DNA from: Saprospiraceae bacterium
GTDB taxonomy: Bacteria; Bacteroidota; Bacteroidia; Chitinophagales; Saprospiraceae
Direction: 5' to 3'
Assembly: GCA_028280415.1 (NCBI GenBank)
Contig: JANQLV010000027.1
Span: 1 to 64,000 of the forward strand
DNA length: 64,000 nucleotides
Below are positions 1-64,000 of the stretch, piece after piece (the stretch's first letter is position 1; each line of letters opens with the position of its first letter). The position numbers and the translations under genes are program-made. The notes under the pieces are model-generated. The model had not been told where the DNA came from, did no database searches, and saw only the letters and a program-made list of their open reading frames with translations.

Positions 1-89
1 GTATGCACCTCTAAATAAGCTTTGTTTAATCTAAAAATTGACTATTCTCGACTCAATGAACAAAATCCAAACACGCTCTGAAATGTTAA

Positions 90-635
90 TTAGCGTTGGG
101 TAAACTCCAGCTTCAGCTCAAAATCGCCTTCCATTATCCCTTTTGCACCAGCTACACCTATCAAAATATTATAGGGTTTACGAACCGACATATATTCAAC
201 AGACTGAGCTTTGGCAGGTACTCTGTAATTGGGTTTACCTACATAAATCGGATAAGAGGCTTCACAACTAATGGCGCGTGTTATATCCGGAGGAGAGTCA
301 TAATTATGAGCCCCTAAGCGCAAAGCGTATAAATTAATTCGATGCTTCTTGTTTTTTGGAGTGACTGTAATCTTTACATTAGCTCCGGCGGGTAATTGTA
401 CCCGATAAAGCAAATGATTTCCCTGAAATTCAACGAAACGCGTAGCAGGAAAACAGGCGACACTACTATTGGCTGCCCACTGTAGCGGCATTATAAAACC
501 TGAATTGAGATTACCATTCTGAATGATCGTAGGCTGAAAATCGAGATCAATAATTTCAGGCGCATTGCCATCCTGAGCAAAATTAGATGAGCTAAAGAGC
601 ATGATGAGACTTAATAAAACTGTGAATCTTTTCAT
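90..635 (-). CDS. Secreted protein of unknown function
   Basis: A 181-residue protein with a clear signal peptide (about residues 1-21, hydrophobic core followed by NFAQ). The mature part is about 160 residues, probably all-beta; the stretch around residues 72-105 (motifs YRVQLPAG and KITVTPKN) resembles the pre-peptidase C-terminal-like fold seen in many secreted Bacteroidota proteins, but this is only a resemblance. No sorting domain or lipobox is visible, so it is probably periplasmic or released. It lies downstream of, and in the same direction as, the response regulator, separated by 185 bp, so it is not obviously in one operon with it. Function not recognised. Confidence 0.75.
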   Translation of the reverse strand: MKRFTVLLSLIMLFSSSNFAQDGNAPEIIDLDFQPTIIQNGNLNSGFIMPLQWAANSSVACFPATRFVEFQGNHLLYRVQLPAGANVKITVTPKNKKHRINLYALRLGAHNYDSPPDITRAISCEASYPIYVGKPNYRVPAKAQSVEYMSVRKPYNILIGVAGAKGIMEGDFELKLEFTQR

Positions 636-820
636 TTGATGTTTGGTTTTTAAAAATTAAGCAAATGGCTTAAAGTACATGGATAATAATTTTTCGACTA
701 ATCCATTACTATCAACATATTTCTTTATGGCTACTTACTCCACAAATAAAAAGCTTATTCAGGCACTGGTCATCACCTATCCGGGTGATTTTCTTTTGAA
801 ACTCAGGATTTAAGATTTTA

Positions 821-1438
821 TTAAGACATGGCCCGTCTTACTTTAGCGAGAAGTTCGGAGCGGGAGTGAACATTCATTTTATCATAAAGGTTTTTGATGT
901 GCGTTTTTACCGTATTAATACTTACAAATTGCTCCTCGGCAATTTGTTTATTATTTCTACCTCCGTAAATAGCTATCAAAATATCAAACTCTTTTCTGGT
1001 AATCGGGGAAAGCAGATTTCTATTCAACTGATCCATTTCAGGTTGCATCCTCAATAGCATTTTAGAAAAATTATACAATGATATTTCGATCGTTGAATAA
1101 AGGCTCTTAAAATCAATGGGTTTCGAAATATAACCCATGGGATGTGTAAGCTTCGCTTGATCAATGGTCGTCTTATCCGTATAAGAAGTCAAAAATATAA
1201 AAGGAATGTTTTTATGATTCGAAAGGTATCTGGCAATTTCAATCCCCTCAGTTCCCTGCCCCATATTGATATCCAGCAAAACAATATCTGGTTCATTGGC
1301 TTTTAGAAAGCTGAGTGCATTCTCTTTTGTATAACAGTTTTCTGCTACACTATATCCCTTATCATCCAAAAAAGAAATAATATCTTCCGCAATGATAGGT
1401 TCGTCTTCAACCACCAGTATATTAATATTACTGTGCAT
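821..1438 (-). CDS. Response regulator, receiver plus LuxR-type HTH
   Basis: A 205-residue two-domain regulator. The receiver domain (about 1-120) has the acidic pair E11/D12, the phospho-acceptor Asp56 in DIVLLDINMG, the switch Thr/Ser in FLTSY and the conserved Lys in ISKPID. The C-terminal half (about 140-200) carries a LuxR/GerE helix-turn-helix with NKQIAEEQFVSINTVKTHI, the recognition-helix signature. It should be phosphorylated by a histidine kinase and bind DNA. No kinase gene is beside it, so the partner is elsewhere (orphan arrangement). Its start lies 132 bp from the stop of the M36 protease gene, with a strong stem-loop between them, so it is likely a separate transcript. Confidence 0.9.
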   Translation of the reverse strand: MHSNINILVVEDEPIIAEDIISFLDDKGYSVAENCYTKENALSFLKANEPDIVLLDINMGQGTEGIEIARYLSNHKNIPFIFLTSYTDKTTIDQAKLTHPMGYISKPIDFKSLYSTIEISLYNFSKMLLRMQPEMDQLNRNLLSPITRKEFDILIAIYGGRNNKQIAEEQFVSINTVKTHIKNLYDKMNVHSRSELLAKVRRAMS

Positions 1439-1517
1439 TTTGCAAAGTTAAAATACTCCGGGAATTTTTAAAAGAGAGGAACGAGGGAGGAATAACAAAT
1501 ATGGTTACCTGGAGAAC

Positions 1518-1553
1518 GAGCAATTTGAAATCCAAAAAGGAATTCAAATTGCC
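1518..1553 (-). terminator. Stem-loop after M36 protease gene
   Basis: Arms GCAATTTGAA (1520-1529) and TTCAAATTGC (1543-1552) pair perfectly and continue inward as TCC/GGA around a loop of five A. The hairpin sits 18 bp past the protease stop on the minus strand. The T-run flanks it on the plus-strand side (1556-1560), so on the minus strand it lacks a classical U-tract; it may act mainly as a 3' stabiliser, or in both directions. Confidence 0.55.
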
Positions 1554-1570
1554 CGCTTTTTATTTTGGTA

Positions 1571-4474
1571 TTAATCAATAACCAACTGTCTGATAACCTG
1601 TTGATTATCGTATTCGAATTTAAGGAAATACACACCTTTGGCCTGCTGGCTCAAATCCACACTTAAAGCTGCAGCACCGGAAGTTTCAAAAAGTTTACTA
1701 CCAATCACTTGCCCTTGTACATTTAAGATCGTCAGGTTTACCGTACCGGTAATTTGCTCCGGAAGCTGTATCGTGCTGAGGCCATCTGTTGGATTCGGAA
1801 AGACTAAAATTTCATCACTCATTCCGTTCAACATTGCGGTAACCACATCAGAGTAATTCTCTTTTCCATCATTATCGAGTTGACGAAGCCGGTAATAATA
1901 ATTCGTATTGGGCTTTACATTATTATCGGAGAAAGCATAACTGGTTTCTACATTTGCATCCCCTCGGGCATCCGTCCAGGAAATTGTTTCAAAAACATTA
2001 TTGTCTTCCGTACGGCGTTGTAGTTCAAAACCTCGATTATCAATTTCGGCAACAGTGGTCCAGAACAAATCAATACTGCGTTTTTCCTCGTTAGGAAAAG
2101 CATTGAAGTCGAGCAGTTCAACCGGTAGCGGAATAGAGCCAAACAATTCTTCATCCGGAATAAATGGTATGCCGGGTGGCAGGTCAAAAGCCTGGGTTTG
2201 ATCGCTGCGGTTACTGCTACTGCCCTGATCAGCCGAATACCCAAGCCCGCGTCTGGCAAAAACATTCCAGATAATATCTTCATTGGCATTGCCATTATTC
2301 GTTTCATCCGCTTCCAGTATCGCATCTCTGCCATCTACAAAGCCCGGAGAACAGGGTTGATTTTTCAAACCATCCATAACCAGTTGTGCGGCAATATTAT
2401 TCCCTCCTGCTCCATTGTAGATATTAGGATCAAAACCGTGTTCATTGATTAAAGCCCAGTTAAGATCCCAAAGCATGGTACACCAGATAAATCCAATCCC
2501 GTGGGGTCGGGAAATATTGCCATCATCGACATTTCCATAAGTATAGTCATTAATGGTCATGTCCGTTGTATAAGGTGCCGGACGAATTCCATTACCGGTA
2601 GTCGATTGCCCAATAGCATAGGTTCCTACTCCACGTACATCGAAATGCTCATCACCATTTTCAATTGTCATCCATATCCCGAAGAAATCACTCCAACCTT
2701 CTCCCATTTGCTCAGCATTGTTCAAACAGCCGCTATTTGATGGTCCTCCGGTCAAGCGAATAGAAATTCCATGTCCGTACTCGTGTGCGATAATACCATT
2801 GTCAAGATCACCATCGATGGGTGGATTTCCACCGGAAACTTCCATGGTAACATTTAATCCCTCATTCAATTCTGCCCGGAGTGTTGAACAATCTCCCTGG
2901 CGAATCATTACCGCAGGAATTGTAACCTGGTCTCCATCATTTCCAGGGGCCATAGTCACCAGACCACTTACATTATTGCAAACAATCACCGCTATTGCTC
3001 CTGCATTCTGGGCATTCAGGCATTTGAGGCCAAACTGACAATCGCCCCGGTCAATCAATGCAATATTTCCGCTAATCTCACCGCCATTCTCCAGCGGATC
3101 GCAGCCCAGGGATGGATTAGCACTTCCATCGTCTACCTCAACTACATCGCCTATTATTGGAGTATCCAAACTTCCACCAAAGGATGCCGGTCGCATTTCA
3201 TAAGTTCCGGCTACATTATCCGGTGCATTTACTTCCAGAAATTCCGTATTCGTCGGACTCCATAAGTACATTTGCATTCTGGGATTATTACCTTCACTTG
3301 GTGTTGCAAAATTTGCATTATTGGTTCCACCTCCGTCTTGAGCTTCTGCACGTACGTAATCACTACCAGAGCCACCGCGTCCAAGATTATCTTCCTGAAA
3401 GTTTCCGGAAACTTCGTCAAAACCATAATGATACCATACATCGTGCATTAAGTTGTTCCAGTAAAAAAGATTGGTAATATAAGGATCGGGATCGAGTTCC
3501 GGGTCCATAGTCAGGTCAATGGGGAAATCAAATTCCAGATCATCGCCACCATCGGCCCGGGCAGCATTTCCTCCACTCGGGGCATTGCTATTATTTTGAT
3601 CCTCATAGGCATCTACATTATTGCCTCTGGTATGCGTATAAGTGTTCGTACCATCATCGTGCCAGCCCAGGGTTCCTGCATCTCCGGCCTGATTCCAGGG
3701 GCTGGTCTGCAAAGTTCTATCACCGTGATTAGGGCTTTCTACCGGATAGGCATAGACATTATACGAATTGGCAACAACACTGGCATTACGAAGCAATTTG
3801 ATTTGTGCCCGGGCAGGGATGTTTTCATGATGTCGATGGCTAGTATTCCCCCGGTGAAAACTACAGTGTAAAACCTGATCGTTTTCGTGAACAATTTCTC
3901 CGGACTGGGCATCTACCAAAGCTTCCCACCAATGGTTACAGGACTTTTCATACAAGCTGACTTCCCAGCAAAGTCGAAGCTGATCTTCTAATGCTAGGTA
4001 AACTAACTTTACTTCAATTTCCTGATCGGCAAGCTCTCCTTTCTCAAAGATCGTTTTTCGCTCGGCACTGCTTGAGACTTCCTCTATCTGAGGGAGCCCG
4101 GCATTCAAACTATGCGCACCAAGGACGACCTGTAAAGCTTGCGTAGCCGTCAGCTGAGCTTGCACCGTGTTTATTTTATCCTGTACATTTTCAACAAATG
4201 CACCGGCAGCATAAGTAATCGCATCTGATTTTAGATTAAAATTGGTCAGGGCATACTTGATATCTATTCCGTTGTACCGCTGTTGTAAATAAAGATGGCT
4301 AATTCCATTATGCTTGCTTTCATATTCATCACTAATTCTTAGATCGTTGAGATCAGCAGATTGATATTTTCCGGACGATTGAAGATGTTGAAAAGCCAGA
4401 TCAAAATTCGATTGAGCAGAAACACAGCACACCATTGCCAGGAGTACCGACAAGACTAGTAAGTAACGGTTCAT
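1571..4474 (-). CDS. Secreted M36 (fungalysin-type) metalloprotease, T9SS sorted
   Basis: A 967-residue zinc protease. Order of parts: signal peptide (1-20), propeptide with FTP/PepSY-like inhibitor segments (about 25-200), M36 catalytic domain, and a protease-associated (PA) domain inserted at about 455-545 (GNIALIDRGDCQFG motif). The zinc motif HEYGHG follows at about residue 562, then GEGWSDFFG, which should hold the third zinc ligand. After it come the linker PVELLDFNAF, common before Bacteroidota sorting domains, and a T9SS type A C-terminal domain (VFPNPTDG ... KGVYFLKF ... VIRQLVID). The protein is predicted to be exported across both membranes, to digest protein outside the cell and mature by propeptide cleavage. 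It appears monocistronic. Confidence 0.95.
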   Translation of the reverse strand: MNRYLLVLSVLLAMVCCVSAQSNFDLAFQHLQSSGKYQSADLNDLRISDEYESKHNGISHLYLQQRYNGIDIKYALTNFNLKSDAITYAAGAFVENVQDKINTVQAQLTATQALQVVLGAHSLNAGLPQIEEVSSSAERKTIFEKGELADQEIEVKLVYLALEDQLRLCWEVSLYEKSCNHWWEALVDAQSGEIVHENDQVLHCSFHRGNTSHRHHENIPARAQIKLLRNASVVANSYNVYAYPVESPNHGDRTLQTSPWNQAGDAGTLGWHDDGTNTYTHTRGNNVDAYEDQNNSNAPSGGNAARADGGDDLEFDFPIDLTMDPELDPDPYITNLFYWNNLMHDVWYHYGFDEVSGNFQEDNLGRGGSGSDYVRAEAQDGGGTNNANFATPSEGNNPRMQMYLWSPTNTEFLEVNAPDNVAGTYEMRPASFGGSLDTPIIGDVVEVDDGSANPSLGCDPLENGGEISGNIALIDRGDCQFGLKCLNAQNAGAIAVIVCNNVSGLVTMAPGNDGDQVTIPAVMIRQGDCSTLRAELNEGLNVTMEVSGGNPPIDGDLDNGIIAHEYGHGISIRLTGGPSNSGCLNNAEQMGEGWSDFFGIWMTIENGDEHFDVRGVGTYAIGQSTTGNGIRPAPYTTDMTINDYTYGNVDDGNISRPHGIGFIWCTMLWDLNWALINEHGFDPNIYNGAGGNNIAAQLVMDGLKNQPCSPGFVDGRDAILEADETNNGNANEDIIWNVFARRGLGYSADQGSSSNRSDQTQAFDLPPGIPFIPDEELFGSIPLPVELLDFNAFPNEEKRSIDLFWTTVAEIDNRGFELQRRTEDNNVFETISWTDARGDANVETSYAFSDNNVKPNTNYYYRLRQLDNDGKENYSDVVTAMLNGMSDEILVFPNPTDGLSTIQLPEQITGTVNLTILNVQGQVIGSKLFETSGAAALSVDLSQQAKGVYFLKFEYDNQQVIRQLVID

Positions 4475-4578
4475 AAGTGAGTGTAGATTATTTTATTATA
4501 AAGTAAGTTGAATAAAAACTTTCTTTATGGCTAATGGACTGATCAACTAATTTAATAAAACAATGCTAAAAGAAGAAA

Positions 4579-4617
4579 AGTGTTGACGAGAATGTAAAGT
4601 TTATGACGTTCAACACT
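4579..4617 (-). terminator. Intrinsic terminator after FG-GAP gene
   Basis: On the minus strand a hairpin with arms AGTGTTGA-CG and its complement (4579-4588 and 4607-4617, one bulged base) overlaps the stop codon of the FG-GAP gene and is followed by the T-rich run TTTTCTTCTTTT. This fits a rho-independent terminator closing the sigma/anti-sigma/CHAT/FG-GAP operon. Confidence 0.6.
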
Positions 4618-6346
4618 ACATTTTCACCATTTTTAGTACTTCAAAGCGATTTCCATCGATAAATTTCAAATAATAAATACCTGGAGGGTATTCATTATTT
4701 TCCAAGCTAATTTCCAAAATCTCCTGCTGGTCTACCGGAATGGAAAACAGCAAATTCCCAAGACCATTGTATAGTTCTACTGTACAATCAGAGCAAATCT
4801 CGCTAAATTCAATACGCAAAAAATCTTTAAAGGGATTGGGTTCTATATTAATCAAGCCTTTCGTAAATTCCTCTACTGACAAGGAAAGCGGGTTCGATTC
4901 AAACAGAAATACAAGATCATCCCCTTCATCCGTTCCGGTAATATCCAAATCTCCATCATTATCCCGATCGTGTATGATTGCACAAGAAGCATTGGCTCCG
5001 GCTTCCAGTACCGGACCACTTATAAAAGTACCATCACCATTATTATAAAAAATAATATAATTAGAAGAGCTGTAATACGTCGCTACAATATCCAGGTCAA
5101 TATCTCCATCCAAATCTCCCAGATCAATGGCCAGTGGAAAAACAGCATTGCTTTCGGTTAGATAAACAGGGGGTTCAAAATCGCCATTTCCGTTATTCAG
5201 CAATACTGCGAGGTTGTTCGCCGAAGAATTTGCCGAAACAACATCCGCAAAACCATCGCCATTCAAATCTCCGGCAGCCAACATCCAAGGCTGTCCATTA
5301 ACTTCGCTATGCGCCGCTTCTGTAAAATTCATATTCCCGTCCCCTTCCAGTACTAAAATCTCATTACTACTATACATCCCAACAATAATATCCTGTATTC
5401 CGTCATTATTAAAATCTGTAACGACCAATCCCGACTCTCCCGATCCGGTTGGATCTATTGTTGTAGCAGTAAAATTACCGAAACCATCATTTTGAAAAAG
5501 ACTCAAATCACTACTTCCCCGATTAGCGACAACAATATCATCATTCCCATCTCCATCCAGCTCAATAATCCCTAAGCCCCGGGCATTCATCCCGGTAGTA
5601 TAATTAGTTTGATTTAATAAAGTGCCGGTTCCATCTCCAAAATGAACACGCAATTCATTATGGTGTGCCGTACAAACAGCCAGATCGATCTCACCATCAT
5701 TATCAAAATCTGCACCTTCATTGGGGCTTGGAGAAGCATCACCTGTTTCGATAATTTCGAAGTCCTCATAATCTCCCGTTCCGTCATTCAGTAGTATCCT
5801 GAGATCATCGGAAGTTTCATTGATAACGGTAAGATCAGAAAAACCGTCATTATTCAAATCTCCTGCATATGCTCCATAGGCTCGCAATAAGCCTTCGCCC
5901 GGGTTTCTCAGCAGAATCGTTTTTATTAATGAAAATTCAGTCAGATTAAAAGGATGAGCCTGCACCGCCATCCAGAAATTCCAGACATAAGCGGTCTCCA
6001 TATTTTCTCCCGAAACAGACTTGATATTTTTACTAAGTGTCACTGTGACCCACTCTCCAGCCATCAGGGGTTCAAAAGGTGTCATTTCTACCGTTCGATT
6101 GTTATTGCTAAGGCTAAAAGCGACCTCAGCAGGTCCGGACCAACGTCCAAAAACCTTGAAGTTAGTATAATCAACAGTAGACAAATCCAGGGATTGGTCG
6201 AAGGTCACGCGAATCACATCGTCCTGTAAAGCAGCGATTTCCTGGCTGCTGGGAAAAACAGAAAGAACCTGAGGTGCCTGTGCCTGTAGTGCCCCGGAAA
6301 AAACAAGAATAAGAATTAACGTCCCGTAAGTGTAAAGCCTGCCCAT
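4616..6346 (-). CDS. Secreted FG-GAP/VCBS repeat protein, T9SS sorted
   Basis: A 576-residue exported protein. It has a signal peptide (1-22, ends ALQAQA), a bacterial Ig-like domain of the SbsA/Big_5 kind (about 25-125, DVIRVTFDQSLD and LSKNIKSVSG), and then a predicted beta-propeller of FG-GAP/VCBS repeats (about 150-480). The repeats have many calcium-loop motifs such as DLNNDGFSD, DFDNDGEID, ELDGDGNDD and DRDNDGDLD. The C-terminal 75 residues are a T9SS type A sorting domain (NIEPNPFKD ... YPPGIYYLKF). The start overlaps the end of the CHAT gene by 31 bp, so the two are probably translationally coupled. A secreted propeller encoded with a sigma/anti-sigma/CHAT set may be an output or a sensor of that system (inference). 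Confidence 0.9.
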   Translation of the reverse strand: MGRLYTYGTLILILVFSGALQAQAPQVLSVFPSSQEIAALQDDVIRVTFDQSLDLSTVDYTNFKVFGRWSGPAEVAFSLSNNNRTVEMTPFEPLMAGEWVTVTLSKNIKSVSGENMETAYVWNFWMAVQAHPFNLTEFSLIKTILLRNPGEGLLRAYGAYAGDLNNDGFSDLTVINETSDDLRILLNDGTGDYEDFEIIETGDASPSPNEGADFDNDGEIDLAVCTAHHNELRVHFGDGTGTLLNQTNYTTGMNARGLGIIELDGDGNDDIVVANRGSSDLSLFQNDGFGNFTATTIDPTGSGESGLVVTDFNNDGIQDIIVGMYSSNEILVLEGDGNMNFTEAAHSEVNGQPWMLAAGDLNGDGFADVVSANSSANNLAVLLNNGNGDFEPPVYLTESNAVFPLAIDLGDLDGDIDLDIVATYYSSSNYIIFYNNGDGTFISGPVLEAGANASCAIIHDRDNDGDLDITGTDEGDDLVFLFESNPLSLSVEEFTKGLINIEPNPFKDFLRIEFSEICSDCTVELYNGLGNLLFSIPVDQQEILEISLENNEYPPGIYYLKFIDGNRFEVLKMVKM

Positions 6347-9099
6347 AATCTCGGAGTTGCGGTTTTAGATTTTTTAATCATCCTCAGTTTAGCATATCTT
6401 AATGCTGCACTATGGCTAGCTCCATCCAGTAATTTTTTATAAAAAGTCGTCATCATTCGCGCCGTAGCCTTATCCGATATTTTCCATTTGGTCGATAAGG
6501 TACTTTTGACTCCTGCAATTTGAAATGCTCTGTTCAAAGAAAGTAATCCTTCGCCTTTAGCCAGTGTACCGATTCCACTTTCACAGCTACTTAACACCAG
6601 TAATTCAAGATTTTTAAAATCCTGATTAAGTACTTCTCCTGCGAAGAGAATTCCATCCTCTTCAGCACTTTCGATCAAAGCCAAACCCGAAAGGTTGGGA
6701 TAATCTGAGTTGACAAAGCTATGAGAAGCAAGATGCAGGTAATTATAATTGTTCTGATTTTTTTTCAAAGCATCTTCTGTCGCCTCGCCTTTCAAAAAAG
6801 CTTTGCCTTCGACTCCTTTTTTTGCCAATAAACCAAGAATCGAACGTACCTCTTTCTCAGAGTATTCCAGCTCTTTAAAACTCGTCCGATCAGGCGTCAA
6901 GGCACGCAGATCATCTGCTTCAGTATATAAGGTATCAAAAATAATATCTCCGGCATTTAAAGTATAGCCTAAATTATCCGAAGGACTAAACACAGGTGCA
7001 AAAGCTACCCATTTCATTGATTGTCCAGAGTCCAGACTTTTCTGTTCGGTCAAAAAATCGGCGGAGCTGAGGTAAGCTACGGAATAATCTTTAATCAAGT
7101 ATTTCAACTTGTGATACTTCGGCTTTTTTTTCGGTTTTTGTTTGAGTAAAGTCTCAAAGGTTACAAAATGCAAGTCTCCATGCGGAACAATAATGACTGA
7201 CTTTTTCTTCTTCAAAATATCTTTAACCGGTTCTATCAATCGACGATATAAAGCGTGAGAAGCTTCAACAAACTGTGTTTTGCTCAACTTGATAACACCT
7301 TTCATCCCTCTGTTAACACTGGTTTTCAAATCGAGATCTTTTTCTGTATACTTGGTATAAATACCGACATCCGGTTTGGGAAACTGAGGATCATCTTTTT
7401 TCTTTTTTCCTCTTTTGGGAAGGGGGAAACCAGATTTAGCCATCTGCTCCGGATTGGCCGGAGTCGGGATTTTTTTCTTGGATTTCTCAGGCAGTGGCGC
7501 GTTTTGAAAGTTGTAATAGTAGTCCAGCTCATTTTTGCTAATTGCAAAAATATAATACAACTCTGCTCCCTGATAATACGAAATCAAGACTTCATCATTA
7601 GCCAGACGATTTTGGATTTTTTCTATAGACAGATCAGGCAGATAGTATCTAAAATCATAATACTCCGGAGCTGACTGCTCCAGTTTTTTTAATACATCCC
7701 CGTATTGGCGATGAAGCTCCAAATTCGCTTTCCGAAAGTTATCTCCTTCGTATTTTACACCAAGATCAGTCTCCAGTAACTGGAGCTTTTGACGAAGCGC
7801 TCGTTCTTGTTTCCTGGTTGCTTCCGGAATCTCCAAAGCCAACATGCTTTGAAATTGTTGCATTTGGTTTTTCAGTATCTGGGCCTTGCCTCTCTCTGCA
7901 CTTCTAAAAGCTTTATCGAGGAACTGTTTATCGTTTAGGGTTTCAAATAATTTTAAACCAAGAAAAATATTTTGTTCATAAATATCCTTGGCCCGGCTCA
8001 GCAATGCCAATTGGCTTTTTTCCAAATAAAGATCCATAAACCGGCCTTCAAAAACTTCGATAGCCAGTTCACTGTTTTCAAAAGCTTTGACAAGATCAGA
8101 TTGGTTTTTATTCGTTTCAAAAGATTCAAATAAAATTTCAGCTTTCAACTGCAAACCATTGGCATATAGTTTTTTATCAATGATCAGGGGGATAAAAAAT
8201 CTGGGATCTTCTTCATCAGAACTATTGAGCAGCGTTAAAGCTTCCTCAATCGTTTTTTCGGCCAGCTCAAATTTGCGTTCAACAAAAAACAATTGTGCCA
8301 GATTGAGCTTCCCCATCGCCCGAAGCCTGGGATATCCCTTTGAAGCTCTAATTGCTGCCTCAAACAACTTCTTAGCCTCCGGTAAATCCAGCTTTTCTTT
8401 AAATATACTTGTTCCCAGTGCATTATAAGCTCTGCTTAACCTCGGATTCTCTGAATTGCTTCCCCAGTCTGTGTTCATTTCGATCAAGACAGATTTTTCA
8501 TAAGCCTCAATGGCTTTTATATATTCACCCGTACTAAAAAAGAAATTCCCCAGATTGTAATGCGCCACAGAGATATCGGGATGATCGCTTTCCAGCTCCC
8601 AGGAAAGCACTTCCAGAGAATTCCGGTAAAAAGTCAGGGCTTTTTGAGATTTTCCCAAACGCTCATAAGCCGCAGCAATATAACCATCAAGAATTCCGCT
8701 AAACTGCAAACTCTCATGGGGTAAGTCCCTGGCTTCCAGAAAATAATCCAGTGCTTCTTCCAAATTACCTTGTAATAAAGCAATCGTTCCATAGCGCATA
8801 TAATTATCGGCAATAAACTCGTATTGAATGCGATCCCGTAAAGCCAAAGACATTTCATTATAGCGATAGGCTTTTTCCAAATCATACAATTGCAAATAAG
8901 CATGACTTAACTGGAAACAGGCCTGTGCTTTTAGGAATGTCCTCGGTTTTTCATCCAGTATTTCATTAATCAGTCGTATTGCTCCCCGGTAATCATTACG
9001 CATTGCAAGTGTATCCGCAAGAGCAAGTTTCTTATAACTTTGTCCGGAAACACTCAGAACAATAAAACAGATAAAAATAGAGCTTAGATATTTTCTCAT
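6316..9099 (-). CDS. TPR-CHAT caspase-like protease
   Basis: A 927-residue protein. A signal-like hydrophobic start (residues 4-19) suggests export or membrane contact. Residues about 25-400 are degenerate tetratricopeptide repeats (LAQLFF, ALGTSIF, AHYNLGNFFF type helices), then a coiled helical linker, and a CHAT domain at about 610-925. The CHAT catalytic dyad is visible: His793 in LHLASHS and Cys839 in VLSSCESG, followed by KGEGLLSLNRAFQIAGVKS, a hallmark of the family. CHAT proteins are clan-CD cysteine peptidases related to caspases and separase. It lies 12 bp downstream of a zinc-finger anti-sigma-like gene and overlaps the FG-GAP gene, so it belongs to the 10821-4616 operon. The basic insert around residues 540-570 (many Lys/Pro) is unusual and may be a flexible loop. 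Confidence 0.92.
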   Translation of the reverse strand: MRKYLSSIFICFIVLSVSGQSYKKLALADTLAMRNDYRGAIRLINEILDEKPRTFLKAQACFQLSHAYLQLYDLEKAYRYNEMSLALRDRIQYEFIADNYMRYGTIALLQGNLEEALDYFLEARDLPHESLQFSGILDGYIAAAYERLGKSQKALTFYRNSLEVLSWELESDHPDISVAHYNLGNFFFSTGEYIKAIEAYEKSVLIEMNTDWGSNSENPRLSRAYNALGTSIFKEKLDLPEAKKLFEAAIRASKGYPRLRAMGKLNLAQLFFVERKFELAEKTIEEALTLLNSSDEEDPRFFIPLIIDKKLYANGLQLKAEILFESFETNKNQSDLVKAFENSELAIEVFEGRFMDLYLEKSQLALLSRAKDIYEQNIFLGLKLFETLNDKQFLDKAFRSAERGKAQILKNQMQQFQSMLALEIPEATRKQERALRQKLQLLETDLGVKYEGDNFRKANLELHRQYGDVLKKLEQSAPEYYDFRYYLPDLSIEKIQNRLANDEVLISYYQGAELYYIFAISKNELDYYYNFQNAPLPEKSKKKIPTPANPEQMAKSGFPLPKRGKKKKDDPQFPKPDVGIYTKYTEKDLDLKTSVNRGMKGVIKLSKTQFVEASHALYRRLIEPVKDILKKKKSVIIVPHGDLHFVTFETLLKQKPKKKPKYHKLKYLIKDYSVAYLSSADFLTEQKSLDSGQSMKWVAFAPVFSPSDNLGYTLNAGDIIFDTLYTEADDLRALTPDRTSFKELEYSEKEVRSILGLLAKKGVEGKAFLKGEATEDALKKNQNNYNYLHLASHSFVNSDYPNLSGLALIESAEEDGILFAGEVLNQDFKNLELLVLSSCESGIGTLAKGEGLLSLNRAFQIAGVKSTLSTKWKISDKATARMMTTFYKKLLDGASHSAALRYAKLRMIKKSKTATPRLWAGFTLTGR

Positions 9100-9111
9100 C
9101 GTAGTAAATGA

Positions 9112-9954
9112 CTATTCAATCGTAAATTTTCCAAGATGCAGCAAATCATCTTCGGTTTCCAGTTTCCAGTAATATAGTCCGGGTTCTAGTTGCTGTGTCC
9201 AGTTAAAAGATAATGATTCCACTGTTTTTTCAAACAGGATATCTTCTTCATTGTCCAAAATAATCAAATTTAACGGAACAGTTCCTTCCCAGGAAAAATT
9301 GATCATTGAGCCAGGTTTGAAGGCCTTGTTATTAACCGGAGCAATTGCCTTAAAGTTTTCAGATCTAAAGGTCGTACCCACAAGCGATTCAAAATCTTCG
9401 TTAATTTCAAAATTGGCTGCATACAATTGCCGGTTAGCAGGCGGTGTCCCGGGAGTTTTATCTTCCGGGATAGCCCCTTCAATTTGTTGAATCGTATCTG
9501 ATGCCTTTTCCGGATCAGTGGCCTGTACGATCGTATTATCTTCGGAAGGAACAATTTTAGTCTTCGGTGCTTCGTACGGTTTTTCAGGCTTCTCTTTATC
9601 CTGCTTTACAATTTCCGGTGTAGAAGAACCCTGGTATTTTTGATAAGTAAAAAACAATAGTAGCAGTACTGCAGCAGCGGCAGCATACCTGACAAATAAA
9701 CTTATTCTCCTTGCCTCCTTTTTTTGTTCGTGGATAACAGCCCCTTCAGAAGCAGGATGCGTTGTCAACTCAGGTTGATCAATATCAAGCATAATCGCGG
9801 AAAAATCTACCAGGTCCTGCTGGCATTTACGACAAGTATCCAAATGAGCGGTTAAATCATCGGGCAATTCAGTAACTTTGTTCAGCTTTATAGCTTCCGC
9901 ATACAGCGCAAAGCCTTCATCACTAAGATGCCCTTCTTGATTAATATATTTCAT
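9112..9954 (-). CDS. Membrane anti-sigma-like protein with zinc-finger HxxxCxxC
   Basis: A 280-residue single-pass membrane protein. The N-terminus has a zf-HC2-type anti-sigma motif with His37, Cys41 and Cys44 (HLDTCRKCQ). A transmembrane helix follows at about 88-105 (alanine/leucine rich), then a Pro/Lys-rich linker and an outer beta-sandwich-like domain (about 205-280, FSWEGTVPLN and GLYYWKLET). This layout fits a cytoplasmic domain that holds a sigma factor and a periplasmic sensor domain. It sits between the sigma-like gene (108 bp upstream) and the CHAT protease (12 bp downstream). Proteolysis by the neighbouring CHAT protein could release the sigma factor, but that is inference. Confidence 0.82.
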   Translation of the reverse strand: MKYINQEGHLSDEGFALYAEAIKLNKVTELPDDLTAHLDTCRKCQQDLVDFSAIMLDIDQPELTTHPASEGAVIHEQKKEARRISLFVRYAAAAAVLLLLFFTYQKYQGSSTPEIVKQDKEKPEKPYEAPKTKIVPSEDNTIVQATDPEKASDTIQQIEGAIPEDKTPGTPPANRQLYAANFEINEDFESLVGTTFRSENFKAIAPVNNKAFKPGSMINFSWEGTVPLNLIILDNEEDILFEKTVESLSFNWTQQLEPGLYYWKLETEDDLLHLGKFTIE

Positions 9955-10062
9955 TTTAAATGAGTTAAATATTCGTCTATTCCCTCGTTTGCTTTCTAAT
10001 CTTCAAGCCTTTATATGCTTTTCAGGATTCAAAACGGATTTTTTCTTCGAAAAACATTTGAA

Positions 10063-10821
10063 TTATTTTTCAGCTTCTGCTTCAAAGTATTTGGCAAGCA
10101 GGATTCTGATCGTTTCCCGATTATGTCCGGAACGAGGCGGATCACCATTTTGTAATTCAATCAGTTTATCAATCTGAATATTGAGCCATTTACGCATGGA
10201 GTCCCAATCTGTGCTTTTACCGGTCAAGCTGTTTAAAAAAGGAATAGCCCGGGTGTAAACCTCCTTATCATTAAAATGGTCATAAGCTTTAAAAAACAGG
10301 TCTTTAAAGTTTCGAAACAAATGATTCTCCACTGGCATCACTTCATCTAAATCTTTGATTGACAATGGAATACGTGCATATAACTTAAGTGCAATAAAAA
10401 GTCGAAAAGAACATTTTATGACATATTTCAAAATAATGCCCAGGCGATTAATTTCATCCTGAATAAGTAGCTTATCCTCCGCATTCAAACTACTATCAGC
10501 CTGATTGACAAGCAGTGTTTCGGATTCAACTCTAGTCTTGTTTTTCCGGCTTCGGGTTATTTCCAGACATTGATTATAAACGACTTTAGAAAAATAAGTA
10601 GACAATAAAACCGATCCATTATAGTTGCGCTGTATATTATAAACCTTGCGCTCCAGCAAGGATTCATTGATCTTTTGTACAATATCCATTTTTTCATCAT
10701 CACTAAAAAAACCCCTTCGGACAAACTTAGTCACTACGATTTCAATGATATTTTGATAAGCAGCTATGAGTGCTTTAGGATCATTTAAAAGCAGTTGTAC
10801 TGCCTCTTTATTGTTTTTCAC
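10063..10821 (-). CDS. Sigma-70-like (ECF-type) transcription factor
   Basis: A 252-residue protein. The N-terminal half looks like sigma region 2: DEKMDIVQKINESLLER, then SVLLSTYFSKVVYNQCLEITR followed by a basic stretch. The C-terminal half is helical but a canonical region 4 helix-turn-helix is not obvious, so this is a divergent sigma factor as often found next to CHAT genes in Saprospiraceae-type genomes (from memory, not checked). Its position as first gene of the set with an HxxxCxxC anti-sigma-like gene supports the call. A divergent lipoprotein gene starts 114 bp away, so the short gap must hold promoters for both directions; I could not find a convincing TAnnTTTG box there. Confidence 0.7.
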   Translation of the reverse strand: MKNNKEAVQLLLNDPKALIAAYQNIIEIVVTKFVRRGFFSDDEKMDIVQKINESLLERKVYNIQRNYNGSVLLSTYFSKVVYNQCLEITRSRKNKTRVESETLLVNQADSSLNAEDKLLIQDEINRLGIILKYVIKCSFRLFIALKLYARIPLSIKDLDEVMPVENHLFRNFKDLFFKAYDHFNDKEVYTRAIPFLNSLTGKSTDWDSMRKWLNIQIDKLIELQNGDPPRSGHNRETIRILLAKYFEAEAEK

Positions 10822-10935
10822 CGAATAAGAGTTAAGAGTTTCTTAAAAAAGGAAAAATAATTCCGTCCAGGTTTTCTACTTCCATATAGCCAAGTACAAA
10901 ACAAAATATTTTTCCACCATAAAACTAATTGAATT

Positions 10936-11613
10936 ATGAAAATGACAAAAAATATTGGCTTAATAGTTCTAATAATACTAAGTCTTAGCTCTTGTTCAAG
11001 AAGATTTTCGAATGCTACTTACAATAAAGAAAGCATTCAGGGAAAACGAATTGCCGTCTTACCTTATCGGGTAGTAACTACGGGTCGTATCCCGGAAGGC
11101 ATCACAGAGGATATGATTATAGAAATCGAAGCAGCAGAAAGTCAGGCCTTTCAGGTTTCCCTTTACAATCAAATCCTGGATCGCCTGGATCGCAGAAGAC
11201 ACAGAAATCTAAACCTGCGTGTGCAATCTATTGAAACAACCAATCAAAAATTAGAAGCAGCTGGAATCAGGCTGGAAGAAAGCTGGAAAGTTTCAAGTGA
11301 GGACCTGGCTGATATACTTGGCGTTGATGCGATCGCCAGATCGACGGTACACAAAACGCAGTATTTAACGGAACTGGAATCCTATGGAATTTTCGTTGCT
11401 CGTGAAATCCTCGCCAATCTAAGCTCCAGCGCATATTGGCTAATGCCTCGAAACCGAACCAGTGATGTACGTATTTCAACCTCTATCATTGATGTAAAGA
11501 ATGGGAATACTATCTGGACCGCTTCCAGAATCTGTCCTACGGACTGGAGAAATAATACTTATGATGTCATTGAACGCATCAATCACAGAATCACCAGGAG
11601 ACTACCCAGATAA
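10936..11613 (+). CDS. Lipoprotein with TolB-N/CsgG-like fold
   Basis: A 225-residue protein with a lipoprotein signal: hydrophobic core then LSLSSC, lipidation at Cys20. The mature domain begins GKRIAVLPYRV and has an alternating strand/helix pattern ending with SIIDVKNGNTIWTAS. This resembles the N-terminal domains of TolB and the CsgG/GNA1162-type lipoproteins, which measure or bind partners in the periplasm. The exact family is uncertain. It is divergent from the sigma-like gene and 89 bp upstream of the esterase gene. Confidence 0.7.
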   Translation: MKMTKNIGLIVLIILSLSSCSRRFSNATYNKESIQGKRIAVLPYRVVTTGRIPEGITEDMIIEIEAAESQAFQVSLYNQILDRLDRRRHRNLNLRVQSIETTNQKLEAAGIRLEESWKVSSEDLADILGVDAIARSTVHKTQYLTELESYGIFVAREILANLSSSAYWLMPRNRTSDVRISTSIIDVKNGNTIWTASRICPTDWRNNTYDVIERINHRITRRLPR

Positions 11614-11702
11614 AGAAAAGATGATCAGGTCTCTTTTCATTCTACTCGTTAAATTTCAGGTGGCTTTTTATAAAGTGAATGAATTTTTATATTTTTCCAC
11701 TT

Positions 11703-12590
11703 ATGAAAAGCCACCTCCTTTTATTGTTAATATTTTTTACTTTTAGTTTTACACTCAGTAATTCATCTTTTACACGAGGCAAAGTGATTGAAAGCCTTTC
11801 TTTACAAAGTAAAATATTAAACAAGTCCGTTAACTTTTCAGTTTACCTGCCCCCCGGTTATGATCAATCAGAAAGGAGTTATCCAATTGTTTATTTACTA
11901 CATGGATATACGGATAATGAGACGGCCTGGGTACAATTCGGTGAGGTCGATCGATATGCCGATCAAGCAATTAATAATGGGATCATTCCGCCCATGATCA
12001 TCGCGATGCCAGATGCGGGGCTAAGTTGGTACGCCAATAATTTTGACGGAAGCCTTTCCTATGAAGATTTTTTCATCAAGGAGTTTATGCCCCATATCGA
12101 GAATGGATTCCGGGTAAGACCCAAAAAGCAATATCGGGGAATTTGTGGTCTGTCTATGGGGGGATACGGTTCGTTTCTTTATGCTGTAAAATATCCCGAT
12201 TTATTCGTAGCCGCAGCCCCTTTAAGTGCCGCTTTTTATTTGGAAGAAGATGTTATAAAGTATGAACAATCAAGATGGGACCAGGTGGAAGGGCTCGTAT
12301 ATGGAAAAGAACTGAGAGGTGAAAACCGGATTACCGATCATTGGAAATCAAATAATCCATTCTATTTAATTGAATCTACAGAGGAAGCTTCTCTAAAAAA
12401 AGTGCGCTATTATTTCGATTGCGGAGATGATGATTTTTTGTATAAAGGCAATGCGATGATGCATATAAAGCTTAAGGACAAAAACATTCCGCATGAGTTT
12501 AGAATCAGGGATGGTGGACATGACTGGACTTATTGGCGGACAGGCATTACGGATGCACTGGCTTTTATCGGAGAAAGTTTTAGAAAATAA
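11703..12590 (+). CDS. Secreted esterase of the esterase D / feruloyl esterase-like family
   Basis: An alpha/beta hydrolase of 295 residues from the ATG at 11703; an upstream ATG at 11679 would add eight residues before the signal peptide and is less likely. Signal peptide about 1-18. The fold shows SVYLPPGYD, YPIVYLLHGYTD (oxyanion region), the nucleophile Ser151 in GLSMGGYGS, an acid in YYFDCGDDDF and the catalytic His in DGGHDWTYW. This is the PF00756 esterase family, which cleaves acyl esters on sugars or xylan and also includes S-formylglutathione hydrolase-like enzymes. Being exported and upstream of sugar oxidoreductase genes suggests carbohydrate de-esterification (inference). Confidence 0.88.
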   Translation: MKSHLLLLLIFFTFSFTLSNSSFTRGKVIESLSLQSKILNKSVNFSVYLPPGYDQSERSYPIVYLLHGYTDNETAWVQFGEVDRYADQAINNGIIPPMIIAMPDAGLSWYANNFDGSLSYEDFFIKEFMPHIENGFRVRPKKQYRGICGLSMGGYGSFLYAVKYPDLFVAAAPLSAAFYLEEDVIKYEQSRWDQVEGLVYGKELRGENRITDHWKSNNPFYLIESTEEASLKKVRYYFDCGDDDFLYKGNAMMHIKLKDKNIPHEFRIRDGGHDWTYWRTGITDALAFIGESFRK

Positions 12591-12654
12591 GGATATATGG
12601 CAGACTGCGAGAACTGAATCTATAAACGGCATGTAAAATTTTAAATCAGAGCAT

Positions 12655-14358
12655 ATGTATTTTAATTCTAAAGGTAAAGCGCAACAAACCTATGATGCTA
12701 TTGTAGTAGGTACCGGTATTAGTGGTGGTTGGGCAGCGAAGGAACTCTCGGAAAAAGGACTTAAGACACTGGTTTTAGAAAGAGGCCGCATGGTCAAACA
12801 CGGAGATTATCCAACCGCAAATATGGAAGCCTGGGAGTTTCCCAATCGAGATGAACTGAGCCTCGAAGAGAAGAAAGATTATGAGAAACAACTTCGAACC
12901 GGGTATACGGTAAAACATTCTACAAAGCATTGGTGGGTAAAGGATACCGAACATCCTTATTCTGAAGTCAAAAAGTTTAACTGGATACGAGGTTACCACG
13001 TCGGTGGACGATCCCTTACCTGGGGAAGGCAGAGTTATCGATGGGGACCACAGGATTTCGAAGCGAATGCCAGGGATGGTTTTGGAGTAGACTGGCCAAT
13101 CCGCTATCAGGATTTAGAACCCTGGTACGATTATGTGGAATCTTTTGCAGGCATCAATGGCCGTAAGGAAGGTTTAAAGCAATTACCCGACGGGAAGTTC
13201 CTCCCTCCAATGGCTCTAAACTGTGTTGAAGAACATTTAAGAGATAAAATCGCCGAACATTTCAACGACCGGATCCTAACTATTGGTCGAAGTGCGAACC
13301 TAACGCAAGCACATAATGGTCGAGGCTCCTGCCAGTATCGCAACCGCTGTATCAGAGGTTGTCCTTATGGTGCTTATTTCAGTAGTAATGCCGCTACCCT
13401 GCCCGCAGCTGAAAAAACCGGCAATATGACCCTCCGGCCAAATTCTATTGTCTATGAAGTGATTTATGACAAGGAAACAAAGAAAGCTAGTGGAGTACGT
13501 ATTATGGATGCAGAGAGCAAAGAGACTACAGAATATTTTGCGAAAATAATATTTCTAAATGCCAGCGCATTAGGTTCTACCTGGATCATGCTGAACTCTA
13601 AATCAGATCGTTTCCCTAATGGGCTCGGAAATGATAGTGGCGAACTCGGTCATAACCTGATGGATCATCACTTTAGAGTAGGCGCTTCCGGGCGAATTGA
13701 TGGCTTTGATGACAAGTATTATAAGGGTCGAAGACCCAATGGTATTTACATCCCCCGGTTTAGAAATCTGGGCGGAGATACGGATCAAAAAAGCTTCTTG
13801 CGCGGCTATGGTTACCAAGGTGGTGCGAGTCGTTCAAATTGGCGGCATTATGTAAAAGAATTAGGTTTTGGAAAAGATTTCAAAGCTCAGTTTACACAAC
13901 CCGGCCCCTGGAGAATGGGCCTTACCGGTTTCGGAGAATGCCTCCCCTATCACGAGAATAAAGTTAGTTTAAATACTGAGCAACTGGATAAATTCGGTAT
14001 GCCGACTTTGACCATAGATACTGAGTTTAAGGAGAACGAAATGAATATGCGAAAGGATATGAAAACTGCTGCTGCCGAAATGCTGGAAGCTGCCGGATTT
14101 AAAGATATCCATCCCTATGATCAGGAATGCCCTCCCGGTAATGGTATACATGAAATGGGAACAGCCCGCATGGGACGCGATCCAAAAACTTCAGTGCTCA
14201 ATGGCTACAACCAAATCCATGCGGTCAAAAATGTATTCGTTACGGATGGGGCCTGTATGACTTCCGCAGCTTGTCAAAATCCCTCACTGACCTATATGGC
14301 ACTGACCGCAAGAGCTGCAGACTTTGCCGTTAATGAGTTGAAAAAAGGTAATTTATAA
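12655..14358 (+). CDS. GMC-family FAD sugar dehydrogenase, large subunit
   Basis: A 567-residue flavoprotein. The FAD-binding motif GTGISGGWAAKELSEKG begins at residue 19 and ends in VLERG. It has the GMC signature around GGRSLTWGRQSYRWGP, a cysteine-containing stretch GSCQYRNRCIRGCPYGAYFS, and the C-terminal active-site pair His (GIHEMGTARMG) and Asn (CQNPSLTYMAL). GMC enzymes with this size and a separate PF13618 partner are the catalytic subunits of gluconate-2-dehydrogenase or glucoside-3-dehydrogenase (LacA-like) complexes. The next gene encodes such a partner, 25-90 bp away depending on its start, and a DUF1080 protein follows, so oxidation of a sugar at C3 is the favoured role. No export signal is seen on this subunit; it may travel folded with the Tat-like partner. 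Confidence 0.92.
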   Translation: MYFNSKGKAQQTYDAIVVGTGISGGWAAKELSEKGLKTLVLERGRMVKHGDYPTANMEAWEFPNRDELSLEEKKDYEKQLRTGYTVKHSTKHWWVKDTEHPYSEVKKFNWIRGYHVGGRSLTWGRQSYRWGPQDFEANARDGFGVDWPIRYQDLEPWYDYVESFAGINGRKEGLKQLPDGKFLPPMALNCVEEHLRDKIAEHFNDRILTIGRSANLTQAHNGRGSCQYRNRCIRGCPYGAYFSSNAATLPAAEKTGNMTLRPNSIVYEVIYDKETKKASGVRIMDAESKETTEYFAKIIFLNASALGSTWIMLNSKSDRFPNGLGNDSGELGHNLMDHHFRVGASGRIDGFDDKYYKGRRPNGIYIPRFRNLGGDTDQKSFLRGYGYQGGASRSNWRHYVKELGFGKDFKAQFTQPGPWRMGLTGFGECLPYHENKVSLNTEQLDKFGMPTLTIDTEFKENEMNMRKDMKTAAAEMLEAAGFKDIHPYDQECPPGNGIHEMGTARMGRDPKTSVLNGYNQIHAVKNVFVTDGACMTSAACQNPSLTYMALTARAADFAVNELKKGNL

Positions 14359-14440
14359 TAAGGAAGTTTTTTAAAAATAATGGTTGATTGCAAACAAAGC
14401 ATTTATCCTATTTAAACAACTTCAACAAAAAATAATGATC

Positions 14441-15031
14441 ATGCAAAGACGTGATGCTTTAAAAAGAACAGCTTTAATGCTCGGATATGCTCTTTCCGCT
14501 TCTTCAATCGCGGCAATTATGAATGGTTGTACGGTCGATAATAAAGTGGCAGAAATGGGTCTGGATGCCTGGACACCTGGTTATTTATCAAAAGAAAACG
14601 GAAAAGTGATTGCACACTTAGCAGAATGTATTATTCCCGAAACGGATACTCCCGGAGCTATAAATGCAGGCGTACATAGTTTTATCGATACGGCCGTATC
14701 GGATCGTTTTACAACTGCAGAAAAAGAAACCTTCAACAAAGATTTGGAAAATTTTAAAAGCCGTTTTCAGGAAATCATTGGAAAAGCATTTTTGGATGCC
14801 AAGGATGCGGAAAAAACAGAGTTCTTAATTCAATTCGAAAAAGAAGCTTTTGATCAGTCAAAAACCGAAGGGGCCGCCAAGCATTTTTGGTTTACAATGA
14901 AAGAGCTTACTTTGCTTGGATTTTGTACTTCTGAAGCAGGTTCCAAACAAGCATTAAAATTTGATCCTATCCCGGGTGAATATAATTCCTGTATACCATT
15001 ATCCGAAGTTGGAAGAGCCTGGGCTCTTTAA
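14441..15031 (+). CDS. Gluconate 2-dehydrogenase subunit-3 / LacC-like small subunit
   Basis: A 196-residue protein from the ATG at 14441; 14435 is an alternative two codons upstream and 14384 would put 19 unlikely residues before the signal. The N-terminus MQRRDALKRTALMLG is a twin-arginine-like signal, with a hydrophobic stretch and NGC (possible lipidation). The body matches the PF13618 family: IAHLAECIIPETDTPGA, AGVHSFID, and FWFTMKELTLLGFCTSE near the end. These small subunits chaperone and export the GMC flavoprotein and can pass electrons to a cytochrome. The Tat-type signal fits co-export of the folded large subunit encoded just upstream. Confidence 0.88.
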   Translation: MQRRDALKRTALMLGYALSASSIAAIMNGCTVDNKVAEMGLDAWTPGYLSKENGKVIAHLAECIIPETDTPGAINAGVHSFIDTAVSDRFTTAEKETFNKDLENFKSRFQEIIGKAFLDAKDAEKTEFLIQFEKEAFDQSKTEGAAKHFWFTMKELTLLGFCTSEAGSKQALKFDPIPGEYNSCIPLSEVGRAWAL

Positions 15032-15176
15032 GGATTGGGAAAAGTGATTATTAAATGAACATAAGAACCTGTTTAAAAATAATTGATGGAGTTTCGAAAA
15101 CTTTTTTCTGCTCCCTCGGCAGCTCTTTCGACAGAGTCAAAAAGATCGGACAGGTTTTGAATCAAGATTAATATTT

Positions 15177-15905
15177 ATGCGATTTCTAATTTTATTTTTA
15201 TTTACATTTTTTTGTTTAGGCCTAAGTCTGGGGCAAAAGCAGCCGGAAGCTACGGAAGTCTGGCAACCGGAGCCCAGAGTCGTAAAAACCGGAAAGCTTA
15301 ATAGCCCGCCTTCGGATGCCATTGTTTTATTTGATGGTAAAAATCTGGATCAATGGATGTCCGAGCGGGATAGCAGTGAAGCAAAATGGAAAATCGAAGA
15401 TAATTACATGACCGTTGTGGGTGGTACAGGAGGCATTATGACCAAGCAAGCTTTTGGAGATATACAATTACACCTCGAATTTCGAACACCGGCGAAGATT
15501 GAGAGCCAGGGCCAGGGTCGGGGCAATAGCGGGGTATTCCTGCAAAGCCGCTACGAGGTTCAGGTCCTGGATAATTACGAAAACAAAACCTATTCGAACG
15601 GGCAGTGTGCATCGGTTTACAAACAATATATCCCACTTGTCAATGCCTGTAAAAAGCCCGGAGAATGGCAGAGCTATGATATTATCTTTTCCGCTCCACG
15701 TTTTAATAAGGATGGTATAAAAGTGGCTTCGGCTTATTTAACGGTTCTGCATAATGGTGTCCTCGTACAAAACCACGTAGAGATCAAAGGTACTACTGAA
15801 TATATTGGACAGCCCAAAAATGTAGCTCACGAGAAAGCTTCCATTATTCTGCAAGATCATGGAAATCCAGTGAGCTATAGAAACATTTGGGTTAGAGAGC
15901 TGTAG
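15177..15905 (+). CDS. DUF1080 secreted 3-keto-glycoside hydrolase-like protein
   Basis: A 242-residue protein with a signal peptide (about 1-20). The jelly-roll DUF1080 (3-keto-disaccharide hydrolase) domain shows the start motif DAIVLFDGKNLDQW, then FGDIQLHLEFRTP, the glycine-rich GQGRGNSGVFLQSRYEVQVLD with the expected acidic residues, and the terminal PVSYRNIWVREL. Members of this family cleave glycosidic bonds of sugars already oxidised at C3, by elimination/hydration. The gene follows the GMC and subunit-3 genes in the same direction after 145 bp, which supports a joint oxidise-then-cleave pathway. Confidence 0.9.
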   Translation: MRFLILFLFTFFCLGLSLGQKQPEATEVWQPEPRVVKTGKLNSPPSDAIVLFDGKNLDQWMSERDSSEAKWKIEDNYMTVVGGTGGIMTKQAFGDIQLHLEFRTPAKIESQGQGRGNSGVFLQSRYEVQVLDNYENKTYSNGQCASVYKQYIPLVNACKKPGEWQSYDIIFSAPRFNKDGIKVASAYLTVLHNGVLVQNHVEIKGTTEYIGQPKNVAHEKASIILQDHGNPVSYRNIWVREL

Positions 15906-15942
15906 TGTAGTATACAGAAGAATACTTTTAAGCTTCGGGAAA

Positions 15943-16020
15943 CAGGTATTAGATTTTGGGTTATTGGGTTTTAGGTTTTTCTGGATACCCTAATACCTCA
16001 TGCCTAATACCTGCCCTACC
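15943..16020. repeat. Heptad-phased palindromic intergenic element
   Basis: Between two convergent genes. The left half has purine dinucleotides (GG, GA, GG, GG, AG) at 15945, 15952, 15959, 15966 and 15973, and the right half has CC at 15989, 15996, 16003 and 16010, each spaced exactly 7 bp. The ends CAGGTATTAG and CTAATACCTG are inverted copies, so the transcript can fold into a long imperfect hairpin. It may serve as a bidirectional terminator for the DUF1080 and patatin genes. The same design occurs at 40947-41000. Confidence 0.6.
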
Positions 16021-16103
16021 CAACAATAAATAGCGATATAGTATTCAATTTGCCTGTAAACATTAACCCAAACTCGGAGTGACTCTTAATTAGTACTTCT
16101 TCA

Positions 16104-17378
16104 CTATTGGGCCATTACGATATTTCTTGTATCATTAATGAGCCTGTTTTTTCTGAGTTGTTTGTATCCTTCCCAGTCAAAATTCTTTAGAAAGTTACAA
16201 GCAGCTTTTACTCCCTCCACAAACAGTTTAATCTTTTCTTCTTCGGAAATATCGAAGTTTAACCAATTAAATTCACCCAAGTCAATATAAGTCACCAGCT
16301 GGGTGAAATCATCATTATTAAAAATGAATTCAAAATCACGAATTTGTCTGGCGGATTCGAAGCTGGAATAAATCAGATGGAAGTAATTCTCAATATTATT
16401 AATCTCATTTCTTTCCAAACCGAGTTTTATGCCAAAAGTTGGTTTTCTTGGAATACTGAAATGTCTGTGAAAAACATCGATTGGAAAATTAGACATAACC
16501 CCTCCATCAACCATATACACTTCCTTTGGAATCGGGCCCTTGTATTTAGCAATCTCCTGCCATTTTAATTGTTGTGTTTCATCTTCAGAAACGGGAATAT
16601 CCTTTATTTTGAAAGGTGCAAAAAAGATAGGAATCGAAACGGAAGCCCGAACGTATTCTGCGGGATTGGTCAGTAGATAATCTTTGTAATACAACTCGGC
16701 CATCTCCGGAAGAATCACTTTGGTATTGGTAGTCAATTCGGAGGCGATCAGTTTGATCTTGACATCCAGATCCTTTTCTGTCAGCAGTCGACTGCTGTTT
16801 CGCAATTTAATTCCGGGCGGTAATTCCCGAATATTTTCCAAAAGCGCCTGCGTATCCGAAATTCCATAATCAGCAATCACTTTTTTAAGCCATTTCAGAA
16901 AATGGTCCCCGGGATTCAATCCCATATCTCTTTTCAGATTATCCAGAATTTTTAATCCACGAAAAATGGTTCGAAATTTTCCGGCTTTTTCTATAATCGC
17001 TTTAATAAACTTTTTGGCATCTTTATCCCCATCGACGAAATCATAAAAATTTTTATTCGAGAGGATTTCAATCAATTTATCCGTTTTTCTTTCATGTGTT
17101 TTTCCCAGGCTGCACATCAACAAAGTAGTGATCGACCCTGCCGAAGCTCCTGCTACGTTTAAAAAGCGAATTCCCATTTCCTCCATCACATACAAGTATC
17201 CGATTAATGCAATTCCCAAAATACCCCCTCCTTCCTGTACCAAATCGACATACTGACATCCCTTTTCATCCAATACATCCGATACGATTAATTGTCGCTC
17301 GCTATTTTCAAAATGATTTTTCAGGTCATCCAGAGCTAATATGACTTCGTTGTTATTAATGAATTGATTCACTCGCAT
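16104..17378 (-). CDS. Patatin-like phospholipase
   Basis: A 424-residue cytosolic serine lipase. It shows the glycine-rich oxyanion motif EGGGILGIA (about 49-57), the nucleophile Ser79 in GASAG, and the catalytic Asp in MVDGGVMSNFPIDVF (Ser-Asp dyad). Patatins hydrolyse acyl chains from membrane lipids. There is no signal peptide or transmembrane helix, and no outer-membrane barrel, so it is an intracellular form. Some patatins act as effectors of anti-phage systems; here no cyclase or NTPase gene is adjacent, although the next locus downstream on the map is a sigma/CHAT set in the other direction. The leader contains a strong hairpin (17409-17451). Confidence 0.9.
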   Translation of the reverse strand: MRVNQFINNNEVILALDDLKNHFENSERQLIVSDVLDEKGCQYVDLVQEGGGILGIALIGYLYVMEEMGIRFLNVAGASAGSITTLLMCSLGKTHERKTDKLIEILSNKNFYDFVDGDKDAKKFIKAIIEKAGKFRTIFRGLKILDNLKRDMGLNPGDHFLKWLKKVIADYGISDTQALLENIRELPPGIKLRNSSRLLTEKDLDVKIKLIASELTTNTKVILPEMAELYYKDYLLTNPAEYVRASVSIPIFFAPFKIKDIPVSEDETQQLKWQEIAKYKGPIPKEVYMVDGGVMSNFPIDVFHRHFSIPRKPTFGIKLGLERNEINNIENYFHLIYSSFESARQIRDFEFIFNNDDFTQLVTYIDLGEFNWLNFDISEEEKIKLFVEGVKAACNFLKNFDWEGYKQLRKNRLINDTRNIVMAQ

Positions 17379-17736
17379 AACTTATGATTTAGATCTGATT
17401 AAAGTCTCCCGGCAGTTAGGATCTGCTTGCTTTAAAAAATCCTAACGCCGGAAGTATAACAATAAGGGAGAATAATTGCGTCAACCATTGTACGACACTA
17501 TCGATCTGCTTCTATTCTGTGCTCTTGTCTGTTCTTTATTAATTGCATAATTCATTTAAGCTTTTTCGCCTGCCAAATTTCTCTTTAAACAGTTAATCCG
17601 GATATTTTCAGAAGTGTTAGATTTTTCTACTTTATTTTTTATTTGCCAAAAGCTATTATAATCTGGATTTTTTTTAATTAACTTTAAAAACAAAATACAC
17701 CCACACACTAACAATTTCAATTTATACAAGATTAAC
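17379..17736. other. Divergent intergenic region, patatin / sigma factor
   Basis: 358 bp between two divergent starts. It contains the 13-bp-stem hairpin described separately and an AT-rich stretch before the sigma start (TAACTTTA at about 17680-17690, one base off a TAnnTTTG box). I see no other coding sequence; a minus-strand open frame that overlaps the sigma gene start is not convincing. Confidence 0.5.
17409..17451 (-). promoter_or_regulatory. Leader hairpin upstream of patatin gene
   Basis: Arms CCGGC-A-GTTAGGAT (17409-17422) and ATCCTAACGCCGG (17439-17451) pair over 13 bp with one bulged A and a 16-base loop. It lies 30-70 bp before the patatin start on the minus strand, so it would be in the 5' leader. 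No T-run follows, so it is not a simple terminator; an operator or leader control element is possible. Confidence 0.5.
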
Positions 17737-18315
17737 ATGTGTAAAGAATGCATTAAAAACGAAGCAGACATCCAAAGAGTTAAAAAGAATGATCAGAATT
17801 TTTTCTTCAAATTACACGGATGTTATTGGGAATACTTTTGTGCTTATTTTTTAAGCCATACCAGCTTAAGTGAACAGGAAATCAAGGAAGAGATCTATCC
17901 ATTAGCCTTTGTAAACTTTGTGCAGAACATTAAAAATGGGAAAACTTATGACTTGTTGAACAAGAAACAATGCACCTATTTAATCAGTATAGGTAAAATG
18001 ATGGCACTTAAGTATTGGGATAAGCAAGGAAAAGAGCGTCACCTGTTGACCGATGATATGACACGGTACATGGGAGCAGTGAAAAATCCGGTAATCATAG
18101 ATTATTTTGATCTGGATCACCGGAAATTAAAGATTAAAAAAGCGCTGGAAAAGCTGAGCGAAAAATGTAGGGAAATTATTACACTACGAGATTTAAAGGA
18201 ATGGTCCATCGATGCCATCCAGCGTCATTTGAAAAAACCAAGTCCGAATTCAGTAAGAACACAACTAAGTGAATGCCGCGATAAACTCAGAGAGATTTTT
18301 AAAAAGATAAACTAA
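17737..18315 (+). CDS. ECF-type sigma factor
   Basis: A 192-residue sigma-70 family protein. Region 2 is suggested by YPLAFVNFVQNI and the following YLISIGKMMALKYWDKQGKE. Region 4 is clear at the C-terminus: KALEKLSEKCREIITLRDL, then a helix-turn-helix DAIQRHLKKPSPNSVRTQLSEC with a basic end. The gene is followed after 8 bp by a membrane TPR protein in the same direction, a classic sigma plus anti-sigma pair arrangement, and then by a convergent TPR-CHAT gene. It is unlike the 252-residue sigma at 10063 in length and in keeping an obvious region 4. Confidence 0.82.
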   Translation: MCKECIKNEADIQRVKKNDQNFFFKLHGCYWEYFCAYFLSHTSLSEQEIKEEIYPLAFVNFVQNIKNGKTYDLLNKKQCTYLISIGKMMALKYWDKQGKERHLLTDDMTRYMGAVKNPVIIDYFDLDHRKLKIKKALEKLSEKCREIITLRDLKEWSIDAIQRHLKKPSPNSVRTQLSECRDKLREIFKKIN

Positions 18316-18323
18316 ATTAACCG

Positions 18324-19136
18324 ATGAATGAAATTGAACTAATTAAATCTTATTTGAAAAATGAATTGAAAGGCGATGCACTTAAAAACTTCGAACAACG
18401 CCTTCAAGACGAGGAAGCTTTACGCGAAAAAGTAGAGGATTACAAAGAGATATTCCTGGGTTTCGAATCCCTGAAAGCCGAAGCATTAAAAGAGAAAGTA
18501 CAATCATGGAGCAAAGACTTACCCAAAATAAGCGAAGCAAAAAAGGTTGAGCTCCCCAAAGGTTCTTCCTTTAGTATTTTGAAAAAATTGACCGCAGCAA
18601 TTTTTATAATCGCGATTGGTTCGCTGGTTTGGTGGAACATGCAAGGAAATCAAATTCCCGATGACTTTGCTCAAACCTATTACTTTGGTTATTCAGACGG
18701 GACAGAAAAATCTGGCTCTGATTCTAAAACACAGCATTCAGAAATCAGTTATGAAAATGCGAGATCACAGTTTATTGATAAAAATTTCAGTGCTTGTATT
18801 TCCATCCTCAATAATATCCAAAAAACGGATAGTCTTTATTTACTTGCATTGTACCTTAAACAATATGCTTATTTCGAAAACGAAAATTTTCCGGAGTCTT
18901 TAGCAACTTACGAGCAATTACTACAATTAAAAAATAATCCTGCTTACAAGAAAGAAGCTTTGAACTTTATTGATGCAGAATGGACCTCTATTTTGGCTTT
19001 TTTCAATGTTTACAAAAAGGATAAAGGAAAAGTCAATAAAGCAGAGTTCTTAAATAGGTTAAAAGTTTTTTTGGCCAAATCACCCAGTCTGAAATATAGA
19101 GAGCCCGCTGAAAAGTTAAGAGCCTGGCTGGAATGA
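18324..19136 (+). CDS. Single-pass membrane TPR protein, candidate anti-sigma factor
   Basis: A 270-residue protein. The first 70 residues are charged and helical (EIELIKSYLKNEL), the size and position of an anti-sigma cytoplasmic domain but without the HxxxCxxC zinc motif. A transmembrane helix is at about 89-104 (AAIFIIAIGSLVWW). The outer part (about 130-270) has TPR-like helices (YLLALYLKQYAYFENENFPESLA), with the repeat spacing of a short solenoid. The start lies 8 bp after the sigma stop, so the two are co-transcribed. Its end is one base from the end of the convergent CHAT gene (19137 only), so read-through antisense is likely unless there is a terminator within the genes. Confidence 0.75.
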   Translation: MNEIELIKSYLKNELKGDALKNFEQRLQDEEALREKVEDYKEIFLGFESLKAEALKEKVQSWSKDLPKISEAKKVELPKGSSFSILKKLTAAIFIIAIGSLVWWNMQGNQIPDDFAQTYYFGYSDGTEKSGSDSKTQHSEISYENARSQFIDKNFSACISILNNIQKTDSLYLLALYLKQYAYFENENFPESLATYEQLLQLKNNPAYKKEALNFIDAEWTSILAFFNVYKKDKGKVNKAEFLNRLKVFLAKSPSLKYREPAEKLRAWLE

Positions 19137-19137
19137 A

Positions 19138-21825
19138 TCAGCTTATTCTTTTTTTATAAAAATAATAAATACCCAAAAATAGGATTAGGCTAATACTCAA
19201 CAACCGGGCCATATTACAAGAAGAGTTGGTAGCTTTGGTATTTCCATAAAAAGCAAAAGCGGCCCAGGATTTTGGGCCCAGATCGCCATTGAGTGCTATA
19301 AATTTCTTTTGTGCTTTTTGTAAGGCTACATCTTTAGAAAAACCATCTCGCAATTTATCATAAAACAATTCCATTATTTCCCTGGAATCTCTATCCTGGA
19401 TTTCCCACATTGTAGAAATCACGCTTTGCGCTCCTGCATGGATGAGGCCCCGGGAAATACTGATGGCCCCCTCCCCTTTCTCAATTTTTCCAACTCCGGT
19501 TTTGCATGCACTGAGTACGACCAGTTCAGAAGGAATACGCATATTGTATAATTGATTTAAACCTAGTTTAAAATTAGAACCATCATTCGAAAAAACGATA
19601 TAGGACTTCATAGGATTCTGTACATCCGCATCCGCATGGCTCGCTATATGTATATATTGGAAACTGGAATCGTTTTTAGTAAAATGTTCAACCGTTGCTA
19701 AATCATCCTGAAACAAAGTAGAAGATTGAAAATAAGTCGCCATAATTTTTACCTCATCCTTATTTCTTATATTCCTAAATCGAAGTCTGGAAGAATCCGT
19801 ACTGCTAAACATAGGGGCTACTCCCAAATATTCCCGATCATAGTCAATAGCTTCACGTTGATTAATCGTATGCGCAGTTCCCACTGAAAACCAATAATCA
19901 ATACTAAAGTCTTTGATCAGATACGAATAAGTATCAAATTTTGTAATTTCTGCTTGCTCAACCTTTTTACGTAGCAATACATTAAAAGGGACTATCCACA
20001 ATTCTCTATCCGGAATAATTACCAGCCGATCAACTGAACCGAGTTTTTTATCAAAAGGTTTAATGAGTTTCTGATATAAAGCATGAGCAGTAGTCGTATA
20101 AGCCAGCATATCTTCCTCATAAACATAATTCCTCAAATCATTAATACGATTCCTTAATATTTCGTCTATCTTGATAGCGTGAACCATAATTTCTTTTTCA
20201 TCGGGGCAGAGCAAGAAAGCAAAGATGTATTCATCACCAACAAAGTACTCCAGCAAGGCTTGATTCTGATTCAATAGCTTTTCTCTGATTGTAGCTACAG
20301 AAATATCCGTATTCAGGTTTAATAAAGGATTTTTCGATCGAATAGAATCGAGTAAAAGGTAATACTCTTCTTCCAATTTGTACTTCTTTAATCTGGCACT
20401 ATTCAATGTTTCCGAATCAGCCTTTGCAATTTTATCACTAAGCAGCAATAGCTGATTTTGCAATTGTTTTATTTTTATTACTTCGTCAGTGTTTAAGCCT
20501 TCAGATATTTCTATCCGATAATTATTCAGCGCATTTTGCAAATTCAATGCCCTGCTCAATTCTGAAAGGCGAAATGCTTCCAAGTAGTTTTGCTCTTCGT
20601 AAGCCAGAGTAATTGCTTGCTCATATAATGTATAAGCATTGGAAAGTAAAACTTGCTTGTCTAGCTCACTCGTCAGGAAGTCCTGTCGAATTTCTTCTAC
20701 CAAATCAAGCGTCAGGCTATTCGTTTCTTTTAATGCCGCCCGATATGCTGGTCGTTCTCTTAAAAGAAACAAGACCTTGGATTTTCGCATTAAGGTTTCG
20801 TATAAATCCACAGGCAGGTCAATATTTTTAAGCTCCGGATTCTCACTGAATTTCTCAAAATTCTTTTTCCTGAATTCGGGAACCAGATTAGCTAATGCCT
20901 TTTGATAAAACAATAATGCATCATCATACTCTTCTTTCTGAAGACAAACATCGCCAAGCTTATTATATGAATCCGTATAATCATAATAAAATGTTTTATT
21001 ATCATACAGTTTCATAAGAATATTCAGTCCTTTAGACAATAATTCTTTTGCTTTTTCGGCTTGCCCTTTACCCAAATAGATCATTGCTTTGGCTTTAAAT
21101 AAATCAGCCTGACGTATTGATTCATCATCTATAATACTTAGCAGTTTTTTGTTATTGAGATAATATAAGGCGCTGTCCGCCTGATTAAGATCAGTAAGCA
21201 ATTTTGCGTAATTCAAATAGGCCGATATCAATAAAGCCGTATTCTCAGGCTCGGATTTAAGATAATCTGCATAACACTTTTTTGCAGCTTTTACCTCTCC
21301 CATTCCCGTATATATTTTAGCTTTATAAGGTAAGGTATTATAGGTTGCAAAAGACCCCATACTATCCAATTTCATAAAATAATATAATGCTTTTTTATAA
21401 TTATGATACCAATTATATTCAATAACACCCATATTAGTATAAAGGGATCTCAACCTTTCTTCATAGCCATTTTTCTCTGCTATTCTAATTAATCTTGGAA
21501 GCTTTTCTCTGGCTCTGGTTTTAAAACCTAAAACATCATCGCAATAAAATTCCAGCACCTCTTTTTCAAAAAGTGTTTTTTCATCAATATAATTACGTTC
21601 TTCGCCTTGAGGGTTTATTAACATCTCCAAAGAATCAATACATCGCCTTAGCGCTACAAAATTATACTTTTTTAAGGCCGATTGGCTTTTATCTAATAGT
21701 TGTTGGATCAAAGTATCGGGATTATTGGAGGGCAAATCTGGATTTTGCGCCGGTGCATTTATTTGTAGAAAATTAACAAATAAGAAAAGAAGCAGTACAG
21801 GGGGATACTGTAATTGGTTATTCAT
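19138..21825 (-). CDS. TPR-CHAT caspase-like protease with C-terminal membrane helix
   Basis: An 895-residue protein. It has a hydrophobic signal-like N-terminus (residues 8-25), TPR repeats at about 40-330, a long coiled-coil-rich segment (about 400-480), and a CHAT domain at about 560-860. Catalytic His730 lies in IHIASHAD and Cys774 in VLSACKTG, followed by KGEGAISISRGLIHAGAQSV. Unlike the other CHAT protein in this window, it ends with a transmembrane helix (about 874-889, LLSISLILFLGIYYF) and a basic tail. An N-terminal signal plus a C-terminal helix would place the whole CHAT domain outside the cytoplasm (topology to be tested). Its start has a TAnnTTTG box directly upstream. Confidence 0.92.
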   Translation of the reverse strand: MNNQLQYPPVLLLFLFVNFLQINAPAQNPDLPSNNPDTLIQQLLDKSQSALKKYNFVALRRCIDSLEMLINPQGEERNYIDEKTLFEKEVLEFYCDDVLGFKTRAREKLPRLIRIAEKNGYEERLRSLYTNMGVIEYNWYHNYKKALYYFMKLDSMGSFATYNTLPYKAKIYTGMGEVKAAKKCYADYLKSEPENTALLISAYLNYAKLLTDLNQADSALYYLNNKKLLSIIDDESIRQADLFKAKAMIYLGKGQAEKAKELLSKGLNILMKLYDNKTFYYDYTDSYNKLGDVCLQKEEYDDALLFYQKALANLVPEFRKKNFEKFSENPELKNIDLPVDLYETLMRKSKVLFLLRERPAYRAALKETNSLTLDLVEEIRQDFLTSELDKQVLLSNAYTLYEQAITLAYEEQNYLEAFRLSELSRALNLQNALNNYRIEISEGLNTDEVIKIKQLQNQLLLLSDKIAKADSETLNSARLKKYKLEEEYYLLLDSIRSKNPLLNLNTDISVATIREKLLNQNQALLEYFVGDEYIFAFLLCPDEKEIMVHAIKIDEILRNRINDLRNYVYEEDMLAYTTTAHALYQKLIKPFDKKLGSVDRLVIIPDRELWIVPFNVLLRKKVEQAEITKFDTYSYLIKDFSIDYWFSVGTAHTINQREAIDYDREYLGVAPMFSSTDSSRLRFRNIRNKDEVKIMATYFQSSTLFQDDLATVEHFTKNDSSFQYIHIASHADADVQNPMKSYIVFSNDGSNFKLGLNQLYNMRIPSELVVLSACKTGVGKIEKGEGAISISRGLIHAGAQSVISTMWEIQDRDSREIMELFYDKLRDGFSKDVALQKAQKKFIALNGDLGPKSWAAFAFYGNTKATNSSCNMARLLSISLILFLGIYYFYKKRIS

Positions 21826-21839
21826 AATGGGTATTTCTT

Positions 21840-21847
21840 CAAATATA
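21840..21847 (-). promoter_or_regulatory. -7 box, CHAT gene promoter candidate
   Basis: On the minus strand TATATTTG matches the Bacteroidota -7 consensus TAnnTTTG. It follows the upstream terminator at once and would start RNA only a few bases before the ATG at 21825, a nearly leaderless mRNA. No good -33 TTG is seen, so support is moderate. Confidence 0.4.
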
Positions 21848-21881
21848 AAAAACAGGATAGCACTAAAGGTACTATCCTGTT
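21847..21881 (-). terminator. Strong intrinsic terminator after the 299-aa membrane protein gene
   Basis: Perfect arms AACAGGATAG (21851-21860) and CTATCCTGTT (21872-21881) around an 11-base loop, followed on the minus strand by six T (A-run 21847-21852 on the plus strand). It ends the transcript of the gene at 21923-22822 just before the CHAT gene. Confidence 0.8.
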
Positions 21882-21922
21882 AAAATAAATAATAATTTAA
21901 ACTAAAAATATTATTTAATCAA

Positions 21923-22822
21923 TTATCCTTTTTTATCATCAATTTTTGCAGCGGTTAAACTACTACTACCAGAGCCAGGATCGGTCGTCTGCTCATGGGG
22001 AACTATATTGCGCAGGATGATACATCTAGTTCTTCCGCTATCATCAATCCAGACAAACTTCGCTTTTATCAAATCTCCTCCACTTAAGTTCGTCAACATG
22101 TTATCTATTTCATTCATTGTGACCACTGCAAAGCCCCCCAAAGGAGATATTAGAGCATCGCTAATATCTGAATAAGCAATTAGTGTTGCGGTACTGAGTT
22201 CCGGATTACACTTATAGATACTTATTTCCTGTACATCCCACTCGTTCGTATTAACGATAAATTGTTCGAACATTTTCCCGGACCAGTCACAATAACGTCC
22301 ATCCGGGCAAAGGCAAAGTTCTTCTAAATGTTCTATTCCAAATAAATCAGCCATATAGGTGATATTTCTTGCATCAATCAACTCTAATTGATTATCACTA
22401 ATATCGTGAATATCACACTCATCCTCCCCCGGAATAGGGCATTCTTCCGGTAATTCAAAGCTTGCAGTCATCTGCTCATTATTAATACTCAAAAGTTCTT
22501 TTTGAAGTTGAATCTCTTCAACTAATCGGGAGGTTTTCAAAGCCTGGATAATTGCCTGCGTAAAAGTAGTAGTTCTGTAGTTTTCATCAATATTCGCATA
22601 TTTTTTTAGAAAACCACGTTCCTCGTCTACTTTAGCCCGACGGACAATTTTTTTGTAATAAAAATCATTATATCCCGGCTCGAAATCGTCCTGAGGTTTT
22701 TGCTGAATAAGATTTAGTTTCACGAACCGATAAATCATATAGAGGATAACCAGTATCCCTATTATCCCTCCTATGATTGCAAGGTCCTTAAAGACGGTTA
22801 ATAATTCTTGAATTGTGTTCAT
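21923..22822 (-). CDS. Single-pass membrane protein of unknown function, CHAT-locus neighbour
   Basis: A 299-residue protein with one N-terminal transmembrane helix (about 12-34, IIGGIIGILVILYMIYRF). A basic/charged stalk with helical segments follows (about 60-120), then a C-terminal domain rich in Asp/Glu/Cys (CDIHD, CLCPDGRYCDWSGK) and a beta-rich end (AKFVWIDDSGRTRCIILRN). The paired Cys residues might be disulfides or a metal site. I do not recognise the family. It is encoded upstream of the CHAT gene in the same direction but cut off from it by a strong terminator, so it is a neighbour rather than an operon member. It might be a substrate or partner of the CHAT protein (inference). Confidence 0.7.
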   Translation of the reverse strand: MNTIQELLTVFKDLAIIGGIIGILVILYMIYRFVKLNLIQQKPQDDFEPGYNDFYYKKIVRRAKVDEERGFLKKYANIDENYRTTTFTQAIIQALKTSRLVEEIQLQKELLSINNEQMTASFELPEECPIPGEDECDIHDISDNQLELIDARNITYMADLFGIEHLEELCLCPDGRYCDWSGKMFEQFIVNTNEWDVQEISIYKCNPELSTATLIAYSDISDALISPLGGFAVVTMNEIDNMLTNLSGGDLIKAKFVWIDDSGRTRCIILRNIVPHEQTTDPGSGSSSLTAAKIDDKKG

Positions 22823-23173
22823 TGCAATTTGTTTTTCATTTTAGAAATAGAGTTAATATACTGCTTGTTGGAGTGCAAGCTTTTTTTCTTTATACTTTAC
22901 TATCTTAAAATGTTAGGAAAAAATTTTATTTTTTCAATTTTTAAGACATTTATAACTCAAAACAACTAAAATTAACAATTTTTAAAACAACTCAATTGAA
23001 TATTTAATTCAGAAATACGGTTATCGCATTGCTACTAGCTAATTGTACTGATAAAACAATTTAGGGACAATGATCACTAGAGATTAAAAAATTGTTTTGG
23101 TCAACTTTCGATTTTCGTAACTCGTTTTTCGCTATTCGACTTTCGAGCTTCGAAAACCGAATAACGAAAATCA
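22823..23173. other. Intergenic region with AT-rich leader and heptad element
   Basis: 351 bp between two minus-strand genes. It holds an AT-rich block before the 299-residue gene, a small plus-strand hairpin GCTTG/CAAGC (22863-22880) followed by seven T without an upstream plus-strand gene, and at its far end the heptad-phased element at 23107-23171. No coding sequence is apparent. Confidence 0.55.
23107..23171. repeat. Degenerate heptad array, CG every 7 bp
   Basis: Nine CG dinucleotides occur at 23109, 23116, 23123, 23130, 23137, 23144, 23151, 23158 and 23165, exactly 7 bp apart. The first units read TTTCG-like, and from the middle the units become CGAA-like, so the array is also an imperfect palindrome (TTTTCGCTATTCG against CGAATAACGAAAA). 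It ends just past the stop of the minus-strand isomerase gene, where a terminator is expected. Confidence 0.7.
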
Positions 23174-24082
23174 TTACACATCCACTTCGCGATAAGCTTT
23201 GATTACTGCAAGTTCACCTTCTTTTCCATTTTTAAAATTTCCGTGTTCCATACCCATTATTCCCCGGAATCCTTTTTCATGAATAAATTTAAAAACATTT
23301 TTATAATTTATCTCTCCGGTAGTTGGCTCTTTTCGACCGGGATTATCACCAATTTGAAAATAAGCGATTTCATCCCAACTCGTTTCGATATTCGGAATCA
23401 GATTCCCTTCCTGAATTTGTTGATGGTAAATATCAAAGAGGATTTTACACGAGGGGCTGTCAACCGCTTTACAGATTGCATAGGCTTGTGCGGATCTGGT
23501 CAAAAAGAGTCCGGGATGATCTCTAAAATTAAGCGGCTCTAATACCATCGTTAATTGATGGGGTTCTAAAATATCGCAAGCTCTTTTTAAAGCTTCTATC
23601 ACATTAGCTGTTTGGTAGCCCATATCTTTTCTCAAATCCAGGTGCCCGGGAACAACTGTCATCCATTTCGCATTCGTTCTTTTAGCTACTTCAAGCGATT
23701 TTTTAATGTAATCCAAAAATTCTATCCGCTTCGCTTCGTCTCCACTAGCCAGGTTAGGTTCGTGCCAATATATCTTGTGTGCAACAAAAACGCCCATCTC
23801 AATTCCCAGTTTGGCCATTGTTGCGCCCATTTTTTCCTGTAAAGCGATATCGCGATTCGGCATACCATTATCTTCGAAAGCCTGAAAGCCCTGATCTGCC
23901 ATAAATTTCAACTGATCAATCGGATCATCGCCGGCATGATGTTTAAACATACCAAGATGTGGCGCAAACTTCATATTAAATTTTGCGCCCGAAGCATTTT
24001 TAGTATTATTAAATGAAGGACTGGACAAAGGGATAGCAGCCAGTGTTATGCTGCCATTTTTAATAAATGATCTGCGTTCCAT
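23174..24082 (-). CDS. Exported TIM-barrel isomerase, hydroxypyruvate isomerase-like
   Basis: A 302-residue protein with a twin-arginine-like start MERRSFIKNG and hydrophobic stretch (1-25). The rest is an AP-endonuclease-2/xylose-isomerase-like TIM barrel: FMADQGFQAFEDNGMPNRD, WMTVVPGHLD, LTMVLEPLNFRDHPG (metal Glu), CKILFDIYHQQIQEGNLI (metal Asp/His), YFQIGDNPGRKEPTTGE (metal Asp) and IMGMEHGN (metal Glu). This pattern is that of the hydroxypyruvate isomerase (Hyi) family. Exported members in Bacteroidota are often found with GMC and DUF1080 genes in 3-keto-sugar pathways; here those lie about 7 kb away, so the link is weak. Confidence 0.87.
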   Translation of the reverse strand: MERRSFIKNGSITLAAIPLSSPSFNNTKNASGAKFNMKFAPHLGMFKHHAGDDPIDQLKFMADQGFQAFEDNGMPNRDIALQEKMGATMAKLGIEMGVFVAHKIYWHEPNLASGDEAKRIEFLDYIKKSLEVAKRTNAKWMTVVPGHLDLRKDMGYQTANVIEALKRACDILEPHQLTMVLEPLNFRDHPGLFLTRSAQAYAICKAVDSPSCKILFDIYHQQIQEGNLIPNIETSWDEIAYFQIGDNPGRKEPTTGEINYKNVFKFIHEKGFRGIMGMEHGNFKNGKEGELAVIKAYREVDV

Positions 24083-24380
24083 ATAATTTTATGTTTTGCG
24101 ATTGTTGAATTTGAAATTAAAATATACAATCTGAGTAAAACAATAAAATCTTTAGAACATTATTTAAAACTCCGAATTACCTGTGCTCAACTTTCTCATC
24201 AACTAGTAAGAAAGAAAAACTATGATTATGGATTTGCTTATGATGAAAAAGCAAAACTCGGTTCACAAATCAAAAAGGAAACAATCCTCTCCGAACGCAG
24301 CTGGTTATTGAGTAAGGTTTAGCGCCTTGGTTTGCAAAGTATCTCCAATGCTTCTTCTACCTATGCACAAAAGATCAATT

Positions 24381-24926
24381 TTACACTTTTTCCAGTTTTT
24401 CGTGGGGTGGATCGGGTAATGCTACTTCGATCGGATCACCTGGTTTTATAATACCTCCTTCCTGAACGACTCCCATAATACCAGCCTTGCGAACTAAGTC
24501 ACCCTGCTCATCTCTATCAAGGACCGCTGCCATTAAGCCTTTTTGAATGCCCTCCAACTGGCTACAGGGATTGCGCAAACCGGTAATTCGTATAACAGCG
24601 CGATCTCCTATTTTTAATAAAGCATTTTTGGGTAGCCCCAGTAAATCTATCCCTTCGGTTGTAATATTTTCCCCCATTTGACCGGCCGCAACTTTAAAGC
24701 CTTTTTCGAGCAACTCCCGATGCAATTCAGCATGTATCAGATGTATCTGTCTTAAATTTGGCTGAGTCGGATCTTTTGCCACCCTGGATCGATGTTTAAC
24801 CGTCTTTCCCTGATGGGCATCTCCTTCTATACCAAGCCCTGTCAACAGATGAATACTTTCACAATTAACTTTCGACATTGTATGTGTTGGGCTGAGACTT
24901 ACATGAGTTACTTTAGCTGTTTTCAT
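24381..24926 (-). CDS. MOSC-domain protein
   Basis: A 181-residue single-domain MOSC protein. Visible motifs are GLGIEGDAHQG, RQIHLIHAELH, GQMGENITTEGIDL, LKIGDRAVIRITGLRNPCSQL with the conserved cysteine, and GIMGVVQEGGIIKPGDPI. MOSC domains are found in molybdenum-cofactor sulfurases and molybdenum-dependent reductases, and the cysteine is thought to handle sulfur or the cofactor. Stand-alone proteins of this size are common; substrate unknown. The start is divergent from the GNAT gene, with about 100 bp between. Confidence 0.9.
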   Translation of the reverse strand: MKTAKVTHVSLSPTHTMSKVNCESIHLLTGLGIEGDAHQGKTVKHRSRVAKDPTQPNLRQIHLIHAELHRELLEKGFKVAAGQMGENITTEGIDLLGLPKNALLKIGDRAVIRITGLRNPCSQLEGIQKGLMAAVLDRDEQGDLVRKAGIMGVVQEGGIIKPGDPIEVALPDPPHEKLEKV

Positions 24927-25028
24927 TGGAATGATTTTAAATATATTCTCTTATTAGGACGATTGGGAAACTTATATGTTTTTTTTGAAGTTGAAAAATA
25001 CAATAGTTCAAGTATAAATTTTTACAAA

Positions 25029-25544
25029 ATGGAAACAATCTTAAGAGCCTGGCATTCCGAAGATGCAGAAACGCTTGCTCAATATGCCAACAATCCAAAT
25101 GTTGCTAAAAACCTGACAGACATTTTCCCTTCTCCCTATTCACTGGAAGATGCAAAAGCTTTTATTAAAAAAACAGGTACTCATCAACCGCAGCAAATTT
25201 TTGCTATAGCTACAGAACAGGAAGCCATCGGAGCGATTGGTCTCCATCCACAACAGGATATTTTTAGAAAAAATGCGGAACTTGGCTATTGGCTGGCCGA
25301 ACCATTTTGGGGAAAAGGAATTATGAGTAAAGCCGTTATGGAAATGGTTCGTTACGGATTTTCTGCTTTCGACATTGATCGTATCTTCGCCAAACCTTTT
25401 GGTAGCAATATCGGCTCGCAAAAGGTTTTAGAAAAAAGCGGATTCCTTTTAGAAGCCCGATTCGAAAAAACCATTATTAAACTCGGCGAATATCAGGATG
25501 AGCTCGTATATGCCATCAGAAAAAAGAATCTCAAAAATTTATGA
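25029..25544 (+). CDS. GNAT N-acetyltransferase, RimJ/RimL-like
   Basis: A 171-residue acetyltransferase from the ATG at 25029; the open frame runs further upstream but into the divergent MOSC gene, and METILRAW is a normal family start. It has the RimL-type layout: SLEDAKAFI, ELGYWLAEPFWGKGIMSKAV (acetyl-CoA loop), and FGSNIGSQKVLEKSGF near the end. It probably acetylates an amine on a protein or small molecule. Its stop overlaps the start of the VOC gene by 4 bp (ATGA), so the two form an operon. Confidence 0.9.
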   Translation: METILRAWHSEDAETLAQYANNPNVAKNLTDIFPSPYSLEDAKAFIKKTGTHQPQQIFAIATEQEAIGAIGLHPQQDIFRKNAELGYWLAEPFWGKGIMSKAVMEMVRYGFSAFDIDRIFAKPFGSNIGSQKVLEKSGFLLEARFEKTIIKLGEYQDELVYAIRKKNLKNL

Positions 25545-25930
25545 AACAGAGAATAGCACATTTTGCATTAGTGGTCAAAGACTACGACGAAGCTATTGCT
25601 TTTTACACTCAAAAACTACATTTCCAATTATTGGAAGATAGTCCTTTGAGCGAAAGCAAGCGCTGGGTCAGAATAGCCCCTCCCGGTTCGGAAGAGTGCG
25701 GCATTTTACTGGCTAAAGCAGCCAATGAAAGGCAGTTAGCCAGTGTCGGTAATCAAACCGGCGGGAGAGTATTTTTATTTTTACATACGGATAATATTGA
25801 GCGTGATTATCAAAATTTACTGGATAAAGAAGTCAATATTGTACGCCCACTTGTTGAGGAAGCCTGGGGCAAGGTTTTGGTTTTTGCTGATCTGTACGGT
25901 AATCTTTGGGATCTGATTGAGCCTGCGTAA
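25541..25930 (+). CDS. VOC/glyoxalase-fold protein
   Basis: A 129-residue vicinal-oxygen-chelate protein with KQRIAHFALVVKDYDEAIAFYTQKL at the start and EEAWGKVLVFADLYGNLWDLIEPA at the end, the two paired beta-alpha-beta-beta modules of the family. Likely metal ligands are His7 and the terminal Glu. Members include glyoxalase I, antibiotic-resistance and dioxygenase proteins; the substrate is not predictable. It overlaps the GNAT gene by 4 bp. Confidence 0.9.
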   Translation: MKQRIAHFALVVKDYDEAIAFYTQKLHFQLLEDSPLSESKRWVRIAPPGSEECGILLAKAANERQLASVGNQTGGRVFLFLHTDNIERDYQNLLDKEVNIVRPLVEEAWGKVLVFADLYGNLWDLIEPA

Positions 25931-25991
25931 TTTTAAATCATATAAATGTACAATTTCCCTTTAGCTTTGTTAAAGGCCTGATATCTGTTCT

Positions 25992-26011
25992 GCTGCTACA
26001 GTATTAGCAGC
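25992..26011. terminator. Stem-loop between convergent genes
   Basis: Arms GCTGCTA and TAGCAGC (7 bp) around a 6-base loop, located between the VOC gene (plus) and the hydrolase gene (minus, stop at 26018). No T-run follows on either strand, so the terminator call is tentative. Confidence 0.4.
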
Positions 26012-26017
26012 TCCAAA

Positions 26018-26866
26018 TCAAGCATTGTGTAAAAAAGTTACGATCTTTTGAAAAACACTGGCATCTTGCAGAGAGTGTCCCAAACCTTTGGTAAGCCATA
26101 ATTCGGAATCAGATAAGTTCTGATGCATCGCCATACTACTATCTGCAGCAACAACGTCGTCGTTTTTATCATGAATCAATAAAGCAGGAATGTCAATAGA
26201 TTTACAGAATTCTGCAGAGGAGAAATACGCTACCGGACGATCAAACTGTTTTTCAAAAAAATTAAAAAGCCCTGTGAGCGTCCGATCAGAAAGTCCGAGT
26301 GATCTAGAAAAACCACCTTGCATCATAATCGATAGTTCGGAAGGGGCGCCCATTAAAACGATTTTATGGATATTCGAAAACGAGTAGTGGGCCAAATAAT
26401 AACTCAAAGTGGCAGCACCCAAAGAATGCCCAATAATATAGTCTGGCTGATAACAGTTAACAGCTGCATGAATCGCTTCTGCATATTTGATCATATTAAA
26501 TCGATTTCCATCAGAAGCTCCATGCGCAGGCGCATCAATACCGATAATACGATGTCGCATAGCTTGAAGGGAACGCATTAGTGGCTCCCATCTGGCAGTA
26601 TTAGATTCCCAACCGTGTAAAAGAAGGACGCTTTGTGCAGCATCCGGATTCCATTCGTAAACCTTAGTAAAACCATAGGGAGTCTTCAGTTCATTCTGAC
26701 CATCCGCTTTACTTAAAAAAAACTGATCTGCTTCCCCTATTCTTCCAGCTCTGGGCGTACAAAAAATATCAAAAGCTATTTCACCTGCCTTTTCCGGACT
26801 CCACCTACTTAGTGTATTCAGGCCAAAACCAACTATTTTAGGAATTACCTTTTTAATATTGTTCAT
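26018..26866 (-). CDS. Alpha/beta hydrolase
   Basis: A 282-residue hydrolase. It has the oxyanion strand SVLLLHGWESN, the tight turn GIDAPAHGASDG, the nucleophile Ser in IIGHSLGAATLSYYLAH, an acidic residue in LLIHDKNDDVV and the catalytic His in LTKGLGHSL. A small lid is expected between strands 6 and 7. No signal peptide. Substrate unknown; small esters or lipids are typical. Confidence 0.9.
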   Translation of the reverse strand: MNNIKKVIPKIVGFGLNTLSRWSPEKAGEIAFDIFCTPRAGRIGEADQFFLSKADGQNELKTPYGFTKVYEWNPDAAQSVLLLHGWESNTARWEPLMRSLQAMRHRIIGIDAPAHGASDGNRFNMIKYAEAIHAAVNCYQPDYIIGHSLGAATLSYYLAHYSFSNIHKIVLMGAPSELSIMMQGGFSRSLGLSDRTLTGLFNFFEKQFDRPVAYFSSAEFCKSIDIPALLIHDKNDDVVAADSSMAMHQNLSDSELWLTKGLGHSLQDASVFQKIVTFLHNA

Positions 26867-26903
26867 TTAATTCTAGACAAAAGAAATCCAACATTCTAAA
26901 ATA

Positions 26904-27116
26904 TTAAAACACAAACATCATAAACAAAATCTCCAGCAATACGATTGACAAGCCTCCATAAAGCATAATCGTACCAATAAAACGGGTTTTCGATTCGTAT
27001 ATGAAATGACGATTGCCATCCGCATCCGTACTTTTCCCATAAGCATAATAATAGCTCATCCCGATACCAGCTACCACAAAAATCAGACTAATAAATATTC
27101 CAAAGATTAGTGCCAT
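26904..27116 (-). CDS. Small membrane protein, probably the second half of a split gene
   Basis: A 70-residue protein with two transmembrane helices (about 2-26 and 48-68) and a loop STDADGNRHFIYESKTRF. In my memory of related Bacteroidota proteins, an N-terminal DUF2007-like domain and such a two-helix C-terminus are one polypeptide. Here they are in different frames and overlap by 29 bp, so this may be a frameshifted tail that is still expressed by coupling, or a genuine short gene. Confidence 0.55.
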   Translation of the reverse strand: MALIFGIFISLIFVVAGIGMSYYYAYGKSTDADGNRHFIYESKTRFIGTIMLYGGLSIVLLEILFMMFVF

Positions 27117-27615
27117 TATAGTAAACAGTCATCCAAAAGATACTGCCCCTTTTTCCCTTTCGGATGCCCGCTAATCGCTCAGCACGCTGTTCTTTAATCT
27201 CCTTTTCTTCTATTTTTATACCCCGATGACTAAGGATTATTCGGGCAACGTTTACGTTTTCGATTGTCCATTCGTCCTGCTTTTCAAAAATTTCTTCCAG
27301 CTCATCATTTTCCAATTCATTGAGATAATGATCTTTGACATCTTCGAAGCTCAGATTTTTATATTGCGCCTCTATCAGTTTGTTAATCCGGATAAAATCT
27401 TCCGAAAGAATTTTCAGGACAAATTGGGGAATTAATCCATTCCCGACAATTGCAGTATCTATTATTGTATCCGAAGTTTCCAGGCGATAAGGAATATTAT
27501 TTTCATCTAACAACACCGTTAATGCCCTAGCCTCTTCCAGATTTAGAAAATCTCTGTAGAAACTAAAGTTCTCAGGGTTAATATTCGCCAGTTCTCGATC
27601 AAGTGGTTCTTTCAA
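27088..27615 (-). CDS. DUF2007-like protein, possibly truncated by a frameshift
   Basis: A 175-residue protein. Residues about 20-90 resemble the DUF2007 putative signal-transducing fold (NLEEARALTVLLDENNIPYRLETSD ... FVLKILSEDFIRINKLIEAQ). A helical segment follows with DELEEIFEKQDEW and ARIILSHRGIKIEEKEIKEQR. The last 20 residues (from WMTVYYNG) look like out-of-frame sequence; the in-frame continuation would be the membrane part encoded by the overlapping gene at 26904-27116. The start is divergent from the methyltransferase gene; a short heptad repeat lies between. Confidence 0.65.
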   Translation of the reverse strand: MKEPLDRELANINPENFSFYRDFLNLEEARALTVLLDENNIPYRLETSDTIIDTAIVGNGLIPQFVLKILSEDFIRINKLIEAQYKNLSFEDVKDHYLNELENDELEEIFEKQDEWTIENVNVARIILSHRGIKIEEKEIKEQRAERLAGIRKGKRGSIFWMTVYYNGTNLWNIY

Positions 27616-27620
27616 TTTGA

Positions 27621-27648
27621 TTCGTGATTTGGTGTTCGGTGTTCGGCT
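27621..27648. repeat. Short heptad repeat in a divergent gap
   Basis: Four 7-bp units, TTCGTGA, TTTGGTG, TTCGGTG and TTCGGCT, run directly before the DUF2007-like start on the minus strand and before the methyltransferase start on the plus strand. It belongs by design to the same family as the arrays at 23107 and 39811. Confidence 0.55.
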
Positions 27649-27708
27649 TAAAGATAGGAACTAAAATTGAATACCTTTAGTTCTGAGATCAAACCAAAAT
27701 CTGATCTG

Positions 27709-28353
27709 ATGAAGCAGAAAAAAGCTATCCTGGAGGCTTATAATAAAACAGCCAAGGCTTATGCCAATCAATTTTTCAATGAGCTGGAAAAGAAACCACT
27801 TGATCGTTTGCTATTGCAGCACTTTGCAAGGGAGTGGGCTCATCAGGGGGCGCTCCTTGATCTGGCTTGTGGACCGGGCCAAACGACTAATTTCCTGTAT
27901 CGGTCCGGGGTACGCAATCTTACGGGCCTTGACCTTTCCGAAGAGATGATCCAAATTGCCAAAACCATTAATCCTCCTGCCATTCAATTTACATGTGGGA
28001 ACCTATTACAAATGGATTTTGAGGATCAAAGCTTTGCCAATGCGATTTGCTTTTACGGAATCGTTCATTTTACTACAAAAGAATTAATACTTGCTTTTCA
28101 AGAAGTGCAAAGGATTCTAAAACCGGGAGGCACTTTTTTATTTTCCTTCCATATTGGAAAAGAAATTAATGCACTGGAAGAGTTTTTAGGAGAAAAAGTA
28201 AAAATGGATTTCTATTTTTTTGAAGTTGAAAAAATACTCGAACTATTAGTCCAGGGAAATTGGCAAATCAAAGAAGTTATAGAAAGATATCCTTATGCAG
28301 CAGCAGAATATCCAAGCAAACGCGCTTATATCACAGTATCGAAAAAAAGTTAA
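27709..28353 (+). CDS. SAM-dependent methyltransferase
   Basis: A 214-residue class I methyltransferase from the ATG at 27709; a TTG at 27667 would add 14 residues but no motif. The SAM-binding motif I is LLDLACGPGQTT, motif II NLTGLDLSEEMIQIAK, and motif IV FANAICFYGIVHFTTKE, followed by VQRILKPGGTFLFSFH. There is no clue to the acceptor. It converges with the SRPBCC gene with only 9 bp between the stops. Confidence 0.9.
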   Translation: MKQKKAILEAYNKTAKAYANQFFNELEKKPLDRLLLQHFAREWAHQGALLDLACGPGQTTNFLYRSGVRNLTGLDLSEEMIQIAKTINPPAIQFTCGNLLQMDFEDQSFANAICFYGIVHFTTKELILAFQEVQRILKPGGTFLFSFHIGKEINALEEFLGEKVKMDFYFFEVEKILELLVQGNWQIKEVIERYPYAAAEYPSKRAYITVSKKS

Positions 28354-28362
28354 TGCTCATGC

Positions 28363-28818
28363 CTATTCGGAAAGCGGGAAATCAGCTTCGGCAATTTTTT
28401 TAATACCTTCCAGAACGCTTTGCCAGCCACCTTGCGCTATGGTATCTTCATAACGTTTTTTTCCATCGAATACTTTCGAATAATCCCCCTGTGTGACTTC
28501 CAACAGCATGCCCTGTTCTTGCTCTTTCAATGCATAAGTTACAACCAGATAATTCGTAGGAACATCCTCATAGCTGCCATTGGGGTCAAAAACGGTATAT
28601 ACCAGTTTTTCATGCTCAAGCAATTCCAGCAGCGCTCCTTTGACGTACACTATTCCATCCGTATGTCCTCGCCATAACATTGGGCTATTGATTTCAAAAC
28701 TGCTCTCAATATTGCAGCCATACATATATTGCCTCGTATATTCAGCTTTTGTAAGAACTTGCCACACTCCGGAAACAGATGCTTTTATATCGATGTGCTG
28801 TTTAATAAAACGTTCCAT
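28363..28818 (-). CDS. SRPBCC / AHSA1-like protein
   Basis: A 151-residue START-like protein: FIKQHIDIKASVSGVWQVLTKAEYTRQYMYGC at the start and GGWQSVLEGIKKIAEADFP at the end, as in the activator-of-Hsp90-ATPase homologue family. The fold binds small hydrophobic ligands in a deep cavity. It is 67 bp downstream of the AraC regulator in the same direction and may be co-transcribed with it. Confidence 0.88.
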   Translation of the reverse strand: MERFIKQHIDIKASVSGVWQVLTKAEYTRQYMYGCNIESSFEINSPMLWRGHTDGIVYVKGALLELLEHEKLVYTVFDPNGSYEDVPTNYLVVTYALKEQEQGMLLEVTQGDYSKVFDGKKRYEDTIAQGGWQSVLEGIKKIAEADFPLSE

Positions 28819-28885
28819 TTATTTTGAGTTTAAATTATGGTATGCAGCACAAGATAATGGAACTAAGAGAATCTTTAATTACATA

Positions 28886-29773
28886 TTAAGGATTCTTTCT
28901 AATAAAATCAGGAGTATGCCCAAAACGCTTTTTAAATTGTCGATTAAAATGCTGTGGAGAAGAATATCCCATTTTGTAGGCTATTTCAGCAGCGGTTTCA
29001 GAAGTATTAAGTAGATATTGCCGGGCTTCATGCAAACGTCTTTCAGTGAGGTAATTAAACATCGTACAGCCAAAAAACTCTTTAAAACCATTTTTCAGTT
29101 TGAATTCATTCAAACCTACTAATTGTGCTACTTCTTTGATTGTAGGAGGATTAATTAATCTTCGGTTAAGCAAATCCCTGACTGCTATAATTTTTTCTTT
29201 ATCTTCCTGGCTCTTAAGAAAACCCGAAACTGATTTCGTTAAGCTGCGATAATTATCGAGGCATAACACCAGTAATTCCAAAGTTTTCGCCTGCAAGAAA
29301 ATCGCTTCCAGGTTTCCGGTATAATTATGATTTAAAATTTCGTGAATAAGCTTTTGGATAGCAGAATTGATTCTTCCCCACCGCTCGGAAAATATACAAG
29401 CTTCGCCTGCTTCAATTTTTTGCAAAAACGATTTACAAAAGTGATCTTCCTGATGGAATAGTTGGAAGAGCTCCGAAGGAGGAAAAGAAATGCCAAAGGT
29501 TTCGATAATATTCGTTTTGGCAGTGATTCCCAGACTAATTCCTTTGGAATACATAAGGTTGTGATGCCCTCCGGCCAGCAGGAAAGTCTTTCCCAGTTCT
29601 TTATAGGTAAAACTATAATCTCCACTCAGGCCGAAATGCAAGCGGAGCAAATCCTTATCATTACCCGTTTCGACTTTTGAGCATTCTGTAAAATCCGAAC
29701 AAGCATAGACTAAATTTATATTCCCCGTTTTCCAGGTTTTATAGGATATAATCGAAGCTTGCCCGCTACTCAT
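28886..29773 (-). CDS. AraC-family transcription regulator
   Basis: A 295-residue regulator. The N-terminal half (about 1-180) is a diverged sensor domain. The C-terminal 100 residues hold two helix-turn-helix motifs: PTIKEVAQLVGLNEFKLKNGFKEFFG and SETAAEIAYKMGYSSPQHFNRQFKKRFGHTP, the AraC/XylS signature. It lies 7 bp downstream of the exported sugar dehydrogenase gene in the same direction, so it is probably in its operon and may control the gluconate module on both sides of the divergent promoter (inference). Confidence 0.92.
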   Translation of the reverse strand: MSSGQASIISYKTWKTGNINLVYACSDFTECSKVETGNDKDLLRLHFGLSGDYSFTYKELGKTFLLAGGHHNLMYSKGISLGITAKTNIIETFGISFPPSELFQLFHQEDHFCKSFLQKIEAGEACIFSERWGRINSAIQKLIHEILNHNYTGNLEAIFLQAKTLELLVLCLDNYRSLTKSVSGFLKSQEDKEKIIAVRDLLNRRLINPPTIKEVAQLVGLNEFKLKNGFKEFFGCTMFNYLTERRLHEARQYLLNTSETAAEIAYKMGYSSPQHFNRQFKKRFGHTPDFIRKNP

Positions 29774-29780
29774 AATAAGC

Positions 29781-32462
29781 TTAACTTTTTACGAATGGAA
29801 AAACTTCGCTAAACTCATTCGTTCTAATTTCCAAAAAGTATACCCCGGGAGCGAGCCCTTTTACAAAAAATGGAATATTTGTTACTCGTTTGGAAATCTC
29901 CGTAGCCAGGCGGAATACTTCCTGCCCACTCGAATTGTAAATCGAATAAACCACATCATGCGCATTACTCGAAATGATCCTCAAGTTTAGTTCTTCCCTT
30001 ACCGGATTGGGAAAAATCAAAGCATTAAAAAAACCATCATTACTATAAACTTCAGGAAACAACTGTCCTTCCGGAATCACTTGTTTAGGCGTACTCGGGC
30101 TACTCCAGGAAAGGATCGCCATTGCATTATTTTTTCTTTCGAAATACTCCATTTTGATTTCGTAAAAATAGCCCTTTTGCATAGTAAAAGTAGCACTGGC
30201 ATCACGTACCAGGTCCTGTTCGTTCTCCGTCCATTCATCAATCAAAAGCTCTCCATCAATCCAAAGTCTTACTCCATCATTGAACCTTGTATAAAACGTA
30301 TATTCTTCGTCGTGTAAAGCGATAATCGACCCCGTCCAGCGTACGCTAAACGAATCTTTACCAATATCCCATTCATAAGGAGAACCCAATACCCAGTTGA
30401 AAGCTATTTCTCTGTCAATACGCACTTTTTTGGGATCATCATCAAAATCTGCTATACCGTCCGGGTTATCAAAATATTCCGCATACAAACCCGTTCCACC
30501 ATCGATTGGCCTTCCTTCATAAATAGCGGTTATGGCTATCCCATCGTCTGCAAAAAATTGATAAAGATTCTCCCTTGAACCATTCTGCCACTGCTTAAAC
30601 AGGAAAATGGAGTCTCCCCGCTCCTGAGTAAGTGGTGCAACTATCGATCTTTGAATACCAATTACACTGGTCACTTCAATTGGGGTCGTTTCAAACTTTC
30701 CATCGACGACCAGCGAAAGCCCCGAAGGAGAAGATTGAAGCGATATATTCGTTTTCTCCGGAAATATATCTTCGAAAACTATTTGTGCCAGGCCTTCCGA
30801 ATCAACTGCCTTCAAATAAACCCTGTACCAAACCTGATCACTGATTTCGCCAATCTGGGGAGTAACAAAAAAACCTTCAGCGATCCCATTCACCAGACTC
30901 ATTGCCGGATGTGTATGATCTAGGTGGTGGAAGTCTGCCCACCACTCAAAAGTACTGGAATCCAGTGTACCATCTTCGGCGTCAAAAGCGGTCCCCGAAA
31001 AGAAAATAGTATCTCCGGCCCGATAAGTATCCACAGTGGAAATAGCTGGCTGCGGTCTGGTTCCCTCAGTGACATTAAGTATGGCAATCTCACTAACGAC
31101 CGTTCCTTCCCCATTAGAAACCATACAAGCATATTCATCTCCATCTTGGGAAATATCAACATCATCTATATAAATGGATTCTCCAAAATAGTTGATAGCC
31201 ACTCCATTACGCATCCACTGGTAAACCAATGGATCAGCTCCGAAAGCAGTCACTTCGAATGTTACACTTTCTCCTTCCGGGACTAAAGTAGACTGAGGGT
31301 TCTTTGAAATAAAAGGTGCTCCACTGCCCGTATAAAAGACCTTCATAAGCTTACCATTTTCACTGCTTGTATTATCCTGGGGAGAGCCGCCCCCCATGCC
31401 GGCACGAGCCAGATAGTATAAAGCACCTTCCTGATCGACTAAAAGTGCTACCGGTCGATCTATCCCTGTAGCAAAGGTCTCCTGAATTTCTCCATTGACC
31501 GGATTCATTACTTTTATATAACCTTCACAATAGTCGGCAAAAAAGAACTGACCGAAGTATTGTGTCGGAAACTGCGTGGTTTCCGGTTCATAAAATGTTC
31601 CTCCGACAATTGCACAATCCGGATCGTGGCCATAAGCGTAGATTGGATCAACATATGCTTCCGGGGCATTGCTTCCAGTATAAGGTCCTTCAATATCCGG
31701 CCACCCATAATTTGCCCCTTCCTCGATATAATTGACTTCCTCCCAGAGACTTTGTCCGACATCGCAAAAAACCAATCGCCCGGTAGAAGGCTGATAAGCC
31801 ATGGTAAAGGGATTTCTCAATCCAATTGACCAGATCGCCCGATATTTCCCCTGAGTAGTTGAATAAAAAGGGTTATCTACCGGAATAGAACCATCATCAT
31901 TTAAACGCAGCACTTTCCCGCTGGTATGACTATAGGATTGAGAGGTTCCTCCCACGACACCATCTCCAGTAGCCAGATAGAGCTTTCCATCCGCACCAAA
32001 CTGCATACCTCCCCCGTTATGATTCGGGCCGAAAAGAACATCCGTTTCGTATAAGACCTCTTCGCTGCCGGGAATAGCAAAGTCGCCATTGGCTTTCCAT
32101 CTCGTAACCCGATTGAAATTATCCCCCGGAGCCATATAAAAAAAGTAAACCCAGTTGTTCATATCAAAATCGGGATGTAACACTATGCTTTGTAGTCCCC
32201 GTTCATTAAAATTATCAACGTCGAGTGTCACAAAAGGATCGGGAAGCAGCTCTCCATCCCGGACAATCAAAACTCTTCCATTCTTTTCAGCGATGAAGAT
32301 TCTTCCATCAGGCGCAAGCGCCAATCCTACCGGATCCAGGCCATCCGCAATTTCTATTTCCGCAAACCCTTCGGGCAAACCCGTCCCCGGGAGCATAGTA
32401 ACAAACAGGCAAAAAATCAGATTTAAAAGGGTCATTTTTTTAGTAGCAATACGAACCGTCAT
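29781..32462 (-). CDS. Exported sugar dehydrogenase (glucose/sorbosone type) with Ig, PA14 and T9SS domains
   Basis: An 893-residue secreted protein. After a signal peptide (about 1-29) comes a six-bladed glucose/sorbosone dehydrogenase-like propeller (30-380) with GLDPVGLALAPDGRIFIAEK, GLQSIVLHPDFDMNNWVYFFY, GPNHNGGGMQFGADGKLYLATGDG and SIGLRNPFTMAYQP, which in known enzymes binds PQQ. An Ig-like domain follows (about 390-475, VPEGESVTFEV), then more beta domains, a PA14 sugar-binding domain (about 660-800, GLYAEYFDNPDG and IALHDEEYTFYTRFNDGVRLWIDGE), and a T9SS type A sorting domain (IFPNPVREEL ... LAPGVYFLEI). It should oxidise aldoses outside the cell, giving lactone and then aldonate. 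Confidence 0.9.
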   Translation of the reverse strand: MTVRIATKKMTLLNLIFCLFVTMLPGTGLPEGFAEIEIADGLDPVGLALAPDGRIFIAEKNGRVLIVRDGELLPDPFVTLDVDNFNERGLQSIVLHPDFDMNNWVYFFYMAPGDNFNRVTRWKANGDFAIPGSEEVLYETDVLFGPNHNGGGMQFGADGKLYLATGDGVVGGTSQSYSHTSGKVLRLNDDGSIPVDNPFYSTTQGKYRAIWSIGLRNPFTMAYQPSTGRLVFCDVGQSLWEEVNYIEEGANYGWPDIEGPYTGSNAPEAYVDPIYAYGHDPDCAIVGGTFYEPETTQFPTQYFGQFFFADYCEGYIKVMNPVNGEIQETFATGIDRPVALLVDQEGALYYLARAGMGGGSPQDNTSSENGKLMKVFYTGSGAPFISKNPQSTLVPEGESVTFEVTAFGADPLVYQWMRNGVAINYFGESIYIDDVDISQDGDEYACMVSNGEGTVVSEIAILNVTEGTRPQPAISTVDTYRAGDTIFFSGTAFDAEDGTLDSSTFEWWADFHHLDHTHPAMSLVNGIAEGFFVTPQIGEISDQVWYRVYLKAVDSEGLAQIVFEDIFPEKTNISLQSSPSGLSLVVDGKFETTPIEVTSVIGIQRSIVAPLTQERGDSIFLFKQWQNGSRENLYQFFADDGIAITAIYEGRPIDGGTGLYAEYFDNPDGIADFDDDPKKVRIDREIAFNWVLGSPYEWDIGKDSFSVRWTGSIIALHDEEYTFYTRFNDGVRLWIDGELLIDEWTENEQDLVRDASATFTMQKGYFYEIKMEYFERKNNAMAILSWSSPSTPKQVIPEGQLFPEVYSNDGFFNALIFPNPVREELNLRIISSNAHDVVYSIYNSSGQEVFRLATEISKRVTNIPFFVKGLAPGVYFLEIRTNEFSEVFPFVKS

Positions 32463-32583
32463 ACTTCATCAATTTGATCAGTAAAAATACTCCTAAACGG
32501 GCTATCCTCCAAATAAGAACTCTTTTTCAGGCAAAGTATGGCAAGACTATTACAATAATTTTATAAAAGGTGTCGGGAGATTT

Positions 32584-32591
32584 TATCTTTG
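32584..32591 (+). promoter_or_regulatory. -7 box for gluconate operon
   Basis: TATCTTTG fits TAnnTTTG. The predicted RNA start near 32598 lies inside the frame that would begin at the GTG 32570, which favours translation from the TTG at 32645 instead. No clear -33 TTG is seen. Confidence 0.4.
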
Positions 32592-32644
32592 TTCAGAAAA
32601 CGGTCAAAAATTACCATACTAACAAAGGATTAATAAAACCAACT

Positions 32645-34546
32645 TTGAACAAGATATACTATATCATGGGCGTCTCTGGTTCGGGTAAAACCACAATTGG
32701 GCAATTACTCGCCAAAGAGTTATCTCTTCCTTTTTACGATGCCGACGACTTCCATCCGGAAGCCAATATTCAAAAAATGAAAAGCGGTATCCCTTTAAAT
32801 GATGAAGATCGACAACCCTGGCTGGAGCGGCTTGCCGAATTAGCCAGAAATGAAATCCCTAAGCTTGGCGCAGTTATCAGCTGTTCTGCCTTAAAGCAAC
32901 ATTATCGCAAAACTTTAACACAGGGTATTGAGTCTGCCTGCTATTTCATTTTTTTGGAAGGTGCTATTGAATTGATCCACGAAAGAATGAAAAAAAGAGT
33001 CGGGCATTTTATGCCGGTTGAATTATTACAGACTCAGTTTGATACACTGGAAAATCCGGACGGGGCCATTAGAATAAGCATCGAAGATACACCGGAAGAT
33101 ATCGTCAGACAAATTATAAATAAAACGAGTACTATGAATAATCTTTCAGAATTTGGCCTTATTGGTCTGGGAGTAATGGGAAAAAGTCTCAGTCTGAACT
33201 TAGCCGAAAAGGGATTCAGGCTTTCATTATACAACCGACACGAAGCCGGTTTTGAAGAAAAAGTAGCCGAGCATTTCATTCATTCCGAAGCATTGCTAAA
33301 TCAAGCTAAAGGCTTTGACGATTTAGAGCAATTTGTACAATCTCTGAACCCGCCAAGAAAAATTTTTATGATGATCAAGGCCGGGGCCGCTCTCGATAAA
33401 GTTATTGAATCCTTGCTTCCGCATCTGGACAAAGGAGATATTTTAATTGATGGAGGTAATTCGCATTATCGGGATACGAGCCGCAGGATGAAAGCCCTGG
33501 AGGCGCAAGGCTATCATTATATCGGGTCCGGTGTATCCGGCGGGGAGGAAGGCGCCCGCCGTGGTCCTTCGATCATGCCCGGAGGTTCTCCTGAAGCTTA
33601 TCAAGCTATCAAAGCCTATCTGGAAGCGATTGCAGCCAAAGATAAAAATGGTTTGCCTTGCTGTGCTTTTATCGGCAAAGGAGGTGCCGGTCATTTTGTA
33701 AAAATGGTTCATAACGGGATCGAATATGCCGAAATGCAATTAATTGCAGAGTGTTATGGCTTACTGAGATATGGAGCGGGATATTCTCCCGACGAGATTG
33801 CCAAGGTCTTTGAATCCTGGATGAAGCAAAACCTCGGGAGTTATCTTTTAGAAATCAGTATTGATATTCTTAGAAAAAGAGAAGGGCAAGGCTGGTTAAT
33901 CGATAAAATATTGGATAAAGCAGGAAATAAAGGTACCGGAAGCTGGACCAGTATTGCCGCAGCCGAATTAGGGGTACCGGTAACGATGATTACGGCCGCT
34001 TTATACGCAAGATATACTTCCTCTTATAAAACAGAACGACTGGCTAATCATAAACTTTATAATATTTCTAAAAAACGGGGATCCGTTGATCTGGAATATT
34101 TAAAATCAGCTTATCAACTGGCAAGGATCATTAATCACCATCAGGGAATGCAACTGATCGTCAGTGCCGGAAAAGAATACGACTGGCAGCTCAATTTAAG
34201 TGAAATCGCACGCATTTGGACCAATGGATGTATTATCCGTTCTCAGTTAATGGAAGTCCTGGTAGAAAAGTTGAAAACAGAAGAAAATATCCTGAATGTA
34301 CCTGAAATGATCGAAATTGCTTTAAACAATAAAGATGCGCTGGCAAATATTCTCCTTTCGGCAATTAAAACCAATATAGAAACCCCCTGTCTGATGGCCG
34401 CTTACCAGTATTTATTAGCTTATACCTCGGCTCAATCAACCGCTAATATGATCCAGGCACAGAGAGATTTTTTCGGAGCGCATACCTATCAAAGAGTGGA
34501 TGATCCGAGCGAAAAATTTTATCATACTAACTGGCAAACGCAATGA
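32645..34546 (+). CDS. gntK-gnd: Gluconokinase - 6-phosphogluconate dehydrogenase fusion
   Basis: A 633-residue bifunctional enzyme. Start choice: TTG 32645 gives MNKIYYIMGVSGSGKTT, the usual gluconokinase N-terminus; GTG 32570 and ATG 32666 are alternatives. Residues 1-163 are a GntK-type kinase: P-loop GVSGSGKT, DADDFHPEAN, GIPLNDEDRQPWLERL and CSALKQHYR. Met164 (MNNLSEFGLIGLGVMG) is exactly where a free 6PGDH would begin. The 470-residue dehydrogenase has GNSHYRDTSRR, GVSGGEEGARRGPSIMPGG, GGAGHFVKMVHNGIEYA with the catalytic Lys, and DKAGNKGTGSWTS. The protein converts gluconate to 6-phosphogluconate and then ribulose-5-phosphate in one chain. Its stop overlaps the gntP start by 4 bp. Confidence 0.95.
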   Translation: MNKIYYIMGVSGSGKTTIGQLLAKELSLPFYDADDFHPEANIQKMKSGIPLNDEDRQPWLERLAELARNEIPKLGAVISCSALKQHYRKTLTQGIESACYFIFLEGAIELIHERMKKRVGHFMPVELLQTQFDTLENPDGAIRISIEDTPEDIVRQIINKTSTMNNLSEFGLIGLGVMGKSLSLNLAEKGFRLSLYNRHEAGFEEKVAEHFIHSEALLNQAKGFDDLEQFVQSLNPPRKIFMMIKAGAALDKVIESLLPHLDKGDILIDGGNSHYRDTSRRMKALEAQGYHYIGSGVSGGEEGARRGPSIMPGGSPEAYQAIKAYLEAIAAKDKNGLPCCAFIGKGGAGHFVKMVHNGIEYAEMQLIAECYGLLRYGAGYSPDEIAKVFESWMKQNLGSYLLEISIDILRKREGQGWLIDKILDKAGNKGTGSWTSIAAAELGVPVTMITAALYARYTSSYKTERLANHKLYNISKKRGSVDLEYLKSAYQLARIINHHQGMQLIVSAGKEYDWQLNLSEIARIWTNGCIIRSQLMEVLVEKLKTEENILNVPEMIEIALNNKDALANILLSAIKTNIETPCLMAAYQYLLAYTSAQSTANMIQAQRDFFGAHTYQRVDDPSEKFYHTNWQTQ

Positions 34547-35949
34547 TAGATTTACAATTAATTGCAGCCGTTGTCATCGGGATCGGCTTATTGTTAACGC
34601 TGATACTGGCACTCAGGATTCAGGCATTTATTTCCCTGTTAATTGCCAGCATAACCGTAGGGTTAATCGCCGGATTATCTCCGGATGATATCATTGCTAC
34701 GATTCAACAAGGAATGGGCAGTACCCTCGGTTATGTAGCCACGGTCGTTGGTCTGGGTGCAATGTTCGGCGCTATTCTGGAGTATTCAGGAGGTGCTCAA
34801 TCCATTGCCAAAATGATGGTCGGAAGATTCGGGGAAAAACAGGCCCCCAGTGCAATGATGCTGACTGGTTTTTTAGTAGCCATTCCCGTATTTTTTGACG
34901 TAGCTTTTATCATTCTGATTCCGGTTATTTATGCACTTCAGCGTAAAACCAAAAAGTCTCTTTTGCTATATGCCATCCCTTTGCTGGCAGGATTGGCAAT
35001 TACCCATGCTTTTATACCACCAACACCTGGCCCTATAGCAGTAGCGGAAACTCTTGGTGCTGACCTGGGATGGGTAATTCTGGCCGGGGCTATTGTAGGT
35101 TTTCCAACAGCAATTGTCAGTGGCCTGCTCTTCGGAAAATATATTGCCAAACGCATCCATGTAGAGGCTCCCGAGATCGAAGCACAAAGTGAGGAACAAA
35201 CGAACTTGCCCGGTCCCCTGATGATTTTGGCTATCATTGGTATTCCAATCTTATTGATTCTGGTGAATACCGTTTTAAGCAGTATTGCAAAAATGTCGGA
35301 AGCGGCTGAAAACGGGATAGAAATAGGCCCCAAACTCCTGGCAGTTGCCAATATGCTGAATAATGAGCTCTCCGGTCTTATGAATGCGGTCACACTGATT
35401 GGCCATCCTTTTGTAGCACTGATCATTGCCAACCTGATTGCCTGGATAACATTGGGGATATTGCGTGGCACTAGTCGGGAAGCGCTTTTTACAATTACTA
35501 CTAAATCAATGGCTCCTGCGGGTGTTATTATCCTTTTAACGGGTGCGGGAGGCGTTTTCAAGCAAGTATTGATCAATACAGGCTCCGGAGAAATGCTGGC
35601 TCAATCAATGACCAATATGGGATTTCCCTTTATCCTCTTCGGATTTCTTGCCGCCGTTCTAATCCGGGTTATACAAGGTTCTGCTACAGTAGCCATGATC
35701 ACTGCGGCGGGTATGACAGCTCCTTTATTGGAAAATTCGGGCATTGAAGGTTTTAGCCTGGCACTGATTGTAATAGCTATTGCGGCCGGTTCTTCTATCT
35801 TTTCACATGTCAATGATAGTGGTTTCTGGCTGGTTAGTCAATATCTGGGAATATCCGAAAAAGATACCTTCCGCTCCTGGACCATGATGACAACGCTTTT
35901 GGCTCTCTCGGGATTTATGGTTGCTGCCCTGTTATTCTTTGTGATATAA
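34543..35949 (+). CDS. gntP: GntP-family gluconate permease
   Basis: A 468-residue integral membrane protein with about 12-14 hydrophobic segments. Family motifs are visible: VGLGAMFGAILEYSGGAQSIAKMMVGRFGEKQAP, HAFIPPTPGPIAVAETLGADLGWVILAG, FLAAVLIRVIQGSATVAMITAAGM, and FSHVNDSGFWLVSQYLGISEKDTFRSW near the end. It imports gluconate or related hexonates with protons. The start overlaps the fusion enzyme stop by 4 bp, a clear operon of uptake and first two steps of catabolism. Confidence 0.95.
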   Translation: MIDLQLIAAVVIGIGLLLTLILALRIQAFISLLIASITVGLIAGLSPDDIIATIQQGMGSTLGYVATVVGLGAMFGAILEYSGGAQSIAKMMVGRFGEKQAPSAMMLTGFLVAIPVFFDVAFIILIPVIYALQRKTKKSLLLYAIPLLAGLAITHAFIPPTPGPIAVAETLGADLGWVILAGAIVGFPTAIVSGLLFGKYIAKRIHVEAPEIEAQSEEQTNLPGPLMILAIIGIPILLILVNTVLSSIAKMSEAAENGIEIGPKLLAVANMLNNELSGLMNAVTLIGHPFVALIIANLIAWITLGILRGTSREALFTITTKSMAPAGVIILLTGAGGVFKQVLINTGSGEMLAQSMTNMGFPFILFGFLAAVLIRVIQGSATVAMITAAGMTAPLLENSGIEGFSLALIVIAIAAGSSIFSHVNDSGFWLVSQYLGISEKDTFRSWTMMTTLLALSGFMVAALLFFVI

Positions 35950-36039
35950 ATAAGTAAAAAATAAACGGTCAACAGATATGGCAAGAGAAATCAGAGGTGG
36001 ATTTTAGTTTAAAATTCAGGATTAGCTTCATATCAAAAA

Positions 36040-36128
36040 ACAGGAGCTATAACTGGATCAATGATGTAATGTGTCTTAAGGTAAGGTAGGTGTTGCATCA
36101 TTTGATGTGAAATCCAGATAGCTCCTGT
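36040..36128. terminator. Long nested hairpin between convergent genes
   Basis: Outer arms ACAGGAGCTAT-aa-CTGGAT (36040-36058) and ATCCAG-ATAGCTCCTGT (36112-36128) pair over 17 bp. Inside, AATGATG (36060-36066) and CATCATT (36096-36102) form a second 7-bp stem. It ends 4 bp before the stop of the universal stress protein and follows gntP by about 90 bp. There is no T-run; it could end both transcripts or stabilise their 3' ends. Confidence 0.55.
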
Positions 36129-36132
36129 CTAA

Positions 36133-36939
36133 CTAGTCGTGTAATACTAACAATGGTACTTTACTATGAAAAACTTCTTTGTTTGTTATACTTTTATGAA
36201 AAATTCGGTCTACAAAATTTCTATGTCTTCTAACCAAGGTCAATAAACCAATGTCTTCCTCTTCTACAAAATCCCTTATAGATTTTCCAGCGTTCTTATC
36301 ACTGCCATAGTGAATGTATTTGCTATATTCTAAATCCTTCAAAAACTCATATATCGAAGGATCAATATCTTTTTCCTCATTTTGCGAATTGGCGTGAAAC
36401 AAAATGGTTTGGGAAGCAAATGCCTTTGATAATTTTATAAAAGGTTGTAAAATGGATTCCGAACCGAGCGCCTGATTATCTATGGCCAGAGCAATTTTGT
36501 CCAGCTTCCTGGTCTGGCCATCTGCCGGTACAACCAGCGTAGGCACATCTATCTGCCGAATAACTCCCTGGGTATTGGTTCCTAAAAGAATCTCGCGCAG
36601 TCCACTCGCACCTTTGGTTCCCATCACAATTAAATCCGCATCACTTACCTGAGTGTAAATATGGATCGTAGAGACAACCTCCCCTTTCAAAGCCAATGCA
36701 CGTATACTGGCAGGCTTTTTTATAAGCCCGGAAACTTCCTCAATCATCTTGTTCAGCCTGTTTCCTTCGGCTTTTTTCAATAAATTATCTACATCCGTAT
36801 AAATCCCGGTAGATGTTAGCGTATTCACACAATTGATCAGGTGAATTTTGCTTCCAAACTCATTCGCAATTCTAATTGCAAATATCAATGCATCTTTGGC
36901 GTTCTCTGAAAAATCAGTTGGGACAATAATATTTTTCAT
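36133..36939 (-). CDS. Universal stress protein, tandem UspA domains
   Basis: A 268-residue protein of two UspA-type alpha/beta domains. The first (1-140) begins MKNIIVPTDFSENAKDAL and has the ATP-loop motif GTKGASGLREILLGTNTQ and VDVPTLVVPA-type end. The second (about 150-268) keeps the fold start KIALAIDNQ but the nucleotide loop is degenerate (SLLTLVRRHRNF). Such tandem proteins respond to energy or redox stress. It is downstream of a small membrane protein gene (15 bp), and both share the promoter at 37229-37255. Confidence 0.9.
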   Translation of the reverse strand: MKNIIVPTDFSENAKDALIFAIRIANEFGSKIHLINCVNTLTSTGIYTDVDNLLKKAEGNRLNKMIEEVSGLIKKPASIRALALKGEVVSTIHIYTQVSDADLIVMGTKGASGLREILLGTNTQGVIRQIDVPTLVVPADGQTRKLDKIALAIDNQALGSESILQPFIKLSKAFASQTILFHANSQNEEKDIDPSIYEFLKDLEYSKYIHYGSDKNAGKSIRDFVEEEDIGLLTLVRRHRNFVDRIFHKSITNKEVFHSKVPLLVLHD

Positions 36940-36954
36940 TAAACGAAGATGAAA

Positions 36955-37194
36955 TTAGCTGACCTTTTTGTCAGATCTTTGTCCACTTGGGATTTTAACC
37001 AATTTAGCTCTTTTAGCTTTATCTGTTTCTTTAACAATAGCAATACCTAGAATTGCACTTAAAAATAAGGGGAATCCCAAGAAAGTAATTGCCCATATTT
37101 GAGTCAATACACCTGCAATTACAGCAAACATCATCAGGAAATATCTTAGTAATAGTGTTTCCCATTTTAAACTCAAGAATTTGATCGTCATCAT
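36955..37194 (-). CDS. Small two-helix membrane protein
   Basis: A 79-residue protein with two transmembrane segments (about 14-32 and 36-52) and a Lys/Arg-rich cytoplasmic tail (KETDKAKRAKLVKIPSGQRSDKK). No family recognised. It is upstream of the universal stress protein gene with 15 bp between, so it is co-transcribed with it. Confidence 0.7.
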   Translation of the reverse strand: MMTIKFLSLKWETLLLRYFLMMFAVIAGVLTQIWAITFLGFPLFLSAILGIAIVKETDKAKRAKLVKIPSGQRSDKKVS

Positions 37195-37585
37195 TCTAAT
37201 TTTTTGTTAAATAATTAATATTACTATCCAAAGGTAAGTGAGCTTAACCCTTCAAGGAATGATGGCAATCAATGCCTAAAATGATCCTTATCACTATCGA
37301 CAATTTATACAGAAGGAAGACTAAAACAAGCTTATCAGAATAAGAATACAAATGAGTACCAACCAAATTAATTTCAGCGAAATTTCGCCTTACGATATTT
37401 TAAATGGCATTATTCGATAAAAACCAAATTTTTTATTGATTTAATTGTAAAAATATTGTTATAGTGCAAAATTAAATTTTGATTTTATTTTTTAACAAAT
37501 TTCGTCTTGGATAACCTGAATTAATCCCTATATTGTCGCCGTTATCCATGTACATGTCGATTAGAACACCTTAAATCTTATCAAC
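37195..37585. other. Intergenic region before the GG-leader peptide gene
   Basis: 391 bp, strongly AT-rich. It holds the minus-strand promoter at 37229-37255, a perfect 12-bp palindrome GCGAAATTTCGC at 37377-37388, and a weak plus-strand promoter candidate (TTG at 37506, TATATTG at 37530) before the small peptide gene. A 22-codon frame at 37351-37419 is not supported. Confidence 0.5.
37229..37255 (-). promoter_or_regulatory. Promoter of small membrane protein / USP operon
   Basis: On the minus strand TTG (37255-37253), 16 bp spacer, and TACCTTTG (37236-37229) match the Bacteroidota -33 and -7 boxes. RNA would start near 37222, giving a leader of about 28 bases before the ATG at 37194. Confidence 0.55.
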
Positions 37586-37711
37586 ATGAAGAAAAAACAG
37601 CTTATCACACTTGAAAATTTTAAACGTCGTTTGAAGATCAAGAAAACTGTAATTTCGATTAAACAAACTAACAAAATTAAAGGGGGATTTGCAGAAAACA
37701 GTCTTGCTTAG
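37586..37711 (+). CDS. Tiny GG-leader peptide, RiPP precursor-like
   Basis: A 41-residue basic peptide: MKKKQLITLENFKRRLKIKK, then TVISIKQTNKIKGGFAENSLA. The N-terminal 34 residues look like leaders of Bacteroidota natural-product precursors (class I lanthipeptide or GG-type), with a Leu/Lys-rich helix and IKGG at the end. The part after Gly-Gly (FAENSLA) is only seven residues and has one Ser and no Cys, so it is either a truncated precursor or a linear peptide. No modifying enzyme or peptidase-ABC transporter is in the window. It has a good terminator right after it, which supports its being a real transcription unit. Confidence 0.55.
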   Translation: MKKKQLITLENFKRRLKIKKTVISIKQTNKIKGGFAENSLA

Positions 37712-37734
37712 GCTAATTGAGAATGAAAAAACTA

Positions 37735-37772
37735 AAAAGAGGGCTCGATGATTTGTTATCAAGCCCTTTTTC
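37735..37772. terminator. Bidirectional intrinsic terminator
   Basis: GGGCTCGATGA and TTATCAAGCCC form a stem (one mismatch, one wobble) with A-run before and five T after (37767-37771), so it works on both strands. It separates the small peptide gene from the convergent symporter gene. Confidence 0.8.
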
Positions 37773-37775
37773 ATT

Positions 37776-39257
37776 TCACATATCCATCACTTCAGCCACA
37801 TCGGGATCTAAGTCTGGCTTGGGAGTCGATAAGGAAACTACAAAAAAGACTATCAGAGAAATCGTTAAAGATAAGGCTCCTACATCAATATTATAGGGAA
37901 TCTTAATTCCAAAAAGTTTTACATAAAGATTAACGGCCAGGCTGGATAGAATTGCAGCATTAGCGGCCAAAGCAGTAGCTCTTTTCCAGTTGAAACCAAA
38001 AGTAACAACAGGCACAATCGCTGCTGCAAATGTTCCCCAGCCAAAGGCTCCAAGTATGGCAACAAGATCTCCACTATAGAGGGCAAAAAGGGCAGATAAA
38101 ATGGTAAGCAGTACGGTGGTCAGTCTGGCCCAGAACAATTCATTCGCAATTTTTAAGGAAAATACTTTCGGAATATCATGCATAACGGCAGCAGTTCCAA
38201 TATTCAGAAAAGCATCAGCGGTAGACATAATTGCAGCAAATAATCCGGCAAAAACAATTCCGGCTAATACCGGATGTGCATAATGTTGTAGAAATTGAGC
38301 GGCTGCAGAATCAGCTGTAGCCAATTCAGGATGCTGCCCACTCAAAACCAGGGCGCGCATGATCAGCCCGATACTAATCCATAGCAAGGCTGAAAATAAG
38401 TAGCCAATAATTGATACTGGTAATATTTTTCGGGCATCTCCCGGTTTTTTATACATCATCATCTTGGTAATGATATGCGGCTGCCCCGAACCTCCAAGCC
38501 CAAACATAAAAAACCAGGAAAGACAACCAACCATTCCCAAAGTCCCCCAGGGACCAATTGCCTCGGGATCATCTGCCTGAATCGTTTTCGAAATTCCCGT
38601 GAATCCTCCATCATAGCTATACATAACTGTAAAAAAAATCAAAACAGCAGCAATGACCATCACTGCCCCCTGAATCAAATCCGTATAAACAGAAGCGATA
38701 ATTCCTCCTGTAACACTATAAAAAACCAAAATTCCACAAGAGATAAACACACAGGCCTCAAGACTGATATTACTCATAGCATCCGTAGCCGCCAGTATGT
38801 CCTTTAGCACGACGGACATTGCCAATACCTGTGTTGCCAGATAACCAATCACTCCAAATAAGATGGCTATTGCAATTAGAAAAGGAGTGGATCGAGTACC
38901 ATAGCGCAAGCCCACTACATCGGGAAGCGAGACAGCGTTACCAAGCTCTGATAATAAGCGCAGGCGCTTGCCCAGAGCAAAAAATGAAATATTGAACCCC
39001 ATAATGATACATACAAACATCCAGACCGAACTCATTCCCATTTTATAAACCAGCCCCGGTCCTCCCACAAAGCCAAATCCACTAAGCGTCGTTGAAAAAA
39101 CGGCAAAGGCCGTCACCATAATCCCCAAATCCCTTCCCGCCATAAAAAAATCATGGGCGGATTTTGTACGTCGCAAAGCCCAGATTCCCACCGCAATACA
39201 AAGCAGCATATACAGCCCTACACAGGTCAGGATAATCGTGTTTCGTTGTTCGTCCAT
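37776..39257 (-). CDS. Sodium:solute symporter (SSS family)
   Basis: A 493-residue membrane protein with about 13 transmembrane helices, in the LeuT-like SSS family. Motifs include FFMAGRDLGIMVTAFAVFSTTLSGFGFVGGPGLVY, VGLRYGTRSTPF, and ADAFLNIGTAAVMHD, which fits the sodium-site region. It could import a sugar, amino acid or organic acid. A four-helix protein gene sits 3 bp upstream, in the same operon. The gene converges with the small peptide gene across a bidirectional terminator. Confidence 0.92.
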   Translation of the reverse strand: MDEQRNTIILTCVGLYMLLCIAVGIWALRRTKSAHDFFMAGRDLGIMVTAFAVFSTTLSGFGFVGGPGLVYKMGMSSVWMFVCIIMGFNISFFALGKRLRLLSELGNAVSLPDVVGLRYGTRSTPFLIAIAILFGVIGYLATQVLAMSVVLKDILAATDAMSNISLEACVFISCGILVFYSVTGGIIASVYTDLIQGAVMVIAAVLIFFTVMYSYDGGFTGISKTIQADDPEAIGPWGTLGMVGCLSWFFMFGLGGSGQPHIITKMMMYKKPGDARKILPVSIIGYLFSALLWISIGLIMRALVLSGQHPELATADSAAAQFLQHYAHPVLAGIVFAGLFAAIMSTADAFLNIGTAAVMHDIPKVFSLKIANELFWARLTTVLLTILSALFALYSGDLVAILGAFGWGTFAAAIVPVVTFGFNWKRATALAANAAILSSLAVNLYVKLFGIKIPYNIDVGALSLTISLIVFFVVSLSTPKPDLDPDVAEVMDM

Positions 39258-39260
39258 CTT

Positions 39261-39791
39261 TTATTTTTCCGTTTCGTTTTGTACTCGTTTTTCAACTATC
39301 TCCCGAAAACGTTGCTCATCTGCATCCGTCAACACCCAACTTTTGAATTTAAAAATGTATATCAGGGAAAGCATTAAAGGCACAGTTCCCAAACCATAAA
39401 GCATTATGGCAGTGGGAACAGGAAGTCCACCGAAAAACTCAGGACGGGGTTCAAGCACATATTTCCAATAACTAAAAGTAAGCAGGGAAAAAACGAGCAG
39501 GTAAGCCAATATCCCGCTAATCAGCCAAACCTTGATGCCCTTTAGTTTTTCTTTTCTCTGCGCACCGAAGCCCACTGCAAAACCAAATATACCAATAATG
39601 CCCAGGCCAAAAAGATATGCTAAAAACTTCGTATCAAGGTACAAGGCCACACCCTCTCCTCCTTTCGTCATCGTTTGAAAATCCGGATGAATTACTCCAG
39701 TTACACTTTCCGGTACATTAGCCAGGAGCAATAAGATAATTACAAAGGCAAAAGCACACAAGAGTAATAAGAACCAATGACTAATTTTCAT
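39261..39791 (-). CDS. Four-helix membrane protein, symporter partner
   Basis: A 176-residue protein with four transmembrane helices at about 5-25, 55-78, 88-108 and 128-148, and a charged C-terminal tail (DADEQRFREIVEKRVQNETEK). No family recognised. With only 3 bp between its stop and the symporter start, it is translationally coupled and may be an accessory subunit. Its start is 20 bp from the heptanucleotide array. Confidence 0.75.
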   Translation of the reverse strand: MKISHWFLLLLCAFAFVIILLLLANVPESVTGVIHPDFQTMTKGGEGVALYLDTKFLAYLFGLGIIGIFGFAVGFGAQRKEKLKGIKVWLISGILAYLLVFSLLTFSYWKYVLEPRPEFFGGLPVPTAIMLYGLGTVPLMLSLIYIFKFKSWVLTDADEQRFREIVEKRVQNETEK

Positions 39792-39810
39792 ACAATTCGT
39801 TTTTCATTCC

Positions 39811-39866
39811 CGAGTATCGAGTATCGAGTATCGAGTATCGAGTATCGAGTATCGAGTATCGAGTAT
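39811..39866. repeat. Eight perfect tandem copies of CGAGTAT
   Basis: Exactly 8 copies of the heptamer CGAGTAT, placed in the 126-bp gap between two divergent start codons (39791 minus, 39918 plus). Such short perfect tandem repeats change copy number by slippage, so the spacing of the two promoters could vary between cells. It has no spacer sequences and is not a CRISPR array. Confidence 0.95.
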
Positions 39867-39917
39867 TCAAGATAATTTCTTAAATTTCATTAAATTTTAG
39901 CAAAGCAAAAAATTAGT

Positions 39918-40904
39918 ATGAAGAAAAGGTATATCATTCCGATACTTCTGATTCTGGTATATCTGCTTGGTCCTCGTGCCAGTTACGAAAAGTTCGACGG
40001 TCAACTCAGTACACTGGAAATTCCGCTGATTCAACTGGATCAGTTTATTGCCGAAAAAGAGGCGAAAGTAGTTAACCTGAAGCCAGATAATCAATCCCGA
40101 ATAATCTGGGCAGATTCTATTCGACAGACAGAATACGCAGTGGTCTATCTGCATGGTTTTTCCGCAAGCCCTCAGGAAGGAAATCCGGTACACCGGGAAT
40201 TCGCCCGGCGATACGGAGCCAATTTGTACATTCCCAGACTGGCTGGTCATGGTATTCAAGACAGAGATGCATTTGAGGAATTAAGCCCCAAAGCGCTTAT
40301 CGATTCTGCTAAAGAAGCCATTGCCATTGGTCGTTTGCTGGGTAAGAAAATCATTCTGATGTCTTGCTCTACCGGTTCTACGCTGGCACTTTATCTGGCT
40401 GCTGAAAACCCGGAGGCTTTCCATAGCCTGTTGATGTATTCTCCGAATATTGATTTGTACAGTTCCTCCACAGAATTAATGACCATGCCCTGGGGACAAC
40501 AATTGACCAGGCTCCTGGTCGGGGAACATCGTACCATAGAATCTTTTGTTGGTACTCCAATGGAAAAATACTGGACGACCACCTACAGCACAAAAGGATT
40601 AATCTGCTTGAAGTATTTAATTGAACACACGATGACCGAAGCCAATTTAAAGAAGATAAAACTTCCTTATTTTCTGGCTTATTATTATAAAAATGAAGAG
40701 CAATTTGATGATGTAGTTTCCATTGAGGAAATGAAATGGTTCCATAAAATATCCGCAACCCCGGCTGATCAAAAAAAGTTAATCGCATTTCAGGAAGTGG
40801 ACAGTCATGTTATGATTTCCGATTTACAAAGTAAGGATTTGGACACTGTTCGAAAAGAGACTTTTGCTTTTGCGGAAGAGACGCTGGGCCTAGAAGCAAA
40901 GTAG
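39918..40904 (+). CDS. Membrane-anchored alpha/beta hydrolase
   Basis: A 328-residue hydrolase with an N-terminal hydrophobic anchor (about 5-18). It has YAVVYLHGFSASPQ (oxyanion strand), IPRLAGHGIQDRD, and a nucleophile elbow S149-C150-S151-T152-G153 in place of the usual Gly-x-Ser-x-Gly; the catalytic Ser is Ser151. A likely His is in EVDSHVMI. Similar to esterase/carboxylesterase-type proteins; substrate unknown. Confidence 0.88.
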   Translation: MKKRYIIPILLILVYLLGPRASYEKFDGQLSTLEIPLIQLDQFIAEKEAKVVNLKPDNQSRIIWADSIRQTEYAVVYLHGFSASPQEGNPVHREFARRYGANLYIPRLAGHGIQDRDAFEELSPKALIDSAKEAIAIGRLLGKKIILMSCSTGSTLALYLAAENPEAFHSLLMYSPNIDLYSSSTELMTMPWGQQLTRLLVGEHRTIESFVGTPMEKYWTTTYSTKGLICLKYLIEHTMTEANLKKIKLPYFLAYYYKNEEQFDDVVSIEEMKWFHKISATPADQKKLIAFQEVDSHVMISDLQSKDLDTVRKETFAFAEETLGLEAK

Positions 40905-40946
40905 AGATAATTTAGAATAATCAGAAGAGGCTATAGTAGCTAAAAA

Positions 40947-41000
40947 GGCATAAGGTTTTGGGCCTTTGACTTTTATACCATACCCAAAACCTCATACCTG
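40947..41000. repeat. Heptad-phased palindromic element, second copy of the type at 15943
   Basis: GG or GA at 40947, 40954, 40961 and 40968 (7 bp apart), then CC at 40983, 40990 and 40997, also 7 bp apart; arms AAGGTTTTGGG and CCCAAAACCT are inverted copies. It fills the gap between the stops of the convergent hydrolase and dipeptidyl peptidase genes, so it may end both transcripts. Confidence 0.6.
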
Positions 41001-41010
41001 AACTTAATCC

Positions 41011-43050
41011 CTAGTTATAATCCGGTAGAAAAGAAAATTTTTCTGCGTAATACAACATTTGCTTTGTAAAATCATCCGGATAAGTCACTTTGATGTCTGT
41101 AATTTCTCCATTGGCATCTTTTTCTGGAACTAATTCCGGATTGATGAATCCAAGATAGGCCGGGATATTTAGTTTTGCCGTCCTGTCCAGTACTTCCTTG
41201 TGTAAAACCTGATCTACTTTTACGCCGTAGTTCTCTACCAAAGCTTTTCCCGCTTCGTAATCTCCCTGCGACTTTATCCTTTGTAATTCATTGAGCAATT
41301 GTCCAAATAGTCCTCTTAATTTATCATAATCATTGATATTGAAATAGGTTTTACCATCGCGAACTACTTTTTCGACCACATTATCAGCCTGGCCTTTTTC
41401 ATAAACCCAGGCAGAAATCAACTGCCGGTTTCGCATATGAGATTCTTCAATGTCTTTACCTAATTCGATACGACGTAATTGCTTCATCAGGCCATTACTG
41501 ATGTAACCATCATATTCTGCTTTAGCCGCATCCAGCGAAGGAAGCACCCCTAATTCCACAATCTTTGGATCCATGATAAAATACAGTGCTACGATATCCG
41601 CTCTGGCTTCTTCCAAAGTAGAAGCATAACTTTTCAGCGTCTGTTTAGGGGTTCCAACTCCTTCTTCCAGTTTCCCCGAGGCATGACCAATCACCTCATG
41701 TAAGGCAGTACCCAGTTTATCCGCTTTTGCTCCGTACTTCTCTGTTCGTTCAATTTCCTCTTCATCGTGCGCAAATTCCTTGAGCATCCCCGGTCCGGAA
41801 GCATTATCATAAGCTGCAATAATATTTCCAAGGCTAACTGACTTCGAACCGTGCTTTGCTCTGATCCAGTTTGCATTAGGAAGGTTAACTCCGATAGGAG
41901 TAGCAGGTGATGCATCTCCGGCTTCCCCGGCAACCGCTACTACTTTATAGCTTACCCCTACTACATTTTCTTTTTTATGCTTATCATCAATCGTTGAATT
42001 ATCTTCAAACCACTGAGCATTATCTGCCAGTACCTTCATCTGAGCGGAAGCTTCGAAATCGGTAATTTCCACTATATTTTCATAAGAACCCTTGTAACCT
42101 TTAGGATCATTATATACTTCAACAAATCCGTTAATATAATCGATATCACCTTCGGTAGCCTGTACCCAGGCGATATTATAATCATCCCATTTTTTCAGAT
42201 CACCCGTTTGATAATATTCGATAAGTATTTTCAAAGCATTTCCCTGCGCTTCATTTTCGGCAACCGTAACTGCTTTTTCCAACCATTTAATAATCTCCTT
42301 AATCGCCGAACCGTACATTCCATTTGCCGAATAAACTTTTTCTTTTAATTTACCATCTTCTCCTCGTACAACTTTAGAATTAAGTCCTGTAGAAATGGGC
42401 TCATCCGAAGTATCCGCAATAGAAGCATAATAGGCATCCACTTCTGCTTCAGTAATATCCGGATCATAAAAATTAACGGCCGAACCTTTTACCAGCCCTT
42501 TGCCCGGATCGAGATTCACCTTTTTATTATCTACGACCGGATCAAATATCACTTCAATGACCTCATCCGGCAAACTGGTATTACTCTCTTTTAATAAAGA
42601 AAGTAAATAATCCTGTGAAAAACGGGGGACAAATTTATCCATAGAATAATGGTGATGAATACCATTTGCAAACCAAACGCGTTTGGCATAGATCATCAAT
42701 CCATTCCAGTCTTTAGAGTTGCGATCGCCCTTATAATTTTTAATAATTTCTTCCAGCGCTCTGCGAATCGTCAAATTATGCCGGTAATTCTGATCATAAA
42801 TGATATCCCGCCCGGCTAAACCAGCCTGGCTAAGGTAATAAACCAGTTTTTTCTGTTGTAAATTCAATTTTTCAAAACCCGGAACCTGATAGCGTAATAT
42901 TCCTATATCAGTAAAAGACTCCGTTTGCCATACGAAATCCTCTCCCGGAATATTTTGCTCTTCGTTTTTTGCCTCAGCAGGGCTATCCGACGGCTTGCTA
43001 CAAGCGACCAATACCAGGGCAAGTATAAAGCAATAAAAATAAACTCTCAT
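41011..43050 (-). CDS. Dipeptidyl peptidase III-like metallopeptidase (M49), lipoprotein
   Basis: A 679-residue zinc peptidase. The lipobox LVLVAC gives lipidation at Cys17. The M49 zinc motif HEVIGH is at 451-456 (His451 and His456 as ligands) and the second motif, EEARAD at 480-485, supplies the Glu. DPP III removes dipeptides from oligopeptide N-termini. The family usually has HELLGH in Bacteroidota; HEVIGH is a conservative variant. It is anchored to a membrane on the outer side. The gene is transcribed toward the hydrolase and appears to be alone. Confidence 0.92.
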   Translation of the reverse strand: MRVYFYCFILALVLVACSKPSDSPAEAKNEEQNIPGEDFVWQTESFTDIGILRYQVPGFEKLNLQQKKLVYYLSQAGLAGRDIIYDQNYRHNLTIRRALEEIIKNYKGDRNSKDWNGLMIYAKRVWFANGIHHHYSMDKFVPRFSQDYLLSLLKESNTSLPDEVIEVIFDPVVDNKKVNLDPGKGLVKGSAVNFYDPDITEAEVDAYYASIADTSDEPISTGLNSKVVRGEDGKLKEKVYSANGMYGSAIKEIIKWLEKAVTVAENEAQGNALKILIEYYQTGDLKKWDDYNIAWVQATEGDIDYINGFVEVYNDPKGYKGSYENIVEITDFEASAQMKVLADNAQWFEDNSTIDDKHKKENVVGVSYKVVAVAGEAGDASPATPIGVNLPNANWIRAKHGSKSVSLGNIIAAYDNASGPGMLKEFAHDEEEIERTEKYGAKADKLGTALHEVIGHASGKLEEGVGTPKQTLKSYASTLEEARADIVALYFIMDPKIVELGVLPSLDAAKAEYDGYISNGLMKQLRRIELGKDIEESHMRNRQLISAWVYEKGQADNVVEKVVRDGKTYFNINDYDKLRGLFGQLLNELQRIKSQGDYEAGKALVENYGVKVDQVLHKEVLDRTAKLNIPAYLGFINPELVPEKDANGEITDIKVTYPDDFTKQMLYYAEKFSFLPDYN

Positions 43051-43458
43051 TGTATTTTTTTTATGAAGTGATTAAACGATTATAATTCACCTCTATGTTT
43101 AAAAATGAGCTTAAAATTAGTCAATTGTCCGAAATTCGGTATCATAAACGAACACAAAATCCTTTGTTTTCAGTTTGCTTTAAAAGTGAAAGCGCTCCAT
43201 TTTTTCCATCAAAACCTTCATTTTAAGGCAATTACCAATTGCTATGGATACACTGAAATTAAATGCCGGATTCAAAAAATCTAAATTCCAAAAAAATCAA
43301 ATATTCAAGCCTGTTTCAGTCCCCATATTCCTTTACCAATTATTAGCATAGATTTTTTTAACATCAATACAGCTTGGCTAAAAAAGCCGAATCGTTCCAC
43401 CCAATAACTCTAGCGAAAATTCGTTATTTTTGTATTTTACCCTTCCAAAAATATAGAG
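43051..43458. other. Divergent intergenic region before acyl-CoA dehydrogenase
   Basis: 408 bp, AT-rich. It holds the acyl-CoA dehydrogenase -7 box at 43425-43432 and a small GGCT/AGCC stem at 43376-43388. A 59-codon open frame on the plus strand (43105-43284) has no family signature and is left out. Confidence 0.5.
43425..43432 (+). promoter_or_regulatory. -7 box for acyl-CoA dehydrogenase gene
   Basis: TATTTTTG fits TAnnTTTG; RNA would start about 20 bases before the ATG at 43459. No -33 TTG at proper spacing was found. Confidence 0.4.
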
Positions 43459-45270
43459 ATGGCTGACCAGTATACCAGTATGAACAATCTGCGCTTTTTA
43501 TTGTACGATGTTCACAAAATCGAAGAGATATTACAAATACCATATTTTAGCGATTACGATAGAGAAAGCATTGATATTCTTCTTGATGCAGCAAAAGATT
43601 TAGCGGATAAAGAGTACTTTCCGTACTCTGTTGAAATGGATGAAGAACCGGTAATCTACGAAGATGGGGAAATCAAGGCGCACCCTCAGTTAGGTACGAT
43701 TATTAAAAAAGCAGCAGAGGCCGGTATCTTTGGTTCTTATTTTTCTTATGAACACGGTGGTATGCAACTTCCGATGATGTTATTTGGAGCGACTAATCAC
43801 ATTTACCATGCAGCGAATAATCATGTTGTTGGTTATATGAATCTTACGACCGGGGCCGCCAATTTGATTGTCACTTTTGGCGCTCAGGAATTAATTGACA
43901 CTTATGTTCCCAGGATGATCGCAGGGAAATGGATGGGAACAATGGCTCTAACCGAACCTCAGGCTGGAAGTTCTTTATCAGATGTAGTAACAACTGCTTA
44001 TCCGCAAGCCGATGGCACTTATAAAATAAAAGGGCAAAAAATATTTATTTCAGGAGGCGATCATCAGTTTGGTGAAAACTTCATTCACCTTACTCTTGCC
44101 CGTATCGAAGGTGCACCCGCAGGAACTAAAGGAATTTCACTTTTTGTCATTCCTAAATTAAAGCCACAGGCTGATGGCAGCCTGATTCCCAACGATGTTA
44201 TCACTGCCGGCGATTTTCAAAAGATGGGACAGAAAGGATACGCTACCGCGCATCTCGTTTTTGGGGAAAATGATAATTGCACCGGCTTCCTGGTCGGACA
44301 AGCTAATCTTGGTTTGAAATATATGTTCCAGATGATGAACGAAGCCAGGATAGATGTTGGACATATTGCGAACTCTATTGCTACGGCAGCTTATTATGCC
44401 TCTCTGCAATACGCCAGGGAAAGACCGCAGGGAAGGCGCTTAAGCAGTGATGGAACAAAGAACGTAAGTGAAGAGCAAACTTTGATCATTAATCATCCGG
44501 ATGTCAGAAGGATGTTATTATTACAAAAAGCGGTGGTGGAAGGCGCTCTAAGCTTATTACTCGAATGTGGAAAATTAGCAGATATAGAAAAAACTTCAGA
44601 AGGTCAGATCAAGGAGGAAGCACATCTTTTAATGGAAATCCTCACTCCGATTGCCAAAACTTATCCATCGGAAATGGGTAGAGTGGCTACGAGTAATGGA
44701 CTGCAAATTTTAGGCGGTTATGGCTTTTGCACGGACTTCCCGCTACAGCAATACTACCGGGATATCCGGATCACTGCTTTATACGAAGGGACCACTGGTA
44801 TTCAGTCGATGGATTTGCTGGGACGCAAAGCAACCATGCACAAGGGTAAGGCACTTCAACTTTTAGTAAAAGAAATCAGTGAGACGATCAGACAAGCTAC
44901 CACCTACGAAAGCTTAAAAAGCTATGCCGAACAGTTATCTGACAAGCTTTTACTTTCACAAAAGGTTTTGAACCATTTGCTAGGTTTTACCAAAACAGGT
45001 GATTTTGAACGATTTCTGGCAGATGCGACCATCTTTATGGAATTTACTAGTACAATTGTCATCGCCTGGCAATGGCTCAAACAGGCAGTGGTAGCTCAGG
45101 AAGCAATTGTGACCGCCAATGATGCTTTTACGTCTGATTTTTATGAAAGCAAATTGCTTTGTATGAAGTTTTATTTTAAATATGAACTCCCTAAAACCAA
45201 GGGGTTAGCTGAAACTTTAATGCATCCGGATACATTAACCGTTTTAAAAGAAAAAGAATTAATTCACTAA
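43459..45270 (+). CDS. Acyl-CoA dehydrogenase, long form
   Basis: A 603-residue flavoprotein with a normal acyl-CoA dehydrogenase core plus a C-terminal extension of the DmdC/FadE type. Motifs: MALTEPQAGSSLSDV (FAD/substrate), GDHQFGENFIHLTLARI, GYGFCTDFPLQQYYRDIRITALYEGTTGIQSMD with the catalytic base Glu443. It oxidises an acyl-CoA to the 2-enoyl-CoA and passes electrons to ETF. An SCP2 protein gene follows after 52 bp, so lipid or acyl-CoA handling is consistent. Confidence 0.93.
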   Translation: MADQYTSMNNLRFLLYDVHKIEEILQIPYFSDYDRESIDILLDAAKDLADKEYFPYSVEMDEEPVIYEDGEIKAHPQLGTIIKKAAEAGIFGSYFSYEHGGMQLPMMLFGATNHIYHAANNHVVGYMNLTTGAANLIVTFGAQELIDTYVPRMIAGKWMGTMALTEPQAGSSLSDVVTTAYPQADGTYKIKGQKIFISGGDHQFGENFIHLTLARIEGAPAGTKGISLFVIPKLKPQADGSLIPNDVITAGDFQKMGQKGYATAHLVFGENDNCTGFLVGQANLGLKYMFQMMNEARIDVGHIANSIATAAYYASLQYARERPQGRRLSSDGTKNVSEEQTLIINHPDVRRMLLLQKAVVEGALSLLLECGKLADIEKTSEGQIKEEAHLLMEILTPIAKTYPSEMGRVATSNGLQILGGYGFCTDFPLQQYYRDIRITALYEGTTGIQSMDLLGRKATMHKGKALQLLVKEISETIRQATTYESLKSYAEQLSDKLLLSQKVLNHLLGFTKTGDFERFLADATIFMEFTSTIVIAWQWLKQAVVAQEAIVTANDAFTSDFYESKLLCMKFYFKYELPKTKGLAETLMHPDTLTVLKEKELIH

Positions 45271-45322
45271 ATTTGAGGATTCATTACATCCCACTTTATT
45301 TTTAAATAAAAAAAATAAGCTA

Positions 45323-45619
45323 ATGAGTGTACAAGAACTCGTATCAAAATTATCAGAACAGGCGGGCAATCTCAGCCCAATCGGATCAACAGTCAAGTTT
45401 AAATTGGATGATCATACTATTTTTGTTGATGGAACCGGCGATAAAAATGTCATTTCAATGGATGATAAGGAGGCTGATTGTATGATTTCCACTACGATGG
45501 ATACTTTTATTGGATTGAAAAACGGAGATATCAACCCTATGATGGCAATGATGACCGGAAAAATCAAGATAAAAGGCGATATGTCTATTGCTATGAAATT
45601 GCAATCATTACTTAGCTAA
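45323..45619 (+). CDS. SCP2 sterol/lipid-binding protein
   Basis: A 98-residue SCP2-domain protein with the usual pattern GSTVKFKLDDHTIFVDGTG, ADCMISTTMDTFIGLKNGD and MAMMTGKIKIKGDMSIAMKLQSLL. SCP2 proteins carry lipids or fatty acyl-CoA. Immediately downstream of the acyl-CoA dehydrogenase, it is probably in the same transcript. Confidence 0.92.
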   Translation: MSVQELVSKLSEQAGNLSPIGSTVKFKLDDHTIFVDGTGDKNVISMDDKEADCMISTTMDTFIGLKNGDINPMMAMMTGKIKIKGDMSIAMKLQSLLS

Positions 45620-45635
45620 GATAAATCGAAATAAA

Positions 45636-45675
45636 CGTGAAGTTGTCAGTTGTTTCAGCCGCTTGCAACTTCATC
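45636..45675 (+). terminator. Possible stem-loop after SCP2 gene
   Basis: Arms GAAGTTG (45639-45645) and CAACTTC (45666-45672) pair over 7 bp. The GTTG motif repeats 7 bp apart in the left arm, so it might be a small relative of the heptad elements. A further ATCGG/CCGAT stem follows. There is no T-run. Confidence 0.3.
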
Positions 45676-45728
45676 GTTCTATATCGGTATACTTGCCGAT
45701 GAGGCTCTCTTAATTTATATTTTTTCCA

Positions 45729-47642
45729 ATGAAAAACTTTCTGCTCTGTATTTGCCTGCTCTGTTCAGGCCCAATTAGTTTATTCGCTCAGTTAAAAGTG
45801 AGCAAGTTGTTTTCTGATAATGCCGTTTTGCAAAGGGATATGGAAATCCCGATCTGGGGTATGGCCCGACCAGAAGCACAAATAAGTATTCAATTTGATC
45901 AATATCAGCAAAACATAGTAGCCGATGCTGCCGGAATGTGGGAAAGTAAACTTCCTGAAATGAAAGCGGGCGGGCCTTTTACCTTAAAGATCAGCAGTGG
46001 AGAAAAAGTATTAAAATTTTCAAATATACTCATTGGGGATGTTTGGCTTTGTTCCGGACAATCAAATATGGAATGGGTTGTTTCCGCTTCCAATAATGCA
46101 GATGAAGAAATTGCAAAGGCGCTTGATGATGGGATTAGACATTTTAAAATTCCGGCCACCTATCACCATTTTCCTCAGGATACTTTGATTGGCGGTAGTT
46201 GGAAAGTTTGTAATAGAAAAACAGTCGGAAACTTTACTGCTGTAGGTTATTATTTTGCCAGAGAAATCCGCAAATACCACGATGTTCCAATCGGCCTGCT
46301 CAATTCTTCCTGGGGAGGCAGCCGCATTGAGCCCTGGATAAGATTGGAAAAATTAGGCTATAAAAATGCCCGGGAAAGCGCGGATTTTCTACAAGCTTAT
46401 ATCGATTCTGTAGAACAAAAAACGATTGCTGAATTAAAAAAAATAATTGAAATACTTCCGGAAGAAGACCAGGGTATGAAGGAAGAATTTGCGTTGTGGG
46501 CCTCCGAAAATTATAACCACCAGGCCTGGAAAACTATGGAATTGCCGGGAACCTGGGAGTCCAAAGGTTATAAAAACCTGGACGGTATCGTCTGGTTTCG
46601 CAAAGAGATTTATTTAACTAAAGAAGAAGCCAATTCGGCCATCCTGCTCCGTCTTGGAGCAATTGACGATGCGGATATCACCTATCTTAACGGCACACAA
46701 ATCGGAGCTACTAATGCTTATAATGTAGACCGGAATTATAAGGTCGCTGCCGATATTTTAAAAGAAGGTTCAAATATTCTTACAGTGCGTGTTACGGACA
46801 ATGGCTGGGGCGGAGGCTTCACCGGAACCTGTAATAATTTTTATTATAAAACTTCTAAAAAACAATCTTCACTTTGCGGTGAATGGTATTTTAATATTGG
46901 AAAAGTATCCCTGAATAATGTCATCATGCCGAATCAGTTCCCTACCCTTTTATACAATCAAATGATTAATCCGGTGGTCGGTTATCCAATCAAAGGAGCA
47001 CTCTGGTATCAAGGCGAATCAAATGCTTCGAAAAAAGATGCCAAGCCATATCAGCAACTATTTTCCACTATGATTCAAGACTGGCGACAGCTCTGGGGAT
47101 ATGGTGATTTCCCTTTTCTCTGGGTGCAATTAGCCGGTTGGAAAGCAGGCAAAAACGATGATTGGCCCACTTTGAGAGCCTCGCAAAATCAAACACTGAA
47201 TATTCCAAATACTGCTCAGGCGGTGACGATTGATATAGGTGATCGCGATGATATCCATCCGAGAAACAAACAAGATGTTGGTTTGAGACTCGCCCTAGCT
47301 GCCCGCAACCTGGCCTACGGTGAAGACCTCATCTACGCCGGGCCCGTCTATCGAAATATGGAAATAGAGCAGAACAGGATTCGTCTGCATTTCGAACTAA
47401 ATGGAAGTACTTTAAAACTGGATCATCCAGATATGGCTGCTTTTGAAATCGCCGGAGCAGATAAAAAATTCTACCCTGCCAAGGTGAAAATTGATGCTAA
47501 TGGCCAAACTATGGTAGTCTGGAACGAACAGATCAAAAACCCTGTAGCGGTCAGATATGCCTGGGCAGATTATCCCGAAGGTTCAAAACTATACAATCAG
47601 GAAGATATTCCCGCATCTCCATTTAGGACAGACAACTGGTAA
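45729..47642 (+). CDS. Secreted sialate O-acetylesterase (SASA family)
   Basis: A 637-residue protein with a signal peptide (1-20). It has the SASA/CE20-type signature GQSNMEWVV with the nucleophile Ser112, an inserted beta domain around 270-380 of jelly-roll type, WYQGESNAS, and DRDDIHPRNKQDVG near 510-525 with the catalytic Asp/His. Family members remove O-acetyl groups from sialic acids or xylan side chains outside the cytoplasm. The inserted jelly-roll domain (LPGTWESKGYKNLDGIVWFR) is a beta-galactosidase-type sugar-binding fold common in these long forms. Confidence 0.93.
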   Translation: MKNFLLCICLLCSGPISLFAQLKVSKLFSDNAVLQRDMEIPIWGMARPEAQISIQFDQYQQNIVADAAGMWESKLPEMKAGGPFTLKISSGEKVLKFSNILIGDVWLCSGQSNMEWVVSASNNADEEIAKALDDGIRHFKIPATYHHFPQDTLIGGSWKVCNRKTVGNFTAVGYYFAREIRKYHDVPIGLLNSSWGGSRIEPWIRLEKLGYKNARESADFLQAYIDSVEQKTIAELKKIIEILPEEDQGMKEEFALWASENYNHQAWKTMELPGTWESKGYKNLDGIVWFRKEIYLTKEEANSAILLRLGAIDDADITYLNGTQIGATNAYNVDRNYKVAADILKEGSNILTVRVTDNGWGGGFTGTCNNFYYKTSKKQSSLCGEWYFNIGKVSLNNVIMPNQFPTLLYNQMINPVVGYPIKGALWYQGESNASKKDAKPYQQLFSTMIQDWRQLWGYGDFPFLWVQLAGWKAGKNDDWPTLRASQNQTLNIPNTAQAVTIDIGDRDDIHPRNKQDVGLRLALAARNLAYGEDLIYAGPVYRNMEIEQNRIRLHFELNGSTLKLDHPDMAAFEIAGADKKFYPAKVKIDANGQTMVVWNEQIKNPVAVRYAWADYPEGSKLYNQEDIPASPFRTDNW

Positions 47643-47643
47643 T

Positions 47644-48291
47644 TTAATTGCTCAGCAAACCCTGAAACTTCAAATTCAATCCAACGATGCTATTGTCGAG
47701 ATTGGTAACGACTTGATTGATTACAGGAGCATTGTCATCTTCGATATTATCAAAAGATTTGGCAAAGGTAAGTTCTGGGCTTACCGAAAAGCGAGAAAAA
47801 TCCTTTCTAAATCCAAGTCCCAACCTGGCAGACCAATAGGCATCTTTAACACTCAGTTCCGCATCGGGCATTTCATTATCCGTTGCAATATTTGCATTGT
47901 ATTCAACCCCTCCGATCAGATAAAGTGAATTTGCTCCCGTTAACAATTCGAGATGTAAATCCACCGGTATCCGGATGCGAACCTCATCCGTTTTTTGATC
48001 TATTTGCTCATCATTGCCAAAATTTACTCCAAATTCTGTACTGGAAAATGCCAATAAGGCCTGAGGAGATATTTTTACGCGACTTGCAATATTTATTAAA
48101 CTGTGAATACCAACGTGAAAACCAGTTGTACTATTCGTAGTTAGTTCTTCTATTTCAGCACTCAGGGAAAGGTCTTTTTCCAATTCCAAACTATTGAAGT
48201 TTACGCCCAAATTGAAACCAAAAGCAATGTCTTGCGAAACCCCAAGAAAAGGCATGAGAATAAATGACAGAATAATAGTCCTTGTTTTCAT
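47644..48291 (-). CDS. Outer-membrane beta-barrel protein
   Basis: A 215-residue protein with a signal peptide (about 1-19) and an alternating pattern of amphipathic strands: DIAFGFNLGVNFNSL, STTGFHVGIHSLI, RIRIPVDLHLEL, SLYLIGGVEYNA, SARLGLGFRKDFS and NSIVGLNLKFQGLL. These read as an eight-stranded PorT-like/OmpA-like barrel ending in a hydrophobic strand. It converges on the SASA gene, with a one-base gap between the two stops. Function unknown; likely structural or porin. Confidence 0.8.
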   Translation of the reverse strand: MKTRTIILSFILMPFLGVSQDIAFGFNLGVNFNSLELEKDLSLSAEIEELTTNSTTGFHVGIHSLINIASRVKISPQALLAFSSTEFGVNFGNDEQIDQKTDEVRIRIPVDLHLELLTGANSLYLIGGVEYNANIATDNEMPDAELSVKDAYWSARLGLGFRKDFSRFSVSPELTFAKSFDNIEDDNAPVINQVVTNLDNSIVGLNLKFQGLLSN

Positions 48292-48745
48292 AATCAGCTG
48301 AGTTTGTTTTTAAACCAAACGAGTAATGTTTAAAGTATATTTTAAATAAAAAAGAAGGCTGCTGGCTGATATTAACCCTTTCAAGCCACAATTTTCATTT
48401 TTCATGATAAATTATGTAATAATAAAAAATACAGATTAATTATGCGCCTTTCTCCACAGTTAATGAATGACTGTAAAATAAAAAGCATAAAAAACTAAAG
48501 ATCAATACTTTATAAAGCAATGATAAAAATAATAGAAAAATCTGGCTGTTTTTTAGGAAATAGATGTTAACTTTAGAAAAATTTCCAAGTTTTGTTTCCC
48601 GCCTATCAGAAGTAATTTAACAGCTTTTGACATTCATTTTAGTTATATTTGTTAAGGGTTAAAGAATGCGTGATTGGATAAAATTGAAACAGTCAGCAAT
48701 TTTCCAATCCTTAACTTACGATTTTTAGTCAAAATTTTATCCATC
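48292..48745. other. Intergenic region before the giant adhesin gene
   Basis: 454 bp, AT-rich, divergent from the barrel gene. It holds the promoter candidate at 48644-48651. The adhesin frame is also open from a TTG at 48674. No other gene is visible. Confidence 0.5.
48644..48651 (+). promoter_or_regulatory. -7 box for giant adhesin gene
   Basis: TATATTTG fits TAnnTTTG. A TTTTG at 48625-48629 may be the -33 box although the spacer (14 bp) is short. RNA would start near 48658, giving a leader of about 88 bases before the ATG at 48746. Confidence 0.45.
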
Positions 48746-51700
48746 ATGAGAGAGAGGCTTACTCTTAGGAGTGCCTACCTGTATACATTATTTTTTCAGG
48801 TAAGTCCTAAATCGGTTCTGACTCCCCTGTTTCTTTTGAGCTTCCATTTGGCTTTTAGTCAACCTGCCAATGATGATTGTGGTAATGCAAGCAATTTGCC
48901 TACTGATGGTTCTTGTCAAACTTTTAATAATACGGATGCTACTCATGATATTGGAAACGGAACTTGCGTAAACGGAACGAATAATGTCTGGTTTTCCTTT
49001 ATTGCTCAGGGACCAGACTATGATGTAAGCCTCAATGCCCCTAACTCTGCTTTTAAACCGGAAGTAACTTTAATAGAATTTGATCCGACTCCTTGCGATT
49101 TCGCTTCTGCAAATCAATTGGATTGTGGCCAAAATATTTCGGGTTCGGGATTGACTGCAGGGCAAAGCTATTATTTAGCCCTTACTTCCGGGATTGATGA
49201 CTTTGGAGAATTTGAAATATGCCTGGATAATCCTGTTCCCAACCCTGCTCCGGCCAATGATGATCCATGTAATGCCAGCCCTGTAATACCCAATGGTTCC
49301 TGTACCTCCGGAACAACAATTTCGGCTACTCCTGATTGGGAAAACCCGTCTTGTCCTAATGTTACTGATAATACCGTATGGTATAGTACGACCCTTTCCG
49401 CTGGCAATAATTCGCTTAATATAAATCTGCAAACCTCCTCTCTTTCTGGAACAATTTCAATAAATGTGATCAGCTTTTCTCCGGATTGCAATGGTTCTGC
49501 TAATATTGTTGCCGGAGGCGCTTATTGCGGATCGGTCAGCTCCGCCAACCTTGATGTTTCTGGTCTGATGGCCGGTTTTACCTATTATGTACAAATAGCT
49601 TCTACTACTATGGGAGAAGGTGATTTTGATCTTTGCCTGACCGAATCGGGCCCACCTCCCGGTTGTGCGGAAAACGACCTTTGTACAGATGCAGAAACCA
49701 TTAATGTAAGTTCCGGCAGTCAAAATTGTATTAGCGGTTGCAATACTGCAGCCTTGCAAGGTCCTATATTCAGTCCATCAGGAAGTTGTTTTGATTTCCC
49801 AAATGAAACAGTGTGGTACGCTTATACACCACTGTCGGGTACAGGGATTATCACAGTCAATGTAAGCAGTGGAGATTTGAACCAACCTCAGGTTGCCATT
49901 TTTATTTCGGACTGCATTCTTTACACACCAATAGATTGTAATATCGGAAATGCAGGGTCTGTTACCTTGAATAATGTATCCGTCACTCCAGGTACGACTT
50001 ACTTCATAGCTGTTTCAGATGGAGCGGGTGCAGAGGGGGAATTTGAAATTTGTATAGAAGCTCTCGAACAAGGTAGCAATTGTAATACAGATAGTGAGGT
50101 TACCGTAATGAACACTTCGCTTGATTCGCCTTTATCGGGGCCTTTCCAACCTGGTGAGCAAGTAGAGATTTGTCTGAATGTCAATAATTTCAATTCAGGG
50201 CAAAACACCAATGGATGTCAATGGTTTCATGGACTAGTTCCTGAGTTTGGAGATTGCTGGGATCCAATATCCTTTTCAGCAAATGGAATGCCTGCCAATA
50301 TAACCGTTCCTCTTACTGCGGCTGGTAATACTTCCAATTGGGTTTGGTTTGAAAATGGTGCAGTAACTTATAATGATATTAATCCGGGTTATTTACCTCC
50401 CGGTACTCCGGTTGGAGCGGGCTGGTTTGCTGTCGGTGTTCCTGGCAATGATCCGGATTGTACGGATTACAATGATCCAAATTGCACATTTGGAGATGGT
50501 TCCGCTTGTGATGATAATAATGGGCTTTCCTGGCAAGTATGTTTCATGCTGACTGCCAGACAGTATCCAGTTTGCGAACAAGCACCAACATTTTCAGATT
50601 GTACTATTTCATTTCGAACTTATGGAGATGGAGAAACCGGAGGCTGGGATAGCCAGGGATGCGAAGCGGACCTTCCCTGGTTTAATAATCTATCCCTAAA
50701 TTGCTGCGCTGGTCCGCTTATTGATCCTCTTCCTCCACAAACTATCTGTTCGGGTGATCAAACCAGTATCATTCTGACCAGTGATCAAGATCCCAATGTC
50801 AGTTATACCTGGGAAGTGCTCCCCACTCCCGTTTCAGGGGCAGGGGATTGTAATAGTGGTTGCAGCAATACAATTGCCCAGATATTGACGAATAATACGC
50901 CGGATGCACAAGTCGTAACATATGTAGTAAGTCCAAGCAGCAATGAAGGTTGTATAGGTTTTCCTATGAATATCAGTGTTACCGTTTTACCGGAAATTGA
51001 TATTACGATTCCTCCGGTTCCACCAGTGTGTGCAGGTTCCTGTATCACACTAAATCCAACTATTACAGGCGGAGCTCCACCCTATACCTATATATGGGAT
51101 AATGGAGCAGTGGGTAATAATCCGGAAGTCTGCCCTACTCTTTCAACAACTTATAATTTAACCATTACTGATGCCAGCCAATGTAGTGCTATCGGGCAAA
51201 TTACGGTACAAGCCAATAGTAACCTGGAAGTTGAACTAAGCGCTGATCCGGGTACTCGAATTTGTAACAATGATTCGGACTTTCCAATTACGCTCAATGC
51301 CTCAGTACTAGCCGGAGGTAGTGGAAATTACTCCTATAACTGGTCACCAGTTGCCGGAACTGGAAGTAGCCAACCCGTTTTTGATTCGGATACTTATTGT
51401 GTAACCGTTACGGATTTAAGTACTCAATGTACTGGTACAGCCTGTCTGGATATAATTGTAGATATTGCTCCAACCGTACTGATTATCGATCCAGGATCAT
51501 TGGGTATCTGTTTGAACAGTTTCCAATTACAGGGCATCCCTAATGATGATAGTGGAGTCTGGGGCGGTGTAGCTGATCCTTTTGGAAACGTTTACCCCGC
51601 TATTCTGGGAGAAGGAACACATGAAGTAACTTATACCTATACTGATCCTAATACCTTGTGCTCCAGTACTGCAAATTTAGACATTAATGTAATCGGTGCT

Positions 51701-54700
51701 CCAGACATTGACAGTATCGGTGATTTTAATGTTTGTAATGAACTTATTTTACCTATAATTACAGGAACAAACCTTACAGGTAATCAAGCCTACTATACTG
51801 GAAGCGGCGGTACGGGAATGATAATTAATGAAGGCTCAGTAATCAATACAAACACCACTTTATATCTATACGATAATGATGGAAACTGTTCGGATGAAGA
51901 AATAATAAATATTTCTATTACAGCTCAACCTGAAATAAATGATCAGCCAAATATCGAAGCATGTAATTTTTACACCCTACCTGATATTAGTGGTACAAAT
52001 TTAAGTGGAAATCAGGCTTACTATACTGAAACTGGAGGTACAGGAACAAGCTATCAAGCCGGAGATATAATTAATACCAGTACCGATCTTTATATTTATG
52101 ATAATAATAATGCTTGTTTTGACGAAGTTCTTTTTTCTGTAGAAATTTTCATTCAACCCGATCTTGATGAAATAGCAAATGTTACTGCTTGTGAATCCTA
52201 TACCTTACTTCCCATTACCGGAAATAATTTAAGTGGCAACGAAAGCTATTATTCCGGCCCAAATGGTACAGGGTCGACTTTCAATATTGGGGATCAAATT
52301 ACCAGTACTACTACTATTTATGTTTATGATAATGCCGGAACAGTTTCCTGTGAGGATGAAGAATCTTTTACAATAAGCATTATTAATGCCCCTTCAATTC
52401 ATCCGATACAAGATGTTGAAGTTTGTGAAAGCTATACCCTACCAGCAATTGAAGGCGAGCATCTAAGCGGAAATGAAGCATATTTTACCGGACCGAATGG
52501 TACCGGGATCATGTATTTAGCCGGAGATCAGATAAATACTAGCATAAGTCTTTATGCTTATGATGATACAGGCATTTCTGATTGCAGTACAGAAGTGTCT
52601 TTTTCCATCACAATTGTACCGCAACCAGTTGCAGCTTTTAGCTTCGATGACTTAATTTGCTCCACAGGTTTTTCAACAATTTCTTTTAGCGGAAGTGCAG
52701 GCAACAATGCAATATACAACTGGAATTTTGGAGGAGGAACAATCCTTTCGGGCTCCGGAGCGGGTCCTTACCAAATTCAGTGGAATAGTGCCGGAGATTA
52801 TACGATCACTCTGACCGCAGAAGAAAATGCTTGTGTTTCCAATTTATTTACTGAGACCATTAGCGTCATTGCCCCCTTGGCTGCTCCTGTGATTAATTGT
52901 GATCCAAGCAGTACCTCGATCAGTTTTACCTGGGAAGACGTGCCCGGAGCTACTGGATATAATGTAGAGGTTATAAATGGCCCAAGCGGTTCAATGCTTG
53001 GAAATAACGAATATGAAATCACGGGACTTAACCTGAATGCAGAGGTAGAAATCTCTGTGGAAGCAATTGGTCCTCAGCCTTGTGGAAGCAGTTTTTCTAA
53101 TTTGACCTGTCAAACTACAGACTGTCCCCCACTTGTTATTTTCATTGAAGAAGTCAATGATATATGCCTTGATCAAACAATTACTCCTGTCAATTTGGTA
53201 GCGACCATTAGCAATACTAATAATACCGGCGTTGGCATCTGGGAAGGACCGGGAATAACAGATGCTCAAAATGGAGTTTTTGATCCGGCTCAGGGGCTGA
53301 TTGGTACTAATCCTATCACCTATACCTATCAGGAGGCCTCCTGTGTTTACACCGAAAGTATAAGTATTAACGTCTACCAACAACCAAGCGCTACTTTTGA
53401 AATTGACTTACCAATATGCCAAGGCGATACAGCTGTAATTTCTTACACCGGTAATGCCAGTGCCAATGCCCTTTATAATTGGGATTTTGGTACTGGAAAT
53501 ATTATTTCAGGAAATGGACAAGGACCTTATTTAGTAAACTGGCCGAATGGTGATAATCAAAACATCAGTTTATTGGTAATAGAAAACTCTTGTTCTTCCG
53601 AACTTGAAACACAGAATTTTGATATAGAACAAGCACTTTCTGCTCCGGTAATTGATTGTAACACTACTACAGAATCTATTGAATTCACCTGGGCAGAAAT
53701 ACCGGGAGCTACTGATTATGAAGTTGTTTTAATCAGTGGTCCTGCCGGAATCCAAGATAATAATTCTTACCTGGTCAATGGACTTAATCCAAACGATTCA
53801 GTCACAATAGTAGTGACAGCGCTTAATAGTGGAATATGTGGAAATACCAGTACAATGGCAAGTTGTTCAGCTAGTAACTGCCCGGTAGCGATTATTGAAT
53901 TATCAGCTTCAGAAAATATAGTTTGTCTCAATGGTAATCAAAACCTTATCAACCTCTCCGCCAGTGTAAGTGGTACAAATGGTAATGGAACCGGTTTTTG
54001 GACCGGACCGGGAGTAGTCGATCCAATAAACGGTTTTTTTGATCCAAATGATCCATCAGCTCAAGCTGGAATCAATACTTTAATCTACTCTTACACCGAG
54101 CAGAACTGTAATTATTCGGAAAGTATTGACATAGAATTAGTTGCCCCGCCAACTGCCTTATTCGAAGTGCAAAGCCCGATTTGCCTCGATCAAACCTGTA
54201 CCATTAATTATTCAGGCACTCAACCTAATAATGCAGAATTTCAATGGGATTTTGCGGGAGGCACAATTATTTCAGGTTCCGGAGCCGGGCCTTATGAAAT
54301 TGCTTTTGCTAATAGTGGTACTTTTGATGTATCTCTTAGAGTTCTGGATGAACATGGTTGCTTAAGTCCGGATTTTTTCCAAAATGTAGAAGTGAGTCCA
54401 CCGCTGCAAAGTCCGGTAATTAATTGTAATACCACGCCTAACTCTATAGAGTTTACCTGGGATCCCGTTGATGGGGCTACAGATTATGAAGTGGAAGTAC
54501 TTTCCGGAGAAACCGGTATTTTAAACGGCACAAGTTATTTATTTGAAAACCTTAATCCGAATCAGACTATTGAAATAGAGGTAACTGCTCTTAGCAATGG
54601 TGTGTGCTCCAATACCAGTACAATTCAGGCATGTCAGGCCATACCCTGTCCACCGATTATCTTATTTATCGAACCCACACCGGATATTTGTTTGACTTCA

Positions 54701-57685
54701 AATGTCGCATTCATAGATTTGGAAGTGACCATACTGGGAAGTGATGGAAGTGGAATAGGCGTTTGGACCGGTCCGGGAATGATTAATCCTCAAGAAGGGA
54801 TTTTTAACCCTTCTTTTGCCAATATTGGCCCCAATGAATACACTTATACTTTTGTAGAAAATGGTTGTGTAATTATTGAATCCATTATTATAAACATCAA
54901 TTTTCCACCTACTGCCAATTTTACAGCTAGTTCCCCCATTTGTATTGACGAGGCTTCGGAAATTGAAGCAATGGCCATTAATAATGGTGTGTATTCCTGG
55001 AACTTCGACGGAGGTAATATTCTTTCCGGTTCGGAAGCGGGGCCCTATCAAATTAGCTGGGATGATATTGGAACTTATACCGTCTCTTTAAGTCTAACGG
55101 ATACCGCTACAGGATGCTCTTCGAATATGATTAGCCAAACAGTAGAAGTACTTGAGGGGCTTGAGCCTCCAATTATTTATTGTTCAACTTCAACTTCAAT
55201 GATTGAATTCAACTGGGACGATGTTGATGGGGCAAATGGATATATCGTCAATGTTATTCAGGGACCTCCCGGAGTTCAAAATGGGAATTCCTATACCGTT
55301 GAAAATCTTAATCCTGATGACTCCGTTACGATTGAGCTAATTGTTCTGGGAGATGCGCCATGTGGAGACACTTCTGTAAGTCAAACCTGTTATGCTACTG
55401 ACTGTGCTAATATTCTAATCGATTTGGAAGAAATTCCAGATTATTGTCAGGAGGATAACTTGCAAACCATAATTTTAAACGCTACAGTTACCAATAGCAA
55501 TACTACTGGCACAGGTATCTGGAGTGGTAATGGAATTATAGATTCAATAAGCGGGGAATTTGATCCAAGCAGTTCCGAATTAATAATAGGTGCCAATACG
55601 ATTACCTATACTTTTACAGAACAGGATTGCCCCTTTACGGAGCAAATGGTTATTAATATGTTACAAACTCCGGAAATCATTTCAATAAGTGCTGATACAT
55701 TATCCTGTGCGAATAACAATAATGTCATAATTTCCTCAGTAATAACAGGTTCTAATCTTGGTCTTCAGTGGACCGGTCCCGGTATTGTTTCTGGTGCAAA
55801 TAGCACTGACCCAACAGTTGTACAAGCCGGTTGGTATTTTATAACGGCTACTGATAATATAAGCGGATGTAATAGTATTGATTCCATTTTGATCCATCAA
55901 GCCCCAGATATTCCGGAAGCTATAGCCGGTGTTGATCAGACTTTGAATTGTGTCGATACTGTAACAGTCTTACAAGCATCAGGCTCCATTGGATCAAACT
56001 ATATTTTCAACTGGGAAGGTCCTCTGGACCCCAGTCAAATTAATGAACAATATCCTGAAGTCAGTCAACCGGGAATATATATTCTTACAATCATCGATAC
56101 GCTTGCTGACTGTAGTTCTTTACCGGATACGGTTGTAGTCAGTATTGATTCGATTACTCCTGTAGCCGCAATCATCAGTCCTATTAATCCAATAGACTGT
56201 CAATTACAAATTATTTCACTAAAAGGACAAGAAGTTCAAAATGCCAATTATCAATGGTTAGATGAAAATGGTTTATTAGTAGGTACAGAAGTGGAAGTAC
56301 AAGTTGAAAATGAAGGAATATACTTTTTTAATGTAATTGATACCCTTAATGGCTGTATCGGAACGGATAGTATTGAAGTCATCAACAATACAGATTATCC
56401 GATTATCAGAATCAATGATCCTCCATTTTTAAATTGTAAAATAGATGAAGTAGAATTAAATGCAAGTGGTTCGCAAGCTAATTATAATGTAAATATTTCC
56501 TGGACAGGACCGCCTGGAGGTCTCTCGGGCCCGGTGGATGAACTGATCACAACTGCTACTCTCCCAGGCAGTTATACCTTAACTTTGAAGGATACGGTAA
56601 ACAGGTGTGAAAACGATACCACAATTATCGTTATTGAAATTGACGACGGACCGACCGCAGTGACTAATACCCCGAATGAGTTGGATTGTAGTAATAATGA
56701 AGTAGAGCTTAACGGCCTAAATTCTTTGGCTAACGGACCGCTTGGTTTTGAATGGATATATAATGCGAATACTATTGCTCTGGAGCCTTCAATTTTAGTG
56801 AGGCATACTGGAACCTATGGTTTGGTGGTCAGGGATGAGGATAACGGCTGTACAGATACCACGCTTGTTAATGTTTATAGAGATATCAATGCTATTGGCA
56901 CTGCCATTATTGAACATAGGCAACCAACTTGTTATGGAGCAAATGACGGGCTTTTGCTTATCGATGAAGTAACAGGAGGCATTGGCCCTTATCTATATTC
57001 GATTGATGGTGAAAACTTCGATCCATCCAATATCTTTTTAGGACTGGAAGCAGGAGAATATACAATCACTATTCAAGATCAGGAAGAATGCCGTTGGGAC
57101 ACTATTTTCACAATTGATGGCCCGGAAGAAGTACTCCTGGATATAGGAGATGACTTTTATCTGCGATTGGGTTCTGATACCACGATAATTGCCCAATTTA
57201 ATATCTCCGAATCAGAAATAAATACGTTGACGTGGTCGGCAAATTTCCCGGTAAGCTGTGTCGATTCCTCGGCTAGTATTTGTGACGAGATATATCTTTC
57301 CCCCCTGGAGGATGTGATTATTACTGCAACATTAATTGATACCAGTGGATGTAGAGTGGAGGATCAAATACTCTTAAAAATTGATAAAGAAAACGTGGTT
57401 TATATCCCCAATATATTCACTCCAAATGGAGATAACGAGAACGACATATTTATGCTTTTTGCCGGAGAAGGCGTTATTAATGTAAAACATTTTTTTATAT
57501 ATGATCGATGGGGAGAAATAGTCTTTGAGGGACATGATTTTCTACCTAATGATCCGGCCTGGGGCTGGGATGGAACCTTGCGAGGAAAGCGGTTGAACCC
57601 TGCGGTTTTTGTCTACTGGGCAGAAATAGAATTAATTAATGGACAAACTGCTATTTTCAAAGGAGATATTACTTTAATCAGATAA
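48746..57685 (+). CDS. Giant surface protein with PKD/Ig-like repeat arrays and gliding-type C-terminus (T9SS type B)
   Basis: A 2979-residue exported protein from the ATG at 48746 (a TTG at 48674 gives 24 more residues before the signal). Signal peptide to about residue 39. Three pre-peptidase-C-like domains (about 40-440) precede a cysteine-rich domain (about 445-655). After PKD/SprB-like units come four ~76-residue repeats (51701-52624), four ~254-residue repeats (52625-55669) and five ~82-residue Ig-like units (55670-56890). A SprB-like repeat (RQPTCYGANDGLLLID) and the gliding-motility-associated C-terminal domain VYIPNIFTPNGDNENDIF ... YDRWGEIVFEG close the protein. That C-terminus is the T9SS type B signal. 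It is probably a surface adhesin for gliding or attachment. Confidence 0.93.
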   Translation: MRERLTLRSAYLYTLFFQVSPKSVLTPLFLLSFHLAFSQPANDDCGNASNLPTDGSCQTFNNTDATHDIGNGTCVNGTNNVWFSFIAQGPDYDVSLNAPNSAFKPEVTLIEFDPTPCDFASANQLDCGQNISGSGLTAGQSYYLALTSGIDDFGEFEICLDNPVPNPAPANDDPCNASPVIPNGSCTSGTTISATPDWENPSCPNVTDNTVWYSTTLSAGNNSLNINLQTSSLSGTISINVISFSPDCNGSANIVAGGAYCGSVSSANLDVSGLMAGFTYYVQIASTTMGEGDFDLCLTESGPPPGCAENDLCTDAETINVSSGSQNCISGCNTAALQGPIFSPSGSCFDFPNETVWYAYTPLSGTGIITVNVSSGDLNQPQVAIFISDCILYTPIDCNIGNAGSVTLNNVSVTPGTTYFIAVSDGAGAEGEFEICIEALEQGSNCNTDSEVTVMNTSLDSPLSGPFQPGEQVEICLNVNNFNSGQNTNGCQWFHGLVPEFGDCWDPISFSANGMPANITVPLTAAGNTSNWVWFENGAVTYNDINPGYLPPGTPVGAGWFAVGVPGNDPDCTDYNDPNCTFGDGSACDDNNGLSWQVCFMLTARQYPVCEQAPTFSDCTISFRTYGDGETGGWDSQGCEADLPWFNNLSLNCCAGPLIDPLPPQTICSGDQTSIILTSDQDPNVSYTWEVLPTPVSGAGDCNSGCSNTIAQILTNNTPDAQVVTYVVSPSSNEGCIGFPMNISVTVLPEIDITIPPVPPVCAGSCITLNPTITGGAPPYTYIWDNGAVGNNPEVCPTLSTTYNLTITDASQCSAIGQITVQANSNLEVELSADPGTRICNNDSDFPITLNASVLAGGSGNYSYNWSPVAGTGSSQPVFDSDTYCVTVTDLSTQCTGTACLDIIVDIAPTVLIIDPGSLGICLNSFQLQGIPNDDSGVWGGVADPFGNVYPAILGEGTHEVTYTYTDPNTLCSSTANLDINVIGAPDIDSIGDFNVCNELILPIITGTNLTGNQAYYTGSGGTGMIINEGSVINTNTTLYLYDNDGNCSDEEIINISITAQPEINDQPNIEACNFYTLPDISGTNLSGNQAYYTETGGTGTSYQAGDIINTSTDLYIYDNNNACFDEVLFSVEIFIQPDLDEIANVTACESYTLLPITGNNLSGNESYYSGPNGTGSTFNIGDQITSTTTIYVYDNAGTVSCEDEESFTISIINAPSIHPIQDVEVCESYTLPAIEGEHLSGNEAYFTGPNGTGIMYLAGDQINTSISLYAYDDTGISDCSTEVSFSITIVPQPVAAFSFDDLICSTGFSTISFSGSAGNNAIYNWNFGGGTILSGSGAGPYQIQWNSAGDYTITLTAEENACVSNLFTETISVIAPLAAPVINCDPSSTSISFTWEDVPGATGYNVEVINGPSGSMLGNNEYEITGLNLNAEVEISVEAIGPQPCGSSFSNLTCQTTDCPPLVIFIEEVNDICLDQTITPVNLVATISNTNNTGVGIWEGPGITDAQNGVFDPAQGLIGTNPITYTYQEASCVYTESISINVYQQPSATFEIDLPICQGDTAVISYTGNASANALYNWDFGTGNIISGNGQGPYLVNWPNGDNQNISLLVIENSCSSELETQNFDIEQALSAPVIDCNTTTESIEFTWAEIPGATDYEVVLISGPAGIQDNNSYLVNGLNPNDSVTIVVTALNSGICGNTSTMASCSASNCPVAIIELSASENIVCLNGNQNLINLSASVSGTNGNGTGFWTGPGVVDPINGFFDPNDPSAQAGINTLIYSYTEQNCNYSESIDIELVAPPTALFEVQSPICLDQTCTINYSGTQPNNAEFQWDFAGGTIISGSGAGPYEIAFANSGTFDVSLRVLDEHGCLSPDFFQNVEVSPPLQSPVINCNTTPNSIEFTWDPVDGATDYEVEVLSGETGILNGTSYLFENLNPNQTIEIEVTALSNGVCSNTSTIQACQAIPCPPIILFIEPTPDICLTSNVAFIDLEVTILGSDGSGIGVWTGPGMINPQEGIFNPSFANIGPNEYTYTFVENGCVIIESIIININFPPTANFTASSPICIDEASEIEAMAINNGVYSWNFDGGNILSGSEAGPYQISWDDIGTYTVSLSLTDTATGCSSNMISQTVEVLEGLEPPIIYCSTSTSMIEFNWDDVDGANGYIVNVIQGPPGVQNGNSYTVENLNPDDSVTIELIVLGDAPCGDTSVSQTCYATDCANILIDLEEIPDYCQEDNLQTIILNATVTNSNTTGTGIWSGNGIIDSISGEFDPSSSELIIGANTITYTFTEQDCPFTEQMVINMLQTPEIISISADTLSCANNNNVIISSVITGSNLGLQWTGPGIVSGANSTDPTVVQAGWYFITATDNISGCNSIDSILIHQAPDIPEAIAGVDQTLNCVDTVTVLQASGSIGSNYIFNWEGPLDPSQINEQYPEVSQPGIYILTIIDTLADCSSLPDTVVVSIDSITPVAAIISPINPIDCQLQIISLKGQEVQNANYQWLDENGLLVGTEVEVQVENEGIYFFNVIDTLNGCIGTDSIEVINNTDYPIIRINDPPFLNCKIDEVELNASGSQANYNVNISWTGPPGGLSGPVDELITTATLPGSYTLTLKDTVNRCENDTTIIVIEIDDGPTAVTNTPNELDCSNNEVELNGLNSLANGPLGFEWIYNANTIALEPSILVRHTGTYGLVVRDEDNGCTDTTLVNVYRDINAIGTAIIEHRQPTCYGANDGLLLIDEVTGGIGPYLYSIDGENFDPSNIFLGLEAGEYTITIQDQEECRWDTIFTIDGPEEVLLDIGDDFYLRLGSDTTIIAQFNISESEINTLTWSANFPVSCVDSSASICDEIYLSPLEDVIITATLIDTSGCRVEDQILLKIDKENVVYIPNIFTPNGDNENDIFMLFAGEGVINVKHFFIYDRWGEIVFEGHDFLPNDPAWGWDGTLRGKRLNPAVFVYWAEIELINGQTAIFKGDITLIR
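51701..52624 (+). repeat. Four in-frame 228-234 bp repeats
   Basis: Units begin at 51701, 51929, 52157 and 52391. Each holds a cysteine followed by TLP or similar, then GNxxSGNxxYYTG, GTG, a small hydrophobic stretch and LYxYD. They are 76-78 residues and lie inside the giant surface protein. Confidence 0.85.
52625..55669 (+). repeat. Four in-frame 759-765 bp composite repeats
   Basis: Units begin at 52625, 53384, 54149 and 54908. Each has a PKD-like half (P.A.F ... IC ... YNWNFG..ILSGSG.GPY), a fibronectin-like half (SI.FTW..V.GATDYEV...G) and a third beta unit with GIWxGPGI. Period about 254 residues. This nested layout suggests amplification of a three-domain block. Confidence 0.88.
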
Positions 57686-58041
57686 AACCCATGAAAAGTC
57701 AATGGTATTAAAATTCAAATACAGGTATTCGGACAGGAATAGGCTTCTAGCTTATTTCCATACCTGGAACTGGTTTTATGTCATCTTGTCGTCTATTAGG
57801 CTGACAACCGACTTTTCTGCGTTTTTTAGCGTATTTCCCCCCTTTTTTACGAAAAACAAGACCATACATAGTATTGAATTCTCTATGATTTACGAAAATT
57901 AAATAATAACTTAGCAATACGATTCGGATAATGATTTGCCATATCAAAACATAGCCGAATTATGGTCTACCAATTTAAAGTGCGATAGCAGGTCGATAAT
58001 CTCAGCCATTTTGATCGTTTGTTTAACCAAAAACTTAAAAA
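57686..58041. other. Intergenic region between the two giant genes
   Basis: 356 bp. A hairpin lies at 57722-57766 (CAGGTAT with ATACCTG, and inner GGAATA with TATTTCC), about 40 bp past the stop of the first giant gene, a probable end-of-transcript structure. The CAGGTAT arm resembles that of the element at 15943. The following AT-rich region should hold the promoter of the next gene, but I found no clear TAnnTTTG. A 66-codon plus-strand open frame (57702-57902) is not supported. Confidence 0.5.
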
Positions 58042-61000
58042 ATGAGAAGAAGTTTACTCCTCTTATTAGCCATTGCTGTACCTGTTGTACTTCTCCATAG
58101 TCAAATCACACATAATCCACAACAGCAAATTCACAATGCAAACCCCGAAAAGGAAGCTTTGATCGGGTTAAGTGAATCAGAGCTTTTGGATATGGGCTTA
58201 GGAGGTAATAATGGAGAACATAGTATGCCGAATACTTCTGTTGATAATAGCAGGGCGGAAGAATGCTTTGATGCTTTTATTCCTGTAGATCAGGCAGTCT
58301 ACACTCCGGTTCCAAGAAATGATGACGGTTCCCTGTTTATTGCAAACCTTGGGTTTACCTTTAGTTTCTGTGGTACCTCTTATACGGATGTTTATGTCAA
58401 TACCAATGGAAATCTTTCTTTTGGTCAGGCAGTAGGTCAGTTCAGTCCTAATGGATTTCCGTTTAACATCCCTATGGTTGCTCCTTTTTGGGCAGATGTA
58501 GATACCCGAAATGTTACCTGTGAGCAAATCTGGTATCAATTATTTCCCAATTATTTAATTGTTACCTGGGAAAACGTAGGTTGGTATAATCAACAGTGTA
58601 GTCCTTTAAATACTTTTCAGGTAATCATTAGTGATGGTACTGCACCCATTATCGGTATCGGCAATAATGTTCAATTTAGATATGGAGATATGGAATGGAC
58701 AACCGGAGAAGCTTCCGGTGGAGGGCCCTTTGGCGGTTTCGCGGCAACAGTCGGATATAATAGTGGGGATAATACTAATTTTGAGCAGATCGGCCGCTTC
58801 AATCAGGATAATAGCAATTACGATGGTCCATTGGGAGCAGATGACGGCGTTCATTATCTTGATTTCAGATGTTTTGCCTTTGATGCCAGTGGTGGAGATC
58901 CCAATTTAACCCTGGAATGTAATGATCTTGTCCGGGCATTGGATGCTTCCTGTTTGGCGACGATCACAAGTGATGAAATTGCCAATGCTCTCGCCGATGG
59001 CTGTTCTACTATAGATTTGAATATTGACCTTAGTTCATTTGGTTGTAATGATATTGGTCCCAATATTATTACGGTCACGGCAACTGCCGGTATACAGACT
59101 GAAACTTGTACCTCTGTAGTTGATATTACCCAAGGGGCCTGTAGTACTCCATCCATTAGTCAGGTTGGGCCTTTCTGTAATGAGGATTTTCCGGTGTCAT
59201 TGAACGCCAGTCCTCCGGGAGGTTCCTGGAGTGGTGCTGTTTCTCCTACCGGCTTATTCGATCCTGAGCAAACCGGTCCTGGTGTTCACACTGTTACTTA
59301 TACCAGCCCAACCAGTTGCCCCACTACCACTACCATTGACATTGTGGTAAACTCCAGCCCTCAGGTTTCCATAAATCCTGATCCTGCCGAATTCTGTGAA
59401 AATGATGGCGGTATTCCTTTGACTGCAAGTGCCTTTGGCGGGGATGGTAACTTTACTTATTCCTGGACTACACCAATTGGGAACCAGTCCGGTCCAACGA
59501 TTCCGGCTACCTTTGCCGGAGTTTATACGGTTTCTATTACCGACGGAAATGGCTGTAGTGCCCTTGCATTTACCAATGTAAATGTAAATCCTAATCCGCA
59601 AGTCTTTATTTTTGATCCCGGTCCTATATGTAATACGGAAATAGCTTTCCAGTTAACGGCTTCACCAACCGGCGGAACCTGGTCGGGGCCATTTGTCAGC
59701 CCGGAAGGTTTTATCTTTCCTCAAAATATGCCCCCGGGGATTACACAAGTCACTTATTCTTTTACCAATAATTTTGGATGCGAATCCAGTACTACAACAG
59801 ATATTGAGATTGTTCCAAGCCCGGATGCAATTGCCCAAAATAATGGTCCTTTTTGCGAAGGAGATGCCATACAATTATTTGGAAATACGAATGCTCCAGG
59901 ACTTGCAATCTATAACTGGACAGGACCGAATGGATACACTTCTAATCAGCAAAATCCAATAGATGCAACGGAGCCCGGAGCTTATGTTCTGGAAGTTATC
60001 GTCAATGGCTGTCCATCTGATCTTGCACCCACAATTGTCGATGTAGTTGCTTCACCCGATGCCGTAGCAGCTAATACCGGGCCTTATTGTCCGGGACAAG
60101 CTATATCCCTGGTGGGTGGAACTTCTACTAATGGAAATATTATCAGCTATGAATGGTCAGGGCCCAATGGTTATTTTTCCAATCAACAAAATCCCAATGA
60201 TGCTACCGATGATGGAAACTATACACTGATAGTCACTGTCGATGGTTGTCCATCGACGATAGCTTCTACCGATGTTGTTTTCACTCAGGCTCCTACAGCA
60301 ATTGCAGTGAATACCGGACCTTATTGTGTGGGAGATAATATAAGTCTTAATGGATCAACGCCTTCTTCCGGGACCACTATTACGTATAACTGGAACGGGC
60401 CCAATGGATATTCTTCTAATCAGCAAAATCCAATAGATGCAACGGAAGCCGGTATCTATGATCTCGTTGTAGATGTTGATGGCTGTATCTCCGATATAGC
60501 CAGTACAACCATCGTTATCAATCAGTTACCAACACCAGTGATCGATGGAGATGCTTCATTTTGCGAAGGAGAAAATTCCATCCTTGATGGAGGAAATGGT
60601 TACAGTATCTATAGCTGGTCTACCGGAGAAAGTACACAAACCATCTCCGTCAGTAATTCAAATACAGTTGGTCTGACCGTAACGGATGCGAACGGTTGTA
60701 CCGGAGAAAATAGTATAAATATTACCGTTAATCAAAACCCGGAACCCAGTATTGCTGGCTCTACTACTTTCTGTACAGGTTTTTCAACGATTCTTGATGC
60801 AGGAAATGGTTATACAACTTATGAATGGTCTGATGGTTCTGCCAATTCTACACTCGAAGTATCTACAGGTGGTCCCGTTTCCGTTACGGTGACAGATGCA
60901 AATGGCTGTACCGGAGAAGCCTCTATAGATATTACCGAAAGTACTTCACTTAATCCAACCGTTTCGGGGGATTTGGAATATTGTACCGGAAATAATACCC

Positions 61001-64000
61001 TGCTCGATGCCGGAGTTGGCTTCGAAACCTATGCCTGGTCAGATGGAACAAACGAACAGACGATTAATGTAGATGTTCCCAATGATTATAGTGTAACGGT
61101 AACGGATATAAATGGTTGTACAGGTGAAACGACTGTCAGTGTTGTTGAGAATCAGTTGCCAACAGTCAATATTACAGGTAATGATCCGATTTGTACCGGA
61201 GAAGCGGTCACACTGGATGCCGGGAACGGCTTCGAGAACTACGAATGGTCCGACCTTTCTTTGAATCAAAGTATTACAGTTTCTACCGGTGGTAATTATT
61301 CTGTTACTGTAACCGATATCAATGGTTGTACCAATGAAGCGGCTGTTATGGTTACTGAAAATCCGAATCCGGAACCAACTATTACCGGCGACGCTGCTTT
61401 TTGTAATGGGGAATCTGTTATTCTGGACGGCGGCACTTTTGATCAATATGTCTGGTCGGAAGGAAGCACCAGCGCAACTATAGAAATCAATTCCGGCGAT
61501 ACTTATGCTCTAACGGTTACGGATGTTAATGGATGTACCGGAGAAGATCAATTTGTTGTTACTGAAAATCAGTTGCCTATGCCACAGATTGATGGAGATT
61601 TTGAATTCTGTGAAGGCGCATCAACACTCTTACAAGCACCGAATGGATTTGATTATCAGTGGTCGAACGGGGAAACTACTCAGGCTGTTAGTATTAACCT
61701 GGACGGTCCTATTGGTTTAACGGTAACCGATGCCAATGGATGTACCGGAGAAACCAGTGAAATGCTTACGATTAATCAAAACCCGGAGCCTACTATTGCT
61801 GGTTCTGCTACTTTCTGTATCGGAAATTCTACGATCCTGGATGCAGGCGTTTATGACCAATATATCTGGTCTGATGGAGGAACGAATCAAACTTTAGAAG
61901 TAAATATAGAAGGAGATTATTCTGTTACGGTGACAGACGGAAACGGCTGTACGGGAATTACACAAATTAATGTGACAGAGAATGAATCACTTCAACCAGT
62001 TATTGCCGGAGATAGTGATATCTGTGCAGGAGAAGCCAGTATTCTGGATGCCGGAGCAGGATTTGAAACATATACCTGGTCAAATGGTGAGGTTACCCAA
62101 ACTATTACTGTTGATACCGAAGATGATTATAGTGTAACGGTTTCAGATGTGCAGGGTTGTACCGGAGAAACAAGTCTTGCTTTTATAGTAAATCAAAATC
62201 CTCTCGCCAATATCAATGGAATTGATGTTTTCTGTGAAGGTGAATCTTCAACCCTGGATGCCGGAAATGGATATAGTTCCTACCAATGGTCCAACGGAGA
62301 AATCAGTCAGACTATTGAGGTCTCTACCTCCGACATTTATAGTGTAACTATTATTGATGGAAATGGATGTGAGGATGAAGCACAGGTTGAAGTAACTGTC
62401 AATCCTCTTCCTGTTCCGCAAATCAGCGGTCCAAGTTCATTCTGTTCCGGTAATTCGGCAAGCCTGGATGCAGGGACAGGATTCGAAAGCTATTTTTGGT
62501 CAAATGGAGAAAGCTCTCAAAGCATTACAGTAGATGTCGGAAATATTTACAGTGTCACTGTGACTTCTTTCGAAGGTTGTTCAGCTGAAACCTCCATAGA
62601 TGTAATTGAAAATTCTTCGCTCACGCCGATCATAGTCGGTGATCTGGAGTTTTGTGAAGGAGATAACAGTATCCTCGATGCCGGTACCGGTTTTGCAACT
62701 TATGAATGGTCAGGTGGAGAAACCAGTCAAACTATTACGGTTACCGAGAATGGAAACTATGGTGTTATTGTTACAGATGCTGATGGATGTAGTGGTTCCA
62801 CGAATGTGGCCGTAACAACTTTCCAAAACCCTGAACCAATAATTGCTGGATCCACTACTTTCTGTACCGGTAGCTTTACAACTCTCGATGCAGGAAATTA
62901 TGAATCGTATATGTGGTCAGATGGTTCTGCTAATCAAACACTGGAAGTCAATACACCAGGAATTTATACTGTTGATGTAATTGATGTTAATGGCTGTCCA
63001 GGTACAGCTACAATTGATGTAACCGAAAGTACATCGCTCAATCCTGTAATTTCCGGATCAACTGCGTTTTGTATAAATGGCTCTACCATTCTGGATGCCG
63101 GAACAGGATTTGCCAGTTATATCTGGTCGGATGGTTCAACCGATCAAACACTGGAAGTTTTTGCTTCTACTGATTATAGCGTAACGGTTTCGGATGCACA
63201 AGGTTGTACCGGAGAAACGACGATTTTTGTAACAGAAAACACGCCTCCTTCTGCTACTTTGATTCAGGGGCCGGAATTATGTAATACGGATGCAGGCGGT
63301 TCTATTACCAATTTATACGATTTAATTGTTGCAGGTGATGATACCGGGACATGGGAAGATACTGATAATTCTGGGGCACTTGGCCTGTTCAACAATTTGA
63401 ACTTCAATGGCATTCCTGCAGGTGTATATACTTTTACTTATACTACAAATAGTGCGGTTACACCTTGTGCCGAAGTATCCTATCCGGTAAGTATTACTAT
63501 TAATGATTGTACTTGCCCGAATATTTCCTTCAATGCAGTTGATCCGCTTTGTAATAATACTGGTTCTATCGATTTGAATGATGTATTAAATAGTAGCGAA
63601 CCAGGTTCCTGGTCCATTAGCTCTAGTCCTGGCGGTTCTAACCCAGCTATAGTCAATGGCTCAATTTTCGAAGCGACTAATGGCGATGCCGGTACCTATG
63701 ATATTGAATTTTCATTATTAAATACACCACCTCCTGGCTGCCCTCAATTTTTTAACATCAGCATTGATGTTGAAAACGAAGTACATGCAGGTCTTGCCAA
63801 TGCTCCAATCGAGTATTGTGAAGATGAAAGCCAAATCGTTACTCTTGATGATTTATTGGAAGGAGAAGAGCCCGGAGGAATCTGGACAGAAGTATCAGGA
63901 ATTCCATCACAAAATGGAGCATTCGATCCCGCTATTGGAGCCTTTAATATGAGTGGACAAAATGATGGGACTTATACTTTTGAGTATACTATTTCACCTG
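58042..64000 (+). CDS. Giant surface protein with nidogen-like domain and long Ig-like repeat array (runs off the window)
   Basis: The frame from the ATG at 58042 is open to the window end (over 1986 codons); the stop is outside. Signal peptide about 1-21 (MRRSLLLLLAIAVPVVLLHS). Residues about 100-280 are a nidogen-like NIDO domain: FTFSFCGTSYTDVYVNTNGN, FNIPMVAPFWADVD, IVTWENVGWY, NNVQFRYGDMEW and GADDGVHYLDFRCF. Then beta units with GGSWSG/GGTWSG, three ~79-residue repeats (59821-60528), a 13-copy array of ~70-residue repeats (60541-63258) and more Ig-like units. No sorting domain is seen yet because the end is missing. Probable surface adhesin in tandem with the first giant gene. Confidence 0.93.
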   Translation, partial: MRRSLLLLLAIAVPVVLLHSQITHNPQQQIHNANPEKEALIGLSESELLDMGLGGNNGEHSMPNTSVDNSRAEECFDAFIPVDQAVYTPVPRNDDGSLFIANLGFTFSFCGTSYTDVYVNTNGNLSFGQAVGQFSPNGFPFNIPMVAPFWADVDTRNVTCEQIWYQLFPNYLIVTWENVGWYNQQCSPLNTFQVIISDGTAPIIGIGNNVQFRYGDMEWTTGEASGGGPFGGFAATVGYNSGDNTNFEQIGRFNQDNSNYDGPLGADDGVHYLDFRCFAFDASGGDPNLTLECNDLVRALDASCLATITSDEIANALADGCSTIDLNIDLSSFGCNDIGPNIITVTATAGIQTETCTSVVDITQGACSTPSISQVGPFCNEDFPVSLNASPPGGSWSGAVSPTGLFDPEQTGPGVHTVTYTSPTSCPTTTTIDIVVNSSPQVSINPDPAEFCENDGGIPLTASAFGGDGNFTYSWTTPIGNQSGPTIPATFAGVYTVSITDGNGCSALAFTNVNVNPNPQVFIFDPGPICNTEIAFQLTASPTGGTWSGPFVSPEGFIFPQNMPPGITQVTYSFTNNFGCESSTTTDIEIVPSPDAIAQNNGPFCEGDAIQLFGNTNAPGLAIYNWTGPNGYTSNQQNPIDATEPGAYVLEVIVNGCPSDLAPTIVDVVASPDAVAANTGPYCPGQAISLVGGTSTNGNIISYEWSGPNGYFSNQQNPNDATDDGNYTLIVTVDGCPSTIASTDVVFTQAPTAIAVNTGPYCVGDNISLNGSTPSSGTTITYNWNGPNGYSSNQQNPIDATEAGIYDLVVDVDGCISDIASTTIVINQLPTPVIDGDASFCEGENSILDGGNGYSIYSWSTGESTQTISVSNSNTVGLTVTDANGCTGENSINITVNQNPEPSIAGSTTFCTGFSTILDAGNGYTTYEWSDGSANSTLEVSTGGPVSVTVTDANGCTGEASIDITESTSLNPTVSGDLEYCTGNNTLLDAGVGFETYAWSDGTNEQTINVDVPNDYSVTVTDINGCTGETTVSVVENQLPTVNITGNDPICTGEAVTLDAGNGFENYEWSDLSLNQSITVSTGGNYSVTVTDINGCTNEAAVMVTENPNPEPTITGDAAFCNGESVILDGGTFDQYVWSEGSTSATIEINSGDTYALTVTDVNGCTGEDQFVVTENQLPMPQIDGDFEFCEGASTLLQAPNGFDYQWSNGETTQAVSINLDGPIGLTVTDANGCTGETSEMLTINQNPEPTIAGSATFCIGNSTILDAGVYDQYIWSDGGTNQTLEVNIEGDYSVTVTDGNGCTGITQINVTENESLQPVIAGDSDICAGEASILDAGAGFETYTWSNGEVTQTITVDTEDDYSVTVSDVQGCTGETSLAFIVNQNPLANINGIDVFCEGESSTLDAGNGYSSYQWSNGEISQTIEVSTSDIYSVTIIDGNGCEDEAQVEVTVNPLPVPQISGPSSFCSGNSASLDAGTGFESYFWSNGESSQSITVDVGNIYSVTVTSFEGCSAETSIDVIENSSLTPIIVGDLEFCEGDNSILDAGTGFATYEWSGGETSQTITVTENGNYGVIVTDADGCSGSTNVAVTTFQNPEPIIAGSTTFCTGSFTTLDAGNYESYMWSDGSANQTLEVNTPGIYTVDVIDVNGCPGTATIDVTESTSLNPVISGSTAFCINGSTILDAGTGFASYIWSDGSTDQTLEVFASTDYSVTVSDAQGCTGETTIFVTENTPPSATLIQGPELCNTDAGGSITNLYDLIVAGDDTGTWEDTDNSGALGLFNNLNFNGIPAGVYTFTYTTNSAVTPCAEVSYPVSITINDCTCPNISFNAVDPLCNNTGSIDLNDVLNSSEPGSWSISSSPGGSNPAIVNGSIFEATNGDAGTYDIEFSLLNTPPPGCPQFFNISIDVENEVHAGLANAPIEYCEDESQIVTLDDLLEGEEPGGIWTEVSGIPSQNGAFDPAIGAFNMSGQNDGTYTFEYTISP
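59821..60528 (+). repeat. Three in-frame 234-237 bp repeats
   Basis: Units begin at 59821, 60055 and 60292. Each reads as N.GP(Y/F)C.G..I.L.G, YxW.GPNGY.SNQQNP.DAT and VDGC. DNA copies 1 and 3 share a nearly identical stretch of about 35 bp, which suggests recent duplication or gene conversion. Confidence 0.88.
60541..63258 (+). repeat. Thirteen in-frame 207-210 bp repeats
   Basis: Units begin at 60541, 60751, 60961, 61171, 61381, 61588, 61795, 62002, 62212, 62422, 62632, 62842 and 63049. Each is 69-70 residues with FC.G, LDAG, YxWSDG, QT(I/L)xV, YSVTVTDxNGC and a following TGE. They are Ig-like beta-sandwich repeats and form the long stalk of the second giant protein. Confidence 0.93.

Follow-up and report, generated by a model that had tools for sequence, protein, structure and literature searches.

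A dispersed miniature inverted-repeat element carries a CG-anchored heptad array in a Saprospiraceae genome

What sort of DNA places nine CG dinucleotides exactly 7 bp apart just beyond the end of a gene? In the window (the whole stretch that we analyzed, 64,000 nucleotides from a Saprospiraceae bacterium), CG starts at positions 23109, 23116, 23123, 23130, 23137, 23144, 23151, 23158, and 23165, with a lag of 7 throughout. The initial annotation described this array as nine CG at exact 7-bp steps in noncoding DNA, and both the CG start positions and the map of genes and open reading frames (ORFs) bear it out. The site is intergenic, in a 351-bp gap between genes at 21923–22822 (minus strand) and 23174–24082 (minus strand). 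A coding origin of the grid is ruled out: no ORF of 60 or more amino acids spans 23043–23172, and a lag of 7 is not divisible by 3. As in a heptameric simple-sequence repeat, the array at 23109–23165 has a 7-nt unit with some positions fixed. GG is absent from 23104–23173, so this is not a G-run array that might form quadruplexes (the Xanthomonas or Nostoc type).

Over lags of 3 to 21, no CG chain elsewhere in the window is as long as the one at 23109–23165. Four CG on a 7-bp grid are matched 11 times in the window (six starts in this array and five in another array at 39811), against 0.16 expected, which excludes a chance origin. In 1.264 Mb of the same genome, 10 chains of five or more CG have a lag of 7, and ten first-order Markov copies contain none. 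Other lags gave almost no such chains (none at lags 4–6 or 8–13, one each at lags 3 and 15, and four at lag 14). As the initial annotation recognized, the grid would mean little if shuffled intergenic DNA had an equal lag-7 signal or if the genome held no second copy. Instead, the intergenic DNA of 464 kb has 65, 54, and 59 pairs of CG at lags 7, 14, and 21, versus 36.8, 33.6, and 31.4 in 20 Markov copies, and many further loci match the two models described below. If all bases are counted, 7 is the top lag in this genome's intergenic DNA (z = 5.8 versus other lags). In other groups, from much smaller samples, the all-base z at lag 7 was 3.6 for G022 and 0.5–2.8 for the eight others sampled.

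When this region was searched against the genome, the 29 resulting rows fell into two distinct blocks: the array itself and the sequence that precedes it on the left. From the left block we built a sequence model of the head of the element (model R1) using eight copies, which were first found by a query that included the array; the window copy is one of the eight. In the 7.1-Mb genome, the head model matches at least 20 places at E ≤ 0.001 (150 of 3373 first-look candidates were scored). Among 38 relatives, it has a single marginal match (E = 0.009). The copies share a layout: a head (TGTACTGACAAAACAA..AGGGACAATGATCACTAGAAATTAAAAAATCATTCGG), then a variable region of CG heptads, and then a right end like TTAGTACA. 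This right end could be placed in 15 copies, which are 80–159 bp long. The element is thus short, multi-copy, and, as judged at 23043–23172, free of coding ORFs, as expected of a miniature inverted-repeat transposable element (MITE).

Across the copies, the element also carries the footprint of transposition. Its ends are imperfect 27-bp terminal inverted repeats: the start of the consensus head matches the reverse complement of the consensus tail at 20 of 27 letters (p = 0.002 versus shuffled tails; this is a result for the family, as the window copy has no tail). And it is flanked by a 6-bp target duplication, NNTARN. Among 14 copies (the 15 with a right end, minus L095), 59 of 84 flank letters agree, compared to 43.3 ± 3.6 for re-paired flanks, and none of 20,000 re-pairings scored as high. 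Widths of 3, 4, 5, and 7 gave p = 0.11, 0.63, 0.69, and 0.06. T-A is found at flank positions 3–4 in 12–14 of the 14 copies. Given the inverted ends and the target duplication, we classify the element as an orphan MITE that carries an array of CG-anchored heptads (unit roughly TCGANNN) in its interior. Both the element and the grid are well supported.

Searches for two transposase families did not find a partner transposase. The rve family (PF00665) has no match in the genome (an assembly of 81 contigs), and DDE_Tnp_1 has a single match, whose 3.5-kb surroundings lack a pair of TGTACT/AGTACA strings. We considered an IS481-like carrier (the target of IS481 is NCTAGN) and rejected it because no rve transposase was found in the genome.

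The window copy begins after a left flank, GCTAAT (23038–23043), that fits the target motif derived from the 14 other copies. The conserved head follows at 23044–23100 on the plus strand (the left terminal inverted repeat takes up its first 27 bp; the match to R1 runs from 23043 to 23099 with E = 6.8e-17). Next comes the array at 23104–23173, whose units shift from NNNTTCG to CGAANNN. The match to the array extends to 1 bp from the stop codon (23174–23176) of the adjacent gene, which encodes a protein with a xylose-isomerase-like TIM barrel (23174–24082, minus strand; PF01261, E = 9.5e-36). This copy has an intact head and no tail, and no right-hand target duplication matching the left flank is visible. 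On the minus strand, the array is predicted to fold into a hairpin with its 5' arm at 23150–23170 and its 3' arm at 23126–23146 (−26 kcal/mol, z = −4.4, with 0 of 200 shuffles as stable); folding the plus strand as DNA gave z = −3.1. The array had initially been described as a palindrome, and these two arms do pair, but the first three CG fall outside of the stem on the minus strand, and the grid therefore extends beyond the hairpin. The suggestion that this is the degenerate state of a heptamer array such as the one at 39811 was right about the type of array, but this array is not simply free-standing: it makes up the inside of a MITE that is present in many copies.

We compared the PF01261 gene to eight orthologues, and by eye, all of them end one to five residues later. 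The closest orthologue (from G017, 76% identical) also has an inverted repeat after its stop codon, with different letters (also by eye). Because the head is intact, the tail is missing, and the closest orthologue has its own inverted repeat after the stop, the window copy may combine the head of a MITE with a gene-end hairpin that is older. We found no known RNA family at this site: Rfam gave only two sub-threshold matches nearby. One sub-threshold match, at 22829–22890 (plus strand), is to FopS, a family of Bacteroidetes sRNAs (26.4 bits, where the gathering score is 56; E = 0.18). The array's second neighbor on the left is a gene for a TPR-CHAT protein (19138–21825, minus strand; Pfam CHAT, E = 7.5e-51).

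Which features of the array are kept from copy to copy? For grid, anchor, and folding, we used 18 elements found by their heads (the at least 20 places without L085, which has no array, and L100, whose head is partial). In these elements, 76 CG pairs are at lag 7, compared to 10.7 ± 3.1 in 200 shuffles, the largest of which had 23. There are also 57 pairs at lag 14 and 48 at lag 21, and just 0 to 7 at the other lags from 4 to 20. Within each element, most CGs keep to one phase (98 of 121 overall). Across 73 grid positions, the information content of the anchor's T, C, G, and A is 1.06, 1.46, 1.36, and 1.02 bits, versus 0.22, 0.30, and 0.41 bits for the other three phases. The values for C and G are raised because the CG itself sets the phase of the grid; those for T and A are not. 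For comparison, we examined the edge units of direct (CGTTATT)n arrays from other genomes. In 162 such units, the mismatches in order of position were C 49, G 27, T 22, T 39, A 38, T 58, and T 32. On average, C and G were kept no better than the other positions, so CG has no special protection there.

To describe the palindromic form, we built a hairpin structure model from six arrays. In the same genome it matches at least 34 non-overlapping loci at E ≤ 0.01, merged by hand from 56 rows (115 rows at E ≤ 10). As 150 of 2310 first-look candidates were scored for this model, and 150 of 3373 for the head model, both copy numbers are lower bounds. At least three CG share one 7-bp phase in 31 of the 34 loci, and at least five do in 21. 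Since these loci were found with a hairpin model, their palindromy is partly due to selection by the search. Outside of this genome, the model matched 2 of 38 relatives at E ≤ 0.01 and, with stricter filters, 8 of 394 other genomes of the class at E ≤ 0.001.

A head or tail was detected at 12 of the 34 loci, and the other 22 seem to stand alone. (The first sorting was 11 and 23; we then placed C55:14892 with the MITEs because the head model matches it.) Of the 22 stand-alone loci, 17 come no more than 20 bp after a stop codon, a count that is the same under either sorting, while only 9.1% of random placements do so (p = 3e-14). Without the locus that seeded the model, it is 16 of 21. Gene ends are approximate here because the genes in these counts are simple ORFs of at least 90 amino acids. 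Two loci (C22:25569 and C45:108138) look by eye as if they bear tails; they are among the 22 and not among the 17. The stand-alone loci include 8 between convergent genes, 12 between genes in the same direction, and 2 between divergent genes. Their position just after stop codons suggests that the near-stop arrays could serve as gene-end hairpins.

Compensatory changes also point to pairing. We hand-picked 11 palindromes of equal length from the palindromic arrays, and 7 of their 17 pairs change on both sides. Their covariation score was 0.249, compared to 0.121 ± 0.022 for shuffles, none of which (0 of 500) reached it, and to 0.05–0.09 for pairings slid out of register; the CG columns are nearly invariant. 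Even in these 11, 10% of the cells are unpaired, and there are two pairs that do not form in 5 and 4, respectively, of the 11 palindromes. And in the 18 head-found elements, the array regions fold little better than random (mean z = −0.97, with 2 of 18 below −2); the hairpin is thus no general feature of the MITE. Nor do the near-stop arrays resemble classical intrinsic terminators, as most lack a run of T: on a gene strand, 4 of 17 near-stop loci have at least five T in the 8 bases that follow the stem, and at the window copy, on the strand of its gene, 1 base in 8 is T. Of 11 near-stop loci between same-direction genes, 6 fold better on the gene strand than on the opposite one. Fewer than three CG are on the grid in 2 of the 17 near-stop loci. 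Overall, the grid is more constant than the hairpin, given the weak folding of the head-found arrays, the unpaired cells, the few T runs, and the strand preference of 6 in 11.

A search for GG chains uncovered a second family of dispersed palindromes, with GG in the left arm and CC in the right arm, mostly every 7 bp. A profile search placed one copy in the window, at 15907–16068, between convergent genes. In this family, 43 GG pairs are at lag 7 (13 and 23 at lags 6 and 8), and so are 61 CC pairs (22 and 24 at lags 6 and 8). We found 19 loci in 1.264 Mb. Of these, 13 are between convergent genes (as are 97 of 675 gaps; p = 1e-7), 6 are between same-direction genes, and none are between divergent genes. 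The mean z of folding is −1.7, with 5 of 19 below −2. With its 7-bp step and its bias towards gene ends, the second family means that two differently anchored families share both of these features.

Over-represented intergenic heptamers in bacteria are known and little studied, and according to the account of Xanthomonas (PMC4692102, as excerpted), their cause and role are unsettled. There, (GGGANTN)n arrays are scattered and mostly intergenic, have fixed and free positions, and lie nearer to the preceding ORF (28 nt away on average). Each Xanthomonas genome has 70–75 pairs of sites in inverted orientation that could form stem-loops, so inverted heptamer arrays are already in print. The authors of that account did not identify a role, and they quote slippage as a hypothesis. 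Our arrays are similar in having a 7-nt unit with fixed and free positions, in being scattered, in their proximity to the preceding ORF, and in their inverted pairs. However, the anchor in Xanthomonas is a run of G that could form a quadruplex, rather than TCGA, the phylum is different, and the excerpted account describes no MITE carrier.

BrickBuilt, a MITE of Porphyromonas gingivalis with 19 copies, has a leader, an internal tandem array, and a tail, with small inverted ends (PMC4596501, in part). Some copies lack the leader or the tail; the copies are intergenic, with long stem-loops predicted, and matches are confined to the species. By description, BrickBuilt resembles our element in its leader/array/tail layout, in its copies with missing ends, and in being intergenic. 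It is set apart, again by description, by a 23-nt unit and a length of 84–991 nt, as opposed to 7 nt and 80–159 bp. REPs are extragenic palindromes found mostly at convergent or same-direction genes, often less than 20 bp from the 3' end in convergent pairs (PMC3733652). They bear a GTAG or CGTC tag, and the GTAG class has a RAYT partner, whereas we did not find an intact RAYT here. Finally, TAACTGA repeats are 7-nt intergenic arrays in Beggiatoaceae, Cyanobacteria, and Bacteroidetes, in the last sometimes alongside other heptamers (PMC4679880, as excerpted). Unlike our arrays, these are direct repeats of one fixed unit and, in the best-studied genome, are mostly just upstream of start codons. 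Our element joins features of Xanthomonas heptamers, BrickBuilt, and REPs and adds a CG anchor that is kept. Among the literature matches listed, from a search with subscription papers mostly outside its scope, we found no CG-anchored palindromic heptad MITE. Two of four exact heptamer strings did occur in seven papers, none of which, judging from title and start of abstract, deals with such repeats.

We propose, with a probability of about 0.6, that the window array belongs to a tail-less copy of a MITE whose interior of CG heptads was born by slippage, in many cases became or stayed inverted, and acts as a gene-end hairpin where it lies just after a gene. Slippage, of a kind common in bacteria, would first have made a heptamer repeat. 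Many arrays would then have turned or stayed inverted, so that a strand could fold back on itself. Just after a gene, such an array probably forms a hairpin at the 3' end that affects the end or the stability of the transcript, more like a REP than a classical terminator. The array probably reached new intergenic sites as cargo of the MITE, moved by a transposase that we did not find in the assembly. We also considered that slippage might be the whole story. The array would then be a decayed, functionless tandem heptamer, with the palindrome as a by-product of inverted duplication. This has a real but clearly smaller chance of being right. Heptamer arrays are certainly widespread: the 23-mer of (CGTTATT)x3 occurs in at least 119 stretches, spread over many phyla (many with Bacteroidota titles, and also Pseudidiomarina, Fibrobacter, Chloroflexi, Cyanobacteria, and others), and among the matches listed, 116 of 119 run in a single direction within the grid-extended array. 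Uniform direct arrays occur in this genome as well, the head-found arrays fold barely above random, and slippage is the hypothesis that the excerpted Xanthomonas account reports for heptamers (PMC4692102). Against slippage alone are the chosen palindromes, whose units are unlike one another and still agree between the two arms, an anchor of T-C-G-A that is held while the other phases drift, and the concentration of stand-alone loci just after stop codons.

If the grid rather than its letters is what is conserved, then anchored heptads (CG, or GG and CC) would build the gene-end hairpins and a dedicated process would renew them, perhaps in several phyla. That process might be a heptad-reading protein, a copying or repair reaction that steps by 7 nt, or templated repeat addition. 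We think this rather doubtful. A platform with many sites for a protein that reads the anchor every 7 bp (three units make two turns of B-DNA) strikes us as about as doubtful. It would explain how the anchor is conserved without conservation of the unit, and why a second family with another anchor has mostly the same step. However, two anchors would require two readers, and a hairpin is a simpler explanation for the inverted halves. A REP element mobilized by a RAYT transposase is very improbable, even though these are multi-copy extragenic palindromes beside the 3' ends of genes, as REPs are (PMC3733652, in part). The genome's one match to Y1_Tnp has an in-frame stop and is flanked by inverted repeats without CG heptads. 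GTAG and CGTC are absent from the 43-column consensus of six aligned arrays (a consensus of the arrays themselves), and the mobile element of this genome is bounded by 27-bp ends and duplicates 6 bp of its target. (The Y1_Tnp match, to PF01797, is L327 at G000:C49:20689-20955, and a perfect 17-bp inverted repeat precedes it.)

Because one genome holds many related copies, the grid, the anchor, and the pairing can be told apart, within the carrier that moved them. And with so many copies and a second anchor family, slippage, selection for a hairpin, and protein binding are separable by comparing strains.

Other heptamer arrays in these genomes take different forms. The array at 39811–39866, found with Tandem Repeats Finder, is a perfect, uniform direct array of eight CGAGTAT units between divergent genes; it is not palindromic and has no MITE head. 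Long direct arrays with 9–15 CG and units of CGAAAGT, CGACTTT, or CGAGGTT are found at L204 (G000:C33:106028), L203 (G000:C63:99402), and L145 and L146 (G000:C12:70544 and 98217). One of these alternates CGAGGTT and CGTTTTT as a 14-mer and then becomes TGAGGTT units. In G024, heptads such as CGATATT and CGATTAA occur inside longer repeated blocks at four loci (L177, L179, L181, and L185), with both orientations present.
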